Shown here: positions 1 to 64,000 of the stretch, in pieces | How the letters are laid out: each line of letters begins with the position of its first letter | How positions within the stretch are numbered: position 1 is the stretch's first letter | NCBI RefSeq assembly: GCF_022919215.1 | Contig: NZ_CP095046.1 | Span: 4,640,501 to 4,704,500, forward strand | DNA: 64,000 nt | Direction of reading: 5' to 3' | Source of the DNA: Hymenobacter cellulosilyticus | Lineage (GTDB): Bacteria; Bacteroidota; Bacteroidia; Cytophagales; Hymenobacteraceae | Program-made: the position numbers and the translations under genes | The notes under the pieces: generated by a model | Seen by the model: only the letters and a program-made list of their open reading frames with translations | The model's database searches: none | What the model was told of the DNA's origin: nothing

Positions 1-48
1 AAAACCAATCTTGCGCAGGTCGTTGCCGCGCACCGTTTGCTTGGACAT
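1..48 (-). CDS. Start of a second RtcB-like RNA ligase (partial)
   Basis: Only the first 16 codons lie in the window. They read MSKQTVRGNDLRKIGF, starting from the ATG whose complement is at 46-48. The segment RGNDLRKIGF matches RGNDLRQLGF near the start of the RtcB gene at 4761-6158, so this is probably a paralogous RtcB-family 3'-phosphate RNA ligase. Two RtcB homologues so close together suggest that RNA repair is a theme of this locus. The identification rests on a short N-terminal match only; the rest of the gene is outside the window. Confidence 0.55.
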   Translation of the reverse strand, partial: MSKQTVRGNDLRKIGF

Positions 49-159
49 AGCCGGGAGAAATGGGTGGAGCTAGGTTGTAGCGCGGATTCGGGTGTGGGGT
101 TATGGTTGAGGTGAAATGGTGAAATGGTGAAGTGGTGAGTTTGCTGTTCAATATCCTCT

Positions 160-420
160 GTCATTGCGAGGAAGCATGACGAAGCAATCCGTCCTCTGCT
201 AGCAACAAACTTTCTTGACTCACAAAGCTTTGGGGGCGGCGCAAGTGAGGTAGACAGTACCATGCCGGTCAAACAATATCGGTCAACACCTCGCGAAGTA
301 AAGCTTCGCGGTACAGCAGAAAGCCCTTTCCCGTAGCTAACGAGAAAGGGCTTTCTGGTAAAAGGCGAGTGAGTAGCTTCGTAGAGGACGGATTGCTTTG
401 GCTGGGCCTCGCAATGACAC
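160..420. repeat. Palindromic intergenic repeat, family A, copy 1
   Basis: The ends are inverted: GTCATTGCGAGGAAGC on the left and GGCCTCGCAATGACAC on the right. AGCAATCCGTCCTCT and AGAGGACGGATTGCTT lie inside them. The centre carries a hairpin, GAAAGCCCTTTCCCGT facing GAGAAAGGGCTTTC. A shorter copy lies at 14680-14843. This copy has about 100 extra bases between the left arm and the central hairpin. No reading frame of note is present. It looks like a MITE-like or REP-like element without its own transposase. Confidence 0.75.
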
Positions 421-467
421 GGGTTAGCTGAACGTCAACTCACCAGTTCACTATCTCACCATCTCAC

Positions 468-1117
468 CTACTGGGGCTTGCCGCACTCGGCGCAGAAGCG
501 CTGGCCGGGCTTGACGCTGGCCCCGCAGTCGGCGCAGAATTTCTCCTTGGTTTGGGCCGCCACGTTGGGTGTGCCGCACTCGGGGCAGAACTTCTTGTTG
601 GCGTCGAGGGTGGTTTGGCAATTATTGCACTGCACGACGGCGCCTTTGTTGAGAAAGTCCAGGTTGTTGGTGTAGTCCTGGGCGCGGGTTTTGGTGTAAA
701 TCTGCTCTTTGGCGGCCTGCCGCTGCTGGGAGGCCAGCTCCTCGTGCTCATCGGGGCACAGTCTTCGCAGAGGCCAGCCTTGTGGTTCCAGCATACGTCG
801 GGGCACACCCAGTGGCCGCAGCGGGTACATTGCTTGAAGTGCTGCTTGCCTTCTTGCACCGCTTTTTCCAGGGCCGCGTCGTGGGCCTTGCCCCCGATGG
901 CGCGCTGCACGTGGTAGGCCGCGTTGCCGGCGTCGTGGAAGTGGCCGCCAAACAGGCTGCCGGCGGCCCGCATCAGCTCCCCGGCAATGCCGATGCTGTT
1001 GGGGTGAAAGCGCGACATGTGGCCATTGCGGCATTTGTCGCAGTAAAACTTAAACTGGAAGCCTTTGTCAGTGGACAGGTCGTCGTGGTTGGAGACGAAC
1101 TGAATCAGGTTGCTCAT
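468..1117 (-). CDS. Double zinc-ribbon protein (frameshifted)
   Basis: The protein would be 216 residues after one base is restored. The N-terminal part (MSNLIQFVSNHDDLS) has Cys pairs CDKC, CTRC and CEDC. The C-terminal 70 residues carry two zinc ribbons of the CNNC...CPEC and CADC...CAEC type and end in CGKPQ. The frame is lost at 753-756, a run of four G on the plus strand. Adding one base joins CEDCAP to DEHEELASQQ. The start at 1117 is chosen because the upstream extension to 1186 has no family-like sequence. Function is unknown; such ribbons usually mediate metal-dependent protein or nucleic-acid contacts. Confidence 0.7.
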
Positions 1118-1230
1118 GGTGGCAGGGCATGTGGTTGGTTGCCTAAAAGTAGCAGATATCCCAAGATTAGAATATGCTGGTTGCATAACGGCTCAACCAT
1201 GAATCTGCATTGTGGCCCCAAGCGGGTCGT

Positions 1231-2124
1231 TTAAGAGGACGACCCAGCCAGTAACTGCTGCACGTCGGCGGCGGTGAAGGCGGGCGTGGCACCGGGGCGG
1301 GTGGCGACCAAGGCACCGGTGGCGCAGGCAAAGCGCAGAGCCTCGCCGGGCTCCCGACCGGCCAGCCAGCCCTGAAGCAGAGCGGCCAGAAAGGCGTCGC
1401 CGCTGCCGATGGTGTCCTGCACCTCGACGGGCGCAGCGGGGGCGCGGTAGAGCTGCTTATTGGTCCAGAGTAGGGCGCCCTCGGCCCCGCAGGTAACGCA
1501 CAGGGCCTGCCAGCGGAAGTGCTCGGCCAGCTGCTGCATGGCGGTGGCCGGGTCGGTTTCGGGGCCAAACCAAGCCCGGATTTCGGCCAGCTCGTGGTGG
1601 TTCATTTTCACCAGCTCAGCTTTCTGCAGCAGATATTCCACCACTTCCCGGGTGTAGTGCGGTGGGCGCAGGTTGACGTCGAACACCCGGAACGAAGCGT
1701 GCTCCAGCAGGCTATAAAGTGTCTCACGAGTGGCGGGGCTGCGGGCCGCTAGGCTGCCGAAGACAAACATAGCCGCGTCGGAAACGAGCGTATCGAGGCC
1801 CACTGCGGGCTGCATAAAGTCCCAGGCGACGGGGTGCACGATGTCGTAAGTCACCTCGTGGGCATCGGTTACGTTAGCCCGCACGATGCCAGTTTGGTGG
1901 GTAGAGTCGCGCTGCAGGTGGGCGGTGCTCAGGCCTTTGCCAGCCACGAAGCCGAGTAGCTCAGCGCCCGGCTCATCCTGACCGACGCGGCTGATAAGCT
2001 GCGCCGGCACGCCGAGCTGCTGCAGGTGCACGGCCACGTTGCATGGGGCGCCGCCGGGCTGCCGGCCGGTGGGCAGCACGTCCCAGAGGATTTCGCCGAA
2101 GCAGACGATGGATGAAGTAGGCAT
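1231..2124 (-). CDS. PfkB-family carbohydrate kinase, probable fructokinase
   Basis: This 297-residue protein belongs to the ribokinase/PfkB family, which phosphorylates sugars with ATP in the cytoplasm. The start region GEILWDVLPTGRQPGGAPCN is the sugar-binding N-terminus typical of fructokinases. The C-terminal signature DTIGSGDAFLAAL contains the catalytic Asp of the family GAGD motif, here GSGD. Length is normal and the frame is intact. It stands alone between the zinc-ribbon gene and a repeat element, so no pathway partner is visible. Fructose is the best guess of substrate from overall resemblance. Confidence 0.85.
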   Translation of the reverse strand: MPTSSIVCFGEILWDVLPTGRQPGGAPCNVAVHLQQLGVPAQLISRVGQDEPGAELLGFVAGKGLSTAHLQRDSTHQTGIVRANVTDAHEVTYDIVHPVAWDFMQPAVGLDTLVSDAAMFVFGSLAARSPATRETLYSLLEHASFRVFDVNLRPPHYTREVVEYLLQKAELVKMNHHELAEIRAWFGPETDPATAMQQLAEHFRWQALCVTCGAEGALLWTNKQLYRAPAAPVEVQDTIGSGDAFLAALLQGWLAGREPGEALRFACATGALVATRPGATPAFTAADVQQLLAGSSS

Positions 2125-2199
2125 AAGCAGGTAAGGAGGTTACCGAAAAAGCAGGTTGGGCGAGGCAAAGAAACTTTGCAAACGGCAATTATTTCGTTT

Positions 2200-2360
2200 G
2201 TCATCCTGAGGCGGAGACGAAGGGCCTGCCTCTCCTACCTTACTACGGGTTGTACCAACGTACCAAAGCCCTTTACCAGATTAGCGGCAGAGGGCTTTGG
2301 CACGTTGAATAATCCTGGTCACTCAGGCGAGGAAGTTCCTTCGCAAAAGCTCAGGATGAC
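2200..2360. repeat. Palindromic intergenic repeat starting TCATCCTGAG
   Basis: The element begins with GTCATCCTGAG and ends with its complement CTCAGGATGAC. In the centre is a hairpin, CCAAAGCCCTTTACC facing AGAGGGCTTTGG. Size is about 160 bp. It occupies the gap between the fructokinase and the YdeI-like gene and carries no gene. The terminal sequence differs from families A, B and C in this window, so it is a separate family with a single copy here. Confidence 0.7.
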
Positions 2361-2429
2361 AGGTGGAATGAGAAGTGAAATACTTCAACTCGGCATGGCA
2401 GGCGGAGCAGATAAAATGCTTCGATGTGC

Positions 2430-3048
2430 TTAGTCGTGCAGGCCTTTGCCCCGGAGGATGTGTGGGGTGTATTTCGCAATTCGCGCCGCCCGGGTTTTGG
2501 CTTGTTTGGGGCCGCAAAATAGAGCAGGTAGCCCCGCTGCCGGCCGGGAGTCAGGGTGTGGAAAGCAGCCCTCAGCGCGGCGTTATCGGCCAGGGCACTT
2601 TGCAGCTCTTCGGGCAGGGCAAACTCCGAGGTAGGCTTGAAAGTAACTTTTAGGCCTGCTTTTTCTATTTCCACTGCTTCCCGGATATACGCTTGCAAAA
2701 CGGACTGCAGCCGGGCTATTTCCTGGGCGTTGGTAAACCGGATCTGGCGGGAGGCCTGCACGTTTTCGGTTTGCTGAATCAGCAGGCCTTGCGGGTCGGT
2801 GAGCAGGGCGCCGGCGAAGAAGTTGAGGGCGCAATACTCCTTAAAGGCGTGGAGCAGAACGACGTTCCGGTGCTGGAAGGTGTAGCAGGGCACTCCCCAC
2901 TTCACTTCCTCCGTAAGGCCGCAACCGAGCACCAGGGCCCGTAGCTCGCGCAGCTCTGCCTGCCATGTGTGGACGTTGCAGGCGGGGTGCTGACCAGGGC
3001 GCAACGCCCGCAGCCATCCGTGAAATAGAAGTCCGCCGTTGCGCTCAT
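2430..3048 (-). CDS. YdeI/OmpD-associated family protein (frameshifted)
   Basis: After repair of two frameshifts this encodes 206 residues. The conserved core runs from LVLGCGLTEEVKWGVPCYTF through FKEYCALNFFAGALL and QQTENVQASRQIRFTN to LTPGRQRGYLLYF, which is diagnostic of the family (a DUF1801-like domain plus a C-terminal bacteriocin-protection domain). One base is missing near 2505-2507; its restoration gives PKQAKTRAARIAKYTPH and the proper end GKGLHD. Another is missing near 3014-3015. The start at 3048 overlaps the stop of the upstream DoxX-like gene as ATGA, indicating translational coupling. Last gene of the ArsR operon. Confidence 0.75.
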
Positions 3049-3436
3049 GTTGCCGGGTAGGTAAGGGCCACGATTCTTCTATCGGCGGGACGGAAATACC
3101 ACGAGAGGACCGTCAGGGTCAGCAGCAGCAGGGCCGGAAAAAGCTCGGTTATGGGCGCCTGGGTGGCCAGGTGGGACCAGACGGCGCCCGACATGGCAAA
3201 GAAAAAGCCTGCGTACGCCCACTCTTTCAAAACTGGAAACCGCGGCACGAGCAGGGCTAGAACCCCAGAATTTTCCAGACCCCGAGGAGTACCGCAAAGT
3301 AGGCCGGGTAGCCGAGGTTGGTCATAAAATCCGTTTCGGCCTTGATTTGCAGGGCCTGCATGATGCCGCTGGACAGCATGCCTAGGGCCAGCCAACCCGT
3401 GGCCACCCAGTAAACTATTTTGGCTTTCGTGCGCAT
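3045..3436 (-). CDS. DoxX-like membrane protein (frameshifted)
   Basis: The protein is 130 residues after one base is added and has four hydrophobic segments (IVYWVATGWLALGMLSSG, GYPAYFAVLLGVWKILGVLA, AYAGFFFAMSGAVW, ELFPALLLLTLTVLSW). This is the pattern of DoxX-like proteins, small inner-membrane proteins often found beside SRPBCC and YdeI genes. The frame is broken at 3263-3266, four C on the plus strand; a fifth would restore GVLALLVPRF. The start lies 9 bp after the SRPBCC stop, and the stop overlaps the next start. Confidence 0.75.
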
Positions 3437-3445
3437 GGCGGAGCG

Positions 3446-3912
3446 CTAGTTTAGTTTGCTGACGATATCCTGCAAGCGGTTGTGGGCGCTATTAAGGCCC
3501 TTGGCAAAGGGCAGCTGCAGCTGTTGGTTTCGCTGCGCCACCGAGCGGTAGATGATGTGCATGCGGAGCCGGCTGGTGTCGTTGGGCAGGCTTTCGAACT
3601 CCAGAAATTCCAGCTGGGGCCCGAAGGGGCATTTTCGATTTCGAAGGTGCGGGTGATTTTCTGGTCGGGAATAAAATCGTGGATGACGCCCCCGGCCCGG
3701 AATACCACCTGCCCCTGCTCGTCGGTGGTTTCAAGCTGCCAGCTGCCGTGCTTTTGGTTGTCCAGCTTGAGCACCTTGGTGCCCATCCACTGCTCGATGA
3801 TGGCGGGGTCGGTGTAGGCCGTGAAGAGCAGGGGCAGCGGCAAGTCGAAGGTGCGGGTGATGAGCAGGTCCTGCCGGTTGTCCTCGGCGCTGATGCGGGT
3901 TTTGGGCTCCAT
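3446..3912 (-). CDS. SRPBCC/AHSA1-family protein (frameshifted)
   Basis: The repaired protein is 155 residues. The start region ITRTFDLPLPLLFTAYTDPA followed by IEQWMG is the typical opening of activator-of-Hsp90-like (AHSA1) SRPBCC proteins, which bind hydrophobic ligands in a helix-grip fold. The frame is lost at 3626-3629, four G on the plus strand. One extra base turns APSGPSW into APFGPQLEFLEFE and carries on to the end IVSKLN. The gene begins one base after the ArsR stop. ArsR plus AHSA1 pairs are common, and the regulator usually controls the pair. Confidence 0.75.
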
Positions 3913-3913
3913 C

Positions 3914-4243
3914 TTATTCCGTGGGTTTGGCCTGCCGCTCTTTCAGAATGCTTTCCAGCTTATTGAACCGCTCGTCCCACATCTGGCGGAAGGGCTCGAT
4001 GAAGTCGGCTATGGCTTTGATGCCGACCGGGTTGAGGTGGTAATACATTTCCCGGCCTTTCTGCTCCTGGGTGAGCAGCTCGCACTCGGTCAGAATCTGC
4101 AGGTGCTTGGATACGGTGGGCCGGGCCGTGTCGAAGCTGGCGGCAATGGCCCCGGCCGTCAGCGACTGGGAAGCCAGCAGCAGCAGAATGGCCCGGCGGG
4201 TGGGGTCGGCCAGGGCCTGGAAGGCGTCGCGGCGTAGATTCAT
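3914..4243 (-). CDS. ArsR-family transcriptional repressor
   Basis: This 109-residue winged-helix protein opens with [20 protein letters not shown]. The recognition helix lies around [13 protein letters not shown], and the wing [10 protein letters not shown] follows. No Cys pairs suited to metal sensing are seen, so it belongs to the metal-independent branch that accompanies SRPBCC genes. It heads an operon with the three genes that follow at 1, 9 and -4 bp. A pair of inverted sites directly upstream (4246-4289) probably serves autoregulation. Confidence 0.9.
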
Positions 4244-4245
4244 CG

Positions 4246-4289
4246 TGTAGCTATGTGGCTACAAGTATACGCGTAGCCATTTAACTACA
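4246..4289 (-). promoter_or_regulatory. Candidate ArsR operator, two inverted sites over the promoter
   Basis: The left arm TGTAGCTATGTGGCTAC (4246-4262) and the right arm GTAGCCATTTAACTACA (4273-4289) are imperfect inverted copies separated by 10 bp. Each arm is itself a GTAG-N8-CTAC dyad, as expected for a dimeric winged-helix repressor. On the minus strand the interval holds TATACTTG, close to the Bacteroidota -7 element TAnnTTTG, and a TTG about 20 bp upstream. Sites overlapping the promoter right before arsR point to autorepression. This is inferred from sequence only. Confidence 0.6.
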
Positions 4290-4437
4290 CAAGTATATTT
4301 GCCATTCTTTTTGCTATTGCCAAGCCAATTCTGGCCGGCGTTTGCAGCACTGTCCGCCCAGCGTATACCCGGGAGCTGGCAGGCGCGAAAGGTTGTTTTC
4401 CGTCCTACACGGCGGTTCAGCCGTGTACTACAGCAGA

Positions 4438-4680
4438 GTGCAGAGCGCGAAACGGTGAAACCATACCGCGAAACCGTGAATTCTTACCGCGGACCACCAA
4501 ATCTATACCGCGGACGTATGTGACCAAGCCGCGGAGCTCTAAAACCACACCGCGGACGACGTAATCCAGACCGCGGACCGCTGAGACCAGGCCGCGAATC
4601 GTTAAGACCGGACCGCGGACCACCGAAACCATACCGCGAATCGTTGGAACCACAAGTCGGGATTTGCGAATCCGCACAGC
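4438..4680. repeat. Degenerate 21-bp tandem repeat array with CCGCGG cores
   Basis: About ten units of exactly 21 bp follow each other. A typical plus-strand unit is GCGGACCGCTGAGACCAGGC. Most junctions form the palindrome CCGCGG. Units diverge from one another but never change length. On the minus strand one frame stays open for 86 codons (4417-4677, GTG start) and reads as heptapeptides such as LVSAVRG, MVSVVRG, LVTYVRG. No convincing start context is seen. The array lies between the rtcB terminator and the arsR operator. It may be a set of helically phased protein-binding sites (21 bp is two turns of DNA) or a tiny repeat protein. Confidence 0.75.
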
Positions 4681-4713
4681 GGGGTTTGTGTAGCTATACG
4701 TCGGAGTTTAGGC

Positions 4714-4740
4714 AAAAAAAGAGGCCCCAGGTGGGGCCTC
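4714..4740 (-). terminator. Rho-independent terminator of rtcB
   Basis: The stem GAGGCCCC / GGGGCCTC with loop AGGT is at 4721-4740. On the minus strand it is followed by seven T (complement of A at 4714-4720). It lies 20 bp after the rtcB stop codon. Confidence 0.85.
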
Positions 4741-4760
4741 TTTCGAATCAAACAACAGAT

Positions 4761-6158
4761 TTACGCGCCGTCCATACGCACGATTTTGGGCGTGAAGGAG
4801 CCGAGCACATCCACCAGCTCCTGCTGGCTTTGCATCACGGCGTGGATGTCCTTATAGGCCATGGGCGCCTCGTCCACTCCCCCACCCTGCAGCACCACGT
4901 CGTGGTCTCTGAGGTACTGGCGTACCTGGGCTTCACCGAGCTCCTGCTTGGCCCGGGTGCGCGACATAAGCCGGCCCGCGCCGTGGGAAGCCGAGCCCAG
5001 GGACTCGGCCACGCCCCGGCCGCGCACGATAAAGCCGGGGGCCGTCATGGAGCCGGGAATGATGCCCAGCACGCCCCGGCCGGCCGGCGTAGCGCCCTTG
5101 CGGTGCACGATAACCTCACGGCCATCGGCCATTCGTTCTTTCCAGGCGAAGTTGTGGTGGTTTTCCACTTTCGCCAACGGCCGCTCGCCCAGGGCTTTGG
5201 CCAGGCGGTGGTGAATCTGGTGGTGGCAGGCCGAGGCAAAGTCGCCGGCCAGGGTCATGGCGGCCCAGTATTCCTGGCCCAACTCGCTATCAAGGCCCAG
5301 CCAGGCTAGGTGCTTGGCCTCATTGGGCAGCTGGCAGTTTTCCATGGCCAACTTGGTGTAGTGGTTGGCAACCGAAGCGCCCAGGCCGCGGGAGCCGGAG
5401 TGGCTGAGCAGACCCACGTACTGCCCCACGGCCAAACCCATTTCGTTGGTGGGGTCGGTGATGTCGACCACGCCGAACTCGACGAAGTGGTTGCCGGAAC
5501 CCGAGGTGCCGATTTGCTCGGCGGCCGTAGCCTGCTTGTTGCGCAGGAAGGGCACGGCTTGGAAGGTGTCACTTTCCAGCACTTCGTGGCCTAGCTTCTT
5601 GCCCCGGTCGAAGCCGGTGCGGTTGCCGAAGCGGGTGTTGTCGAGCAGCAGTTTCTGCAATTCCTGCACCCGCTGGCTCAGAAACTTGGGCGGCAAAGCA
5701 AACACCGACAGCGCCATGCGGCACCCGATGTCGACGCCCACGGCGTAGGGAATCACGGCATTATCAGTAGCCAGCACGCCCCGATGGGCAGGCCGTAGCC
5801 GTGGTGGGCGTCGGGCATGAGGGCGCCGGCTACGGTCACGGGCAGCTTCATGGCCGTGTCCATCTGGTGCAGGGCCCCGGGCTCGATGTGCTCGGCCCCG
5901 TAGAGGGCGTAGGGCTTGCGGGCCACCAGCTCGATGTGGCGGGACGGGGCGGCAGCAGGGCAGCGGCCACGTGGCTCCAGTCGAGGTGGGTGGCAAACTC
6001 GCGGGTGCGGTGAGCAGGTGCTGAAGCAGGGCCAGCTGGTCGGTGAGGGAAAGTTTCTTGAGGTGCTTGCGCTGCAGTTGCGCCAGGGCAAGCCCGATGG
6101 CACGGCCTTCGGGGAAGCCAAGCTGCCGAAGGTCGTTGCCGCGTAGTTGTTGGGCCAT
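4761..6158 (-). CDS. rtcB: RtcB RNA ligase (three frameshifts)
   Basis: RtcB joins RNA 2',3'-cyclic phosphate or 3'-phosphate ends to 5'-OH ends using GTP and Mn2+. The repaired protein is 466 residues. The motifs are GVDIGCRM (metal-binding Cys), SGSGNHFVEF, LLSHSGSRGLG, VENHHNFAW, HRKGATPAG, and SHGAGRLMSR with the His that becomes guanylylated. Starting at MAQQLRGND (6158) fits the paralogue at 1-48; the open extension upstream is non-coding leader. Single bases are missing at 5779-5782, 5946-5949 and 6003-6005, all in C/G runs, between normal family segments. The gene follows the Y-RNA array and ends at a strong terminator. Linkage of RtcB with Ro60 and Y RNAs is known in other bacteria. 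Confidence 0.9.
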   Translation of the reverse strand: MAQQLRGNDLRQLGFPEGRAIGLALAQLQRKHLKKLSLTDQLALLQHLLTAPASLPPTSTGATWPLPCCRPVPPHRAGGPQALRPLRGRAHRARGPAPDGHGHEAARDRSRRPHARRPPRLRPAHRGVLATDNAVIPYAVGVDIGCRMALSVFALPPKFLSQRVQELQKLLLDNTRFGNRTGFDRGKKLGHEVLESDTFQAVPFLRNKQATAAEQIGTSGSGNHFVEFGVVDITDPTNEMGLAVGQYVGLLSHSGSRGLGASVANHYTKLAMENCQLPNEAKHLAWLGLDSELGQEYWAAMTLAGDFASACHHQIHHRLAKALGERPLAKVENHHNFAWKERMADGREVIVHRKGATPAGRGVLGIIPGSMTAPGFIVRGRGVAESLGSASHGAGRLMSRTRAKQELGEAQVRQYLRDHDVVLQGGGVDEAPMAYKDIHAVMQSQQELVDVLGSFTPKIVRMDGA

Positions 6159-6190
6159 ACAAGTGTAGTCCGAAGACGTGAAGTTGAAGG

Positions 6191-6245
6191 AAAAACGGCC
6201 GGCAGTAAGGCGGCGGCACCCACATTTCGGTGCCGCCGCCGGCCG
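6191..6245 (-). terminator. Strong hairpin with T run after the Y-RNA array
   Basis: A 12-bp perfect stem (6209-6220 with 6229-6240) is extended by CGGCC / GGCCG. On the minus strand the hairpin is followed by TTACTGCC and then GGCCGTTTTT. It stands between the last Y-RNA unit and the rtcB start at 6158, so it should end most array transcripts before rtcB. Read-through would form a long structured rtcB leader. Confidence 0.65.
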
Positions 6246-6275
6246 CGTTTTATGAATTGAAAAAGCTAGTCCGAA

Positions 6276-6365
6276 CCGGAGCAACGGGCCGGCCGCGCCA
6301 TAGTGGGAGTACTTGCGGACTACCCGACGGGACAGGTCGAAGGAGCGCGGCCGTACGGCATCCGG
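6276..6365 (-). ncRNA. Y-RNA-like unit 8 (minimal, no tRNA mimic)
   Basis: The 90-nt unit is closed by CCGGA / TCCGG. Then come the conserved 7-nt loop strand TGCCGTA opposite GCCCGTTGC, and a second perfect helix CGGCCGCGC / GCGCGGCCG. The conserved CCTTCG follows just inside the 5' strand. The interior forms a small hairpin but has no T loop or D arm. It is followed on the RNA strand by GGACTAGCTTTTT. I infer a Ro60-binding stem without the tRNA-like module. Confidence 0.65.
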
Positions 6366-6390
6366 GCCGGAAAAGCAGTTGCCAGACGGA

Positions 6391-6467
6391 GGAAACGGGT
6401 GATATGGTGGGTAGTCCGAGGGCGTATTTTTCAGAACGAAGGAATACTACCCGACGACACCGTTTCC
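6391..6467 (-). ncRNA. Y-RNA-like unit 7 (minimal, no tRNA mimic)
   Basis: The 77-nt unit is the shortest. The outer helix is GGAAACGG / CCGTTTCC, the loop strand TGTCGTC, and the inner helix GGGTAGT / ACTACCC, all perfectly paired. CCTTCG again follows inside. The 3' loop strand (ACCATATCAC) departs most from the consensus of the other units. There is no T arm; the interior is a weak GTATT / AATAC hairpin. Confidence 0.65.
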
Positions 6468-6477
6468 GGCCCGGCTC

Positions 6478-6613
6478 CGGTAGTGGGCTACAAGGCGGGC
6501 AGCCTCTATACTGTGCTCTAACCAACTGAGCTACTGCCTTACGGCAGGAAGGACTTGAACCTCCGACCCCAGCGCCCCAAGCGAAGTAAGGCTGCCCTAC
6601 AGCACCACTACCG
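6478..6613 (-). ncRNA. Y-RNA-like unit 6 with complete permuted tRNA mimic
   Basis: The outer helix is CGGTAGTGG / CCACTACCG, the loop strands TGCTGTA and GCCTTGTAGC, and the inner helix GGGCAGCCT / AGGCTGCCC, all perfect. Inside, in order, lie ACTTCG, a T arm with loop TTCAAGT (6548-6564), and an acceptor stem CTGCC / GGCAG closed by the tetraloop GTAA (6539-6542). A canonical D arm AGCTCAGTTGGTTAGAGC follows (6515-6532). The anticodon arm is replaced by the Ro60-type stem, as described for YrlA-class bacterial Y RNAs. Confidence 0.85.
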
Positions 6614-6628
6614 AAAAACGAACTGCTG

Positions 6629-6761
6629 ACCAGGACAACAAGTGGAGGGCGTTATTGCTACCGTAACCAAGGCAGCACCCGCAACCGAAGCGGCGGGGTG
6701 CGGGAGTTGAACCCGCTCTTCCTAAGAATCGCCGAAGTAACGCCTTCCGACGGCACCTGGT
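6629..6761 (-). ncRNA. Y-RNA-like unit 5 with permuted tRNA mimic
   Basis: The outer helix is ACCAGG / CCTGGT, the loop strands TGCCGTC and ACTTGTTGT, and the inner helix GGAAGGCGTTA / TAACGCCCTCC (10 of 11 pairs). The T arm GCGGG-TTCAACT-CCCGC is at 6700-6716. The acceptor-like stem is capped by TTCG (6686-6689). The D arm is atypical but paired: GCTGCC / GGTAGC around TTGGTTAC. The unit is followed by CAGCAGTTCGTTTTT. Confidence 0.8.
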
Positions 6762-6777
6762 AAACAGTAAAAACAAA

Positions 6778-6922
6778 CTCGTTGGGGCAACTAGGCGCCC
6801 AGCCACTAATCGTGCTCTGACCAGCTGAGCTACCGTGCCGCCGAAGCAGCACGAGAAGGATTCGAACCCCCGACCCGGGCATTAAAAGTGCGAAGTATGG
6901 CTAGGCTACGGCACCCAACGAG
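6778..6922 (-). ncRNA. Y-RNA-like unit 4 with complete permuted tRNA mimic
   Basis: The outer helix is a perfect 9-bp CTCGTTGGG / CCCAACGAG. The loop strands are TGCCGTA and GCCTAGTTGC. The inner helix is GCCTAGCCA / TGGCTGGGC with one G-T pair. The T arm carries loop TTCGAAT (6855-6871). The acceptor stem CGTGCTGC / GCGGCACG is closed by TTCG (6842-6845). A canonical D arm AGCTCAGCTGGTCAGAGC follows. A run TTTGTTTTT lies right after the unit. Confidence 0.85.
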
Positions 6923-6939
6923 GTATTGGTCTGCTTTGC

Positions 6940-7084
6940 TTTCGGGGCAACAGGCGGGGCGCCCTGCTGATTGATGCGTCTACATTCCGCCACTCGCAGC
7001 CGGCTGGCCCGAGGCGGGAGTTGAACCCGCACGCCTTTCGGTGTCAATTGAGAACGAAGGATTGCGCCCCTACGGCACCCGAAA
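6940..7084 (-). ncRNA. Y-RNA-like unit 3 with tRNA-Leu-like permuted mimic
   Basis: The outer helix is TTTCGGG / CCCGAAA, the loop strands TGCCGTA and GCCTGTTGC, and the inner helix GGGGCGC / GCGCCCC, all perfect. An additional hairpin CCTTCG / CGAAAGG precedes the T arm GCGGG-TTCAACT-CCCGC (7014-7030). The acceptor stem CTCG / CGAG is closed through GCC-AGCC-GGC. The D region TGGCGGAATGTAGACGC resembles that of tRNA-Leu rather than the AGCTCAG type, so units mimic different tRNAs. Confidence 0.8.
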
Positions 7085-7107
7085 AAGAACAGATACAAAT
7101 GGCCCAA

Positions 7108-7238
7108 CCGGGGTAACAAAGGGAAGCGCGGCCGAAGCCATTCTGCTCTACCAAGCTGAGCTACGTGCACGGGCAGCAGCCGGCGCAGGGCGGGACTCGA
7201 ACCCGCGACCCGAAGGAACGCTTCCCGACGACACCCGG
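7108..7238 (-). ncRNA. Y-RNA-like unit 2 with complete permuted tRNA mimic
   Basis: The outer helix is CCGGG / CCCGG, the loop strands TGTCGTC and TTTGTTAC, and the inner helix GGGAAGCG / CGCTTCCC, all perfect. The T arm is GCGGG-TTCGAGT-CCCGC (7190-7206). The acceptor-like stem is capped by TGCT (7175-7178). The canonical D arm AGCTCAGCTTGGTAGAGC is at 7145-7162. A small hairpin GGC-TTCG-GCC sits on the 3' side before the stem closes. The unit is followed by TCTGTTCTTTTT. Confidence 0.85.
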
Positions 7239-7269
7239 CGGGATAGTTTGCTTATTGGTTTCAACCTAA

Positions 7270-7405
7270 GGCAGGGGCAGCAGACGCCCGGCGAGTGTTT
7301 TCCCGGGCTTGCCGAAGCAGACCCGGCGGGAATCGAACCCGTAACCGCCGTAATATGGCGGCCTGAAAACCAGCCCGAAGTAACGCCCGGCTACGGCACC
7401 TTGCC
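7270..7405 (-). ncRNA. Y-RNA-like unit 1 (partial tRNA mimic, D arm missing)
   Basis: The first unit of the array is the least regular. The stem GCCGGGCG / CGCCGGGC has one G-G mismatch. The loop strands are TGCCGTA and GTCTGCTG, and GGCA / TGCC closes the unit outside. ACTTCG is present. The T arm CGGG-TTCGATT-CCCG is at 7327-7341, preceded by a hairpin CCGCC / GGCGG. A stem capped by TTCG (7314-7317) follows. No D arm can be drawn. Confidence 0.65.
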
Positions 7406-7509
7406 AGAAGGCTAATTACCCAGTAGTCGGAGGCAGGCTTGACCCGTTTGGCCCGGCATTTAGGCCCCCGACTTTAGGTATTTTTAGGTGGTTAGGTAAG
7501 ACATGAGAG

Positions 7510-8357
7510 TCAGACGGTGTTAAGGGTGAGACTCGCCAGCTCGGCTTCAAACGCCCGGAGCACGGGGTGCGGGGGCTGGGGGTCGAAGATGGCAAAATCG
7601 AGGCGCTGGAACGAGGTGCGCCAGCCGGGCTGGGCCAGGGCTTCGGCAAACAGCCGGGCAATCTGCGCCGGGTCGTTGCCGAACACGCCGCAGCCCCAGG
7701 CCCCCAGCACCAGTGCCTCGCAGCCGTGACGGGCGGCCATGCCCAACACCTGCCGGATGCGGCGCTGCATGGTGGGCAGCAGCTCGGGCAAGAGCTCCGG
7801 GGAGTTGCGCCGTAAGGCCCCGGCATTCACGGCCGGGGAGGTAATAATGTCGACGCGGTAGGGCTCGGGGAGCCAGCGGCCGGCATCATCGAGCAGCACC
7901 GGTACGCCGGGCGAGTAGATGGCGTAGTCGCTGTAGAGGCCGTTGAGGTGGGCATTGTGCTGGTACATCTCCGGAAACAGCAGCTGGCACGGATACAGCC
8001 CCGAAGAGCGGGCCAGGCTTTCCTCCTGGGCCTGACTGCCACCCAGAAAGCCCCACCGGGGTTGCGGGCCGAAGCAAAGTTGAGCACCCCGACGCGGGAG
8101 AACTCCTTACTCAGGGCCGCAGCGGCTTCGAGCGTAGTAGCTTGGTACACGCACACTTCGGCGGGAGCACCAGCGGCGGGTCCGGGTTCCTGCCCCACCG
8201 CGGCAGCGTCCGCCGGCCGGTAGAGCAGACTGCCTTGCGCGGCAGCGTGTTGCCAGGCCCCGATGCTGACTTCAGTACCGTTTGCCGTGTGGTAGCAGCC
8301 GGTTTCCAGGGCATCGAGGGTGAGGCGGGCCAGTTGTTGACGTTGTTCGCGGTTCAT
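7510..8357 (-). CDS. TIGR02452-type PARG-like ADP-ribose glycohydrolase (frameshifted)
   Basis: The repaired protein is 282 residues. The segment VGVLNFASARNPGGGFLGGS followed by QAQEESLARSSGLYPC is the signature of the microbial PARG-like family, in which the GGG and QEE motifs contact ADP-ribose. GAWGCGVFGNDP near the C-terminus is the second ligand loop of the macrodomain fold. One base is missing at 8051-8054 (four C on the plus strand). The gene lies between Ro60 and the Y-RNA array on the same strand. ADP-ribose on proteins or on RNA ends is a possible substrate; that link is inferred only from position. Confidence 0.8.
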
Positions 8358-8485
8358 AAACGGGGCAGGAATATTACGGACTTCCGTGGGGCGGGAGCAG
8401 CGGCCGGATTGCCGCCGCCCCGTGCCGCTTGCAGGGTCGCAGAGTTGGTTTATTTCGAAGAAGAGTTGGCTGGGCAGCCTCCCTC

Positions 8486-10007
8486 CTACAGGTCTATTTT
8501 TTCAATTTCGGTCAGGGCCGAGCCGCCGTTTTCCAGGGCCTGCAGCACGTCAAACACCTTGTCCGACCAGCCGGCAATCAGCGCTACGCCGTGGCCTTCG
8601 CGCACTTCGAGGGGCGCCGAGCCGTGGCCGGCCAGGTCGAAGAGGTAGAGCCGGGCCTGGGGAGCCACTGTGCGGCGGTAGTCTAGCCAGGCCTGGGCCA
8701 GGGTGCCACCGTCGCCGGTGCTGTTCCAGAGCTGGCAGTCGGTGAAAATCATCACCTTATCCACCACCTCGCGGCGCTGCAGCAAGTCCTGCACGACCAG
8801 GTGGCCGTTGGTGCTGTAACCTACTTCGCCTTCGCGGCGGTAGAACTCCTGCACGTTTTGCAGGGTCCGGCCCCGGGCAGGCTCAGGCGCTTCCAGGTGT
8901 CGCCGAACATGCCGGTGACTACGTAACTGCAACGGCTCTGCAGGAGCATGCCCAGCACCAGGCCCACGTCGTAGAGCAGCACTTTGCTGCGGGCCGACAC
9001 CGGCTGCTGCATCGAGCCCGACACGTCGCAGGCCACCACCACGCGGGTGCTGGTATCGAAGCCGCGCAGGTTGGCTACGCTGTGCGCAATGGCCGTTTCT
9101 AGGGCTTCTAGTACCAGGGCCACGTAGCCCGACTTCAAAACCAGCACCTCGCGGTAGGCGGCCAGAAAGCGGAAAGGCAGCTGCTTGGCCCGGGCCACGG
9201 CCTGCTCATTGCTCAGCGTAGCGCACACCTTCTCTACTGCCTGAGCCGACACGTCGGCTTCGAGGATGTTGCGCAGGTTGCGCAGCAAGGCCATGTAGCC
9301 CAGCTTGCCGCTGGTAATCAGGGTTTCCCACACGGTGCGAAAAGCTGCCGCGCGCTCCTCCGGCGAGGCAAAGGCTTGCTGACCCACTGCCGACAGCTCA
9401 GTTTCCCAGGTGTAGGGCGTGGGCAGCGTGTCGTGCACGAGCTGGTCGAACAAGGCCTGCTGCTCAGCGTCCCGGGCGTGGGGTGCACCAAGAACAGGGC
9501 GTCGCGCAGGCGCACCTGCCCGGCCCGGTCGTACTTGGCCAGCTGGTAGCCATCGAAACGGTTGAAGCTCAGGGCCAGGCCTTTCTGCACCTGCTTGGAG
9601 AGGCGGTTGAGGGTTTTCACCCCTTCCCGCTCCTTGGCTCGGGCGTAGTAAGCCAGCAGCTCGGTAATTTCGTCGGCGCGCTGCACCACCCGGGCTACCA
9701 GGCGGCTTACCAGGCTGTCGCCGCGGTGCAGGCGGGCCAGCTCCACGGTCAGGACCAAGGGCACGGTGCGCAGGTAGAGCTGCTCACGGGCATACACCGC
9801 CAGCCGGGCCACAAACTCGGGGTCGTTGCGGGCCACCAGCTCGCGCAGGCGCTGCAGGCGGGTGTCGGCTTTTTCGTAGAACTGGTCGCTCAGGGCGGCC
9901 GTGGCTACGGCCGCGTACAGCTCCAGCTGGGGCGTAAGCGTATAAGCAGCCGCCCCTTCGTGGTTGAGGACGGTTTTGGCTTTGCGGAAGGGTAGATTGA
10001 AGCGCAT
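8486..10007 (-). CDS. rsr: Ro60 / Rsr orthologue: TROVE domain plus vWA (two frameshifts)
   Basis: The repaired protein is 507 residues, the usual length. The TROVE part is recognised by PEFVARLAVYAREQLYLRTV, RADEITELLAYYA, and VHPHARDAEQQALFDQLV. The C-terminal von Willebrand A domain has the MIDAS motif DVSGSM. Ro60 forms a ring that binds misfolded RNA ends in its hole and Y RNAs on its surface; in bacteria Y RNA also tethers it to other proteins such as PNPase. Bases are missing at 9480-9483 and at 8871-8877, both in G/C runs. Downstream on the same strand lie the PARG-like gene, eight Y-RNA units and rtcB. Confidence 0.9.
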
Positions 10008-10065
10008 GAGGCGGTGAGATGGTGAAAGGGTGAGTTTTGCGCCGTAGAGCCCGTTGCCGAATTAC

Positions 10066-11367
10066 TTAGTTGAGCAAGTGCTTGGGCACCAGCAGGCGGT
10101 TATCGGCGGCCCAGCGCTGAATCCAGGCGCCTTCCTCATCGTTGGGGCGGCGGTTGAACAGGCCCCGGGCTTGCACCACGGTGCGGTTGGCCTGCACTTC
10201 CAGCGTCACGGTACGGGTGCCGTTGAGCGATAAGGAGAAGATGGCGCTGCGCCCCCGCCGGCAGGAGTCCAGATACGACGCCACGCAGTGCCGCAACGTG
10301 CGGCCTTCGTGGATCAGCTCCCCGTAGGTGCGCAGCTGGGTGATGCGCACCGGGCACTTGCCGCCCCCGGAAAAGTCAGGCACAGGCAAGGGCACCCAGG
10401 TAGTAGCCAGCGTCAGGCTGGCTTCGGGCTGCCGGTGCGGGGCCCGCACGAGCTGGCGGTGCCACTGCGCCGTTTGCGTCAGTACACTCGCCATGGAGCG
10501 GCCTTTAAGCGAGAAGCCCGGTTGGGCCGGCTCGTCGCCGATGCCCACCGCGCGCTTCTGGTGAATCCAGTCGCAGACGGGCCCCAGCTGGTAGGGGTCG
10601 ACCATGGGAGCGCCGGCAAAGAAGTCGACTACCCGCAGCCAGAACTCATCGTCGCGGCCCAGGTGGCGGCCCAGGCGGGAGTCGAGCACCGGGCCCAGCC
10701 AGTGCAGCTGGTCGCGGCTGGCCAGCTGGGCGTAGCGCAGGGCCTGCAGAAACGTGTAGCCCGCCGGGACCAGGCGCAAATGGTGCTCGATCTTGCGAGT
10801 GAGCGGCACCGGCAGCCCCGCAAATGTGCGCAGGGCCTCTCCCTGACCCAAATGCACCGTCAGGCTGGCAATATCCAGCCCGTCTTGCAGGCGGCCGGCC
10901 GTCCAGGAGCTAATCACCCAGGCCGGCACGTCGCCGTACTGGTCGAAAAGGTGGCGCACCAGGCTTTCCAGCTGCCGAAATGGGTTGCGGCTCTGGGGTT
11001 GCCAGTCGGCCAACTCCCGGCAGCGCCGCGGCAAGCACCGGGCCACGGCGGCCAGGGCCGGGGCCAGCTCAGCCCGCCAGAGCAGTTCGGTGCGCTTGTC
11101 GGCCAGGCCGCGCAGCAGTCCGGCGCACTGACTGCGCTGCGGGTCTTTTTGTTCGAGAATACAGTGACGGTAAAACTCCGTCAGCGGGGAATTTTCGCCC
11201 AGGTGGGCATTGATTACGGGTAGCGGACCAGCCAGCGAGAAGAGGTAGTCGACTTGCTGTCGGAGTGGCCAGCGGCGCCAGTCGAGACGCCGGGCGGCGG
11301 AGAGAACTATGCGGGCTTGCTGGGCTTCCCAGACCGCATGGGGGACGGGTTTGTGACGGTTAGACAT
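10066..11367 (-). CDS. PcfJ-like domain protein
   Basis: The 433-residue protein is intact. The C-terminal third contains ELIHEGRTLRHCVASYLDSC and a sequence like GTRTVTLEV followed by VQARGLFNRRPNDEEG, which is the PcfJ-like domain first noted in conjugative plasmids. The N-terminal two thirds is helical and unrecognised. Molecular function of the domain is unknown. It is the first gene of the minus-strand run that leads into Ro60 (59-bp gap), so it may belong to the Ro60 module. Confidence 0.7.
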   Translation of the reverse strand: MSNRHKPVPHAVWEAQQARIVLSAARRLDWRRWPLRQQVDYLFSLAGPLPVINAHLGENSPLTEFYRHCILEQKDPQRSQCAGLLRGLADKRTELLWRAELAPALAAVARCLPRRCRELADWQPQSRNPFRQLESLVRHLFDQYGDVPAWVISSWTAGRLQDGLDIASLTVHLGQGEALRTFAGLPVPLTRKIEHHLRLVPAGYTFLQALRYAQLASRDQLHWLGPVLDSRLGRHLGRDDEFWLRVVDFFAGAPMVDPYQLGPVCDWIHQKRAVGIGDEPAQPGFSLKGRSMASVLTQTAQWHRQLVRAPHRQPEASLTLATTWVPLPVPDFSGGGKCPVRITQLRTYGELIHEGRTLRHCVASYLDSCRRGRSAIFSLSLNGTRTVTLEVQANRTVVQARGLFNRRPNDEEGAWIQRWAADNRLLVPKHLLN

Positions 11368-11608
11368 CGGGCTGAATTCCCTGCGCGAGGGTGGTTACCG
11401 ATTGAAAGATCAGCCGAAGTTGTGGCTGGTATAGCAGGCGTAGCGAGTAGAATCCGGAAGCTTTCGTACATGACTTAATTGTTAAAAGAGTGATGAAAAT
11501 GAATTCACGGAAGCCGTAAATTCGACGCAGTATTTAAATTAATTAGAACCTAAAAGGCATACCTCTTCCACGCCGCTGGAAATTATTTTTCAGCGAATAA
11601 ATAATATG

Positions 11609-11645
11609 AAAAAGGCCCGGTTTCTGGGAGAAGCCGGGCCTTTTT
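11609..11645. terminator. Bidirectional hairpin terminator
   Basis: AAAAAGGCCCGG and CCGGGCCTTTTT pair around a 13-nt loop, giving a T run on both strands. No gene end lies close on either side; the nearest genes are the PcfJ-like start at 11367 and the small ORF at 11868. Between 11368 and 11608 nothing else is recognised. Confidence 0.65.
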
Positions 11646-11800
11646 CACGAATCAGTCACGTAGTATCTACCTACGAGAATCGTTCGATAAAAAATCCCGG
11701 CCGTACCAATTCCACTCCCGGCGTAAGGGCCGTTTGGACTGGGGCTGGTTGAGGAAGCAATCCGCTGACAGATGCATGGCCGAAGAGCGTAAAGGGGGTG

Positions 11801-11837
11801 AAAAACAAACCACCCGAACCTTCTGGGGTTCGGGTGG
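11801..11837 (-). terminator. Terminator of the 25-codon gene
   Basis: The perfect stem CCACCCGAACC / GGTTCGGGTGG is followed on the minus strand by TTTGTTTTTCAC. It begins 30 bp after the stop codon of the small ORF at 11868-11945 and has the right polarity for it. Confidence 0.75.
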
Positions 11838-11867
11838 CGGAAGTATCAGAGAAAACCTGCTGCTACT

Positions 11868-11945
11868 TTAGCTATACCGAACCGAGGCGGAAGCCCCTGG
11901 CTTCAGACCGTCTTGCTTGCTGGTGTAGTTAAAGTGGCGCGACAT
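11868..11945 (-). CDS. Candidate 25-residue small protein
   Basis: The ORF starts MSRHFNYTSKQDG and ends in ASASVRYS. It is hydrophilic with no membrane segment. A promoter-like pair (11978-12009) lies about 30 bp upstream and a strong terminator 30 bp downstream, so it sits on its own short transcript. The bases before the ATG are A-rich (AACAACTAAAACC), as is usual for initiation in Bacteroidota that do not rely on Shine-Dalgarno pairing. I do not recognise the sequence. It may also be a leader peptide or chance ORF inside a small RNA. Confidence 0.5.
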   Translation of the reverse strand: MSRHFNYTSKQDGLKPGASASVRYS

Positions 11946-11977
11946 GGTTTTAGTTGTTTTTCTGTGGTTGAGTGATG

Positions 11978-12009
11978 CAAATATGGAGGGAGTTTTTGTA
12001 TCCACCAAA
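11978..12009 (-). promoter_or_regulatory. Bacteroidota-type promoter of the small gene
   Basis: On the minus strand TTTG (complement of 12006-12009) is followed after 20 bp by CATATTTG (complement of 11978-11985). This matches the -33 TTTG and -7 TAnnTTTG consensus at all but one base. Transcription would begin about 25 bp before the ATG at 11945. Confidence 0.55.
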
Positions 12010-12197
12010 TTAGTTCGAAAAATAATTTAAATATTTTTCTATTTAGAAGTAATCAACTCACTTGCGCTGGAAATAAAGCCAGAAAAAACGCCGCAATTAA
12101 ATAGCACTACCGGCTTTAAATGCAGAACAGATAAAACTGTGGCAATTACTGCAGGCTGACTTTAAACGACCAGCACAACCTCCGCAATCAACTAGGC
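12010..12197. other. AT-rich non-coding stretch
   Basis: The stretch between the small-gene promoter and the next gene is AT-rich, in contrast with its surroundings. No reading frame, hairpin or repeat of note was seen. Confidence 0.4.
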
Positions 12198-12461
12198 TTA
12201 ATCATCAATGGTATGGGTATGGGTCACGGGGAAGCCCGCATCGATCAGGGCCTGCTTGATCGTGGGCCAGTCGGGCTCGGTGCCGGTGGCCGAGGCCACG
12301 TGGGCCTGCCCCTCGGTTATCTGGTCGACCACCAGATTCTGGGCCTGGAGTACTTCCCGTACGGCGACAATACTTTCGGGCGTGGTCATGGCCGGCAGTT
12401 CGAGGCTGTAGCGGACGAGTTGGGTGTTGTTGGCGGTGGGGTCGGAAAAGGAAGCAGACAT
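12198..12461 (-). CDS. Small HMA-like fold protein, hypothetical
   Basis: The 87-residue protein begins MSASFSDPTANNTQLVRYSL; this start is chosen over one 30 bp upstream because the extension looks non-coding. The layout (strand, helix STPESIVAVREVLQAQ-like, strand VVDQITEGQAHV, helix PTIKQALIDAGFPV) resembles heavy-metal-associated ferredoxin-like folds. However, it lacks the CxxC copper motif, so metal transport is unlikely. It stands divergent from the deacetylase-like gene at 12735. Confidence 0.6.
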   Translation of the reverse strand: MSASFSDPTANNTQLVRYSLELPAMTTPESIVAVREVLQAQNLVVDQITEGQAHVASATGTEPDWPTIKQALIDAGFPVTHTHTIDD

Positions 12462-12734
12462 GGCGCAGAAGGTAAAGTGAAACGCAGACACCGAGGACCG
12501 GTGCCTAGAAGTGTACTAGGCTGGCGGGCTTTGGTTGCGGCTCAGCTGCCGGGCATGCAGTCTATTTCCATTGATCCGGACACGTCAGCCGGGTTTGTAG
12601 AGGCAAAATAAAAGCGCCGACCCGGTGGGGTGCGTCCGCCGGGCCGGTTGGACGGCCGGTGCGGGTTTATCCGGCCGCTCGGCCCTGAATCATCGTACAG
12701 GCAGCTTACAACACCTTGCCGCCGCCGCCGCTTT

Positions 12735-13637
12735 ATGCCCTGCCTTGCCACTTCTGAGCGCTATACCCTCGACCTGCCCGCCGGCCACCGCTTTCCCATT
12801 GCCAAGTATGAGCTGATTCGGGAGCAGCTGCTCTGGCAGGGCATTGCCCCACCCCACGATTTCTACGACCCGGGCCTATGCGCCGAAGAAGACGTGCTGC
12901 GGGTGCATACCCCGGAGTATTGGTACAAAGTGCGTGACCAGCAGCTTTCGGCCGCCGAGGTGCGCCGACTGGGCTTGCCGCAGAGCGAGCGGCTGGTGCT
13001 ACGGTCCCTGAGCAGCTCGGCCGGCACGGTGCAGTCGGCGCGGCGGGCCCTGCACGACGGGGTGGCCCTGAACCTGGCCGGGGGCACCCACCACGCCTTT
13101 GCCGACCGCGGCGAGGGGTTCTGCGTGCTCAACGACATTGCCATTGCCGCCGCTCACTTATTACACCACCAGCTGGCCCGGCAAATCTTGGTAGTAGATC
13201 TGGACGTGCACCAGGGCGACGGGACGGCCAGCATTTTTCGCCACGAGCCGCGCGTATTCACCTTTAGTATGCACGCCGGGGCCAACTACCCGCTGCGTAA
13301 AGAACAGTCGGACCTGGACGTGGCCCTGCCCCTGGGCCTCGACGACGCGGGGTATCTGCAGCTCTTGACCCAAACGTTGCCCGGTCTGCTGGACCGCGTA
13401 AAGCCTGATTTCGTGTTTTTCCAGGCCGGCGTGGATGTGCTGGCTACCGACAAACTGGGCCACCTGGGTTTGACCCGGGAAGGCTGCCGTCGGCGCGACG
13501 AACTGGTGCTGGGCCTCTGCCGGCGGCACGGCCTACCCGTGGCTGTGAGCATGGGCGGCGGCTATTCCGAGCGAATCGGCGACATTGTGGATGCCCACTG
13601 CAACACGTTTCGGGTGGCGTATGAGCTGTTTGGGTAG
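12735..13637 (+). CDS. Histone deacetylase superfamily hydrolase
   Basis: The 300-residue enzyme belongs to the arginase/deacetylase fold that includes acetoin utilisation AcuC and acetylpolyamine amidohydrolases. The tandem His is in AGGTHHAF, the zinc ligands Asp and His are in VDLDVHQGDGTA, and GGGY is near the C-terminus. The start at 12735 (MPCLATSERYTL) fits the usual N-terminus; the open extension upstream is GC-rich leader. It probably removes acyl groups from small molecules or proteins in the cytosol. The J-domain gene follows after 30 bp. Confidence 0.85.
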   Translation: MPCLATSERYTLDLPAGHRFPIAKYELIREQLLWQGIAPPHDFYDPGLCAEEDVLRVHTPEYWYKVRDQQLSAAEVRRLGLPQSERLVLRSLSSSAGTVQSARRALHDGVALNLAGGTHHAFADRGEGFCVLNDIAIAAAHLLHHQLARQILVVDLDVHQGDGTASIFRHEPRVFTFSMHAGANYPLRKEQSDLDVALPLGLDDAGYLQLLTQTLPGLLDRVKPDFVFFQAGVDVLATDKLGHLGLTREGCRRRDELVLGLCRRHGLPVAVSMGGGYSERIGDIVDAHCNTFRVAYELFG

Positions 13638-13666
13638 CCGCTGTTTTCCCGCCGTATCTTTGCCGT

Positions 13667-14653
13667 ATGAATCTGCATAACCCCGCCACCGACCTGCCCG
13701 CCGCCAACTCCCTCCCCGTTCAAGCGCCGGCCGCGGCTCCTGGTACGCCCGCCCAGCAGGCATTCCGCCAGGCCATTCAGGACGTGGAAAACCTGCGGGA
13801 ACGGCTGCGGGAGTTGGAAGAAGGTCAGGCCGAAGCCCGGCGCCGCTACTGGCAGCAGGTGGGCCCCTTGGCTCAAACGGTGGTAGCCGCCCGCCGGGGT
13901 TTATTTGCGCCTCTGGAAGAAGCCCTGCTTCTGCCCTACTTCAGCCGCGCCGAGCACCGGCAGCTGGAGGAGCTGATTCTGAGCAACGCAAGGTCCCTGC
14001 AAAACCGGTTTGGCGAAGACGTGGCCGACGTGCTGCAGCGCCACGCTCCTAAGTCGGGCACGGCCGCGGAACCCGAAGAACGGCCGCAACCGGAGCCCCG
14101 GGCGGAAGCCAACCCCGACCCCGGCCAGACGAAGCGCCAAGGCAAGAGCAAGAAGGCCAAAGCCGCCGAAAAAGCGGCGCTGGAAGAACAGCAGAAGCTG
14201 CTGGGCAACACTAAAAACCTGTACCGGCAGTTGGCCCGGGCCAACCACCCCGACCTGGAGCGGGACCCGGTTCTGGCCCAGGAAAAGACGGTACGGATGC
14301 AGCAAATCACCCGGGCCTACGAGGCCAATGACCTCTACACGCTGCTGCAGCTGCTCTCGGAGCACGTGCCCGGCGGCCCCGACTCCGAATCGGAAGACCT
14401 GCTAACCCGCTACACCCAGGCCCTGCGCCAGCAGCAGGACGAGCTCAAGCAGCGCATGAATGAACTCAAATACGGCACCAGCAACGCCTTTGCCGCTACC
14501 GGCAAAAAACAGGAAGCCGAGCTGCGCCAGGTAAAGCGCCACCTGCGGGCCGAAGCCGAATATTTGCAGCGCGTCGAGCAGCACATCCAGGACCCCGAGG
14601 GCCTGCGCGACCTGCTCCGCCAGCTCGCCGCCGAAGGCCACGACACGATTTGA
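13667..14653 (+). CDS. J-domain-containing protein
   Basis: The 328-residue protein has a charged, Pro/Ala-rich N-terminus and a central segment LYRQLARANHPDLERDP that contains the HPD tripeptide of J domains, followed by ITRAYEANDLYTLLQLL. A long coiled-coil C-terminus follows. The J domain would stimulate a DnaK-type Hsp70. Unlike classical DnaJ, the J domain is internal and no zinc fingers are present. It lies 30 bp after the deacetylase-like gene and may be cotranscribed. Confidence 0.75.
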   Translation: MNLHNPATDLPAANSLPVQAPAAAPGTPAQQAFRQAIQDVENLRERLRELEEGQAEARRRYWQQVGPLAQTVVAARRGLFAPLEEALLLPYFSRAEHRQLEELILSNARSLQNRFGEDVADVLQRHAPKSGTAAEPEERPQPEPRAEANPDPGQTKRQGKSKKAKAAEKAALEEQQKLLGNTKNLYRQLARANHPDLERDPVLAQEKTVRMQQITRAYEANDLYTLLQLLSEHVPGGPDSESEDLLTRYTQALRQQQDELKQRMNELKYGTSNAFAATGKKQEAELRQVKRHLRAEAEYLQRVEQHIQDPEGLRDLLRQLAAEGHDTI

Positions 14654-14679
14654 GTTGCTGTGCTACTACCAGTGCCTGT

Positions 14680-14843
14680 GTCCTTGCGAGGAGGCACGAC
14701 GAAGCAATCCGTCCTCTACGAAGGTAGTCTCAGCCTATTACCAGAAAGCCCTTTCCCGTAGCAACGAGAAAAGGCTTTTCAGTTAGGGTTGCTCAGCACA
14801 TTTCAGAGGACGGATTGCTTCGTCGTGCCTCCTCGCAATGACA
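14680..14843. repeat. Palindromic intergenic repeat, family A, copy 2
   Basis: Left end GTCCTTGCGAGGAGGCACGA and right end TCGTGCCTCCTCGCAATGAC are inverted copies. The central hairpin AAAGCCCTTTCCC / GAGAAAAGGCTTTT is as in the copy at 160-420, which is about 100 bp longer. It fills the gap between convergent genes. Confidence 0.8.
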
Positions 14844-14878
14844 CGTATGATAGTGGGGTGCATACGTTTCGGCCGCGC

Positions 14879-15755
14879 CTACTCGGGCTGCAGAAACTCT
14901 ATTGCCTGCTGAATGACGGCTGGGTCGCGCATGATGCGGTTGTGGCCCAGACCGGTGGTGGGACGGAAGTCCAGGCCGGGCCAGTTGCGGGCTATGTCTT
15001 CCGCTTCACTAAAGGGTATGGTTTCGTCGGCGCGGTCGTGCAGCAGCAAGGCCCGCTCGGCCGGTACCTGCTGGCCCACCTGGGTCAGGCTGTAGCTTTC
15101 GGAGCTGCGCCCGTGCCGGGCTTCGGCAAACTCCACCATCCGGGCCGCCACCTTGGCCGGCAGGTGGAGCAGGTCGGCAAAGCGCTGAAACACGGCCGGC
15201 GTACTGCCCGGCACGCTCAGCAGCATCAGCCGCGGCAACCGTCCTTCTCCATTAAACTGCACCGGCAGCCCCGCCGTGGCGGCAGCCCCAAAGGAGTGCG
15301 CCACAACGCCCCAAATCGGCCCGGCCTGGTCGGCAACGGCCTGGATGGCGGCCCCGAACATGGGCAGCGTCGTGCGCCGGCCGGTGGACGCGCCGTGGGC
15401 GGGTCCGTCGAAAGCCACCACCCGGTAGCCTGCTGCCACCAAACCCTGCGCAAACGCCCCCAAAAGCTGGCCCGGTGCTCCCAGCCGTGCACCAGCAGCA
15501 CGGTCCGTGCCCCTGCGGGTTCCATTCGTAGGCGACCAGCTGGCCTTGGCCAAACGGCACCTCATACCGCCGGGCCCCGGCCAGTGCGGCGGCTTCCCAG
15601 GCTTTTACCGGCAGCCGGCGGGGCGTGGTAAACAGCCGCCAGGCCGACTGAAAAGCAACCGTGGTGGAGAAGGCCGCCAGCAGCCGAAACTTCAGGCGCA
15701 GCAGCTTCAGAACGGGCGGCACTGCCGGCTGAGCGGACGTGGTGGTTGGAGTCAT
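14879..15755 (-). CDS. Alpha/beta hydrolase (two frameshifts)
   Basis: The repaired protein is 292 residues. Motifs in order are a membrane-proximal N-terminus, TVLLVHGW (oxyanion-hole HG), YRVVAFDGPAHGAS, VVAHSFGAAA (nucleophile Ser in HSFGA, a variant of GxSxG), LLLHDRADETIPF (Asp) and TTGLGHNRIM (His). A full triad is therefore present. Bases are missing at 15510-15513 (C run) and 15462-15465 (A run). Substrate is unknown; the length and hydrophobic N-terminus recall lipases or esterases of membrane-linked type. Confidence 0.75.
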
Positions 15756-15800
15756 GGGCGCAAATATCCGCACTCCCGCCGATTTGACCCTTGTTTGGGC

Positions 15801-16591
15801 TTAGTCTTCCTGTTCACTGAGGCGGGTTAGCAACTCTTCCACCTGCCGCTCCAGGCGTGTGAGGCGTTCTTCCATCGTAGATGGTGGCCGCAAATGGGTG
15901 GTAAACACGGCTTTCACTTCCCAGATTTCCAGGGCCTGCTCCAGGGCGAATTCCTCGGAGCCGTAGTCAGGGTTGTCGGCCCGCAGCCGCAGGTGAGTAG
16001 CCGAGATTCGCTCGGCCAGGCGGCGCACCAGCAGCTTGCTTTGGGTTACGAAGGCGTAAATACGCTGCACCCGCAGGTTGGGCGCGGCTAAGTCTACGCG
16101 GCGGCACAGAATTACGTCCTGATGGCGCAGGCCCTGCTGCTGATGCTGCATTTCGGCGCCTACTATTTCAAATGCCCGGGTAGCCGGGCCCAGCTGGTGG
16201 GGAAACGTAAGCGGGGCAGCGCGTCGAGAAAAGCGGCGCTGTGGTGCTGCACAATATATTCGAGCAGGCGGGCGGCGGGTACAAAAGGGGTTACGTTGGC
16301 CTGCTGGTCGGCGCTGGCCGTGGGCACGGCCGCTGGGGCGGGAGCCGCATCCTTCTGAAAAATATCAAAGTGGTAGAGCTCATTTACCGTCAGCTCTTTT
16401 GTAAGTAGCAGGTCAACGGACAAGCCAAAATGCTGAGCAATCTGAATTAGTGTCTCCATTTTGGGCTCGGACCGGCCTTCTTCATACGCCCCTACACTGG
16501 GCCGGGCCAGGCCGAATAATTCCGCAAAAGCCGCCTGACTCAGCTTTTTAACCGTTCTGATCTTGCGGATGTTCTTGCCAACGTAGGACAT
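15801..16591 (-). CDS. XRE regulator with S24/LexA-like C-terminal domain (frameshifted)
   Basis: The repaired protein is 263 residues. The N-terminal helix-turn-helix is KNIRKIRTVKKLSQAAFAEL with LARPSVGAYEEGRSEPKMET. After a Pro/Ala linker the C-terminal part FEIVGAEM, QDVILCRRVD, IYAFVTQSKLLVRRL and LRLRADNPDY has the layout of S24 (phage repressor/LexA) domains. The last 30 residues form a coiled coil. One base is missing at 16199-16202. The usual Ser-Lys dyad could not be placed with confidence. A CTCAAAG dyad lies just upstream. Confidence 0.75.
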
Positions 16592-16610
16592 AGCAGGGAA
16601 ATATATTTCG

Positions 16611-16640
16611 CTCAAAGCTTGAGCACATCTAAAACTTTGA
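16611..16640. promoter_or_regulatory. Candidate operator of the XRE-S24 gene
   Basis: The dyad CTCAAAGCTTGAG (16611-16623) is followed 10 bp later by a half-site CTTTGAG (16634-16640). It lies 20-50 bp upstream of the XRE start on the minus strand. There AAGCTTTG overlaps the dyad and resembles the -7 element. The position suggests autoregulation. Confidence 0.4.
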
Positions 16641-16791
16641 GTACTCTTGCACCGTAAAACTACCACAATACCGCCAACCACTTCTATCAGTCAGCTATTT
16701 TTTTGAGCCATTAGCCGTCCGCGCAAACCTGTTCCCGCTTACTGCTCCGCTTTTCCTACCTTCTGCCTATTCTTTCACCTCAGTACTTTCT

Positions 16792-17190
16792 ATGGCCGAC
16801 GCCTACTTTACCAAAATCCAGCGCTACTTACTCGAACTCGACTTCGACATCCACTTCCAGGACCCGGCCACGAATATTCTGGTAGTGAGCCGCCCCGAGC
16901 TGGGCATTGAGCATCTGGTGCTGGGCTGCGGGGAGCCCCTGCTGATTATGGAGCAGCACCTGCTGGATTTGCCCGGCCCGAGCTGCGAGGTGTACCAGCG
17001 CCTGCTCCAGAAAAACCGCGACATTATCCACGGCGCCTTCGTGCTCGACGACTCGGGCCGCAAGGTCATCTTCCGCGACACGCTGCAGCTTGAGCACCTC
17101 GACCGGCCGGAACTGGAAGCCGTGTTCAACTCCCTGGCCCTGCTGCTGAGCGAATTCAGCGACGAGCTGATTGCCTTTTCGAAAGCTTAA
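16792..17190 (+). CDS. YbjN-domain protein
   Basis: The 132-residue protein starts MADAYFTKIQRYLLELDFDI and has the alternating strands and helices of the YbjN / type III chaperone-like fold (LVVSRPELGIEHLVL, YQRLLQKNRDIIHGAFVLDD, VIFRDTLQLEHLD). It lies 19 bp before the PspA gene and is the first gene of the envelope-stress cluster that includes flotillin. Such small chaperone-like proteins are frequent in PspA-flotillin clusters; a direct role is inferred. Confidence 0.75.
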   Translation: MADAYFTKIQRYLLELDFDIHFQDPATNILVVSRPELGIEHLVLGCGEPLLIMEQHLLDLPGPSCEVYQRLLQKNRDIIHGAFVLDDSGRKVIFRDTLQLEHLDRPELEAVFNSLALLLSEFSDELIAFSKA

Positions 17191-17209
17191 ACCCCGTAGC
17201 CCAACCGCC

Positions 17210-17926
17210 ATGAACATTCTTAGCCGCCTCTTCAAAATCGGGCAGTCGGAAGCCCATTCCGCCGTCAACCAACTGGAAGACCCCATCAAAATGACCGAAC
17301 AGGCCCTGCGCGACCTGCGCCAGGACCTCGACAAAAGCCTGCACGCCCTGGCCGAGGTGAAGGCCATGGTCATCCGGGCCCGCAACGAGGCTGAAGCGTT
17401 CCGCGCCAAGGCCATGGACTACGAAAACAAGGCTGTACTCCTGCTGCAGCGGGCCCATAAAGGGGATTTGGCCACAACTGAGGCCGACCGGCTAGCCAGT
17501 GAGGCCCTGCTGAAAAAGACGGAAAACGAGGCCCAGGCCACCCGCTCGGCCGCCGACCAGGAGAAGTTTGCGGCCTCGGCGGCTCAGCTCGATCAGAGCG
17601 TGCAGCAGCTCAAGCAAACCATCAGTCAGTGGGAGAATGAGCTCAAAACGCTCAAGGCCCGCGTCACGGTGAGCACCGCCACGAAGACCATCAACCAGCA
17701 GCTGGCCCAGATTGACTCCTCGGGCACGGTGAGCTTGCTGGAACGCATGAAGGAGCGGGTAGCAGCCGAAGAAGCCCTGGCCGAATCCTACGGGCAGATA
17801 GCCCAGGAAAGCCGCTCCGTCGACCAGGAAATCGACAAGGCCCTGCAACAGAGCAGCGCCGGGCAGGCCTCCGCCGACTTGCTGGCTCTCAAGGAAAAGC
17901 TGGGTTTGAGCTCCCGCCCCGAGTAG
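17210..17926 (+). CDS. pspA: PspA/IM30 family protein
   Basis: The 238-residue coiled-coil protein starts MNILSRLFKIGQSEAHSAVN, an amphipathic N-terminal helix, then LEDPIKMTEQALRDLRQDL, the family signature. Long helices with Gln/Glu/Ala repeats run to the end. PspA forms ESCRT-III-like assemblies on the inner membrane and protects it under stress. It lies between the YbjN gene and the OB-fold membrane protein, matching conserved PspA-flotillin neighbourhoods. Confidence 0.9.
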   Translation: MNILSRLFKIGQSEAHSAVNQLEDPIKMTEQALRDLRQDLDKSLHALAEVKAMVIRARNEAEAFRAKAMDYENKAVLLLQRAHKGDLATTEADRLASEALLKKTENEAQATRSAADQEKFAASAAQLDQSVQQLKQTISQWENELKTLKARVTVSTATKTINQQLAQIDSSGTVSLLERMKERVAAEEALAESYGQIAQESRSVDQEIDKALQQSSAGQASADLLALKEKLGLSSRPE

Positions 17927-18019
17927 GCTAGCTTGCTGGTATGCACTAAAAATGGTCGAGGTTCCGGGCTACCGGGTGGGCCCGCGCGGCAATTTTCCTA
18001 CCTTTAAGCTGCCCTAGCT

Positions 18020-18652
18020 ATGCCTATGACCGAACTTCTACAAGCGGCGGTTTCTCCGCCTAATCTGCCGGCCACGGGCTTCCTTATTTTCGTGCTGCTG
18101 TACTGGCTCACGGTTATCATCGGGGTCCTCGATTTTAAGACGCTGGACCTGCACGGCACCCACGACCTGCCCCACGATGCCGACCTGAGCGTGTCCTGGC
18201 TCAACAACGCGCTGGCCTTTTTCAACCTGGGCCGGGTGCCGCTGATGGTGTTTCTGAGTTTCGTGGCCCTGCCGCTGTGGGTGGGCAGCATTCTGGTGAA
18301 CTACTACACCCACAACACGTCCTGGCTGCTGGGCATCGTCTTTTGCCTGCCCCTGTTTATCGGCAGCCTGCTGGTGGCCAAAGTGCTGACCACACCGTTC
18401 GTGCACTTGTTTGCCACCTTCGAGAAAGATCAGGCCGGCGGCAGCAACCCCATCGGTAAAGTCTGCACGGTACTGCTGCCGGCCTCCCAAAGCCACCTGG
18501 GCCAGGCGATGGTGCGCACCAACGGCGACACGCTGGTGCTGAACGTGAAGGCCGCCTCCGCCACGGAGCTGCACAAAGGCGACACAGCCCTGGTCATCGA
18601 CTACAGCGCCAGCAGCCGCTGCTACCTGATTGAGCCGTACGATGTCCGCTAA
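18020..18652 (+). CDS. OB-fold-containing membrane protein (YqiJ-like)
   Basis: The 210-residue protein has three membrane segments (TGFLIFVLLYWLTVIIGVLD, VPLMVFLSFVALPLWVGSIL, WLLGIVFCLPLFIGSLLVA). A soluble C-terminal domain starts at GKVCTVLLPA and has the strand pattern of an OB fold (NfeD/YqiJ type). Such proteins are the partners of flotillins in bacteria. The flotillin follows at 18826. Confidence 0.8.
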   Translation: MPMTELLQAAVSPPNLPATGFLIFVLLYWLTVIIGVLDFKTLDLHGTHDLPHDADLSVSWLNNALAFFNLGRVPLMVFLSFVALPLWVGSILVNYYTHNTSWLLGIVFCLPLFIGSLLVAKVLTTPFVHLFATFEKDQAGGSNPIGKVCTVLLPASQSHLGQAMVRTNGDTLVLNVKAASATELHKGDTALVIDYSASSRCYLIEPYDVR

Positions 18653-18666
18653 CCCTGCCATGTATG

Positions 18667-18765
18667 ATGCCTGAAAAAGAGCCCCGCCTGCCCTTCTGGC
18701 AACGCTGGCTGGGTAATTTCTGCGTGGTCTGTCTGGAATTCGTGTTGGAAACTCTCTTCGAATAA
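18667..18765 (+). CDS. Candidate 32-residue membrane microprotein in flotillin cluster
   Basis: The ORF begins MPEKEPRLPFWQRWLGNF and ends in a hydrophobic helix VVCLEFVLETLFE. It lies between the OB-fold membrane protein (14 bp upstream) and flotillin (60 bp downstream), in the same direction. The charged head followed by an aromatic and hydrophobic helix suits a single-pass or amphipathic membrane peptide. I do not recognise it, and it could be a chance ORF; an ATG three bases upstream is an alternative start. Confidence 0.45.
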   Translation: MPEKEPRLPFWQRWLGNFCVVCLEFVLETLFE

Positions 18766-18825
18766 CGGCAGCATTCTACCTCACTTTTTGCTTCTTCCAC
18801 TGATTCTACTTCTACCCTACCCCTT

Positions 18826-20994
18826 ATGATTGGTCAACTCTCTTTCGCCGTGCTGGTCGTGCTCGGTGTATTATTACTCGGCATCATCGCCATTGTGGTG
18901 CGCATGTACCAGAAGGCCGTGCAGGGCGAAGCCATGGTGCGCACCGGCCTGGGCGACACGAAAGTATCCTTCAGCGGCATCTTCGTCATTCCGGTGCTGC
19001 ACAAGCTGGAGGTCATGGACATCACCCTCAAAAACATGGTCATTGCCCGGGCTGGCTCCGAGGGCTTGGTCTGCAAAGACAACCTGCGGGCCGACGTGAA
19101 GGTGAACTTCTTCGTGCGCGTCAACAAAACCCACGACGACGTGGTGCAGGTGGCCCAGAGCATCGGTTGCCGCCGCGCCTCCGACCCCACGGCCCTGGAA
19201 AACCTGTTCGACGCCAAGTTCTCGGAAGCCCTCAAAACGGTGGGCAAGCAGTTCGACTTCATCGAGCTGTATAACTCCCGGGAGCAGTTCAAGCAGGAAA
19301 TTCTGCGCATCATCGGCACCGACCTGAACGGCTACGTGCTCGACGACTGCGCCATCGACTACCTGGAGCAAACCCCGCTCAACGCCCTGAACCAGGACAA
19401 CATTCTCGATGCCGAGGGTATCAAGAAGATTGTGGCCCTTACTTCGGAGCAGAAGATTCAGGCCAACTCCATTGCCCGCGAGATGCAGAAAACCATCAAG
19501 AAGCAGGACGTGGAAGCCCAGGAAACCATTTTGCAGCTCGATAAGCAGCTCATTGAAAACCAGGAAAAGCAGAAGCGCGAAATTGCCAACATCAAGGCCC
19601 GGGAGCTGGCCGAAACCGAGAAGGTGATGCAGGAAGAGCGCCTCAAGTCGGAAAAGGCCCGCATTGCCACCGAGGAAGAAGTGGGCATAGCCCAGCAAAA
19701 CCGCGACCGGCAGGTGCTGGTGGCCGAGCGCAACAAGCAGCGCACCGACGCGGTGGAAACTGAGCGCGTGGCTCAGGCCAAAGCCCTGGAAGCCAACGAG
19801 CGGGAGCGGATTGTGGCCCTGGCCCAGATTGAGAAAGAAAAAGCTCTGGAAGAAGAGAAAAAGAACATCCAGACCATTATCCGGGAGCGAATCGTGGTGG
19901 AAAAAGCCACGGTGCAGGAAGAAGAGAAAATCAAGGATACCCGCGCCCAGGCCCAGGCCGACCGCGAAAAGCTGGTGGCCATTACCGCCGCCAAGCAGCA
20001 GGCCGAAGCCGCCACGGTAGCCCTCGTGGGCAATGCCGACATGGAGCGGCAGGCCGCCGAGTTCCGCGCCAAGCAGGCCCTGATTGATGCCGAAGCCGAA
20101 AAAGCCTCCGCCGAATTTAAGGGGCAGGCCATCCGCACCCTGGCCGAAGCTGAAGCCAGCAAAGCCACCGCTGTCGGTCTAGCCGAAGCCCAGGTGATGC
20201 AGGCCAAGGCCACCGCCCGCCAGAAGGAAGGCGAAACTGAGGCCAACGTGCTCCAGCTTACCGCCGCCGCCGAAGCCCAGGCCATTCAGGCCAAAGCCGG
20301 CGCCCAGGCCGAAGCCGACGAGAAGCTGGGCCTGGTAGCCGCCAAAATCAACCGCGAAAAAGGCCTCGCCGACGCTGACATCATCCAGGCCCGCGCCGAT
20401 GCCGACCAGAAGAAAGGCCTGGCTGAAGCCGCCGTATCGGAGCAGAAGTTTGCCGTGGAAGCTAAGGGCATCGAAGCCAAAGCCGACGCCATGAAAAAGC
20501 TCGACGGGGTGGGCAAAGACCACGAGGAGTTCAAGCTGCGCCTCGACAAGGACAAGTCGGTGGAGCTGGCCCAGATCAACATCCAGAAGGACATTGCCGC
20601 GAGTCAGGCCGAGGTAATTGGCGAGGCCCTAAAAGCTGCCAAAATCGACATCGTGGGCGGCGAAACCATGTTCTTCGACCAGATCATCGGCTCGATTACC
20701 AAGGGCAAGATGGTGGACCGCACCGTGCACAACTCGGAAGTGCTGGGCACCGTGAAAGACGCTTTCTTCTCCCTGGACGGGGGTGGCGACTTCAAAACCA
20801 ACCTGCGCCGCTTCGTGGATCAGTTCGGCTTCTCGGCCGAGGAAATGAAGAACCTGAGCGTCTCGGCCCTGCTGCTGAAAATGATGCACAAAGCCGGCGA
20901 CGACACCACCCGCAACACCATCACGGAGCTGGCCAGCACGGCCACGGCCCTGGGTATCGGGGATAAGCCGGCCCGGATGCTGGAGCTGAAGTAA
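18826..20994 (+). CDS. Flotillin-family SPFH protein (YqiK-like)
   Basis: The 722-residue protein has one N-terminal membrane helix (FAVLVVLGVLLLGIIAIVV), an SPFH domain from about residue 30 to 200 (ITLKNMVIARAGSEGLVCKD, VRVNKTHDDVVQVAQSIG), and a very long Glu/Ala/Lys coiled coil to about residue 590, followed by a globular tail. Flotillins scaffold ordered membrane microdomains. The neighbours (PspA, OB-fold partner, giant ATPase) form a recurring envelope cluster. The coiled coil is longer than in classical flotillin, closer to YqiK. Confidence 0.9.
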   Translation: MIGQLSFAVLVVLGVLLLGIIAIVVRMYQKAVQGEAMVRTGLGDTKVSFSGIFVIPVLHKLEVMDITLKNMVIARAGSEGLVCKDNLRADVKVNFFVRVNKTHDDVVQVAQSIGCRRASDPTALENLFDAKFSEALKTVGKQFDFIELYNSREQFKQEILRIIGTDLNGYVLDDCAIDYLEQTPLNALNQDNILDAEGIKKIVALTSEQKIQANSIAREMQKTIKKQDVEAQETILQLDKQLIENQEKQKREIANIKARELAETEKVMQEERLKSEKARIATEEEVGIAQQNRDRQVLVAERNKQRTDAVETERVAQAKALEANERERIVALAQIEKEKALEEEKKNIQTIIRERIVVEKATVQEEEKIKDTRAQAQADREKLVAITAAKQQAEAATVALVGNADMERQAAEFRAKQALIDAEAEKASAEFKGQAIRTLAEAEASKATAVGLAEAQVMQAKATARQKEGETEANVLQLTAAAEAQAIQAKAGAQAEADEKLGLVAAKINREKGLADADIIQARADADQKKGLAEAAVSEQKFAVEAKGIEAKADAMKKLDGVGKDHEEFKLRLDKDKSVELAQINIQKDIAASQAEVIGEALKAAKIDIVGGETMFFDQIIGSITKGKMVDRTVHNSEVLGTVKDAFFSLDGGGDFKTNLRRFVDQFGFSAEEMKNLSVSALLLKMMHKAGDDTTRNTITELASTATALGIGDKPARMLELK

Positions 20995-20996
20995 GG

Positions 20997-21162
20997 GCGC
21001 CTCACCCCCTAGCCCCCTCTCCGAAAAGGAGAGGGGGAACTAGCTTTAGTTGTTGAAGCTAAGGCTAGTACTATTTTCTATCTACCTCTGAGAACTACAG
21101 CTAGAGCCCCCTCTCCTTTTTCATTCCGCGCATCAAGCGGCGTAGAGGTTGGGGTGAGGCGA
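20997..21162. repeat. Palindromic repeat, family B, copy 1
   Basis: The left end GCGCCTCACCCCCTAGCCCC and right end TTGGGGTGAGGCG are inverted. CCCCCTCTCC motifs lie inside on both halves, with a hairpin CTCTCCGAAAAGGAGAG on the left. It fills the gap after flotillin. A second copy sits inside the ATPase gene at 25019-25180. Confidence 0.75.
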
Positions 21163-21198
21163 CTAGAACCTAGTTCCGAAACTCTAGCCACCTACTTT

Positions 21199-21573
21199 AT
21201 GCAAGCACCCGATTCCACCACCTCTCCAACTACAACCCGGCAAATAATAAGCCTCGTCCTCGGGCTGGTTCTCGGTATTGCCTTCTTCGCGGGCGTCGTC
21301 TACTTCGTTAAAAAGGATAAGGCCGAAAAGCGGGCGTTGATTCTGAAGAATCCGGGGTACGCGACGGGCATCATCACCCGGGTGAGAACCCACAAGAGCC
21401 GGCGCGTAACCGTGCAGTATATCGTTGGCGGCGCAGAATATTCTCTCAGAACGAGGGTACCCAGAATCTTTTTGCGCACCCACGCAAAAGGCGATACTAC
21501 CGCCGTCATCTATTCTAAAGCCAATCCAGCTAGTGCTATCCTGAAGGCCACGTTGAGGTCCTCAACCAAGTAA
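21199..21573 (+). CDS. DUF3592-like single-pass membrane protein
   Basis: The 124-residue protein starts MQAPDSTTSPTTTRQIISLV with a membrane helix LVLGLVLGIAFFAGVVYFV. A strand-rich domain follows (GYATGIITRVRTHKSRRVTV, QYIVGGAEYSLRTRV), typical of DUF3592. The start at 21199 is preferred because the upstream extension reads through the repeat. Function is unknown; it lies between flotillin and the ATPase. Confidence 0.65.
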   Translation: MQAPDSTTSPTTTRQIISLVLGLVLGIAFFAGVVYFVKKDKAEKRALILKNPGYATGIITRVRTHKSRRVTVQYIVGGAEYSLRTRVPRIFLRTHAKGDTTAVIYSKANPASAILKATLRSSTK

Positions 21574-21618
21574 TCAGCAGTTCTTTTCTCCTGGCAAGGG
21601 TTTGTGCCTTGCCCGCCT

Positions 21619-24600
21619 ATGGAAGCTCAAGCTACCCAACTCGAAACCGGCACCTACGAAATCCTGCGCAACCGCCTGCTCAAAAGCAGCACCGACCTAC
21701 GCCAGCGCCTGGACCTGCTCAATACCGAGCGTAAGCAGGTGTTCGGGGCCGTGGATACCCGCCTGCTAGGCACCGGCCGCATTACCACCGAAAACAACTG
21801 TGTGCCCTGGGACATGGTGCCGGTGGGGCAGCGGTTCATCTTCGGGTACAACGTAGTGCTGGGGCTGAAGGCGGAGCCGGATCTAGCCGACGTGTTTGGG
21901 GTGTACGAGTACGCCGAGCACGACTTCCGGCCGCTGGGCCTCGAGCTGCTGCAGAACCCGCAGTTTTTGGAGGAGTTTCGCAACCTGTACCGATACTACA
22001 AGAACACCCAGTTCGTGAAGTTCGCCGTCATCGGCGTGCACCTGTTCATGGTGTTTCGGGTGGGCAAGAGCGCCTCGGATGTGAAGACGTTTAAGTGGCT
22101 GATTCAGGGCGACACGCTGAGCTACATCGACAACCGTTCCGACCACGAGTACACCTTCCCGCCCCAGCACGAGTTCAGCTGGAAGCGCGCCACCCGCGAC
22201 ATGCAGCGCGGCGGCAAGCACCCCCACATCAGCATCGAGGACAAGGTGTTTGTGGAAACCGTGGGCGGCGACCTGACCATCAAAGTTGAGGATAACACCA
22301 CTTCGGGCCACGGCATTCTGAGCGAGCCGGTCGACAACAAGGACCAGACCCTGGACGACTCGGAAATCTACTACGCGGTAGTCGGCAACCTGATTCTGCT
22401 CAAGATCCGGCCCTACCAGGAGCAGCAGTACCGCTACTTCATCTTCAACCACAAGCTCAAAACCGCCCAGCGCCTCGATGCCCTGGCCGACGCCTGCGTG
22501 CTGCTACCCGACGGCCAGGGCCTGATCTTTCCCCACGGCTTCTACCTACAAACCGGCGACAACAAGCTCTTCGATAACGGCCTGCGCGAGATGCTGTTTG
22601 AGAAGCGCGTCGTGTCGCCGAACGGGGAGGATTTTCTGTACGTGTTCTTCAACAAGGACCACGGCACCTACCTGCTGCTGAGCTACAACCGCATTGCCCA
22701 GCGCGTGGACAACCCCATTGTGTGCCACGGCTACGCCTTATTCGAGAACGGGGAGCTGTGTTACTTCCGGGCCGACGACGAGCCCAAGAAGCACCACGCC
22801 GTGCAGATCTGGCAAACGCCCTACACCGCCCCGGATTTCCAGTTGCCTGTCACCTCCGATTCCTACCTCTACAAGCTGGGAAACAAGGAAATCGTGCGGG
22901 CCATGAGCGAGGTGCAGGAAGTGCTGACGCTGACCGGCAAGGACGACTCTTACGCGGGCCTCTACCTCGACCTGATCCGCCAGACCACCGCCCTGACCGA
23001 CGCCTACCACTGGCTGCGCGAGCCCGCGGCCCAGGCCCTGGCCGAGCCCCTGGGTGAAATCCGGCAGACGGCTACGGCGGCCGTGGAGGAGTTTGAGAAG
23101 GTGCAGAGCATCCGCAAGAACACGGCCCAGCAAACGGCCGCCGTGTTCCAGAAAGCCGACGAGCTGACCGGCCGCATCCGCCGTTCGGCGCCCGATACGG
23201 TCACGGAATTCGTGCAGTTGCTGGGCGAGCTGCGCGGGGTGCGGGGCGAGGTAATTTCGCTCAAAGAGCTGCGCTACGTGGAGCTGCCGGCCGTGGAAAA
23301 GCACGCCGCCGACCTGGAAGCCCTGAGCAAGGAAGTGGCCCTGCAAACGGTGGACTTTCTGCTCCGGCCCGATGCGCTGCTGCCTTATTCTCAGCGTGTG
23401 CAGGCTATTGCCGACGGCGTGGAGCAGGTGCAGAAAACCGTGGAGGCCGACCAGCGCGAGCAGGAAACGGCCGCCGTGGCCCAGGAGCTGGAGCTGCTCA
23501 TTGAGGTGGTGAGCAACCTACCCATCCCCGACCCGACCCAGACCACGGCCATCATCGACAACATCTCGACCGTGTACGCCCGCTTCAACCAGATCCGGGC
23601 GGCCCTGAAGCGGCGGCGGCAGGCCCTGGCCGGCACCGAGGCCCAGGCCGAGTTTACGGCCCAGCTCAAGCTGCTGGAACAGGCCCTGACCAACTACCTC
23701 GACTTGGCCGACACGCCCGCCAAGTGCGACGAGTACCTGACCAAGCTCATGGTGCAGCTCGAAGAGCTGGAAGGCAAGTTTCCCGATTTCGACCAGTTTA
23801 TCGAGCAGCTCACCACCCGCCGCGAGCAGGTAGTAGAAGCCTTCGAGTCGAAGAAAACGGCCCTGGTAGCGGCCCGTAACCAGCGCGCCACCGCCCTGCT
23901 GCAAAGCGCCGAGCGGCTACTGAAGGCCGTGCAAAGCCGCCTCACCCGCCTGGAATCGGTGGCGGACATCAACGGGTACTTTGCCGCCGACGTGATGGTG
24001 GAAAAGGTGCGCCAAATGGCCCAGGAGCTGATTAACCTCGGCGACTCGGTGAAGTCGGATGATGTGCTGAGCCGGCTGAAAACCCTGCGCGAGGACGCCG
24101 TGCGCCAGCTCCGCGACCGGGCCGACCTCTACGCCGACGGCGGCCAGACCCTCAAGTTCGGTCCCCACGCCTTCACCGTGAACACCCAGCCCCTGGAGCT
24201 GACCGTGGTGCTGCGCGACGGCGACCTGCACTACCACCTGACCGGCACCAACTTCTTTCAGAAGATAACCGACCCCGCCCTGCTGGCCTCCAAGCCCGTT
24301 TGGGAGCAAACCGTGCTGTCGGAAAACCAGGACGTGTACCGGGCCGAGTTTCTGGCCTGGCGCATTCTGCAGGCGGCCCAGCACCCCGCTCCTGCCAACC
24401 CCGAAGCGGGCCGGGCCGCTGTGCTGTCCGTACCCGAGCTAGGCCACCTCAGCCCCGCCGAGCTGCTAACCTATGTGCAGCAGTTTATGGCTGCGCGCTA
24501 CCAGGAAGGCTACCTCAAAGGCGTGCACGACCACGACGCGGCCCTGCTGCTCACGGCCCTGGTGCGCCTCACCCGCACCGCCGACCTGCTCCGCTACCCG

Positions 24601-25227
24601 GCCGACACCCGCGCCGCGGCGGCCCTCTACTGGCTGCGCTTCGCCGACCCCGACCAGCGCGCCCACTGGGAGCGGCAGTTGCAGGGCATAGGGGTGCTGC
24701 TCCAGGTCTTCCCCGATTCGCAGGAGTTTGATGAGCTCAAAACCGAGCTGCAAACGGCCGTAGACCACTTCGCGGAGCAAACCGGACTGTTTACGCTAGG
24801 CCAGGTGGCAGAAGCCGGTGACTACCTTTTCCACGAGCTAACCCACACCGGCACCTTCATCATTGCCGCCGAAGCCGCCGAGCTCTACCAGCAGTTCCAG
24901 AAGCAGCTGCACGAGCGCCAGGCCACGGAGCTGTTTCAGCAGTCTATTGATCAGCTAAAAGACCAGCCGGTAGCGCAGTTCAATTTGGTGCGCCAGTGGG
25001 TGCAGGCGGTACAACCGAAGCGCCTCACCCCCCAGCCCCCTCTCCAAGGGGAGAGGGAGAGCCAGCCGTTAGCAAACGGTACTGGGCTAGCGCATACCTC
25101 AGTACAACATGCGCCCAACGAAAATCGTCAGGCTCCCTCCTCTCCCCTTGGAGAGGGGGCCGGGTTGGTGAGGCGCTTGAGTGCGCCGTGCTGTTGCTCA
25201 CTCAGACCTACGACCCTGCCCGCGTAG
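21619..25227 (+). CDS. Giant AAA ATPase (annotated elsewhere as DNA repair ATPase), N-terminal part
   Basis: This is the first 1134 residues or so of a protein that should continue at 25181-26648. It begins MEAQATQLETGTYEILRNRL and has a beta-propeller-like N-terminal region (FIFGYNVVLGLKAEPDLADV, YYAVVGNLILLKIRPY), then about 500 residues of coiled coil (ELTGRIRRSAPDTVTEFVQL onwards). The natural sequence ends near VRQWVQAVQ. From there the frame runs through a palindromic repeat and stops. Such proteins are known in flotillin-PspA clusters; the DNA repair label is historical and unsupported here. Confidence 0.75.
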   Translation: MEAQATQLETGTYEILRNRLLKSSTDLRQRLDLLNTERKQVFGAVDTRLLGTGRITTENNCVPWDMVPVGQRFIFGYNVVLGLKAEPDLADVFGVYEYAEHDFRPLGLELLQNPQFLEEFRNLYRYYKNTQFVKFAVIGVHLFMVFRVGKSASDVKTFKWLIQGDTLSYIDNRSDHEYTFPPQHEFSWKRATRDMQRGGKHPHISIEDKVFVETVGGDLTIKVEDNTTSGHGILSEPVDNKDQTLDDSEIYYAVVGNLILLKIRPYQEQQYRYFIFNHKLKTAQRLDALADACVLLPDGQGLIFPHGFYLQTGDNKLFDNGLREMLFEKRVVSPNGEDFLYVFFNKDHGTYLLLSYNRIAQRVDNPIVCHGYALFENGELCYFRADDEPKKHHAVQIWQTPYTAPDFQLPVTSDSYLYKLGNKEIVRAMSEVQEVLTLTGKDDSYAGLYLDLIRQTTALTDAYHWLREPAAQALAEPLGEIRQTATAAVEEFEKVQSIRKNTAQQTAAVFQKADELTGRIRRSAPDTVTEFVQLLGELRGVRGEVISLKELRYVELPAVEKHAADLEALSKEVALQTVDFLLRPDALLPYSQRVQAIADGVEQVQKTVEADQREQETAAVAQELELLIEVVSNLPIPDPTQTTAIIDNISTVYARFNQIRAALKRRRQALAGTEAQAEFTAQLKLLEQALTNYLDLADTPAKCDEYLTKLMVQLEELEGKFPDFDQFIEQLTTRREQVVEAFESKKTALVAARNQRATALLQSAERLLKAVQSRLTRLESVADINGYFAADVMVEKVRQMAQELINLGDSVKSDDVLSRLKTLREDAVRQLRDRADLYADGGQTLKFGPHAFTVNTQPLELTVVLRDGDLHYHLTGTNFFQKITDPALLASKPVWEQTVLSENQDVYRAEFLAWRILQAAQHPAPANPEAGRAAVLSVPELGHLSPAELLTYVQQFMAARYQEGYLKGVHDHDAALLLTALVRLTRTADLLRYPADTRAAAALYWLRFADPDQRAHWERQLQGIGVLLQVFPDSQEFDELKTELQTAVDHFAEQTGLFTLGQVAEAGDYLFHELTHTGTFIIAAEAAELYQQFQKQLHERQATELFQQSIDQLKDQPVAQFNLVRQWVQAVQPKRLTPQPPLQGERESQPLANGTGLAHTSVQHAPNENRQAPSSPLGEGAGLVRRLSAPCCCSLRPTTLPA

Positions 25228-26648
25228 TCCACACGCCTACTTTAGAAACCCTCGAAGGCTTCCAGGGTACACACCCCCGCCTCGCCGACGACCGAACTTA
25301 CCAACTCAACTTCCCCGATTTCCGCCGCCGTCTACTGCACTACGACCGGGCCACGGTGGCCCAGTACGAGGCGTTTCAGGAGGTAAAGAAGCAGCTGCTG
25401 GGCCGGGCCGCCGAGGACATGCGCCTGGAAGATTTCCGGCCCCGCGTGCTCACGTCCTTCGTGCGCAACCGCCTCATCGACCAGGTCTACCTGCCCATCA
25501 TCGGGGCCAACTTGGCCAAGCAGATCGGCACCGCCGGGGAAGGCAAGCGCACCGACCTGATGGGTTTGCTCCTGCTCATCTCCCCGCCCGGCTACGGCAA
25601 AACCACGCTCATGGAGTACGTGGCCAACCGGCTAGGTCTTATCTTCATGAAGATCAACGGGCCGGCCATCGGGCACGCCGTGACCAGCGTGGACCCCGCC
25701 CAGGCCCCCAACGCCGGGGCGCGGCAGGAGCTCGAAAAGCTGAACCTGGCCTTCGAGATGGGCGACAACGTGATGATTTACGTCGACGACATTCAGCACT
25801 GCAACCCCGAGTTTCTGCAGAAGTTTATCTCGCTCTGCGACGCCCAGCGCAAGATTGAGGGCGTCTACCAGGGCCGCCCCCGCACCTACGACTTCCGGGG
25901 CCGCAAGGTGTGCGTGGTCATGGCCGGCAACCCCTACACCGAAAGCGGCGACGTGTTCCAGCTGCCCGACATGCTGGCCAACCGCGCCGACATCTACAAC
26001 CTGGGCGACATTCTGACGGCCGGCTCCGAAGACGCCTTCCGCCTCTCCTACCTCGAAAACGCCCTGACCAGCAACGCAGCCCTGGCGCGCCTGTCCACCC
26101 AAAGCCCCCAGGACGTGCCCGCCCTCATCCGCCTGGCCGAGACCGGGCAGCAGGACGGCCTCAGCTTCGAGGGCAACCACTCGCCCGAGGAGCTCAACGA
26201 GTACGTGGCCGTGCTGCAAAAGCTGCTGCGCCTGCGCGACGTGGTGGCCCGCGTGAATGCCGCCTACATTGCCAGCGCCGCCCAGGCCGATGCCTACCGC
26301 ACCGAGCCGCCGTTCAAGCTGCAGGGCTCCTACCGCAACATGAACAAGCTGGCCGAGAAAGTGCGCCCCGTGATGAACGACCAGGAAATCGAGCAGCTCC
26401 TGGCCGCCCACTACGAAAGCGAAGCCCAAACCCTGACCAGCGCCACCGAAGCCAACCTGCTCAAGCTGCGCGAGCTGCTGGGCTGGCTCACCCCCGAGCA
26501 AGCCGCCCGCTGGCAGCAAATCAAGCAAACCTACCTCGACAACCTCCGCAACTCCGGCGCCGGCCAGCTCCTGCAGATGCTGGATAAGCTGGAAAACATT
26601 GCCGGTGGGTTGAGTGGGATTCGGGAGGCACTGAAGCGGGAGTACTAA
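24996..26648 (+). CDS. Giant AAA ATPase, C-terminal part with AAA module
   Basis: Real coding sequence resumes at AVLLLTQTYDPARVVHTPTL, right after the repeat. The AAA module has Walker A SPPGYGKTTLMEYVA, Walker B VMIYVDDIQHCNPEF, and sensor 1 VVMAGNPYTESG. The C-terminal helical region ends in GGLSGIREALKREY. The open frame extends back into the repeat to 24996, but the first bases are the other-frame reading of the N-terminal part. Without the insertion the two parts would form one protein of about 1620 residues. Whether this half is translated from an internal start is open. Confidence 0.75.
   Translation: MGAGGTTEAPHPPAPSPRGEGEPAVSKRYWASAYLSTTCAQRKSSGSLLSPWRGGRVGEALECAVLLLTQTYDPARVVHTPTLETLEGFQGTHPRLADDRTYQLNFPDFRRRLLHYDRATVAQYEAFQEVKKQLLGRAAEDMRLEDFRPRVLTSFVRNRLIDQVYLPIIGANLAKQIGTAGEGKRTDLMGLLLLISPPGYGKTTLMEYVANRLGLIFMKINGPAIGHAVTSVDPAQAPNAGARQELEKLNLAFEMGDNVMIYVDDIQHCNPEFLQKFISLCDAQRKIEGVYQGRPRTYDFRGRKVCVVMAGNPYTESGDVFQLPDMLANRADIYNLGDILTAGSEDAFRLSYLENALTSNAALARLSTQSPQDVPALIRLAETGQQDGLSFEGNHSPEELNEYVAVLQKLLRLRDVVARVNAAYIASAAQADAYRTEPPFKLQGSYRNMNKLAEKVRPVMNDQEIEQLLAAHYESEAQTLTSATEANLLKLRELLGWLTPEQAARWQQIKQTYLDNLRNSGAGQLLQMLDKLENIAGGLSGIREALKREY
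25019..25180. repeat. Palindromic repeat, family B, copy 2, inserted in the ATPase gene
   Basis: Ends GCGCCTCACCCCCCAGCCCC and GGGTTGGTGAGGCGC are inverted, each next to a hairpin of the CCCCTCTCCAAGGGGAGAGG type. It matches the copy at 20997-21162. The upstream and downstream coding parts are in different frames, as expected for an insertion whose length is not a multiple of three. Confidence 0.8.
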
Positions 26649-26686
26649 GCTGTTATCTTGAGCTTTACAGGTAGTAAGTCAATCTG

Positions 26687-27274
26687 ATGAAAAAATATAT
26701 TCTACTGGCTTCTTTAGCTATTGGAGGGGTATCGCAAGCGTTGGGACAAACTGTGATTCAAGGCGACAGTATGTTTCTTGGACTTCAAATCAGGAAATCT
26801 TCCGTTGCGCAGGTTAAAGCCCAATTAGGGAACCGTTACCGGGCTGAGAAAATTGTGAGTGTCGGTACAGAAAAAACTCGTGATGGGCAATGCATTACCA
26901 CCAAGCGGGTGACAGGCGTGTCCATGCATTTTCGGAAACAGGGCCTGATTTGCTTTGTCAATACGAACACCACGAAGTGGCGTCAGGGGTTAGCTCTGAT
27001 CGAATTCGATTCTACAGCCAATGTATCGTCTGCCAAGGGCATACAGCCCGGTAAACATCGATTCAGCGACGTAATCGCGCAGTACGGGCCAATCGATTTT
27101 GACAAAAAAGATAATTCTCTACCAGCAGCACAAGAGATTTCCAACGATGGAGAACACTGGTATACTGTTTTGGTTTTCCCAACCATTCGCTTCATAAGTC
27201 CAGGAAAAAAGCAACCTGGGGAGAACTTACTACTAAGGCCGGTTACCGGTATTTGGTTGGAGAATCAATACTAG
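26687..27274 (+). CDS. Secreted hypothetical protein
   Basis: The 195-residue protein has a signal peptide MKKYILLASLAIGGVSQALG cut before QTVIQG. The mature part (LGLQIRKSSVAQVKAQLGNR, GVSMHFRKQGLICFVNT, IQPGKHRFSDVIAQYGPIDF) has the feel of a periplasmic two-lobe repeat fold, but I do not recognise a family. Base composition is more AT-rich than the ATPase before it. It lies between the ATPase end and a decayed copy of that end, so it is probably part of an inserted segment. Confidence 0.6.
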   Translation: MKKYILLASLAIGGVSQALGQTVIQGDSMFLGLQIRKSSVAQVKAQLGNRYRAEKIVSVGTEKTRDGQCITTKRVTGVSMHFRKQGLICFVNTNTTKWRQGLALIEFDSTANVSSAKGIQPGKHRFSDVIAQYGPIDFDKKDNSLPAAQEISNDGEHWYTVLVFPTIRFISPGKKQPGENLLLRPVTGIWLENQY

Positions 27275-27309
27275 TGACACCTGCGAGCCCCTTACTAAAT
27301 TCTGCTGCC

Positions 27310-27403
27310 ACTCCGGCACCGGCCAGCTCCTGCAAATGCTCGATAAGTTGGAGGACATTGCCGGGGGTTGAGCGGGATTCGGGAGGCGTTGAAGCGGGAG
27401 TAA
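27310..27403 (+). pseudogene. Duplicated remnant of the ATPase 3' end
   Basis: This segment repeats the last 95 bp or so of the ATPase gene (26551-26648) with scattered differences: SGTGQLLQMLDKLEDIAGG is followed by a one-base loss and an early stop. It shows that the end of the ATPase gene was duplicated and that 26687-27274 sits between the two copies. Confidence 0.8.
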
Positions 27404-27435
27404 ATAGGCTTTAACTTATAATCATTAGTTCTGCT

Positions 27436-28662
27436 ATGATCAATATATATGATGCTGATTGGCTCGCTGACTTCTTTCATCTAAATCAGCAAGGACGCTT
27501 GATTCGCCGCGAATCAGTTACTACCGAGTTTAAGCGTGAGTTTGACTGGGCTAGCAAAGAAAGTCGGTCTAAGTATGCTAAATCAATGGCTGCATTCGCT
27601 AATAACAGAGGCGGATGCCTAGTATTTGGGATTAAGAATGCCCCTCATGAGGTAGTGGGCATATCTAACTTCATGGCTATTGACGATGCAGTAATTACCA
27701 CTTTTCTCAATGAACTGTTCACACCTTATATTGAGTTTGAGCGCACGGAGCATGAAGTAGATGGTAAAACTATAGGTATAATCTGGGTCAAGGAAAACCA
27801 GACCAAACCAGTCGTTTGCATTAAGGATTCAGCAGTCACGTTCGGTTCTGATATTTATTTCCGATATGGCGCGAAGTCAGAAAAGATAAAAGCTGGTGAC
27901 TTAGTCAATATCATCAACCAAGTAAGGGAAGACGAAACTCGTAAATGGCGAAATATTTTTGAAAAATGTGCTACAATTGGAGTTGATAATATTGGATTTT
28001 TGAATAAGAAGACTGGTGAGATAAAATCAAACGCTAATACATTTATTCTTGACGAAGCCTTACTAAATCAGATTCAAATTGTAGATAAGTATTCAGAGAA
28101 GACAGAAGGATCCCCGGCCTTACGCATAATTGGCGAGATACCAGAAGTAGCACGGGTTATTACACGTGCCAAGCCATTGTATGAGGAAGACTTAATCAAA
28201 GCATTTAGCACTGGACATCTGGAGGCTACTCCTCAGGATTATATTAGGGCTATTGTGCATGGTAACACGGTTAATGTTCCTGTTTATTTTCTCTTTCACG
28301 CTATGCAACTTAACATTCATCAGTCTATTGATTTTGTAAGCAATTTAGCTACTACTCACCGCCAAAAAGACAACCTATTAAAAAGACTGCGCGACATACT
28401 GGACATGAATAAAAAGCATGCAATTCATACACTAGGTGGTACTCCTCATGCTGAAAAGCGCAAAGAGTATTTCGAGTTAATAGTAAGTTCTCAATCTGTA
28501 GAAATAACAAATGTCGAAGAAGCAGCAAGAGTATCAGAGAGTCTATACTCGCTAAGGGGCGATATTTACTCGCATGCACATTGCCTTCCTATTTTAGACA
28601 AGCTCCGCAGCTATTCTTCGGAAATGAAGCAAGGTCAACGCTATACTTTTCGGGGGCACTGA
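27436..28662 (+). CDS. AlbA_2 (Schlafen-like) DNA-binding domain protein
   Basis: The 408-residue protein has the AlbA_2 signature near the N-terminus: ESVTTEFKREFDW, then AFANNRGGCLVFGIKN and a G-D-x-Y-F-R-Y-G-like ending (SDIYFRYGAKSEKI). The rest is helical and unrecognised. Base composition is clearly AT-rich for this genome, pointing to horizontal transfer. AlbA_2 proteins are common on genomic islands and in some defence loci. No partner gene is visible, so a defence role is only a possibility. Confidence 0.7.
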   Translation: MINIYDADWLADFFHLNQQGRLIRRESVTTEFKREFDWASKESRSKYAKSMAAFANNRGGCLVFGIKNAPHEVVGISNFMAIDDAVITTFLNELFTPYIEFERTEHEVDGKTIGIIWVKENQTKPVVCIKDSAVTFGSDIYFRYGAKSEKIKAGDLVNIINQVREDETRKWRNIFEKCATIGVDNIGFLNKKTGEIKSNANTFILDEALLNQIQIVDKYSEKTEGSPALRIIGEIPEVARVITRAKPLYEEDLIKAFSTGHLEATPQDYIRAIVHGNTVNVPVYFLFHAMQLNIHQSIDFVSNLATTHRQKDNLLKRLRDILDMNKKHAIHTLGGTPHAEKRKEYFELIVSSQSVEITNVEEAARVSESLYSLRGDIYSHAHCLPILDKLRSYSSEMKQGQRYTFRGH

Positions 28663-28748
28663 CCTATCTGGATGCGTTGCACTTCCGGTCTCAAATTGAC
28701 TCTACCTATACCTGTCTTTCCTAATTGGGGGCAGGAATTTGTGCCTCC

Positions 28749-28906
28749 CACAGTCGCTCGGCTGTGCCGAGTGACGCCTACGCCGGAGCGGCTATGCCGC
28801 GAGTGCCCCCTCCATTCGGGCGCACCTCAACGAACCAGCGGCGGGGCCTAATTCGCAGCAGAGCTGCTCAAGCGTATTAGTCACCCGGCACAGCCGAGCG
28901 ACTGTG
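28749..28906. repeat. Palindromic repeat, family C, copy 1
   Basis: Left arm CACAGTCGCTCGGCTGTGCC and right arm GGCACAGCCGAGCGACTGTG are near-perfect inverted repeats. The inner sequence GCCGGAGCGGCTATGCCGCG recurs at 61683-61826. It lies directly after the AlbA_2 island. No reading frame of note. Confidence 0.75.
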
Positions 28907-28947
28907 GCGCGACTGAATCTTTTCAGCCGCCAGGCGCGGGCGGTTCT

Positions 28948-29039
28948 CGTGTGGAGAATTTCTAATTTTTAGGAAAATTCTCCACACGATCAGTGCGTAA
29001 AATGTGGAGAATTTTTACAGATTACAAAAATTCTCCACA
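28948..29039. promoter_or_regulatory. Two tandem palindromes upstream of an XRE gene
   Basis: The first, CGTGTGGAGAATTT / AAATTCTCCACACG, spans 28948-28988. The second, TGTGGAGAATTTTT / AAAAATTCTCCACA, spans 29003-29039. The arms are perfect and share TGTGGAGAATTT. They end 18 bp before the start of the helix-turn-helix gene at 29058. They could be operators for that protein or the ends of a mobile palindrome; as RNA they would form two A/U-rich hairpins. Confidence 0.55.
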
Positions 29040-29057
29040 CCATTTTGCTTTCCGCGT

Positions 29058-29694
29058 ATGGCCCGCCATCCTGCTGCTTCTGATTCCGTACTGCGCCGGG
29101 TGCGGACCTGGTTTGAACTGAGTCTCGCTGACTTGTCCTTATACCTGGGTGTGAGCCAATCCTTGCTGCAAGCCATTGAGGCCGGGCAGCGTGGCCTCAC
29201 CCTGCCCGTGCGCGTAGCCCTGCTGCCGCTGCGGCTTCAGCTGCCCCGCCCGAGGTGCCGGCTGCTCCGGCCGCCGACGCCCCGCTGCCCCCGGCTACGC
29301 CCGCGCCCGACGCAGCCGACCTGAACTTGCGGCGGCGGGAGTGCCTGCGCCGGGCCCAGGGGCTGCTCGCCCAGGCCGAGAAGCTGGCGCGGCGGGCCCA
29401 CGTCGCGGCCCGCTCGGCGGTGGCCCTGCCGGCCCTGCTCCCCCCGACCCCGACGCGCCGGCCCCGCAGGAGGCCCCCGCTACTCCGGCCAAGCAGGCGC
29501 TGGCGGCGGCCCTGGAACAAGCCGCCGACCCCGCCGACCCCACTTTTGCCCTCGACCATGCCCGGTGGCTGCGGGGCTGGCTGCACCGCCGCGCCCGCCC
29601 CCTCACCGCGCAGGAGGCTACCCGCCTGCACCGTCTGCGCGCCCAGGCTGCTGGGCTCTTGGCCGAGGCCGAGGCACTGGCCACTTTTTTATAG
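29058..29694 (+). CDS. XRE-like helix-turn-helix protein (two frameshifts)
   Basis: The repaired protein is 212 residues. The HTH at residues 14-45 reads RTWFELSLADLSLYLGVSQS followed by LLQAIEAGQRG. An Ala/Pro linker and a helical C-terminal half with LRRAQGLLAQAEKLARRA and LTAQEATRLHRLRAQAAGLL follow. One base is missing near 29231 and one in the C run at 29446-29451. The gene is preceded by two palindromes and followed after 87 bp by a hypothetical gene that may be its partner. Confidence 0.65.
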
Positions 29695-29781
29695 CCCCAC
29701 CCTTGTAAATCTGATAGTTACCCTCATATATTCAAACAGTCTATTATTTCACTTTTCTCACTCTTTTTATCCTTCATTACC

Positions 29782-30201
29782 ATGAATCCCGATTACAGTT
29801 TGCTCACCACCTGGGCTCAGTGCGACGCGGCTACCGCCGACGTGACCTTCGAGCTCAAAACCTTCACCCACGCCGACTCCGGCCTGGATTTGGCCGACGA
29901 CCGGGCCGCCCGCAGCCAGGCCAGCGCCGCCGCGGCCCTGGCCAAGAAAGACAAGGAAATAGCGGCCGCCGAGCGCGATGCCGCGGCCCCCGGCCTCACG
30001 CCCGAGGAGCAGGAGGATGCCAACGACGCCCTGGATCTGTTGCGCCTCCAGCGCAAAAAGATTGTCAAGAACAACCGCGCCAACGTCGGCACCGAACGAT
30101 TTTTGGGCACCGTGGATGCGGGGCAGGTACAAACTCAGGTTGATTTCCTGAACAAGGTGCTGGCCGGTATTGCAGCCCACCGGGACACGCTCAGCGCCTA
30201 A
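29782..30201 (+). CDS. Hypothetical helical protein
   Basis: The 139-residue acidic protein starts MNPDYSLLTTWAQCDAATAD and is mostly helical with Ala-rich stretches (AAAALAKKDKEIAAAERDAA, LDLLRLQRKKIVKNNRA). No signal peptide or known motif. It follows the XRE gene and ends at a strong terminator, so the two probably form a unit. I do not recognise the family. Confidence 0.65.
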   Translation: MNPDYSLLTTWAQCDAATADVTFELKTFTHADSGLDLADDRAARSQASAAAALAKKDKEIAAAERDAAAPGLTPEEQEDANDALDLLRLQRKKIVKNNRANVGTERFLGTVDAGQVQTQVDFLNKVLAGIAAHRDTLSA

Positions 30202-30244
30202 GCGGTTCCGGCCCCGGTACGGAGCCGGCAGCATAGCTTCCCGA

Positions 30245-30279
30245 ACGACCCTGGCCCGTAAGGCCAGGGTCGTTTTTTT
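30245..30279 (+). terminator. Rho-independent terminator
   Basis: A perfect 12-bp stem ACGACCCTGGCC / GGCCAGGGTCGT is followed by seven T in all. It lies 44 bp after the hypothetical gene ending at 30201. Confidence 0.9.
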
Positions 30280-30387
30280 GTGGCTGCCCTGCGGCCCCCG
30301 TAGCCCATGAGCAGCACCTTTTACCCGAAATGGTCTTGGCACCAACCCGCGCCGGCCCTACCTTGCCCTCCCGCTAACTCCTCTCTC

Positions 30388-30924
30388 ATGGGCAAGCAAT
30401 ACCCCGCCATCAGCGCCGACACTCAGGCCTTTATCGAGCGGCAGCACGTGTTCTTCGTGGGCACGGCCGCCGCGGATGGGCGCGTCAATATCTCGCCCAA
30501 GGGGCAGGATACGTTGCGCGTGCTGGGCCCCAACCGCGTGGCCTGGCTGAACCTGACCGGCAGCGGCAACGAAACCGCCGCCCACTTGCTGGAAGTAAAC
30601 CGCATCACGCTGATGTGGTGCGCCTTTGAGGGCCCGCCCAACATCCTGCGCCTCTACGGCACGGCTGCCATCTACCACCCGCGCGACGCGGAGTGGACCG
30701 AGCTGCTGCCCCTGTTTCCGTCCCTGCCCGGCGCCCGGCAGATTCTGGTGGTCGACGTGGATCTGGTGCAGACGTCCTGCGGCATGGCCGTGCCCTTCCT
30801 CGACTACCGGGCCGAGCGCGACGAGCTGAACGACTACATGGAACAGCGCGGCCCCGAGCAGGTAGAGCAGTACTGGCACAACCGCAACACCCGCAGCATC
30901 GACGGCAAGCCCACTGGTATCTGA
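30388..30924 (+). CDS. Pyridoxamine 5'-phosphate oxidase family protein
   Basis: The 178-residue protein begins MGKQYPAISADTQAFIERQH and continues VFFVGTAAADGRVNISPKGQ, then NRVAWLNLTGSGNETAAHLL and MWCAFEGPPNILRLYGTA, the split-barrel FMN-binding pattern of PNPOx-like proteins. It probably binds FMN; the substrate is unknown. The start is placed at 30388 because the preceding 27 codons look like leader. Confidence 0.85.
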   Translation: MGKQYPAISADTQAFIERQHVFFVGTAAADGRVNISPKGQDTLRVLGPNRVAWLNLTGSGNETAAHLLEVNRITLMWCAFEGPPNILRLYGTAAIYHPRDAEWTELLPLFPSLPGARQILVVDVDLVQTSCGMAVPFLDYRAERDELNDYMEQRGPEQVEQYWHNRNTRSIDGKPTGI

Positions 30925-30961
30925 GTTGGGCCCAGAGCTGCGCGGGCTACTGCCGCAAAAG

Positions 30962-31864
30962 CTAGTTCAGAAACCGGGCCCGGTACTCACGCGGGGTCAG
31001 GCCGATTTCTTTCTTGAAAAGGCGGGAGAAGTAGGTCGGGTTGTCGAAGCCGAGCTGGTAGGCCGTTTGGGCAATGGTATTGTCGGTGCCCAGCAGCAGG
31101 TTTTTGGCCTCGCCCAGCAGAAATGAGTGAATATGGTCGAGGGCGGTGTGGCCGGTTTCCTGCTTGAGCAAATCGGTGAGGTAGCGCGGGGAAGTGTGCA
31201 GCTGCCCGGCCAGGTACTTCACCGTGGGCAGGCCCTGGGTTTGCAGCTGACCTTGCTCGAAATACGCGGTGAGCAAAGCTGTAAAACGGGCCACCACGGG
31301 GCCCGACAGCGCCGCGCTCCGGTTCAGGAACTGCCGCTTGTAAAACCGCTGGGAGTACTTCAGCAGCGCGTCGAGGTGGGTCAGGATAATGCCGCGGCTG
31401 TACTCGTCCGGATTGTTGCCGTACTCGAACTCCATCTGCCGGAACAGCTCCCACATGATGTGCTCCTCGCGCGGGGCCACGTGCAGGGCCTCGTTGGCCT
31501 CGTACTCGAAGAAGCCATACTTGCGGATATCCGCGTGCAGGGCGTGGCCCAGCAGATAGTCTTCGTGGAGAAAGATCAGAAAGGAGTTTTCGGTCAGCTC
31601 GGCGTGGGTGAGCTCCACCAGCTGCCCGGGCTTGACAAACGAGAGGGACCCGCCTTCGTGGTCGTAGCGGGTGCGGCCGTAGCGAAACTCCCCGGCGCTG
31701 ATTTTCTTCAGGCTGATCATGTAAAAATCGGCCGTCAGGGGCTTGTCGCCCAGGGTGCAGGGCGCCAGCATCTGGCAGGTGAGCAGGCTGAGCAGCGGGT
31801 GTGCGGGCGGCGGGCTCCCAATGGCACGGTGGAAGGCGCTGATGCTCTCGTAGTGCGGCGTCAT
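30962..31864 (-). CDS. AraC-family transcriptional regulator
   Basis: The 300-residue protein has a cupin-like N-terminal domain and a C-terminal double helix-turn-helix: TVKYLAGQLHTSPRYLTDLL and DNTIAQTAYQLGFDNPTYFS followed by RLFKKEIGLTPREYRARF. The start is at MTPHYESIS. It lies 111 bp downstream of an SDR gene on the same strand. AraC regulators next to SDR oxidoreductases of this type are common in Bacteroidota, and control of the SDR is likely. Confidence 0.85.
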   Translation of the reverse strand: MTPHYESISAFHRAIGSPPPAHPLLSLLTCQMLAPCTLGDKPLTADFYMISLKKISAGEFRYGRTRYDHEGGSLSFVKPGQLVELTHAELTENSFLIFLHEDYLLGHALHADIRKYGFFEYEANEALHVAPREEHIMWELFRQMEFEYGNNPDEYSRGIILTHLDALLKYSQRFYKRQFLNRSAALSGPVVARFTALLTAYFEQGQLQTQGLPTVKYLAGQLHTSPRYLTDLLKQETGHTALDHIHSFLLGEAKNLLLGTDNTIAQTAYQLGFDNPTYFSRLFKKEIGLTPREYRARFLN

Positions 31865-31975
31865 GGCGCGGAGCAGGCTAGTAACAACAGGTAAGATAGA
31901 ACAGGAAAGTCTCACAACCGCCCCGGCTGAACTTGCCGCGGCTGGGGCGGTTGTAAAACGGTAATTTCCGAGAGC

Positions 31976-32797
31976 TTAGCCGTGGGCGGCCTCGGCTACG
32001 GGCTGCCACTGCTGCCAGGAAGCCAGCCGCTCGTGGTAGGCCTGCTCAACCCAGGGGTAGGCGGCCCGGCCCATAAACAGGCGCAGGGGCGGGTTGTCGG
32101 AATCAATTAGCTGCTGGATAATGGGCACCGTGGCCTCGGGGCTGCCGTAGTTGGCCGGGTCGAAAGCCGGCAGGGCCCACAGGCTGGCCTTTATCTGGTC
32201 GTAAGCGGCCAGGGTGGGGCTTTGCACGGCCGACGAGCCCCCGAAGTCGGTCTTGAACACGTTGGGCTCCACCAACGTCACCCGGATGCCGAAGCCCGCT
32301 ACCTCCCGGGCCAGGGCCTCACTCAGGCCTTCCACGGCAAACTTGGTGGCGCTGTAAATACCCATGGCCGGGGCGCTGACCATGCCCAGCACGCTGGAAA
32401 GCTGAATAATGTGCCCCTGGCCCTGGGCCCGCAGAATGGGCAAAGCGGCCTGGGTAACCCAGAGCGTGCCGAGCAGGTTCGCGTCAAGGGCGTCGCGCAC
32501 GTCTTGCTCGCCAACTTCCTCCACGGCCCCGATCAGCCCGTAGCCGGCGTTGTTGATGACCACGTCGAGGCGGCCGAAATGCGCGTGGGCTTGCCCGATG
32601 GCGTGCTGGCACTGGGCGCGGTTGGTGATGTCGAGGGCCAGGGGCAGGAAGGTGGCGCCGTAAGCATCGGCCAGGTCCTGGAGCCCGGCCACGTTGCGGG
32701 AAGTAGCTACCACGTTGTCGCCGCGCCGAAGGAAAGCGGCGGCCCAGAGTTTCCCGAATCCACGGGAAGCGCCGGTAATAAAGATGGTCTTGGCCAT
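31976..32797 (-). CDS. Short-chain dehydrogenase/reductase
   Basis: The 273-residue classical SDR has the nucleotide motif TGASRGFGKLW, the NNAG motif in VINNAGYGLIGAVEE, the active Ser in LSSVLGMVSAPAMG and YSATK (Tyr and Lys). NADP preference is suggested by SRN after the second strand. Substrate unknown. The AraC regulator follows. Confidence 0.9.
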   Translation of the reverse strand: MAKTIFITGASRGFGKLWAAAFLRRGDNVVATSRNVAGLQDLADAYGATFLPLALDITNRAQCQHAIGQAHAHFGRLDVVINNAGYGLIGAVEEVGEQDVRDALDANLLGTLWVTQAALPILRAQGQGHIIQLSSVLGMVSAPAMGIYSATKFAVEGLSEALAREVAGFGIRVTLVEPNVFKTDFGGSSAVQSPTLAAYDQIKASLWALPAFDPANYGSPEATVPIIQQLIDSDNPPLRLFMGRAAYPWVEQAYHERLASWQQWQPVAEAAHG

Positions 32798-33274
32798 GCT
32801 GGTGTAGGGGAAAAGTGATAGGGCAAAATTCCGCTAAACGCCTAGCCCCGCACGGATACAAAAGGCGGAAAGTATGGAACAGATTAACGGCGGCGCGTTA
32901 CAAGCTCGGCTCCGGCTTCGCCTCCTGGGTACTGTAAAAACCAAAAAGCAGGCCCCGACCAGCTGCTGCTGACCAGGGCCTGATTCGTTATTCGATGCCC
33001 TGTCGGTGGTTGTACCCCGCTAGCTTATGCCTTGTCCTTACCCAAATCTTCCGAATAGCCAGGAGTTCAGGAAACTCATTGCCCATCTGAGTTTCCTGAA
33101 CTTTGAAAAGTGAACCAGTTTCTTGAACTCAATCTGGTCCGCAGCATCACTTAGCTATGCTAGCAGACGTGCATAGGCAGCAGTTCAAGAAAAGGAGCAT
33201 TACTTTGGCTCAGACTCTGTTTTGTCGCTGCACTCGCCTCCCTTCTTGTTCCGCTGTACTAACTAGCCCCGCTC
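32798..33274. other. Intergenic region with one long hairpin
   Basis: The region holds a stem CAGGCCC / GGGCCTG (32949-32982) beside an A run, which reads as a weak terminator on the minus strand, and the inverted repeats at 33064-33192 listed separately. No reading frame with coding character was seen. Confidence 0.4.
33064..33192. promoter_or_regulatory. Two related inverted repeats built on AGTTCARGAAACT
   Basis: A perfect 15-bp inverted repeat, AGTTCAGGAAACTCA (33064-33078) and its complement (33088-33102), is followed by TTTCTTGAACT (33118-33128) and AGTTCAAGAAA (33182-33192). Four copies of nearly the same half-site lie within 130 bp, ending 83 bp before the membrane protein gene at 33275. 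They may be operator sites or a decayed palindromic repeat. Confidence 0.45.
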
Positions 33275-33679
33275 ATGCGACCGTTTTTTCTCCTAGGTGA
33301 TATCACGGGTTCTCTTGCGGTGTTGGGGCTCGCAGCGTTAGTCATCGGCGGACTTCTCCTGTTTGGCGGAATACGGCTTCAACCGACGAGCGCCTCGGCG
33401 GCAGGGAGCAAAGGCATTGGGTGCGTGGCAGTCCTCGGGTGGGTGGCTATGGCCTTTGGAATGCTGATAGCGCTGATTGCTCTAGCCTTTCTTTTTGACG
33501 TTTGGGACAGCCAGCCGGAGCACGTTGCGAAACGCCAAATGGAAGAAATGGAAGCGTCCCGTCAAGACACAAGTGGGAAGGCCGGAGCCCGCCAATCCCA
33601 GCAAGAACTCAATCGGTTTGAGCAATCCTTTGAACAACGAATCCCCTCCTTGGCCGATAGCTCCGAACACCGCTGGTAG
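33275..33679 (+). CDS. Small membrane protein, hypothetical
   Basis: The 134-residue protein has two membrane segments, ITGSLAVLGLAALVIGGLLL and VAVLGWVAMAFGMLIALIAL. A hydrophilic C-terminal tail rich in Gln, Glu and Ser follows. No motif is recognised. The upstream inverted repeats may regulate it. Confidence 0.6.
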   Translation: MRPFFLLGDITGSLAVLGLAALVIGGLLLFGGIRLQPTSASAAGSKGIGCVAVLGWVAMAFGMLIALIALAFLFDVWDSQPEHVAKRQMEEMEASRQDTSGKAGARQSQQELNRFEQSFEQRIPSLADSSEHRW

Positions 33680-33730
33680 TTCACAATAACGGTCCAATAA
33701 TATGAGGAGAGAATTTCAAAGTGACCTGCG

Positions 33731-34807
33731 TTAGAGTTTGACCAACTCGACGCGGCGGTTTTTGGCTTTGCCCACTTCGGTGGTGTTGTCAGTCAGGGGC
33801 TTCGTTTGGCCAAACCCGGCGGCTTGCAGGCGCGCGGGCGCGATGCCCTGGGCCGTTAGGGTAGCTACCACGGTGCGGGCGCGCGCCTCCGACAGCTCTT
33901 GGTTGTGCGCAGGGGTACCCGCGTCGTCGGTGTGGCCCTGCACGGCCAGCTTGAGGTCGGGATTTTGGCTCAGCAGGCTGATGATCTGTGCAATGATAGC
34001 CTGAGCATCGGGCTTAAGGGTGGCTTGGTCGGTGTCGAAGTTGAGGTAGAGGGCCACGTGGCCATTAATGTCAAGGGCTTTTTTCATTTCGGCAGCGGGC
34101 AGCACGGTGGCTTCCATGGGCATAACCTTTTTTTCCACCACCGTTAGCCAGTAGTTTTCCGGGTCACTGGAGTAGGTTTTGTATACCTCCACCCACACTT
34201 CTTTGTCGGGAGTACGCAGCAGGTAAACGCCCGATTTTTCCTGGTCAGTCATGCCGTAGCGGCTCCGGTGTCGCGGATCTTCGTACTTGAGTTTGAGTTC
34301 CTTCATTTTCTGACCCGAACCTTCGAATACGGTCACGCCACCCAGATCACGCACCAGCTTCTCGTAGGTCTTCTGGGCCTGGAAGAACGAGGCCGTCTTG
34401 CCCAGGGCGCTAACCGTGCGCAAGCGGCCTTCCACTGGAATCAGTTTTGCCCCGTCGAAAAACTCGTACCGGTCGAAGTTGGTGTCCTTGTTGAACTCGC
34501 GGGCTGAGTTACCGGGGGCCGTTTTCTCGTCCATTTTCACGTAGCCGTCCAGCAGGCTGAAATAAGGAAAAGCCCCGAGTGTGGGCGTAGCAATTGGCGC
34601 CGTGGCAGGGTCGAACCCAACCGAATTTGAGGGAGTCGACGCACTGGTGGCGGGAGCCGTAGCTGCAGCCGGTACGGTCGCAACGGCCGCTACCGCAGGA
34701 GCAGGCGCGGGCACTGCCGCAGTAGCCGGCTTGGTATCCGAGGAACAAGCGGTGCCCAGTAGCAGAGATGCACAGGCCGCGGCAAGGGAACGATGAAGAG
34801 TAGACAT
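33731..34807 (-). CDS. OmpA-family lipoprotein
   Basis: The 358-residue protein begins MSTLHRSLAAACASLLLGTA with a lipobox ending in TAC (Cys at about residue 21). An Ala/Pro/Thr linker, a middle domain, and a C-terminal OmpA domain follow (YLNFDTDQATLKPDAQAI, VQGHTDDAGTPAHNQELSEA, with GFGQTKPLTDN and the ending NRRVEL). The OmpA domain binds peptidoglycan; the lipid anchors it in the outer membrane. The middle part resembles stand-alone DUF4892-like regions, but this is not certain. Confidence 0.85.
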   Translation of the reverse strand: MSTLHRSLAAACASLLLGTACSSDTKPATAAVPAPAPAVAAVATVPAAATAPATSASTPSNSVGFDPATAPIATPTLGAFPYFSLLDGYVKMDEKTAPGNSAREFNKDTNFDRYEFFDGAKLIPVEGRLRTVSALGKTASFFQAQKTYEKLVRDLGGVTVFEGSGQKMKELKLKYEDPRHRSRYGMTDQEKSGVYLLRTPDKEVWVEVYKTYSSDPENYWLTVVEKKVMPMEATVLPAAEMKKALDINGHVALYLNFDTDQATLKPDAQAIIAQIISLLSQNPDLKLAVQGHTDDAGTPAHNQELSEARARTVVATLTAQGIAPARLQAAGFGQTKPLTDNTTEVGKAKNRRVELVKL

Positions 34808-34961
34808 GATGTGAAACATAAATCTGGTAGCACAGATAGGAAGAAGCAAAGAGGGCTTGGCCAGCGCCCTAGGCCGGCACCACGACCGTCAGGCTGGATT
34901 CGGCCAGCTTGCGGGCCTGTGAAGTTTAAACCAAGGGGAAGGTGCCCTTCCTGGCAAAAGC

Positions 34962-37121
34962 CTATTTCACTGCTACCGGGCTGGGCTGAAAATTGGGGTG
35001 GCCGGCCTGCCAGAGGGCGAAGGCATACATGTTGGCGAAGTTGCGAAAAGCTACTTTTTTGTCTTCGGTGAAGTGGCCATTGTCAAAATTGACTTGCATA
35101 AGCACGGGCTTGCCGGAGGTGCTGGCGGCTTGCAGGGCGGCGGCAAACTTGCCCGGCTGCCAGGCAATCACGCGCGGGTCGTTCATACCGCCCACCGATA
35201 TCACGGCCGGATAGTTGGTGCCGGGCTGCACGTGCAGGAAGGCGTCCATCTCGTATAGGGCACGGCATTCTACTGAGTCTTTCACCGTGCCGAACTCCTT
35301 GGCGTTGTTAGGGCCGTTGGGGGTGTTTTCGAAGCGCAGCATGTTAGACAGGCCCACGTTGCTAATGGCGGCGGCGAAAAGGTCGGGGCGCTCGGTGATG
35401 GCGCGGCCAATGAGAATGCCGCCCGCGCTGGTGCCTTCGCCGATAAGATGCTGGGGCGAGGTGTAGCCGTTCTTTACCAGGTATTCGCCGCAGGCAATGA
35501 AGTCGCGCCAGGTGTTGGGCTTAGTGGTTTTCATGCCGGCTTTGTGCCAGGCCTGCCCTTTTTCGGAACCGCCGCGCACGTGGGTTTCGGCCACAATAAC
35601 GCCCTGGTTGAGCAGGGCCAGCGTGCGGGAGCTGAAATACGGATCCGCCGATATGCCGTAGGCGCCGTAGCCGGTCATGAAGCACACGGCCCGGCCGTCA
35701 CGTTTCACCTTCTTGTTGTAAATGATGCTGAGCGGCACGGGCGTGCCGTCGAGGCCGGGCACTTCCACTTCTTCCACCACCAAATCGGCAAGGCCGGGGT
35801 AGGTAACGGGCGTATCGAAGGGGCTTACTTTGGCTTCTTTCGTTACCGGGTTGTAGGTGTAGATGGTGGGCGGCTGCTTCCACGACGTGAGGTAGAGCAG
35901 GCAGTCGTTGCTGGTAGGTTCGAGCACCTGCATTTCGGCCGAGCCGGTGAGCGGCAGCGGCACGTCTTCCCAGCGGTTGGTGCGCAGCGAAAATTGCTTG
36001 GCGGTGGTATTAAGGCCGTCGTTGAGGGTGGCCAGCAGGTAGTCCTTGGCGGCGCTAATGGTTTCGATTTTGCGCTTTTCCATGGGCAAGGCCACAGTAG
36101 CTGTCTTTAGGTTGGGCTGGCGGGCGTCCGTCACCAGGATGCGGCCTTTCAGCGCGCGCTTGGTGCTCAGCAGATAGAGCCGGTCGTGGAGCACGACGGA
36201 ACCGAGCACGCTGTCGGCTGGGGCGGCCAGCCGCTTCCAGTTGATGGTGGGCTGGAGCAACTCAGTGGCCGGGGCAATGAAGGCGTTCATGCGCCGGTCG
36301 ACCCCGCCCAGGTTGCCCATGATGTACTTGAAGTCTTCGCTGTAGGTCACGTAAATCAAGTCTTCGGGCTTGATGGGCAGCTGCTTGTACTTGGCCCGCG
36401 AAAACAGCTCCCGGTCCTGTGCCACGGGCGTGCCTACCGTGTGATAGAGTGAGCGAGTGTTGAGCAGCATGTTCATCGACTTGGTGTCGCCGCTCTGCTG
36501 GGTGGTGTAGATGAAGCCCTTGCCGTCCGGCGTCCAGCCGCTCACGCCAAACCACGAGGGGTAGATGCTCTCCGGGTAAAGCTTTTTGGTGTCGACGTTG
36601 AGCACGCGAATGGTGGAGATTTCAGCCCCGCCTTCAGCCACGCCCAGGGCCAGCCGGCGGCCGTCTTCGCTGGGCAGAAAGTAGGACACGGCGTAGCTTT
36701 TGCCCTTTGCGTAGGTGCTGGGGTCGAAAAGTAGCACCTCGGGCCCGGTGGTGCCGGTGCGGTAATACAGCTTGCCGACGTTTTCGCTGGGTAGAGTTTT
36801 CTTGTAGAAGTAGCGCCCACCGCGCCGCAAGATGCCCGTGATGCGGGCCGCTTTCAGGGCATCGTAGCGCACCAACGTGTTTATCAGGCTGTCGCGGCCG
36901 GGAATACCGGCCATTACCTGGGCCGTGTAGTCGCCCTGCGCCTTAAACCAAGCCTGGGTTTCGGGACTCTTGAGGTCTTCCAGCCAGCGGTAGTTGTCGG
37001 TTACCTGCTGCCCGAAGTAAGTGTCGGTGACGGGGCGTTTGGGCGTGGCGGGCAGGGACGGTTGTGCTTGCGCAGCTAAAGAAGCGGCAGCAGCCACCAA
37101 GGCAAGTACAGAGGTTTTCAT
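34962..37121 (-). CDS. Prolyl oligopeptidase family serine peptidase (S9)
   Basis: The 719-residue protein has a signal peptide (MKTSVLALVAAAASLAAQAQ) and the S9A layout. An N-terminal cap DTYFGQQVTDNYRWLEDLKS is followed by a seven-bladed propeller and a C-terminal alpha/beta hydrolase. The nucleophile Ser is in GEGTSAGGIL, where the usual GGSNGG motif is replaced; the Asp is in GGMNDPRVI and the His in NGHF. It would cut proline-containing peptides in the periplasm. The altered nucleophile elbow occurs in several Bacteroidota homologues as far as I recall. Confidence 0.9.
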   Translation of the reverse strand: MKTSVLALVAAAASLAAQAQPSLPATPKRPVTDTYFGQQVTDNYRWLEDLKSPETQAWFKAQGDYTAQVMAGIPGRDSLINTLVRYDALKAARITGILRRGGRYFYKKTLPSENVGKLYYRTGTTGPEVLLFDPSTYAKGKSYAVSYFLPSEDGRRLALGVAEGGAEISTIRVLNVDTKKLYPESIYPSWFGVSGWTPDGKGFIYTTQQSGDTKSMNMLLNTRSLYHTVGTPVAQDRELFSRAKYKQLPIKPEDLIYVTYSEDFKYIMGNLGGVDRRMNAFIAPATELLQPTINWKRLAAPADSVLGSVVLHDRLYLLSTKRALKGRILVTDARQPNLKTATVALPMEKRKIETISAAKDYLLATLNDGLNTTAKQFSLRTNRWEDVPLPLTGSAEMQVLEPTSNDCLLYLTSWKQPPTIYTYNPVTKEAKVSPFDTPVTYPGLADLVVEEVEVPGLDGTPVPLSIIYNKKVKRDGRAVCFMTGYGAYGISADPYFSSRTLALLNQGVIVAETHVRGGSEKGQAWHKAGMKTTKPNTWRDFIACGEYLVKNGYTSPQHLIGEGTSAGGILIGRAITERPDLFAAAISNVGLSNMLRFENTPNGPNNAKEFGTVKDSVECRALYEMDAFLHVQPGTNYPAVISVGGMNDPRVIAWQPGKFAAALQAASTSGKPVLMQVNFDNGHFTEDKKVAFRNFANMYAFALWQAGHPNFQPSPVAVK

Positions 37122-37144
37122 AACAAGCAGAATGGGTGAAAAGG

Positions 37145-37568
37145 TGGGAAAAAGGGCTGCTCAGGGCTGTGTCCACGGCGGCGTAGGCGTACAGCGGGTG
37201 GCTTTTGTAGGCCGTGAGCATGGGCGAGGGAAAGGCCTGCTCGAACCAGGCGGGTACCGGCACGCCGCCGGCCGCCGGGGCAACCACCGCAAACTTGCCG
37301 AGGTACTTCGCCGCCAGGTGGAACGACCCGTAGCCGCCCATCGACAGGCCCGTGACGTAGAGCCGCATGGGGCCGGCCCGAAACTAGGCTACGGTTTGGG
37401 CCAGGGCTTTCATGGCCTGCTCGGCGCCCTCGGCAAACCAGAACGGGTAGGTGCGGACACCCACCGTCACGGTATGCTTTAGGAAGCCTGTTTCGAGCCG
37501 GGTGTTTTGCGCCCAGCCCGGGGCGCCAGTATCAGCAGCAGAACGATAAGCAACAAGGAGAGCCCCAT
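37145..37568 (-). pseudogene. Decayed esterase/depolymerase-like gene
   Basis: Pieces of a secreted carboxylesterase remain. They are a signal peptide MGLSLLLIVLLLILAPRAG, a strand segment GFLKHTVTVGVRTYPF, a segment EQAMKALAQTVA, and the nucleophile region RLYVTGLSMGGYGSFHLAAK with GxSxG (GLSMGG). Frames change and the segment with the oxyanion hole is missing, as is the C-terminus. The loss is through deletions, unlike the one-base homopolymer errors elsewhere in the window. Confidence 0.7.
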
Positions 37569-37629
37569 AGCGAGGTTGTGATTCAGTAGGTGAGTTGTTA
37601 ATTATAGAGCACTTATCTTGGCCCTGCCC

Positions 37630-38169
37630 CTACCGAAACCGGGTGAAGCTGAAGCTGCCCGTAGTCACGTTTTGGGTGCCGGCGGCGCTGGTGTTGGGGG
37701 TAGCTCCGGCTGTGAAGCTGAACGTACCGCTGAGCTTCTGGCCCGCTCGGTCGTACTGGCTCACGGTGATGCTGCCGTTGCTGGCGTTGGGGCCGTAGAG
37801 CGTGAGGTAGGTGGCGCCCGTGTTGCCGCTCATGAGGGTAAGGCCGCCCACGGGCAGGTTGTCGAGCATGGAGCCCCGGCGCAGGTCGTACACGCCCGCG
37901 CCCCGGGCATTGATGCCTTGCAGCGCCAGCGACACGACGTTGTTGTTATCGCTGGAGCCACCGGTTACAATGATTTTATCGCCGGAATCGACGATGGCCG
38001 ACGAGCCAACGGTACTGGTGTGGGTGGTACCGTTGTGGGTCCAAGTCACGGTGCCGTCGCCGGTGGCGACGTCCGGGTCGTCGTTGTTGCTGTCGCAGGC
38101 GCTGAGGTGTAGCAGGGCCGCGCCGGACAGCAAGAGCAAGGGTCGGGGAAAAAAACGAAGGAAATTCAT
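37630..38169 (-). CDS. DUF6252-like lipoprotein
   Basis: The 179-residue protein has a lipoprotein signal (LLLLSGAALLHLSACDSNND, Cys at about 25). A strand-rich domain follows: GTVTWTHNGTTHTSTVGSSA, DNNNVVSLALQGINARGAGV and the end SGTFSFTAGATP. The pattern matches DUF6252 proteins, which are common surface lipoproteins of Bacteroidota of unknown function. The next lipoprotein lies upstream on the same strand. Confidence 0.75.
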   Translation of the reverse strand: MNFLRFFPRPLLLLSGAALLHLSACDSNNDDPDVATGDGTVTWTHNGTTHTSTVGSSAIVDSGDKIIVTGGSSDNNNVVSLALQGINARGAGVYDLRRGSMLDNLPVGGLTLMSGNTGATYLTLYGPNASNGSITVSQYDRAGQKLSGTFSFTAGATPNTSAAGTQNVTTGSFSFTRFR

Positions 38170-38235
38170 GGTTTAGAAAGAAAGTGAGGGTGGAAAAAGC
38201 GGGCAGGTGCCCATGTAGGCCGCAACGCAGCTGGC

Positions 38236-38778
38236 TTACTTGGGCACCAGGTTGGTCCGCAGTTGTAGGCTGGTAATCTGGTTGGCGTTGACTGGGGGCG
38301 TGCCCGCCGGAAAAGTGAAGTTGCCCGCCGACAGAATGATGAGCGAAATCAGCCCGTTGGGTACGCCCGCCACGGGCTGCCCGGCCAGTGCCGCCTGCAC
38401 CTGGGCCTGGGTGTAGGCGGCACCCAGGGAAAAGCCGGTGGCTGTAAGTGCGAAAATCTGCTGGGTCTGGGTTTGCCCGCCCAGCGTCACCGTCAGTTGG
38501 GTGTCGTTGCCGGCCAGCGCCCAGGTGCCGGTCGTGACGATACCGCCGGGCTTGGTTACCGCCACTTTGCCGTCGGTGCCGAACTGGTAGGTATCAGCCG
38601 AGGTGGCCGAGATGGTCTGAATGCCTTCCACGCCGTTCACGACCAGCGAGGAGCTGCTTTCCCGCCACGTCACGGCCGAAAGCTGCCCGGCTTTGGAGGG
38701 TGCCTGGTCGTTGTCGTCTTTGTCGCAGCCAGCGACCAGCAACAAACTGAATAAGAGCAGAAAATGAAGTGGTTTCAT
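38236..38778 (-). CDS. Lipoprotein, lipocalin-like
   Basis: The 180-residue protein has the signal MKPLHFLLLFSLLLVAGCDK with a clear lipobox (VAGC). The mature domain TWRESSSSLVVNGVEGIQTI, YQFGTDGKVAVTKPGGIVTT and GTWALAGNDTQLTV has the order of lipocalin-like domains in Bacteroidota. Ligand unknown. It lies between the DUF6252 lipoprotein and the S74 surface protein, probably in one operon. Confidence 0.7.
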   Translation of the reverse strand: MKPLHFLLLFSLLLVAGCDKDDNDQAPSKAGQLSAVTWRESSSSLVVNGVEGIQTISATSADTYQFGTDGKVAVTKPGGIVTTGTWALAGNDTQLTVTLGGQTQTQQIFALTATGFSLGAAYTQAQVQAALAGQPVAGVPNGLISLIILSAGNFTFPAGTPPVNANQITSLQLRTNLVPK

Positions 38779-38849
38779 AGGAATATGGAGAAATAGTGGA
38801 GAAGAAAGAAAATCGAGCGGCCGGTTAGGCCGCCGGTCTACAACCTGCT

Positions 38850-41800
38850 TTAGCGGCTGGCCTTGGCCACGGGCATGGCCAGCTGAGCGGTGCGTTCCAG
38901 CGTGGCGAGGCGGGCATCGAGCGTGGTTTGGCCGGCCTGCACGGCTTGCAGCTGCTGGCGCAACTGGGCGTTTTCGGCCCGAAGCTGGTCGTTCTGGTGG
39001 GCCAGCTCCTGCACGCCGGCCAGGGCCACGCCGGCCGGGTCGATGGTGCTGATGCTGGTCTCGTTCAGGCCAAGGTGGAACAGGCGGTAAAAGTCCTGGG
39101 CTATCGGGCCGAGGTGAGTTTCGCCTGCAGTGCCCTTGTAGGTCCAGCGGCTGAGCGGGAGCTGACGGATGAGGCCCAGCACCTGGCTGCTTTCCACGGG
39201 CTGGATGTTTTCTTTAAGATTGATGTCGGACGTGTTGGTCCAGACGCCGCCCGCGGTGAGGTAGGCGCCGTTGCCGTTGGTAGCACCCACCCCCACCCGC
39301 AGGGCAATGCCCGCGCCGCCGTTGTTGCTGCGCCCAAAGTTCCAGCTCGTTACGGCGGTGCTGCCAAACGTCATGGCATTCACGTCGCCCACCACGGCAT
39401 TGGCCCCACGGCCGTGGCGTTGGAGTAGAAGCCGTCGCCGAGCCGGGCGTTGGCCCCCAGGCAGGTGTTATTGAGGCCCGTCACGGCGTCTCCGGTAAAG
39501 GCAAGGCCGGCGTTGTAGCCCAGGGCCGTGTTGTCGGAGCCGATAGTGGTACTGTTGCCAGCCAGCCGGCCCATAAAGGTGTTGTGGTTGCCGGTGGTGT
39601 TGTCCAGGCCGGCCAGGTTGCCCACGAAGGTGTTGTCGGAGCCCACGGTATTGGCAGAGCCGGTGCTGAAGCCATCGAAGTGGTTGGCAATACCGGTGGT
39701 GTTGGCCCGGCCGGCCTGGTAGCCCACAAAGTGGTTGTTGGAACCCGTGTTGGCGAAACCCGCCTGGTAGCCGATGGCTACGAGGTAGTCCTTGGTGTTG
39801 GCCCGGCCGGCCTGGTAGCCCACCAACGTCACGCGGCCGGCAACGGGGGCGGGAAAGTAGCCAGGGCCTTTGCCGGCCTGGTAGCCCACTTTCACGTTGG
39901 CGCTGCCGGGGGATTCGCGGCCGGCCTCCTGGCCCAAGTACACATTGCCGGTCTCGTCATCGGCCTGCCCACCGGCGTCGTAGCCCACGTAGGTGTTGTT
40001 GCTGCCGGTGCCGTTGGCACTGCCCGCGCTGTTGCCCAGAAAGGTGTTTCTCTGGCCGTTGGAATTGGTCACGCCGGCTGTCACGCCTACAAACACGTTG
40101 TCGCGGCCGGTGGTGCTTTGGCGGCCCGCCTGGGCGCCCACCATCACATTGCTGCTGCCGGTGGTTACGCCCAGCCCGGCCCGCTCGCCCACGAGGGTGT
40201 TGTCGTAGGCCGCCGTCATGCCGCCACCGGCCTCGGAGCCCACCAGGGTGTTGCGGCTACCCACCGTGTTGGCGTCGCCCACGTGGTAGCCCAGGTAGGT
40301 GTTGTTATCGCCGGTGGTGTTAGCCAGGCCGGCCTGGTTGCCTTCAAACGTGTTATTATTGCCGGTGGTGGTGCTGATGCCCGCCTGAAAACCCACCATG
40401 TGGTTGTCGTCGACGGTGCTGTTGAAGCCCGCCTGCACGCCGATGAAGAGGTTGTTGTCGCCGGTCACGTTGCTCACGCCCGCCGAGTTGCCGCTGAAGT
40501 AGTTGAAGCTGCCGGTGGTGTTAGCCAGGCCCGCGGCGCTGCCCTCAAACTGGTTGAAGCTGCCGGTGGTGTTGGCGTAGCCGGCCCGGGACCCGCTGAA
40601 ATAGTTGCCGCTGCCATTGGTGTTAAAGTAGCCGGCGCGGTAGCCCACGAAATGGTTGCGCGCCCCGATGCCGCTTACCGTGGTGCGCCGGCCAGCCCCC
40701 GCCCCGATGAAGACGTTGCCGCTGGCAAACTCGCTGGCATAGCCGGCCGAGTCGCCCAGGGCCACGTTGAAGCTGCCCACCGTGTTGGAGTTGCCGGCGC
40801 GGTAGCCCTGGTAGGTGTTCAGCCCGCCGGTGGTGTTGCGCAGGCCCGCGGCACTCCCCGCAAACGTGTTGTTGCTCCCGGTGGTGTTGGAGGCCCCACT
40901 GCTTTGCCCGCTGAACGTGTTGTCGTTGCCGCTGGTGTTGGAGTAGCCGGCGTTGTAGCCCACGAACAGGTTGTAGTACCCCGTCGTGTTGCGCAGGCCG
41001 CTTTCAAACCCTTGGAACACGTTGGCGTAACCCGTGGTGTTGGCGGCCCCACTGTTGCTGCCGCCAAACACGTTTTCGGCGCCGGTCGTGTTGCTGACCC
41101 CGGACGAGCTCCCCGCGAATACGTTGCCGTAGCCCGTGGTATTGGCCTGCCCCGCACGGGAGCCGACGAACACGTTGGCAAACCCGCTGGTGTTGCGGTA
41201 GCCGGCCCGGTAGCCCAGAAAGGTGCTGCGCCCACCGGTGGTGGTGGTGCGCCCCGCCTGAAACCCCATAAAGGTGTTGTTACTGGCCGTGGTGGCACTG
41301 GTGCCGGCCTCGTAGCCCTCATAGGTGTTGTACTTGCCCGTGGTGTTTTTGGCGCCCGCCGAGTAGCCCACAAAGTGCAGGCTGTCGGTGGCCGTAGCGT
41401 CGTGCCCGGCGCTGAAGCCGATGAACAAGTTATTGTTGCCCGTGCGGTTCAACAGCCCGCTGGCAAAGCCGCTGAACTGGTTGTTGCTGCCCGTACTGGT
41501 GTACAGCCCACTCTGAAACCCCTCGAACTGGTTGAGGCTACCCGTGGTGGTGCCGGCCCCGGCCTGGAAGCCCACGTACTGGTCCAGCAGGGCTCCGTTG
41601 GCCCCGATGCGCTTGCCGGCCTGGTAGCCAATGAGCACGTTTTTGGCCGCGTTGGGGTCGCCCAGCCACAGGGCCCCGTCCACGTGCAGCCGGGCCTGCT
41701 CCTGGCCGGCAATACCGAAGCGCAGGGGCTTGTTATCCGTGGTGCCCAGGTACTGCTGGGTTGAGTCGGTGGCGGCGTTGCCAGTCAAGCCCCAGCCACT

Positions 41801-42124
41801 GCCCGCCGGCGCCGTGCCGGTGTTGAGCTTGATCCAGTTGGGCACGGCCGAGGTGCCGGCGTTGTAGTAGAAGCCCTGCCCTCCGGCAATGGTCGAGTTC
41901 GTGTTGAACACCAGCAGAAACGGGGCCGGCGCAGCCACCGTGACGGCATCGGCCAGGCCCGTCAGGCTCACCCGTGGAAAGAGCACGCCCTTGTCGGTAG
42001 CTCTGATTTCGAGTGCGGCCGAGGCGGCGGGCGTGGTGGTTCCCACCCCTACCTGGGCCGCAGCCCGATGACCGGCCAAGTAAGCGAATGTAGCGAGCGT
42101 AAGAAGGCGTAGGTGGAATTTCAT
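38850..42124 (-). CDS. Giant repetitive surface protein with S74 C-terminal chaperone domain (frameshifted)
   Basis: The repaired protein is 1091 residues. A signal peptide precedes QVGVGTTTPAASAALEIR, a common start of Bacteroidota tail-fibre-like proteins. Roughly forty repeats of about 17 residues follow, such as NTTGYGNVFAGSSSGVS, which should stack as a beta helix. The C-terminus has SDINLKENIQPVESSQVLGL and THLGPIAQDFYRLF, the S74 (intramolecular chaperone) domain, then a trimeric coiled coil. In phage fibres this domain drives trimerisation and cuts itself off. One base is missing at 39404-39407 (C run), just before the S74 part. Confidence 0.85.
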
Positions 42125-42189
42125 GCAGTCAGGATAAAAAGATGAATTGTCTTGGTCTATGAGTAGCTAAATCATTTGCTCTGCAAGCG

Positions 42190-42840
42190 TTAGGCACGTC
42201 CTTCCCGAACTAGGCCCCAGTTGGTGGGGGCTTGCGGCCCCCGGCCGGCGGGACACTGGCCCGCCAGTCGAAAGCCCTGCTGCTGGAAAAAGCCCAGCTC
42301 GGCCGGGCGCTGCACGTCGAGGTAGCAGGGCGCGTGGGTGGCCTGCATGGCCGACAGCGACGCCTGCAGCAGGCGCCGGCCCCGCCCCTGCCCGCGGGCT
42401 CCCGGCTGCACCGCCAGCGCCAGCAGGTAATGCGAGTGCGCTTCCGCGCTGTGCCGCCGCAGCCACGCCGTGGCCACCAGAAAGTGCCGCAGTCGCTGAA
42501 AGCCCGTCCAGTCGAGGCGCCACAGGGCCGCCGGCAGCAGGCCCGTGCGCAAGAGCTGGTAGAGGGTGGCCGCCGGGTGGTTGGGGCCCACCCACACGGC
42601 CAGAGCGTTAGCATCGGCATTGGCATACACCCGCCCGTAGCGCAGACCAAAGCGGAGCAGCTGCTTTAGCAACCATACTTTCTGGCTGCGGGCGTCGGCC
42701 GCCGTGCAGCAGTGGTTCAGCACCGGGTGGTCGGCAGCGCAGGTTTCGAGCAACGCCGTGGCCCACACCAAATCGGCGGGCTCAAGGCGGCGAGCAGGCA
42801 AGGCGAGCGTAGGCATGAGCAAGGGAAAAATGAATGGCAT
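42190..42840 (-). CDS. GNAT-family N-acetyltransferase
   Basis: The 216-residue protein has the acetyl-CoA loop ALAVQPGARGQGRGRRLLQA, followed by CYLDVQRPAELGFFQQQGFR, the last strand-helix pair of GNAT enzymes. An N-terminal half of helices is longer than in minimal GNATs. Substrate unknown. A start at 42816 (MPTLALPARR) is an alternative. Confidence 0.8.
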   Translation of the reverse strand: MPFIFPLLMPTLALPARRLEPADLVWATALLETCAADHPVLNHCCTAADARSQKVWLLKQLLRFGLRYGRVYANADANALAVWVGPNHPAATLYQLLRTGLLPAALWRLDWTGFQRLRHFLVATAWLRRHSAEAHSHYLLALAVQPGARGQGRGRRLLQASLSAMQATHAPCYLDVQRPAELGFFQQQGFRLAGQCPAGRGPQAPTNWGLVREGRA

Positions 42841-42891
42841 TAAGCCGCGGATGATTAAGCAGGCAACTGGTCCCGGCTAAGCTTCTGGGTT

Positions 42892-44346
42892 TTATTCGCG
42901 CATTAGCTTGACCACCTGACTCGTGCCGGTGGTGGTCACGCGCAGCAGGTACACGCCGCTGGGCAGGGTTGCCGTTTCGGCGGCAAACAGGCCGTCGCTC
43001 ACGCGGGCGTGGGTGCGATACTCGCCGAGAAGCCGGCCCGTGGCATCGGTAAGCAGCACCGTGAGCGGCCCATCAGTAGGCTGCTCTACCCGGATGTGCG
43101 GCCCCGGTCCGGCCGAGGGGTTGGGCCAAGCACTCACCAGCAATGCCTTAGCACCTTCCACCGCCACCGTGCGCACCACCGAGTGGTGGGCCTTTTGGTC
43201 CTGGTCCAGTTGCCTCAGTCGATAATAGAGCGTGGGCACCCCGTATTGGGAGACATTGGCGTCTACGAACTGGTAGTTGCGCGCCGTCGAGCTGTTGCCC
43301 TGCCCGGCTATCCGGCCGGCGCGCTCAAATACCCGCCCGTCGCGGCTGCGCTCCACATCGAAGTAGGCGTTGTTTTTCTCTGACGCGGTGGTCCAGTCCA
43401 GCTGTGCGTGAAGGCCCTGGCGACGAGCCGTAAACGCGGTGAGTTCTACCGGCAGGGGCGCGTTAGGGTCCGAGAATGTGAAGCGGCCAGCCACGGGCTC
43501 TGTTCCGGTCCCGGCGGGCGCGTATTGGCGGGGGTTCGTGGCCGACACGTTGGCGGTAGGGCCGGCAGAGCGCGTCCAAGTTGCGTAAGGTGCCGTGCTG
43601 CGCCAGGGTGTGGCGGCAGCCATGTTGCGGCCATTGTCTAGCGCTGCCAGCCAGGCAAAGCTCAGGACCCGGGCCGGACTGCCGGCGGCCGTGGTGCCCA
43701 ACTCCCAGTACACAGCCAACGAGGTATTGCCCGCTGCCGTGATGATGGCCGTGGGGCCCGTCACCCGCGTGATGGTCAGGGCACCCACGCTGGCCCCGGC
43801 CGGCATGCTCACCCCCAGGAAAGGCTCAAAGGCCGCCTCATTCACGGTCCGGGCAGCCATGACCACCGGGCCGACTAGGCGGGCGGTGGTCGTTTCAACG
43901 GGGTCGGGGGCGGTGGGCAGCAGTACCAGGGGCGTACCGTCGGCAATGGCCACCAGCCCACTGGTAAGCGTGAGGGTGCCAGCTACGGTCGTGTTGGCGC
44001 CAATGGCAACCCCGGCGGCGTTGTTGACGGTCAGATTTCGAAGGGCAATGGTAGCTGAGCCCGCCAGGTTCTGCGGGGCAGTGCCCACAGTCCGCAGCAA
44101 TGCGGCGGGTGCGGTGGGCGCCGTCACGGTGCCGTTGTTGATGAGGTCGGCACCCAGGTCCAGCTGGCCTTCGTTCGTGAGGGTGGCACCTGCCCCTACG
44201 GTTACGGAAGCGGGCACGGCCACCACCCCACCCGGACCTATGTATAAGGTAACTGGCCCTGTGACCGAAACCTGGGCCCACACCGCGCCAATAGGCAGAT
44301 TGCTGACTAGGGTCGTGAGCGTCACTAGAAAGTAGAATTTTTTCAT
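42892..44346 (-). CDS. T9SS type A sorting domain-containing secreted protein
   Basis: The 484-residue protein has a signal peptide (LTTLVSNLPIGAVWA), a beta-rich N-terminal part with repeated VGAGATLTNEGQLDLGADL-like strands, then VELTAFTARRQGLHAQLDWT with TASEKNNAYFDVERSRDG, a standard preamble. The C-terminal sorting domain reads AWPNPSAGPGPHIRVEQPTD and ends SGVYLLRVTTTGTSQVVKLM. It is exported by the type IX system and attached to the cell surface or released. Confidence 0.9.
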   Translation of the reverse strand: MKKFYFLVTLTTLVSNLPIGAVWAQVSVTGPVTLYIGPGGVVAVPASVTVGAGATLTNEGQLDLGADLINNGTVTAPTAPAALLRTVGTAPQNLAGSATIALRNLTVNNAAGVAIGANTTVAGTLTLTSGLVAIADGTPLVLLPTAPDPVETTTARLVGPVVMAARTVNEAAFEPFLGVSMPAGASVGALTITRVTGPTAIITAAGNTSLAVYWELGTTAAGSPARVLSFAWLAALDNGRNMAAATPWRSTAPYATWTRSAGPTANVSATNPRQYAPAGTGTEPVAGRFTFSDPNAPLPVELTAFTARRQGLHAQLDWTTASEKNNAYFDVERSRDGRVFERAGRIAGQGNSSTARNYQFVDANVSQYGVPTLYYRLRQLDQDQKAHHSVVRTVAVEGAKALLVSAWPNPSAGPGPHIRVEQPTDGPLTVLLTDATGRLLGEYRTHARVSDGLFAAETATLPSGVYLLRVTTTGTSQVVKLMRE

Positions 44347-44829
44347 GGCGTCGGGCTAGGGCTGAAGGCTGGCTGCCTGGTAGTTCCAAAGCAAGCCCCT
44401 GCCCTGCCGAATGCCTTCTGAAAGTGTTGCCGATGCTTTCGCGCACGTTGCAGTGCCTTCGCATTCGTTGCAAATCCTTTCGATTTTGTGACAACGCCCC
44501 GAAATCAGCCTAATAATTCCATGAAAAAGCCGGTAAGCAGCATTGCTCACCGGCTGGGATTTAGGCACCTCTAACTGGATATAAACTATACGGGTATCTT
44601 AAATAGCATGTCCCATAGGAGTGCTTTTTCACCGGCTCGAACTCTGTAATCTGCAAGGAGTTAGTCGCCAGTGAACTCGTCCTAGATGCTCGAACCGGGT
44701 ATTGTTGCCCGTGCTCATACCGCTTTGGTGAACGATTGGATTAACGCCTCACGCAAGATGCTTCGGCTACGCGTACGCCAGATGAGCATGGATATTCTCT
44801 CTATCCGGCTACCCCTCTATGCCTACGCC
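44347..44829. other. Intergenic region between T9SS gene and hybrid sensor
   Basis: The region contains a short near-repeat (CGCACGTTGCAGTGCCTTCG, then CATTCGTTGCAAATCCTTTC) at about 44440-44480 and the terminator at 44524-44554. Nothing else recognisable was seen; open frames here have no coding character. Confidence 0.4.
44524..44554 (-). terminator. Terminator downstream of the hybrid sensor gene
   Basis: The stem GCCGGTAAGCA / TGCTCACCGGC with a 4-nt loop and one mismatch is followed on the minus strand by TTTTTC. It lies about 280 bp after the stop of the sensor gene at 44830 and before the T9SS gene. Confidence 0.7.
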
Positions 44830-47800
44830 CTAGCCTCCGCTCTCGTTCTTGGGCTCCACCTGGCGCGCTACGCTGCTCGGCGGGTAGCCAAACTGCCGCG
44901 AGAAAGCCGTGGAGAAAGCCGCGGGGCTGCTAAAGCCCACCTGATACGACACCTCCGCGACGGTGCCCACCTGCGCCCGCAGCAGCGCCAGCGCCCGGTG
45001 CAGCCGCGTGCCTCGGATGACCTCGCCCGGTGACTGCCCCGTAAGGGCCTTGAGCTTGCGGTGCACCTGCGTGCGACTCATACCAATGTGGGTGCCGAGC
45101 TGGTCCACACCAAATTCCTCATCGGCCAGGTGCGCCAGGATGGACTCGTTCACCCGCCGCAGAAACTCCTGGTCCAGCGAAGGCAAGCTAGCGACGGCCG
45201 CCGCATGCGCCACCTGTGGGTCGGGTAGGACTAGGCGAGGCTGCATTGCGGCTGTGGTTTCCTCCGAGATTTCCTCGTTCAGCACAGGCGCAGCTACCAG
45301 GCGGGCTTGTAGCCGCTGGCGCAGGGCTAGCAGGTTGCGCACCTGCGCCTGGAGTTCACGCGGATTGAAGGGCTTGGCCAAAAAGGCGTCGGCACCGGTT
45401 TCCAGGCCCTCGAGCTTGGCTTCAGCATCCGACTTAGCCGTGAGCAGCACCACCGGCACGTGGCTGGTGGCAGGGTTAGATTTGAGTTGGGCGCAAACTT
45501 CGTAGCCGTTCAGGCCGGGCATCATTACGTCGCTTACCACCAAGTCTGGCACCTCGGCTAGGGCCACGTCTACCCCGGCGCGCCCGCCAGGCGCCAGCAG
45601 CAGGCGGTAGCCCGCTGGCGCCAGCGTGGCCCGGATGAACTCGCGCACCTCGTCGTTATCTTCCACGATGAGCACCACCGCGGCCGTGGCACCTTCCAAC
45701 TCCGCCAGGCCGGGCACGCCGGTCTCCGGGGGCTGGCTACTGGCGGCTACACCCGGTTGGGTCACGGACGCCTTCGCAGCCTCCGCCACGGGCTGCAGCA
45801 CCCGCGGCAGCCGCACCACAAACGCGGCACCTTCTCCCGGGCAGCTGCTAACGGCCACCGTGCCGCCGTGCAGCTCAGTCAGCTCGCGCACCAGAGCCAG
45901 GCCAATACCGGTACCGATGCGCAACTGGTCATCGGAGGCGCTGCTGGCTTGGTAAAACCGGTTAAACAGATGAGGCAGGTCGGTGGCGGCAATGCCCGGG
46001 CCGGTATCAATTACAGCCAATTCCACGCCGCCGCGGGGCGCCGCCACTTCGGGTGGTGTTTCGGCCACGCGCACCGTCACCTTGCCCCCGGCGGGGGTAA
46101 AGCGCAGCGCGTTGCTTATCAGATTGGACATCATTTCTTCCAGCTTGCCCGCGTCGAACACCAGCGGCACCGGGCCGGCGGGCGTTTCGCATACCAGCTC
46201 AATGCCCCGGCTTTCGGCCAGGGAGGCAAAGGAGGCCACCAGTCGGCACACGTCCCCGGCTACGTCGCCGGAGGTGGGCAGCAGGCGCAAAGCTCCGGCT
46301 TCGAGCTTGCTTAGGTCGAGGAGCTGGTTGATGAGGGCGAGCAGCTTGCGGGCGTTGCGCAGCACGAGCCCTCCCTGGCGGCGCACGGCCGCGTCGGTAG
46401 GTTCGGTGGCCAGGGTTTCGGCCGGGCCCAGAATGAGGGTGAGCGGGGTGCGCAGCTCGTGGCTCACGTTGGTAAAAAAGTCGGTTTTCACCCGGTCCAT
46501 TTCCTGCAGGTGCTCCAGAGCCTGACGCTCCAGCTGGCGGTCGGCGCGTTGCCTCTCCCGGTCCTGGGTATAGGCCCGAACGCCGTAAATAATTAACGCG
46601 AAACTACTCGCATACAGCAGGTACGCCCACCACGCCTGCCACCAAGGCGCCCGAATAGAGAAGGCGTAGGTGGCAGGGCGGCGGTTCCATACTCCGTCGT
46701 TGTTGGCCGCCCGCACTTGAAAGGAATAGTCGCCGGGCGGCAGGTTAGTGTAAGTGGCCGACGTTGTCTTCAGCGGCCCCACCCAGGCAGACTCAAACCC
46801 TGCCAGCCGGTACTGGTAGCGCACCTGGCTGGGGTTGGTCAGGCTTACGCCGATGTAATCGAATGTGAGGTGGTTGAGTTCGTGCGGCAGCGCCAGATCG
46901 GGCACCAAAGTCGTGTCTTTGAGAAAGATGCGCAAGCCCGCCACGAGCGTGCGCGGTGCGGCGCGGTTGGGCCGGGCCAGGGCGGGGTTGTAATGCATCA
47001 GCCCGTTGATGGTGCCCACCCACAGCTGTCCGCCCTCGTCCGGCAGCACCGCATTCTGGTTGGTTTCCTGGCCTGAAAACCCCTCCGCGAGACCAAAGCT
47101 CCGGGCTTTGCTCGTTCGGATGTCGAAACAGTCGAGCCCCAGGTTGGTGCCCAGCCACACGTGGCCGCGGCCGTCGCACTGCACAAAAAACGGGTTGTTG
47201 GACTGCAGACCGGTTTCAAGGCCGAACGACTGCAGCCGGTGCCCGTCGTAGCGCAGCAGCCCGCTTCCGATGCTGCCCAGCCACAGGTTGCCCCGCTCGT
47301 CCTCACTGATGGAACCGATGCTGAGGCGGTCGGGCTGGCCCGGTACGGCTTGGAACCTATCGGTGGCGGGGTCCAGGCGCACAAGGCCGCGGTCGTCGGT
47401 GCCCACCCACAGCACACCGTCGCGGGCACGCAATATTTTCCACAAATTGTTGGTGCCTAATCCGCCGCGTCGCGCATCAAAGGTTTGGAAAGCTTGGGTA
47501 GCGGGGTCGAATACCGTAAGGCCCGCCTGCCGGGTAAGCAGCCAGATGCGCCCGCGGCCGTCTTCGGCAATGCTGGCCACCGACTGCCCTCCCAGCGCCG
47601 GACGCTGGTTGAAAACCGTCCACTGCCCCGTGGCGGGGCGGTAGCGCAGAGCCCCGGCGCTCGTCAGCCCCACCCAAATATCTCCCCGGCTGTCGCGAAA
47701 CAAGCAGCGCACGAACGGCTGCGGACCGCGGCTGGGCAGCCGCACCGGCCGGGCCTGCTGGCCGGCCGGCGCGCCGGGCCGCAGTTCCGTCAGGCCATTG

Positions 47801-48884
47801 GGCGTTCCGACCCAATAGGCGGCAGGCCCGATTTTGAGGATGCTGTGTACCTCGTTATTTGGCAGGCCCTGGGCGGTGGTGAACTGGGCAAACCGCTCGT
47901 CGGGCAGGTGCTGGGCTATGCCGTTGTCGTGCACGGTCCAAAGGCTGCCCTCACGGTCTTCCAGCAGGTCCGAGGCGACTTCACTGTCGAAGCTGCCGCC
48001 CCCGGCTACACATTCAAACCGCTGTACCGAGGCCGGGGCGCGGCTCAGGCCCGTGGTGGTGGCGGCCCACACCCGGCCGGCACGGTCTTGCAGAACTCGC
48101 CGCACGTTGGCGGTGCACAGGCCCGCTTCGGGGCCGAAGCGGCGCACGCGCCACGGTGCCCCCCGCTCAAGCGTAGGAGTCCATTAGTCGTCGCTACCCA
48201 AAACAAAGTGTCGCTCACCCGGAAAAAGCTATTGACGCTGCCCACCTGCAGGACTGGTGGGAGGGCGCGGCGCGGCGCGTCCAGCAGGTGGCCGGTGGCG
48301 GCGTCCAGGACGGACAGGCCGGCGTCGGTGGCAACCCAGAGCTGCCCGGCAGGTCCGGGCGCCACAAAACGTACGTTGTCGGAAGGCAAGCCCTGGGTCC
48401 GGCCCAGACGCGTGAGGGTGGTGTCGCGGGGGCCACAGCGCAGGCGCAGCAGGCCTTGGCCCTCGGTGGCTACCCATACTACGCCGCCGGGCCCCAGCCA
48501 GATGCGGCGGGCGTGCAGCGTAGGTGCCATACCCGGCAGGTGGCAGCGCCCCACTTTGCCCTGACGGACCCAGGCCACGCCGCCATATTCGTGGCCCAGC
48601 CAAATTGTGCCATCGGGCGCAGCGGCCACGGCCCGCACATGGTTGTCGGCCAGGCCCTGGCGGCCGTCGTAGACCCGGAACTGCTGGCCATCGAACACGC
48701 ACAAGCCGCCCTGGGTGCCAGCCCATAGCCGACCTGTGCCGTCCTGGCAGATGGCATATATCACGCTTTGAGGCAACCCGTTAGCAATGGTGTACTCGCG
48801 CAGAGCCAACGTCTGGGTCATGCCGGGCAGCGCGCCAAGCAATCCAAACCAGAGGCCGAGTGTTTTCAATAGCCTGCGCACCAT
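44830..48884 (-). CDS. Hybrid two-component system protein (HTCS) (frameshifted)
   Basis: The repaired protein is 1351 residues and joins a whole signalling path in one chain. It has a signal peptide and a two-bladed sensor propeller with many repeats (ICQDGTGRLWAGTQGGL and the like). A Y_Y_Y domain (YQYRLAGFESAWVGPLKTTS) and a membrane helix (WWAYLLYASSFALIIYGVRA) follow. Then come a histidine kinase (DFFTNVSHELRTPLTLILGP; ATP lid GTGIGLALVREL), a receiver (VVLIVEDNDEVREF, VSDVMMPGLNGYEV), and an AraC-type DNA-binding end. HTCS proteins usually sense glycan breakdown products. One base is missing in a C run at 48159-48164. The start ATG at 48884 is preferred over the GTG two codons upstream. 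Confidence 0.9.
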
Positions 48885-49439
48885 ATGCACCCAAAGTAGA
48901 CCGGAAACAAGGCTTTGTTACATGAACTGCACTAAGCTCAATGCATTCTAAAGCTAAGCAACATTCATCAATTGCCATATTTAAATTCAAGACAACTCAG
49001 TGTTTGCTAACAGTCATAGTCCGTTATTGTGGCCGTAAAGGTGCGCAGGACCAACCGAGCAGGTGCTGCCTGTGCCCCAACAACTTAGGAGCGCCTAATA
49101 ACAATCGGCAACCAAAAGCTTTGGCCTGATTTGTTCTCGATTACACCGCTTGCAAGCAGTCGGAAATTATCGCGAAGGAAAACAGCCAATGAAGGTGCGG
49201 AAAAGGGTGTCGGCCTCCGCCAAAAGGTGGGGCGGGAGTGCACTTCATCCAACCCCCTATGTGCTGGTTCAGACAAACGGTCCGAAAAGCGACCTAAGGA
49301 GTTCGGTTTATACAAGGCTCCTATCGCCTCTATACGACAAGGCGTGCTTCCGTAACAACGGTTTTTTCCGACCTTTGCAGCAGGGAAACGAAGACCGAAC
49401 CAAATGATCCGCTTGCTTGCTTAACTAGTCCCGTGTACG
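48885..49439. other. Intergenic region upstream of hybrid sensor and TfoX genes
   Basis: About 550 bp between divergent genes. GACCTTTG at 49370-49377 fits the -7 element TAnnTTTG at all but one position and lies 62 bp before the TfoX start. No hairpin, repeat or credible gene was recognised in the rest. Confidence 0.4.
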
Positions 49440-49778
49440 ATGGCCTCTACCCAGCAATTTGTCGAATTTGTTGTCGAACAACTCAACGCCTCCGGGCAGG
49501 TGAGCACGAAGAAAATGTTCGGGGAGTACGGTCTGTATTGGGGCGACAAGCTCTTTGCCCTGGTCTGTGACAATCGTTTATACATTAAGCCAACCGCTGC
49601 CGGACGCGCATTCTGGCCAGCAGTAGTCGAGGCGGCGCCTTACCCGGGCGCAAAACCAAGCTTTCTGATCGAAGAGCAGTTAGACGATCGGCAGTGGTTG
49701 GCGACCTTCGTTCGCCTCACGGTAGAGGAATTGCCCGAACCTAAGCCAAAGTCCCCCAAACGGCGTACCAGCCCCTAA
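49440..49778 (+). CDS. TfoX/Sxy N-terminal domain protein
   Basis: The 112-residue protein has VSTKKMFGEYGLYWGDKLFA and LVCDNRLYIKPTAAGRAFW, the core of the TfoX N-terminal domain. The C-terminal domain of proteobacterial Sxy is absent and is replaced by a Lys/Pro/Arg-rich tail. In Proteobacteria the family activates competence genes; in Bacteroidota the role is not known. Confidence 0.85.
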   Translation: MASTQQFVEFVVEQLNASGQVSTKKMFGEYGLYWGDKLFALVCDNRLYIKPTAAGRAFWPAVVEAAPYPGAKPSFLIEEQLDDRQWLATFVRLTVEELPEPKPKSPKRRTSP

Positions 49779-49846
49779 GCAGGAGCTTGATTGACGAGAG
49801 GGGCCGACCACGCGGTAGCAAGCAAAACCAGGGTAAGTTCACTGTC

Positions 49847-50347
49847 ATGAGCAACCCTCGTACTTCCGCTTCGCATCGTTTATCCCCAGATGTAATTAGC
49901 GCCGTTCATCGGCAAGACTACCCAACTCTGGAGCAGCTGGTGACAGACTCTACCATCAACCTAACTGACAGCAATGGCCGGAGCTTGCTTTCGTTGGTGG
50001 TAAACTATGGGGATGCGGCCATGCTGCAGTGGCTACTCCCTAAAGGCCCTGCTTTGGACCAGCAAGATTGCAACGGCTTGACGGCATTGCATTTCGCGGC
50101 CCAAGCCTACGCCGTGGAAATGGCGTCGTTGCTGCTCATAGCAGGCGCTACAGTTGACGTAACGGATGCCTATGGCAATAGCCCGTTGTGGCGGGCCACC
50201 TTTGAATCGCGGGGGCAGGGCGGGATGCTCAAGCTTCTTCTCGCGCACGGAGCTAATCCCGACCAAGCCAACGACAGCGGCGTGGCCCCGCGGCAATTAG
50301 CTGAAACCATTGCCAATTTCGACGTCAAGCAGTTCTTCGCGGCGTAG
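49847..50347 (+). CDS. Ankyrin-repeat protein
   Basis: The 166-residue protein has about four ankyrin repeats: NLTDSNGRSLLSLVVNYGDA, LDQQDCNGLTALHFAAQAYA, VDVTDAYGNSPLWRATFESR and NPDQANDSGVAPRQLAETI. No signal peptide. Ankyrin repeats bind proteins; the partner is unknown. The start is placed at MSNPRTSAS because the 20 upstream codons look non-coding. It follows the TfoX gene by 68 bp. Confidence 0.8.
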   Translation: MSNPRTSASHRLSPDVISAVHRQDYPTLEQLVTDSTINLTDSNGRSLLSLVVNYGDAAMLQWLLPKGPALDQQDCNGLTALHFAAQAYAVEMASLLLIAGATVDVTDAYGNSPLWRATFESRGQGGMLKLLLAHGANPDQANDSGVAPRQLAETIANFDVKQFFAA

Positions 50348-50419
50348 TCTACACCTGCACTGGCGTACAGGAAAACGGTCCGATTAGTCAAAAGGAGGAT
50401 TTACTTAGCAGAAGACGCT

Positions 50420-50722
50420 TCAGGACGTCGCACCGCTGAGAAACCCGTAAATCCAGACCATCAGGGTTGTCACCAATGAAAGCAAGCCTAGTATGCCGAA
50501 CCCTTTGGCCCATTCCTCTCTCTTTAAGCATAAGGTGATGGTCCAGCAGAGGAGGTTAATGAACACGAGTAACGGGAGTGTTAGCATAAGGCCCACAACA
50601 TCGGTGGCAAAAAAGGCAATGCCCTTGCCTTGGTTAAAGCCCAACCACGCCCACAGGATCAACAACGCGTTTGCCAGCAGCGGAAATAGAAAGCGGCTGG
50701 ACAAGAAGAGAAGCTGAGTCAT
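50420..50722 (-). CDS. Small three-helix membrane protein
   Basis: The 100-residue protein has three hydrophobic segments: FLFPLLANALLILWAWLGF, VVGLMLTLPLLVFINLLCW and GILGLLSLVTTLMVWIYGFL. No family is recognised. It is convergent with the ankyrin gene. A start three codons upstream (50731) is possible. Confidence 0.6.
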   Translation of the reverse strand: MTQLLFLSSRFLFPLLANALLILWAWLGFNQGKGIAFFATDVVGLMLTLPLLVFINLLCWTITLCLKREEWAKGFGILGLLSLVTTLMVWIYGFLSGATS

Positions 50723-51090
50723 AGTGAGCATAGTAAAACGGCAGAATATCAGTCCAGAAAAACGGTCGTTTATAGAAGTCGTTAGGGCCTATTGTAGAAT
50801 CCGATAAGTGCGAGTCGTATCGGGCCTTCTATAATTGACTATTGTACAGCAGACTTGGTGGCACTATGAAGGAGCACTTAGCTCGCGCCTCAAAAACCAG
50901 GTAGCCCATAGTTAGTGAGCCTATGAGCCATAGAAGACTGATAGCAAAGCAAAAAACTCCCTAAGTCCAGCCGTTCCAGCGCAATTGCCTTAATCCGGCG
51001 GTAGGCTTACTGCTTATTCACCGATATTTCCTGGGTGCGATACCTCACTTAGTACTGGGCAGTGCACAGGGAGAATAAGCAAACAAGGTA
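50723..51090. other. Intergenic region without recognisable features
   Basis: About 370 bp between two minus-strand genes. I see no reading frame with coding character, no clear terminator and no repeat shared with the rest of the window. Confidence 0.4.
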
Positions 51091-51555
51091 TTAATTGGTA
51101 ACGGCGGACGGAAACAACGATTGGGAGTATACTTGGAAGGCATTCAGCTCTATTACCTGCACAGTGGCTATTGAATTGTTATTTCGGTTGAGACGCAATG
51201 CTTCCACGTGATGGAAGCCGTTGGTAGACAAATGCAGCGTGTAGTCGCCGGCTGGTAAGAAAGCTAAGTTATAATCACCAACGAAATGCGTTTCTCGCTT
51301 CCGCTCGGTATACACTACGCGCCTCTTGTCATTGAGCAGCTCTACATGCACCACTCCTGGGTTGTTACTTTCGTAACGCACTCGCACTAGCGCCGAGTTA
51401 GGCTGGGCCTTGATCATAGTCCGGAGCCCGGTAGCCTGGTAGCGAGGCTGACCATCTAGGGTCTGGGCTGAGACAGCTTGGGCACTACTCGGCAGGAGCA
51501 CAAGTAAAGCCAGGGAAGGTACCCAGCGAAAAAAGCAACCAACAATAGCTTTCAT
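51091..51555 (-). CDS. Secreted hypothetical protein with carrier-like fold
   Basis: The 154-residue protein has a signal peptide (FRWVPSLALLVLLPSSAQAV). A small beta domain follows (ALVRVRYESNNPGVVHVELL, FLPAGDYTLHLSTNGFHHVE, ATVQVIELNAFQVY). It looks like an Ig-like domain similar to those that precede T9SS sorting signals, but the sorting signal itself is not evident. Start at MKAIVGCFF; the longer open frame upstream lacks coding character. Confidence 0.55.
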   Translation of the reverse strand: MKAIVGCFFRWVPSLALLVLLPSSAQAVSAQTLDGQPRYQATGLRTMIKAQPNSALVRVRYESNNPGVVHVELLNDKRRVVYTERKRETHFVGDYNLAFLPAGDYTLHLSTNGFHHVEALRLNRNNNSIATVQVIELNAFQVYSQSLFPSAVTN

Positions 51556-51776
51556 GGCAGCAACTGATATAGGGTGAGAGAATAAGTAGGAAGTTGCTTT
51601 AGCACTCACTGCTAAGCGCATTTGTAATGGGATGGCATAATTGAAAAGGAAAACGCTGACGTGAGTGCTTCGCTCAGTCTGCTTAAGCTCCCTACCTATA
51701 CCTGCGCCTGCATGCAACGGCAGCGGGGACGGTTGCCCCTCTTTTAGTAATTCAGAGCGGCCAACCTACACGCCTA

Positions 51777-54133
51777 TCACTCGGTCCGCAGGCTCAGCAT
51801 GGGGTTGCGGCGGGCAGCCCGCCAGGCCTGCACACTCACTGTGAGCCAGGCAATGAGTAGGGCCCCCAGTCCGGCTGCCGCAAAGTACCACCACTGCCAC
51901 GCCACGCGGTAAGCAAAGCCTTCTAACCACCGCTGCAGGAGCAGGTAGCTCAGGGGCAGCGCTAGTACGATGGCCACGACGACCAGCCAAGTTAGGCTAC
52001 TGGTCAACAGCCAGACAATGCCCACTTCGCTCGCGCCCAAGGCCTTGCGGATGCCGATTTCCTTGCGCCGCCGCTCGGCGGTGAAGGTGGCCAGCCCCAG
52101 CAGACCCAGGGCGGAAATGAGAATGGCCAGCCCGGCAAAGTAGCGGGCGAGCACCGCCACCCGCCGCTCGGCTACGTACTGGGCCTGGTAGTCGGTATCC
52201 AGAAACGAGTAGTCGAGCGTAAAGCCGGGGTTGTAGGCAGCGTACAGTTGCTGAAGCTGCGCAATCGTGGCCTGCTCCGCATTTGGCTGGAGCTTCACTA
52301 GTACCGTGTTAATCTGGGGGTCGAGCTTGAGGACAAGGGGTTTGATTTTTTCGTGCAGTGACTCGTAGTGGAAGTCGCGGACCACGCCCACGATGCGGGC
52401 CCCGTCGAGCTGTTGGCCCACGGGGTCCGGCATCCCCAGGCCGGCCACCAGGGCCTGGTTGACGAGGATGGCGGCGCTGTCGGCGCGAAACTGCGACGCA
52501 AAGCTGCGGCCGGCTACCAAGTGCATGCCCATCGTTTCCACCAGGTCGTAGTTGACCAGCATCGTCGCTACTGGTAGGCGCTTCCCCGCCAGCTCACCTC
52601 CGAGACGTAGCGCCCACCAAAGAAGCCGCCCAAGACGCTGGACGCCTGCACGACGCCGGGCAACTTTCTCACCTCAGCCAGAAAGGCCGCTTGCTGGCGC
52701 GCCGCCTTGCCGCCCGTATCAAAGCGGAGCACGTGGGCTTTGTCGTAGCCCAGCGGCTGGCGCTGTATAAACGCCAGCTGCGCGTTGACGACCACCACGG
52801 CCACGATGAACAGCACCGAGAGCGTGAATTGCAGCACGACCAAGCCCTGCCGCGTCCACACGTCGCCGGCCCTGGTCGGCAGCTTGCCTTTCAGCACAAC
52901 CGCCGGCTGGAAACCCGACAGGTAGAACGCGGGGTAGCTGCCCGCCAGCAGCCCCGTGCCCAGCGCCAGGGCCAGACTGGCCCCCACCAGCTGCGGCTCC
53001 CACCGCAAGGCCAGCGGCTTGCCCGTCAGCTCGCTGAACTGCGGAAGCACGAGCTGTACCAGCCCCACGGCCACGATCAGGGCCAGCAAGGCCATCACCA
53101 CGGATTCGGTCAGGTACTGCCTCACCAGCGCGGCGCGGCTTGCCCCCAGGGCCTTGCGAATACCCACTTCCTTTACCCGCCGCGAGGCCTTGGCAGTGAA
53201 CAGATTCATGAAATTGATGCTGGCAATCACCAGAATGAGCCCGGCAATCAGGGCGAACAGCCGCACGTAAGTAATGCGCCCCCCGGTGGCGATGCCGTTT
53301 TCGTAGGTGCTGTGCAGGTACCCCGCCGAGAACGGCCGCACGAACAGCGTGCGCCCCCGGGCCTGGGCTTGGGCGCTTTTGGTTTTCAGCAAACCCGCCA
53401 GCTTGGCTTGAAACTGCGCCGGGTCGGCTCCCTCCTTCAAGGCTAAGTAGGTGTTGAAGGGGCCGTCGTCATCCCACTTGATGGTCTCGCCCATCTGCAT
53501 CAGGTCCTTAAACGAGGCGAACGGCAGTACGCAGTCAAACTGCTCGGACGAGTTACGGGGCACCCCGGCAAACACCCCAGCCACCAGGCAGGTCTGTTTT
53601 ATGTCGGCCATTTGCCATTCCACGGCTTTGCCCAAGCTGTTTTGTGGCGACCCAAAGAGCTTAGTTGCCAAGGCCTCGGAGAGCACAATCCCGTTTTTAT
53701 CCCGCAGTACCGTGGCGGGGGTGCCCACCAGCAGGGGGTAGGAAAACAGCTGGAAGAAGGCCGGGTCCGCGTACTTGGGGACAGCATTCAGGTGCTGGCC
53801 GCCCGCCGCCAGCGTGAACCCGGGGAAGAATGGTACCGGCGTGGTGGTGGCCACGAATTCAATCTCCGGCATTTCCCGCCGCAGGGCTTCGGCCAGCAGC
53901 GGCACGGTCCCGGTTTGGGTCTCGATGCCGGCGGCCGTGCGGCGGTTTTCCATCACCTGATACAGCCGGCCATCCAGAGCGTGGTAGCGGTCGAAGCTGC
54001 GCTCGTCGCTAATCCACAGGTAGATGAGCAGCCCGCAGGCTAGGCCGGTCGAGAGGCCAATCAGGTTGATAAAGAACGTGCTTTTGAACCGCTTGAAGTT
54101 GCGGTAGATGAGCAGCAAAGGGTAGGGAAGCAT
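51777..54133 (-). CDS. MacB/FtsX-type ABC transporter permease (frameshifted)
   Basis: The repaired protein is 785 residues with two repeats of the MacB permease. Each has a periplasmic domain followed by membrane helices with VKEVGIRKALGASRAALVRQ and RRKEIGIRKALGASEVGIVW, the coupling helix signature. The N-terminus is FKSTFFINLIGLSTGLACGL. One base is missing near 52573, which splits it into two open frames. With the ATPase at 54152 and adaptor at 54875 it forms a tripartite efflux or lipoprotein-related transporter, 18 and 39 bp apart. Confidence 0.85.
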
Positions 54134-54151
54134 GGCCGAAGGAGGAATCGG

Positions 54152-54835
54152 TTAGAATTGGTAGCGACTGTTTTCGAGCACCACCTGTCCGTCGAGCAGG
54201 CGGATGACGCGCCGGGCGTACCGGGCGTCGTGCTCGGAGTGCGTGACCATAAGCACGGTGGTACCTGCCTCATTCAATTCGGTCAACAGGCCCAGCACGT
54301 CGTGGCCACTGGCCGAGTCGAGGTTGCCGGTGGGCTCATCGGCCAGCAGCAGCGGCGGGGCGTTCACCACGGCGCGGGCCACGGCCACGCGCTGCTGCTG
54401 CCCGCCCGAGAGTTGCAGCGGAAAGTGGTTGCGCCGGTGCAGCAGCTGCATTTTATCCAGTACCTGCTGCACCCGCTGCCGCCGCTCGGCAGCCCCTACG
54501 CCGAGGTAGCGCAGGGGTAGCTCCACGTTCTCGAACACTGTCAGCTCCTCAATCAGGTTAAAGCTCTGAAACACGAAGCCCAGGCTGCGCTTGCGCAGCT
54601 CGGCCCGCTGGCGCTCGGAGTAGCGGCTGGTTTCGGTGCCTAGCAGTTGCAGGCTGCCGCCGTCGGGCTCGTCGAGTAGCCCCAGTAGGTTGAGCAGCGT
54701 CGATTTGCCGCAGCCCGAGGGGCCCATGATGGCTACAAACTCCCCTTGCTCCACCGTCAACGAGACGTGGTTCAGCGCCTTAGTTTGTACCTGCTCGGTG
54801 CGGTACAACTTTTCCAGGTTTTCGGTCTTAATCAT
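54152..54835 (-). CDS. ABC transporter ATP-binding protein, MacB/LolD class
   Basis: The 227-residue ATPase has Walker A GPSGCGKSTLLNLLG, signature LSGGQQQRVAVARAV, Walker B PLLLLADEPTGNLDS and the H loop VTHSEHD. NLDSASG is typical of the MacB/LolD class. It powers the permease that follows. Confidence 0.95.
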   Translation of the reverse strand: MIKTENLEKLYRTEQVQTKALNHVSLTVEQGEFVAIMGPSGCGKSTLLNLLGLLDEPDGGSLQLLGTETSRYSERQRAELRKRSLGFVFQSFNLIEELTVFENVELPLRYLGVGAAERRQRVQQVLDKMQLLHRRNHFPLQLSGGQQQRVAVARAVVNAPPLLLADEPTGNLDSASGHDVLGLLTELNEAGTTVLMVTHSEHDARYARRVIRLLDGQVVLENSRYQF

Positions 54836-54874
54836 GAGTAGCAGTCATTTATGGTCAGGTAGTCATTAAAAATT

Positions 54875-56134
54875 CTATGGCTGGTGGTTGTCCAGCACTA
54901 GTTCCTGTTGGTCAGCATAGCTTTCGTAGCTGGAGGTCACGACTTGGTCGCCAGGCCGCAGGCCCGCCAGCACCTCGTAGTAGTTGGGGTTCTGCCGCCC
55001 CAGCCGGATGGCCACGCGTTGGGCCCGGGTGCCATCAGCCCCCAGCTTGAACGCCCAATTGCCCACGGTTTGCTGGTAAAAGCCGCCTTTGGGCAGCAGC
55101 ACCGCCGGGGCCTTCGCGCTCAGCGCTAGCCGGATGGGTAGGGTCTGTCCTCGCCGCAAACCCGGTGGGGGCACGTCGGTAAAGGCCAGGTCGATTTGCA
55201 GCCCTTTGGCCACTTGGGCGAAGATTTTGGTCACGCGCAAGGTATACGTCTGCCCATCCACCACCACTTCGCCCACCTGACCGGCCGCAATGCGGGCAAT
55301 GTAGAACTCATCAACCGCGGCGTGCAGTTTCACGCCAGCCAGCGCATCAATCTGCCCCAGGCGCTGACCCCGGGTTTTGGCCTCGCCCACTTCCGCAGCC
55401 AGTGAGCTGAGCCGCCCGCCCACCGGGGCCCGCAGCAGCAGGTCGGCCATCTTGCGCTGCATCAGGGCCAGGTTGCTGGTTATGCGCTGCACTGATTCCT
55501 GCATGGCTTCTATCTGCTGCTGCATGGCCACCGAATCCTGGTGCAGGGTCTGCTGCGTCAGCTGCCGCCGGCGCAGCTGGTAGCGGTAGACGTTCTGGCT
55601 CTGCAAGTAGTCCTGCCGCGCAATCACCTTCTGGTCGTAGAGCACCTGGTTGGTGTCGAACACCCGCCGGGCCTCGGCCAGCTGGAAGTCGATGTCGGCC
55701 AACTGATTTTGGCGCAGAATACGGTTTTGCAGCAGCTGGGTGCGGGTGTTGCGCAGGTTGTTCATCAGGTCGTACACGGCCGTTTCGCGGTTCACCATTT
55801 CCAGCTGCAGGTCGGGGTTCGCTAGCCGCAGCAACGGCTGGCCTGCCGTCAGGGTCGCGCCCTCTTCCACTAGTACTTGCTGCACCGTGCCAGCCTCCGC
55901 CGCGTCCAAGTACACGGTGTGCAGGGGCTGCACCACCCCGTCGATGGCTGTAAATTCCTGAAAATTACCCCGTGTAACGGGGCTAATGGTCAACCGGCTG
56001 GCCGCTACGTGCAGCCGCTGGCCCGGCCTAGGCCAGTAGATGCTGGCCACACCCGTGCCCACCAGCACCAGAAGCCCTAGCCACCACCAACGGGCAACAA
56101 ACCACCATTTTTTTTTCGGTATCAGAACATCCAT
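54875..56134 (-). CDS. Periplasmic adaptor (HlyD/MacA-like)
   Basis: The 419-residue protein has an N-terminal membrane helix (WWWLGLLVLVGTGVASIYW), lipoyl-like halves (VQQVLVEEGATLTAGQPLLR near the start and RAPVGGRLSSLAAEVGEAKT after), and a long helical hairpin between them. It links the inner-membrane transporter to the outer membrane. The start is placed at MDVLIPKKKWW. It is the first gene of the efflux operon and is divergent from the NtrC-like regulator. Confidence 0.9.
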   Translation of the reverse strand: MDVLIPKKKWWFVARWWWLGLLVLVGTGVASIYWPRPGQRLHVAASRLTISPVTRGNFQEFTAIDGVVQPLHTVYLDAAEAGTVQQVLVEEGATLTAGQPLLRLANPDLQLEMVNRETAVYDLMNNLRNTRTQLLQNRILRQNQLADIDFQLAEARRVFDTNQVLYDQKVIARQDYLQSQNVYRYQLRRRQLTQQTLHQDSVAMQQQIEAMQESVQRITSNLALMQRKMADLLLRAPVGGRLSSLAAEVGEAKTRGQRLGQIDALAGVKLHAAVDEFYIARIAAGQVGEVVVDGQTYTLRVTKIFAQVAKGLQIDLAFTDVPPPGLRRGQTLPIRLALSAKAPAVLLPKGGFYQQTVGNWAFKLGADGTRAQRVAIRLGRQNPNYYEVLAGLRPGDQVVTSSYESYADQQELVLDNHQP

Positions 56135-56437
56135 TCGATTTGGCGCAAGCAATAGCAGCAAAAACTATTGACCAGAGGTGCCAAAAACGGTGCCCTTGTT
56201 GTAAGTAGGTGCAAGTCAGCAATATGAGATAAAGACCTGATAGCTAGTTGTTACCAAGTGTCCGGTTTTGTTACAGTTGACCGTACGGTTCTGTTACGGC
56301 TTGCATCTACTGATGGACTGGGATCAGCTTGGCTGACTGAAAACCAGTATTTTCAGAGGTCTGCACGGTTTATGTGGCCTGGGTTGGTACGGGTGCCAGA
56401 TAACCCCGACTTTTACGTTTTACTCATCCTTTTTTTC
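56135..56437. promoter_or_regulatory. Divergent regulatory region with two pairs of direct repeats
   Basis: The space between the efflux operon and the two-component operon holds CGGTTTTGTTAC (56263-56274) and CGGTTCTGTTAC (56286-56297), 23 bp apart. It also holds two GGTGCC copies 12 bp apart (56177-56194). The spacing of whole helical turns fits activator sites for the NtrC-like regulator. TTGGCACC on the minus strand resembles a sigma-54 -24 element, but I found no good -12 partner. Confidence 0.4.
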
Positions 56438-57818
56438 ATGATTTCTAAGCACGCCCGCATCCTAGTGGTAGACGACGAGAGTGACGTACTGTTCGCCCTC
56501 AAGCTGCTGCTTAAAAACGAGGTGCGGGAAGTCGTGACGGAGAAAAACCCGGAACTGCTGCTCTCCCTGCTCCGGCAACAGCACTTCGACGCCGTTCTAC
56601 TCGACATGAACTACCGCAGCGGCCAGACGACAGGCAACGAGGGCTTTTACTGGCTGGGCCGCATCCTGGAGCACGACCCCACCACAGCCGTTATCCTGAT
56701 TACGGCCTATGGCGACGTGCGCACGGCGGTGCGTGCTCTTAAAGCTGGCGCCACCGATTTCCTGCTTAAGCCTTGGCACAACGAACAGCTGCTGCAAACG
56801 CTGGCCGCTGCCCTGCGACCTAAGACCGGCAGCAAAAGAGGGGGCACCCGAAGAAAGTAGTCGGGCCGGCCGCTGTTACCGCGCTACTTGGAGAGTCAGC
56901 CGCCATGCAGGAAGTGCGCGCTATTATTGAAAAGGTCGCCCCAACGGAAGCCAACGTGCTGCTGCTCGGCGAGAACGGCACGGGCAAAGAGCTGGTCGCC
57001 AAGTCCCTGCACGAACAGTCGCGCCGCGCTACCCGGCCCTTTGTGGCCGCCGATGTAGCCGCCCTCAGCGAAGGGTTGTTTGAGAGTGAGCTGTTTGGGC
57101 ACACCAAGGGCGCGTTTACGGATGCCCAGGCCAGCCGCGTAGGCCGGTTTGAGGCGGCTACCGGAGGGACCTTATTTCTGGATGAGATTGGCAACATAGC
57201 CCTGCCGCAGCAAGCCAAGCTGCTCACGGCCCTGCAAAACCGCCAGGTGGTGCCTGTAGGGAGCAATACCCCTGTACCGGTGGATATCCGGCTGTTGTCG
57301 GCCACCAACGCCCCGCTGCATGCCCTAGTGGCCCGCGGCACCTTTCGCCAGGACCTGATGTACCGCCTCAATACGGTTGAAATCACGCTGCCGCCCCTGC
57401 GCGAACGGGACGACGACGTGCAGCTGTTAGCCCTGCACTTCGCTCAGGTGTATGCGGCCCGCAACCGGCAACCCGTGCCGGAATTCAGTGCCGCTGCCCT
57501 GCGCAAGCTCCGCCAGCACACGTGGCCTGGCAATGTGCGTGAACTGCAACACGCCGTGGAGCGGGCCGTTATCCTAGGGGCTGGCCCGTATTGCGTCCTG
57601 CCGATTTCTCGTTTCAGAACCCCGAATCGACGGCGGCTTCCGGGGCAGCAGCACCAGCGGCGCCCGGGGCTGAGAATCCACGGGCGTTGCTGGAAGTAGA
57701 AAAAAATACCATTCTGCAGGCCATTGAGCGCCACCAGGGCAACCTTACCAAAGCGGCTAAGGAACTGGGGCTCACCCGTCCTGCCCTCTACCGTCGGCTC
57801 GACAAGCATGACATTTAA
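56438..57818 (+). CDS. NtrC-type sigma-54-dependent response regulator (two frameshifts)
   Basis: The repaired protein is 460 residues. The receiver has ILVVDDESDVLFAL, the phospho-accepting Asp in AVLLDMNYRSG, and ITAYGD. The AAA domain has Walker A LLLGENGTGKELVAKSLH, the GAFTDA motif that contacts sigma-54 (GHTKGAFTDAQASRVG), and TLFLDEIGNI. The C-terminal Fis-type helix is LTKAAKELGLTRPALYRRL. Bases are missing near 56840 (G run) and near 57590 (C run). It overlaps the kinase gene by 11 bp and is divergent from the efflux operon, its likely target. Confidence 0.9.
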
Positions 57819-59163
57819 CAACCTAGACGCTCACCTGCTGGGACGATTAGTACTGCTGGTAGCCGCGCTGGCCGGGGGCGGGTACGCCACGCTGCACCAC
57901 GCCTACGGGCTAGCCCTGGGGGCCGTAGTGCTGTTGCTAGTCCTGGTCTTGGACCTGGCGCGCTACCTGGCGCGCGGCCAGCAGGCCCTAGCCGACTTCA
58001 CCTTAGCCCTCCAGTACCGGGATTTTTCGCGGCAGTATCCGTTGCAGTCCGTCCCGGCGTCGCTGCGGCCCTTGCACGAGGCCTTCAACCAAGTCAACGC
58101 TACGTTTCGGGAACTGCGGGCCGCGCAGGAAGGGCAGTTTCAATACCTGCAAACCATCCTGGCGCTGCTCGATACCGGCATTGTGTCCTACGACAAGGCG
58201 GGCACTGTGGTCTGGGTGAACGAGGCTTTTAAACAGACGCTGCACCTACCGTACCTAAACAATATCCAGGCGCTGCAATCCCGGCAGCCGGTTCTATACG
58301 AGGCCATCTGCCGGGTAACTCCTGGCCAGCCCGTGGTAGTGAAACTGACGGTAGACCTCCAGACGGTGCAACTGCTCGTGTCGGCCACCCAATTTAAGCT
58401 GCGAGGCGAAGCATTTACCCTGCTGGCCTTTAAAAACGTGAGCCAGGCCCTGGCGGATACCGAAACGGCCGCCTGGCAGCAACTGCTACGGGTCATGACG
58501 CACGAAATCATGAACTCAGTCGCCCCCATTGCTTCGCTGGCGGATTCGTTGGGCCGCCACGTGCAGCGCGCCCGACAGCAGGATGCCTTCGCCGAATTAA
58601 TCGACGATGTGGGCACCGGCATTCGCATCATTCAACAGCGTAGCGAAGGGCTGCTGCGCTTCGCCCAGGTGTACCGCGATTTTAGCACCCTGGCCTCGCC
58701 GCAGCGCACGACCCTTTACGTGCAGGAATTGCTGCAGGCCACCCGGCAGCTACTAGCGGAACAGCTAGAAGCACAAGGCATTGAGGTCACCCTTAGCGTC
58801 CGGCCCGCCCACCTCACCCTACACGCCGACGGCCACCTGCTAGAGCAAGTACTCATCAATCTGGTGCTGAATGCGGCGCAGGCAGTCACCCAAACCCCTA
58901 ATCCTCACATTAGCGTGGTGGCTTGGTCTGATGAACTGGAACGAGCAGTTATTGAGGTGAAAGACAACGGGAGCGGTATCCCTGCCGACGTGCTGGACAG
59001 CATCTTTATCCCTTTTTTCACCACCCGCCCCAACGGCTCCGGGATTGGACTTAGCTTGGCCAAGCAAATCATGCAGTTGCACCAGGGTAGCATTCAGGTC
59101 CATTCTGTAGCAGGGGCAGGCAGTACGTTTCAGCTATGGTTTCCCCCTTCAGTTACCTTCTAG
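57808..59163 (+). CDS. Sensor histidine kinase (NtrY-like)
   Basis: The 451-residue kinase has two N-terminal membrane helices (LVLLVAALAGGGYATLHHA, LALGAVVLLLVLVLDLARY), a PAS-like domain (ILALLDTGIVSYDKAGTVVW), the His box VMTHEIMNSVAPIASLADSL, the N box NLVLNAAQAVTQTPNP and G boxes VKDNGSGIP and GSGIGLSLAKQIM. It should phosphorylate the NtrC-like protein encoded just upstream. The start ATG at 57808 overlaps the regulator stop. Confidence 0.9.
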   Translation: MTFNNLDAHLLGRLVLLVAALAGGGYATLHHAYGLALGAVVLLLVLVLDLARYLARGQQALADFTLALQYRDFSRQYPLQSVPASLRPLHEAFNQVNATFRELRAAQEGQFQYLQTILALLDTGIVSYDKAGTVVWVNEAFKQTLHLPYLNNIQALQSRQPVLYEAICRVTPGQPVVVKLTVDLQTVQLLVSATQFKLRGEAFTLLAFKNVSQALADTETAAWQQLLRVMTHEIMNSVAPIASLADSLGRHVQRARQQDAFAELIDDVGTGIRIIQQRSEGLLRFAQVYRDFSTLASPQRTTLYVQELLQATRQLLAEQLEAQGIEVTLSVRPAHLTLHADGHLLEQVLINLVLNAAQAVTQTPNPHISVVAWSDELERAVIEVKDNGSGIPADVLDSIFIPFFTTRPNGSGIGLSLAKQIMQLHQGSIQVHSVAGAGSTFQLWFPPSVTF

Positions 59164-59192
59164 GGTATGAAAATACTCCTACGTTCAGTACG

Positions 59193-59350
59193 AGGGGCAA
59201 GCGGGTCAAGAGGTGCTGCAGTGCCGGCCGCACTTTCATAGACGATACTTTTTCCTGCGCTACTTCAGCGCAGCTATGACCCTGCAAAGCATCGGCCTGA
59301 AGGGGCAACTGCAGGTCAGCGGTGCTGACGCGGGCGTAGCCAAAAATCAT
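59193..59350 (-). pseudogene. Resolvase/invertase N-terminal remnant
   Basis: The segment starts MIFGYARVSTADLQLPLQAD, the opening of serine recombinases with YARVSTAD, and goes on with EVAQEKVSSMKVRPALQHLL. It ends after about 50 residues without the catalytic core being complete and without the DNA-binding part. It is a remnant of a mobile element between the kinase and the PhoD gene. Confidence 0.7.
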
Positions 59351-59361
59351 AGGCGAAATAG

Positions 59362-59395
59362 TAAAAAAAGTGTTCTAGCTTGTGGCCAGAACACT
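59362..59395 (-). terminator. Terminator of the PhoD gene
   Basis: AGTGTTCT / AGAACACT pair around an 11-nt loop; on the minus strand TTTTTTT follows the stem. It starts about 30 bp after the stop of the PhoD-like gene. Confidence 0.8.
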
Positions 59396-59424
59396 ATAGA
59401 AAATTTGGGTAAGGGCAAGCCGGC

Positions 59425-61163
59425 TTACGCGTAGCTTTCCGTGCGGCCGGTGGTTGTGGCGGCGGTTTCCGTGGCCAGATCGGCTACGTACTTCCAGGTG
59501 CCCGTCGCCGCGCTGTTGGTGAAGCTTACTTCCAGGAAGCCCCGGCGCGAAGCATCCAGGTAGTGCAGGTCGTTGATGAGGGCGGTATTGGCTTGTTCGA
59601 AGCCCTGGATAGCCGCCGCGTTGCCGCCGAAGAAGGCCTCGAAGCCCGGCGACGATACCGAAGGCGCGGCAAACTCTACGCCCACGCGCCGGCCGGTGCT
59701 GGTGGTAAGGTCGCTGTACCAGGCGTTGTGGGTGTCGCCGGCCAGGGCCACCAGCTTCTTGGAGCCGGCCGCGGCCAGCACCGCCTCCCGCTCGATTGGG
59801 TACCCATCCCAGGCGTCGAGGTTGTAGGGCAGCACTGTTTCGACGCGGGCCCGCTCGGCGGCCGTCACGGTAGGGTCGCCGGCGGCAATGCGCGTTTTGA
59901 TGGTAATGAGCTGGGTAGCCAGGGTGGTGTACTGCTGGAGCAGGGCGGGCGTGGCCCCGCTGCCGGCTAGTTGGGCTACCAGGGGCAGCATTTCGGCCGG
60001 AATGTAAATTTTGCCCATCAGGACCTGGGAGCCCAGCACCTGCCACCGGGCCGAGCTGCCGGACAAGGCCGCAGTGAGCCAGTTGCGCTGCTCGCTGCCC
60101 AGAATGCTGCGGGCCGGATTCAGCCACGCCGCCCCGAAGGCCGCCGCGTTCAGCCCCCGGTCGGGGTTAGGTAGTCCGTCAGGCTCAGCTGCTTGTCGCG
60201 GCCCACCATGCGGGTGTCGAGCATAAGTAGGTTGACCAGCCCGCCGAAGTCGAAGCTGCGGTAAATCTTGGTTTTGTCGCTCACGCGGGCAGGCAGGTAC
60301 TCGTGCCATACCTGCTGGGCGTACTGCCGGCGCTGCTCAAAGCTGCCTTCGGAGGGCTGGTGGTTTTCGGCCCCGCCGGTGTAGGCGTCGTTGGTCAGCT
60401 CGTGGTCGTCCCAGACGCAAATAAAGGGCTTGAGCTGGTGCACGCGCTGCAGCTGCTTATCGGAGCGGTACTGCCGGTAGCGGGTACGATAGTCGCCTAA
60501 ACTCAGGATTTCGGTGGCGGGCTGGTGCTGACGGTCCAGGCCGGCCGTCGTGGGGTTGGTGCCGTAGCCGCCGGCCCCGTACTCGTAGATATAGTCGCCG
60601 AGGTGCACCACCACGTCCGCGTCGGAGGCCGCTACGGCCCCGTACACGTTGAACAGGCCAGCCTGGTAGTTGGCGCACGACACCACCGCCAGCTTCGCGC
60701 TGCTGGCCTGCCCGGCGGCGGGCAGCGTGCGGGTTTCGCCCACCACCGACTCCTTGCCGGTGCGCCCGCTGCGAAACCGATAGTAGTACTTGCGGTTGGC
60801 GCTTAGCCCGGACACGTCGGCCCACACCGTGTAGTCGGCATCGGCCCGGGCCGGCAGCTCCCCGGAGCCCTTCAAGGTGGCGAAGGCGGCATCTTCGGCT
60901 ACCTCCCACCGAATGCTCGCGTCGCCCGACTCGTTGTCGGCCGGCGTGTAGCGCGTCCAGATGATGACGCGGTCCTGCTGCGGATCGAAGCTGGCTAATC
61001 CTTCTTTAAATCCAAACTCGCCGGTATAGGCTACGTCTGCTTCGTCCTCGTCGTCGCAGCCGCTCAGCAGGCCGGGCAACAACGCTACGCCACCCGTCAG
61101 GACAGCAGTTTGCTTGATAAAATCACGTCTATTGAGTGTATCGGCGCTCCGTACTTTAGCCAT
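59425..61163 (-). CDS. phoD: Alkaline phosphatase D (PhoD) family protein (frameshifted)
   Basis: The repaired protein is 579 residues. The N-terminus has a twin-arginine signal (NRRDFIKQTAVLTGG). Next are an Fn3-like PhoD N-terminal domain (RVIIWTRYTP, YYYRFRSG) and the metallophosphatase core: AVVSCANYQAGLFNVYGAVA, VVHLGDYIYEYG, VWDDHELTND, and VALAGDTHNAW. It is a Tat-exported phosphodiesterase or monoesterase depending on Ca2+ and Fe3+. One base is missing at 60163-60166 (G run). Confidence 0.9.
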
Positions 61164-61253
61164 ACTACAGGGTAGTTAGAAGGTTGCGGCCAAAAGTAGA
61201 GGGGTACTATTACCAGAGTATTATAGGAATATTATCAAACCCGTAGCCGCGCT

Positions 61254-61580
61254 CTATGTCGCTTGGTCCTGGAACCAGTCCCCGCTCCCGCCCCGGCTCG
61301 TGGACCCCGGAGATACCGCACGGCGAGTAGTTGGTGTGATCTTCCGAATCTTATTACCATACCCATCTGCTACGTACACATTGCCCTGTGTATCGACAGC
61401 AACCCCTTCTGGGCCAGTAAACTTTGCTATGGCACCTGGACCATTCTCCTTCCCTTGTATACCACTGCCAGCTAAGGTGCTAACTTCTACACCCGGACTA
61501 GGCTGCTCAGACTTACGGCAAGCCGTTACACTACTCAGAAGAATTAAGAAAGACCAATAGACTCTGGAATGAATCAACAT
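61254..61580 (-). pseudogene. Truncated NHL-repeat lipoprotein
   Basis: The 108-residue frame begins with a lipoprotein signal (FLILLSSVTACRK). One NHL repeat follows (GPEGVAVDTQGNVYVADGYG, then NKIRKITP). The usual series of five or six repeats is missing; after the first the sequence turns into unrelated residues and stops. It is probably the surviving 5' end of a larger gene. Confidence 0.6.
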
Positions 61581-62075
61581 GAAAAAGGATGTAATGGTAG
61601 CAGTCTGCTAGATTGAGTGAAGATATACTCTTTGGCTTTATTAACTGGAATGTGGTCCTCTCTACAGTTGCGCTGATAGGCAGAGTGACGACTACACCGG
61701 AGCGGCTTTGCCGCGAGCGTCCTGCGCCATGTGGGTACACCCCACTACATAAGCGGCACCGACCGGATTTGCAGCATAGCTACTCAAGCATATGCATCAC
61801 TCGGCCCAGCCAAGCGACTACGGCGGTACGGCAACAGAAACTCTCAGGCTGTCCTAGAAAAAATCTTCCCAAAAAGCACTAGCCTTCAGTTTAGCTGCTT
61901 TCGAAAAAGCCTCTGGCCTTTGGGTCGGGGGCTTTTTTTATGGACACCGGGGCGGGGTGGCTGCCCTGGCCGCTCCGGGTTAATTTCCCAACAACTTTTC
62001 CGCATCGGCCAGCCCGCGCCGGTATCCCTCGTATTCCTACCGAAGCAAAACCTCAACCCGCACTACTCTTTCACG
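61581..62075. other. Intergenic region with repeat C and a weak terminator
   Basis: Apart from the family C repeat (61683-61826), the region has AAAAAGCC (61904-61911) paired with GGCTTTTT (61930-61937), a weak terminator. The long open frame that runs from 61731 into the SDR gene has no coding character before 62076. Confidence 0.45.
61683..61826. repeat. Palindromic repeat, family C, copy 2
   Basis: The stretch GAGTGACGACTACACCGGAG, then CGGCTTTGCCGCGAGCG, matches the copy at 28749-28906 (GTGACGCCTACGCCGGAGCG). The right part GCTACTCAAGC and CAGCCAAGCGACTACGGCGG also matches. The outermost left arm is missing or degraded. Confidence 0.65.
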
Positions 62076-62951
62076 ATGAATACCGAGCAAAACGAACCCC
62101 GGCCCACCAACAGCGAAATCAACCCCAAGCCTACCAGCTACCCCACTTCCGAGGAAAGCCTGGACGTGAAGCCCGACTGGGATATGTCGAGCTACCGGCC
62201 CGCCGGCAAGCTCCAGGGCAAGGTAGCCCTCATCACCGGCGGCGACTCCGGCATTGGGCGGGCCGTGGCCCTGGCCTTCGCCATGGAAGGCGCCGACATA
62301 GCTGTGGTGTACCACACCAACGCCGAGGATGCCGCCGTCGTGGGTCGCGCCGTGGAAGCCCAGGGCCGTAAGTTTCTGGCCATTCAGTGCGACGTGCGCT
62401 CGGCTACGGCCTGCCGCGAGGCCGTGCGCCAGACCCACCGGGAACTGGGCGGTTTCAACATTCTGGTGAACAACGCTGCCTACCAGATGGGGTACGAGAA
62501 CTTCGAAACCATTCCCGAGGAGAACATTCACCAGACCTTCGACACCAACATCAAGGGCTACATCTTTATGGCCCAGGCCGCCATTCCGTTCCTGAAGGAA
62601 GGCGACGCCATCATCAACACGGGCAGCATTGTGGGGTTGGTGGGCCACCCCCACCAGATTGACTACGCCAGCACCAAGGGCGCCATTCATACCTTCACCA
62701 AGAGCTTGGCCGGCTACCTGGGCGAGAAGAAAATCCGGGTAAACGCCGTGCTGCCCGGCCCCATCTGGACGCCCCTCATTCCCGGCACCATGCTCAAGGA
62801 AGACCTCCAGCAGTTCGGCGACTCCACCATGCTCGGCCGCCCCGGTCAGCCCGAGGAGCTGGCCCCGGCCTACGTCTACTTCGCCTCCCAGGATGGGAGC
62901 TATTCCACCGGCAGCCTGCTGGAAGTAACCGGCGGCATGCCCAAAAGCTAA
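62076..62951 (+). CDS. SDR-family oxidoreductase (YhdF/YghA-like)
   Basis: The 291-residue enzyme has an N-terminal extension (NPKPTSYPTSEESLDVKPDW) typical of the GspA/YghA-type SDR group. It has the nucleotide motif VALITGGDSGIGRAVALAFA, NNAAYQMG, active Ser in INTGSIVGLVGHP and YASTK. The C-terminal GSLLEVTGG is characteristic of the group. Substrate unknown; homologues are linked with stress and aldehyde metabolism. The start at 62076 is chosen because of the family N-terminus. Confidence 0.85.
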   Translation: MNTEQNEPRPTNSEINPKPTSYPTSEESLDVKPDWDMSSYRPAGKLQGKVALITGGDSGIGRAVALAFAMEGADIAVVYHTNAEDAAVVGRAVEAQGRKFLAIQCDVRSATACREAVRQTHRELGGFNILVNNAAYQMGYENFETIPEENIHQTFDTNIKGYIFMAQAAIPFLKEGDAIINTGSIVGLVGHPHQIDYASTKGAIHTFTKSLAGYLGEKKIRVNAVLPGPIWTPLIPGTMLKEDLQQFGDSTMLGRPGQPEELAPAYVYFASQDGSYSTGSLLEVTGGMPKS

Positions 62952-62984
62952 GGTCGTACGCCCGCGGCGGAAAACCCAACATTC

Positions 62985-63021
62985 AAAAAGCCCCTGGTAT
63001 ACTGTACCAGGGGCTTTTTTT
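62985..63021. terminator. Bidirectional terminator
   Basis: AAAAAGCCCCTGGTA and TACCAGGGGCTTTTT form a perfect stem with a 5-nt loop and T runs on both strands. It lies between the convergent SDR and DUF692 genes. Confidence 0.9.
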
Positions 63022-63084
63022 ATGGTGGCGGGTAGCCGGGATTAGGGGCTGCTCCGAGGCGGTTTCGGCCCCAGCAGGCCGCAT

Positions 63085-64000
63085 TTACTGCCACTTCTGA
63101 GCAATGCGCAGGGCCGTTTCGAGCATGTGGGGCTCCCACTCCTCGATTTTCCAGGCGGAGTGAGCCAAATCAGAGGCCTGCAGCTGCCGGTGGGCCTGCT
63201 CAAACGAGGGGGCCGTTTCGAGGATGCGGGAAAGCTGCAGTTGCTGCTCATAGAGCCGGGCATCCTCGGCTACCGGGCCCGCCACCCAGGGCTGCAGGGG
63301 CAGAAACAGCTGGCTTATCCGCCCGACGGCCCGGCTGCGGTACTCGGCTACCAGGGCTTCCATGCGACCAAAGTCGTGGCGGAACTGGGCGCGGCTGGGC
63401 TCGGTCTGCAGGGCGTTGCCGAGCTGCTCGAGCACCACAAACTTCAGGTTGGGGCAGCGGGGCATGGTCAGCTTCAGCAGTTCAAATACCTCGTCGGGCA
63501 CGGCATCGTCGTGGGTATCGCGCCGGACCTGCCGGCCCGGCACCTGGCCCGATTCTTCCCAGCTGCCGCCCGAAATATGGATTTCCCGCACCCGGTCCAG
63601 TGGATAGAGCCGAATCAGCTCCTCGTAGGGCACCGCGAAGTTGTGGAGCTGGCAGAACAGGTTGTGCAAATCCAGAATCAGGAAGCCATTGACCGGCTCC
63701 ACGAGCTTGTCCAGAAACTCCCCGTGCCGCTGCACCTCGTCGAGGGAGTAGGCGAAGGCCAGATTCTCCAGCCCCACCGGGCACTGGCAGGCGTCCTGGA
63801 TGCGGCGCAGGCGGTCCTGGCCCAGGTGCAGGGCTGAGCTGGTGTAGGGAATGGGCAGCGGGGCGCCGGAGTGGAAGTTCTGCCCCGTGAAAAAGCCGAA
63901 GTGCTCGGTAATATGGTCGAAGGTGAACTGCCCGGCCAGGGCCCGCAGCTGCTGCAGCCACTGCTGCTGCTCGGGAGTCCAGCGGCCCGAAAGCAGGGAA
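63085..64000 (-). CDS. DUF692 / multinuclear non-heme iron oxidase-like protein (partial)
   Basis: The C-terminal 304 residues or so are in the window; the start lies beyond the right edge. The conserved segments are FDHITEHFGFFTG, LENLAFAYSLDEV, GFLILDLHNLFCQLHNF and VREIHISGGSWEESGQ, which carry the His, Glu and Asp metal ligands of the TIM-barrel DUF692 (MNIO) family. Known members modify peptides together with a partner protein. A C-terminal helical extension (about 90 residues) may be the fused partner-like part. Partner genes could lie outside the window. Confidence 0.75.
   Translation of the reverse strand, partial: SLLSGRWTPEQQQWLQQLRALAGQFTFDHITEHFGFFTGQNFHSGAPLPIPYTSSALHLGQDRLRRIQDACQCPVGLENLAFAYSLDEVQRHGEFLDKLVEPVNGFLILDLHNLFCQLHNFAVPYEELIRLYPLDRVREIHISGGSWEESGQVPGRQVRRDTHDDAVPDEVFELLKLTMPRCPNLKFVVLEQLGNALQTEPSRAQFRHDFGRMEALVAEYRSRAVGRISQLFLPLQPWVAGPVAEDARLYEQQLQLSRILETAPSFEQAHRQLQASDLAHSAWKIEEWEPHMLETALRIAQKWQ

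Follow-up and report, generated by a model that had tools for sequence, protein, structure and literature searches.

A tandem array of eight candidate Y RNAs, many with tRNA-like modules, between Ro60/PARG-like genes and rtcB in Hymenobacter cellulosilyticus, and its counterparts in related genomes

Known Y RNAs gate Ro60. To our knowledge the role of bacterial Y RNAs beyond gating or tethering Ro60, and the reason for their mimicry of tRNA, are unsettled. In the Rfam family YrlA (RF02553), which takes in Salmonella YrlA and the Deinococcus Y RNA, the RNA adjoins Ro60 and has a stem with an internal loop, and the family alignment runs in the order T arm, capped acceptor and D arm, the T arm lying about 4 nt from the stem. 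The Salmonella operon rsr-yrlBA-rtcBA places Ro60, Y RNAs and RtcB next to each other, and a Y RNA tethers Ro60 to PNPase (PMC7790460); the same paper reports that Salmonella YrlA is uncut by tRNA nuclease and that cleavage of tRNAs yielded no detected fragments of YrlA, and suggests that the tRNA-like domain of YrlA is a competitive inhibitor. Two other papers describe how tRNA fragments activate the Salmonella operon (PMC8394870) and how a TROVE protein, with a tRNA-like partner, serves as a platform for RNA repair (PMC7824862).

The locus described here lies in a 64-kb window of the Hymenobacter cellulosilyticus genome (the whole stretch of DNA analysed, 64,000 nt, to which all coordinates refer unless a locus is named), where eight structured units follow one another in tandem and in one direction on the minus strand from 7405 to 6276. 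The array sits between a PARG-like gene (7510..8357, minus strand; microbial PARG, with Pfam PARG_cat_microb on one of its two pieces) and the gene for the RNA ligase RtcB (4761..6158, minus strand; Pfam RtcB), and shares their direction and that of the Ro60 gene (8486..10007, minus strand; Pfam TROVE on two of its three pieces), upstream of which is a PcfJ-like gene (10066..11367, minus strand). A terminator-like GC-rich hairpin followed by UUUUU lies after the last unit and before rtcB (6188..6250, minus strand; -39.7 kcal/mol, z -4.24), and is absent from the output of a simple terminator scan. Between 6100 and 8000 a scan for sigma-70-like promoters, which is ill-suited to Bacteroidota, gave a single site, on the opposite strand.

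All eight units have the same anatomy: the outer stem is followed by a bulged U and two pairs, then by an asymmetric loop, beyond which come a second helix, 7-8 bp long (with one mismatch in U5), and the tail UMCUUCG. The internal loop has YGUM on its 5' side; its 3' side is longer and ends in GUUG or a variant of it. A descriptor, a scoring pattern written from features of the eight units themselves, found the paired ends and the conserved asymmetric internal loop in all eight with scores of 58.6-67.8, the best score elsewhere on either strand of the window being 51.5; since the descriptor was derived from these units, it is the relatives that provide the independent test. The bounds of U1 to U8 given below were drawn by eye, and the linkers, measured with other bounds, are 10-23 nt long. 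A T arm is present in six of the eight units, and the tRNA match is well above shuffles in five of these and weak in U5.

By this architecture the units are predicted to be bacterial Y RNAs of the YrlA kind. They share with YrlA the position beside Ro60, a stem interrupted by an internal loop, and a T arm followed by a capped acceptor and then a D arm, and with the Y RNA that lies beside TROVE in Deinococcus gobiensis they have in common GGGUG in the 5' arm, a UUCCUUC tail and a 3' GCCUGUU.CCCC; it is on these shared arms that we base the assignment. Architecture and position thus agree with a sequence-only reading of this DNA, which had proposed Y RNA-like units between Ro60/PARG-like genes and rtcB, eight of them on the minus strand, each with two helices around a fixed asymmetric loop and all in the direction of Ro60 and RtcB. 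Unlike YrlA the locus has eight units, all below the Rfam cut-off, and some of its modules carry an anticodon-like arm or a variable arm of Leu or Ser type. Against a gathering threshold of 69 bits U2 scores 39, U6 37.6 and U4 26, the other five units have no YrlA match up to an E value of 10, and nothing in the window reaches gathering. The Rfam model at its cut-off also misses the units in the seven related loci tried; the D. gobiensis Y RNA beside TROVE is itself below the threshold at 49.6 bits, which indicates that the cut-off is narrow. The Deinococcus locus, on plasmid P2, has one Y RNA by Rfam, the YrlA-like one, and by eye a second unit that is short, resembles a Y RNA and lies upstream of the first (L415:2729-2796). 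The arrangement resembles that in Salmonella in the adjacency of Ro60, Y RNAs and RtcB (PMC7790460) and differs from it in the PARG- and PcfJ-like genes of some loci and in arrays of 3-10 units.

The flanking genes are those that the sequence-only reading had named, Ro60, PARG-like and RtcB, with the correction that the first two are each split between frames. Ro60 occupies three reading frames, its pieces sharing 86-94% identity with an intact relative of 508 aa. The PARG-like gene is spread over two when compared with a relative; an intact homologue of this gene (L250:10799-11650) contains the whole domain. A relative's RtcB of 466 aa aligns to rtcB in one frame with 81% identity; by eye, a short stretch near the start of rtcB seems out of frame. 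Three more two-frame splits relative to homologues occur in the first 20 kb of the window (471-1117, 14888-15755 and 15804-16591), and since these nearby places are split too, the simplest cause of the splits in Ro60 and the PARG-like gene is assembly error, gene decay being the explanation we do not prefer. The completeness of the assembly is 95.5%, that of most relatives 99-100%.

Six of the units, all on the minus strand, carry modules that resemble tRNAs to differing degrees. Each module was aligned to the 51 distinct tRNAs that ARAGORN predicts around the 44 tRNA places of the genome, with 30 shuffles per module. U1 (7270..7405; descriptor 61.9) has a tRNA-Asp-like module in the normal, unpermuted order, with by eye a 5-bp stem and a 7-nt loop AUAUUAC; its best match is Asp-GTC at 51.5, the next isotype reaching 35.5 and the shuffles at most 36.5. 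U2 (7108..7238; class J, 63.9) has a permuted tRNA-like module with no anticodon-like arm ahead of the T arm, is the nearest of the eight to Rfam YrlA and matches Gly-TCC at 57.0 with Asp close behind at 56.5 (shuffles at most 40.5). The permuted tRNA-Leu-like module of U3 (6942..7083; class M, 65.8) has a variable arm and a D arm of Leu type and scores 62.0 with Leu-CAA, against 35.0 for the next isotype and a shuffle maximum of 33.5. In U4 (6779..6922; class A, 67.8), whose module is also permuted, a short hairpin has the 7-nt loop CUUUUAA, identical to that of the genome's own tRNA-Lys(UUU), and the best match is Lys-TTT at 60.0, followed by Gly at 57.5 (shuffles at most 32.5). U5 (6629..6761; 61.8), which like U1 is unclassed, has a T arm plus hairpins and a weak resemblance to tRNA, its score of 40.0 with Asp being above its own shuffles (at most 34.5) and under the genus-wide shuffle maximum of 43.5. 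U6 (6478..6613; class D, 64.1) has a permuted module with a Pro-like loop CUUGGGG and matches Met-CAT at 58.0 and Phe at 52.5 (shuffles at most 30.5). It is the site of the only ARAGORN tRNA call in the window, which reads part of the unit as tRNA-Pro (6539-6615) and where Rfam tRNA gives 21 bits against a cut-off of 29; the anticodon Pro(GGG) of that call was rejected, as the orthologous frame gives CUUGGGG with the triplet UGG and only two closing pairs. The last two units, U7 (6391..6467; class Q, 58.6) and U8 (6276..6365; class N, 64.2), are short and have no tRNA-like module, and their tRNA scores, 15.0 and 21.5, are inside the shuffle range. U8 has the loop GACCUGUCNCGUC in common with class B, which is the last or near-last unit in relatives.

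The best alignments of U2, U3, U4 and U6 cross the joined tRNA ends, that is they are in permuted order, and each is above all 30 of its shuffles; none of the four modules forms a linear cloverleaf with a free acceptor end. Algae and archaea have permuted tRNA genes, in which the 3' part comes ahead of the 5' part, as it does here; the modules differ from these in that short loops cap the acceptor strands and a stem of Ro60 type is inserted. Throughout the genus 281 of 498 units score at least 42 (95% of shuffles are below 36, with the maximum at 43.5), and 219 of the 281 reach their score only in permuted order. In sequence, many modules are look-alikes of tRNA in circularly permuted order. 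The differing modules proposed earlier are present, and they match different tRNAs, a likeness that the sequence-only reading had not pointed out.

How far a module can be assigned to one tRNA isotype depends on its class. Leu is the best isotype in all 15 units of class H, all ten of class M and all six of class S, and Ser in all six of class T, with a median margin of 25-28 over the next isotype in these Leu and Ser classes (in class S five of six lead by at least 6 points), and D and variable arms of Leu type are visible in an alignment of 31 units. The next isotype is 0.5 points behind in U2, 2.5 in U4 and 5.5 in U6, and the best isotype in class A is Lys in 29 units, Thr in 26, Gly in 10 and others in the rest, with a median margin of 4.5. 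Assigning an isotype to every module was consequently rejected, since a clear lead over the next one is confined to the Leu classes, the Ser class T and U1.

At a fixed place before the T arm, 78 of 85 units of class A carry an anticodon-like arm formed by a 3-bp stem and a loop of 7 nt. These 78 loops have Y32 in 77 cases, U33 in 73 and R37 in 76, and the triplet is one for Lys in 46, the remaining 32 sharing 14 other triplets. In class D a 7-nt loop closed by two pairs occurs in 21 of 32 units, 15 of which have a Pro triplet, and is missing from the other 11. When no fixed place is required, the 347 T-armed units have 93 hairpins with 7-nt loops against 43.8 in shuffles and 103 with 5-nt loops against 75.2; the 7-nt loop is not the commonest, and the claim of an anticodon arm therefore rests on class A.

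Comparable arrays are found beside Ro60 in most of the relatives. TROVE is present in 84 of 120 genomes of the genus, and up to 16 kb around Ro60 was taken from 83 other genomes, together with one second copy, to give 84 loci. In 82 of these there are 3-10 units (score at least 55) in the direction of Ro60, a count that includes two matches more than 3 kb away from the array that are likely chance. The two loci without units are L138, at a contig end, in whose genome a different contig (L252) carries four units, and L139, a second Ro60 copy; L139 and L251 (G029:C16) are both second Ro60 copies without Y RNA units nearby. Among other genera of the order 54 of 56 loci hold one to ten units; this set covers 54 of 55 Ro60-positive non-genus genomes and leaves out G294 as well as the second copies that G157 and G210 carry. 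Antisense matches of at least 55 number two among the 140 genus and order loci. At least two units (score at least 54) were found in 77 of 80 named Ro60 loci, with two antisense matches in total; Hymenobacter and its close relatives account for 36 of the 80, many of them identical to genomes of the genus set, and without the Hymenobacter group the figure is 41 of 44. Viral Ro60 loci have one to four units in 38 of 80 cases, none antisense; the descriptor misses the Deinococcus units, so that unit counts outside the Bacteroidota are not trustworthy.

Searching relatives near their TROVE genes, as the sequence-only reading had recommended, recovered the units. That reading had proposed that the array would be an expanded and undescribed form, against one or two Y RNAs as the usual number; in the relatives 3-10 units are typical of the genus, and two or more are present in nearly all the named loci. 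An isolated expansion to eight units is not supported by these comparisons. What would be new is the conserved, tRNA-diverse array, several Y RNAs per bacterial locus being already known; Chen et al. reportedly described in 2014 bacteria in which more than one Y RNA lies near Ro60. Neither Y RNA arrays nor Y RNAs specific to a type of tRNA appear among the titles and abstract openings of the literature matches listed.

Among 85 genus loci homologues of the PcfJ-like gene are found in 43, of the PARG-like gene in 33 and of RtcB in 82, RtcB being every time last, in the direction of Ro60, and closing the array; in the order set RtcB was detected in 15 of 56 loci. Some Bacteroidota relatives also have tRNA genes predicted by ARAGORN, up to 17 of them, beside or between the Y units on the strand of Ro60. 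Four or more such genes occur in seven of the 56 order loci (L150, L151, L157, L166, L169, L177 and L189) and in ten of the 44 named loci (L288, L295, L306, L313, L317, L322, L325, L326, L330 and L331), the two sets overlapping, and in L306 ten of the 11 are also above the Rfam tRNA cut-off. No cluster of this kind was seen in the 41 genus loci scanned, nor in locus L250 of genome G043.

The units of the genus fall into orthologous classes. After six of 504 units were dropped (module over 130 nt or on the minority strand), each of the remaining 498 has a better match in another genome than within its own array; as there are far more foreign units than own-array units, a stricter measure takes the median of the best matches in other loci, which for 87% of the units exceeds the score of the best paralogue. 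Clustering gave classes A to W, each with at least five members, and left 103 units unclassed. Written as class strings the window reads.JMA.DQN, and three relatives read JMA.DQN (L063), JMADQN (L068) and.JMA.D.N (L125). Class A is present in 77 of 83 unit-bearing loci. Across loci the order of shared class pairs is concordant in 4194 cases and discordant in 100, 95 of which are a single swap of B and C. The units of an array are thus best described, on these comparisons, as orthologous classes in a fixed order rather than as copies of each other.

Within classes the predicted pairing is accompanied by covariation, the absence of which in relatives had been named beforehand as the finding that would tell against the units. 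The class A alignment (orthologues of U4; 77 sequences, 38 pairs) has 95.8% of its cells paired against 81.8% in shuffles, and a covariation of 0.450 that falls to 0.179 on shuffling and to 0.142 or less when slid. Changes on both sides occur in 24 of the 38 pairs of class A, in 16 of 38 in class D (orthologues of U6; 32 sequences) and in 11 of 23 in class B (37 sequences), the class alignments having been built on sequence. Helix 1 of class A has such compensatory changes in seven of ten pairs and helix 2 in six of seven, figures that lean upward because rows were chosen by a descriptor which rewards these two Ro60-side helices. The T-arm, acceptor-like and D-arm helices are outside the descriptor, and in class A eight of the nine pairs of the acceptor-like helix are changed on both sides. 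The fold energies of the single sequences compared with shuffles are unremarkable for U1 (z -0.78), U2 (-0.89), U3 (+0.74) and U8 (-0.59), and beat most shuffles for U4 (-2.53), U5 (-1.77), U6 (-3.60) and U7 (-2.68).

Strong matches to the class A model, R1, track the presence of Ro60 across the 120 genomes. R1 has a best E value of at most 4.9e-21 in all 84 Ro60-positive genomes of the genus, 77 of which supplied rows to the model, so that their match is built in; the seven without rows (G002, G009, G032, G047, G077, G090 and G110) match it at 4.9e-21 or better. Among the 36 Ro60-negative genomes four have no match and 30 weak matches only (best 2.7e-9); in the two of these genomes that were inspected, the best matches cover model positions 34-116, the tRNA-like part. 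Stronger matches are found in G043 (6.7e-30) and G027 (1.9e-11), where a protein search showed that only the two ends of the Ro60 gene are left (L250 in G043; L241, G027:C30). Four Y units are kept in G043 and two in G027, with rtcB in both and PARG- and PcfJ-like genes also in G043; as these genomes keep Y units without an intact Ro60, it is possible that the units have a Ro60-free role there, or that Ro60 was recently lost.

The function that we consider probable, on grounds of sequence comparison, is that of a Ro60-bound array of tRNA-mimicking Y RNAs that would serve tRNA quality control and repair together with RtcB. The eight units would be transcribed together and cut apart in their short linkers, and the stem common to all would likely dock on Ro60, each Y RNA occupying it. 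The short U7 and U8 may mainly gate Ro60, and the units with modules may tether or divert enzymes that recognise tRNA, be it a nuclease such as PNPase or enzymes that modify or cut tRNAs. Ro60, RtcB and the PARG-like enzyme would thereby serve the quality control and repair of damaged tRNAs, with the module-bearing units as stand-ins for tRNAs when tRNAs are damaged. Evidence that counts against this comes from Salmonella, where YrlA was uncut by tRNA nuclease (PMC7790460). The partial recognition by ARAGORN and Rfam and the weak folding of four units might suggest that the GC-rich gap holds nothing but degenerate tRNA genes or inverted repeats that arose by chance; the covariation in 77 orthologues, which collapses on sliding, and that in class D lead us to reject it as extremely improbable, and the strong matches that track Ro60, and a direction that is that of Ro60 but for two antisense matches in 140 loci, also speak against it.

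A simpler role for real Y RNAs would be that they only gate or scaffold Ro60, their likeness to tRNA being an inherited scaffold shape and their number a matter of dosage. The stem core, loop and tail conserved in every unit, the two of eight units that lack a module and the gating known for other Y RNAs would suit this. By the measures of orthology given above the units are not recent copies; their modules show conservation of class and order and retain the variable and D arms of Leu type as well as the rules of an anticodon loop, and we regard such a role as rather unlikely. It is conceivable, if doubtful, that the modules are decoys: anticodon nucleases, or other effectors with which phages or competitors target tRNAs, would be caught by them and real tRNAs spared, with RtcB mending the tRNAs that are cut. 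Anticodon-like loops that keep U33 and R37 while the triplet varies, the Leu, Ser, Lys-like and Pro-like types of module, the tRNA clusters at related loci and the competitive inhibition suggested for the tRNA-like domain of YrlA (PMC7790460) would all fit decoys. The same paper reports no YrlA fragments when tRNAs were cut, the nuclease partner is putative, many modules are without an anticodon-like loop, and the PADLOC defence library gave no match for the four proteins of the locus, the sequences of which were taken from relatives. More tentatively than the quality-control and repair function that we prefer, one may imagine that Hymenobacter and its relatives keep a Ro60-held panel of mimics of Leu, Ser, Lys, Pro and Asp type as a shield against tRNA damage, in fixed order beside an RNA ligase and some with intact anticodon loops; if so, the mimics would draw tRNA-cutting attackers and RtcB would mend what gets hit. 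With up to ten distinct, ordered and conserved units per locus, the question of why Y RNAs mimic tRNA becomes testable class by class.

Two further features of the locus may be mentioned. The closest solved relatives of Hymenobacter Ro60 are two TROVE-domain proteins in the PDB (9l5y and 9kop; E 1.4e-27). At 11569-11666 there is a GC-rich hairpin flanked by runs of A and U, with weak matches to Rfam leader families on both strands, which is perhaps a bidirectional terminator.
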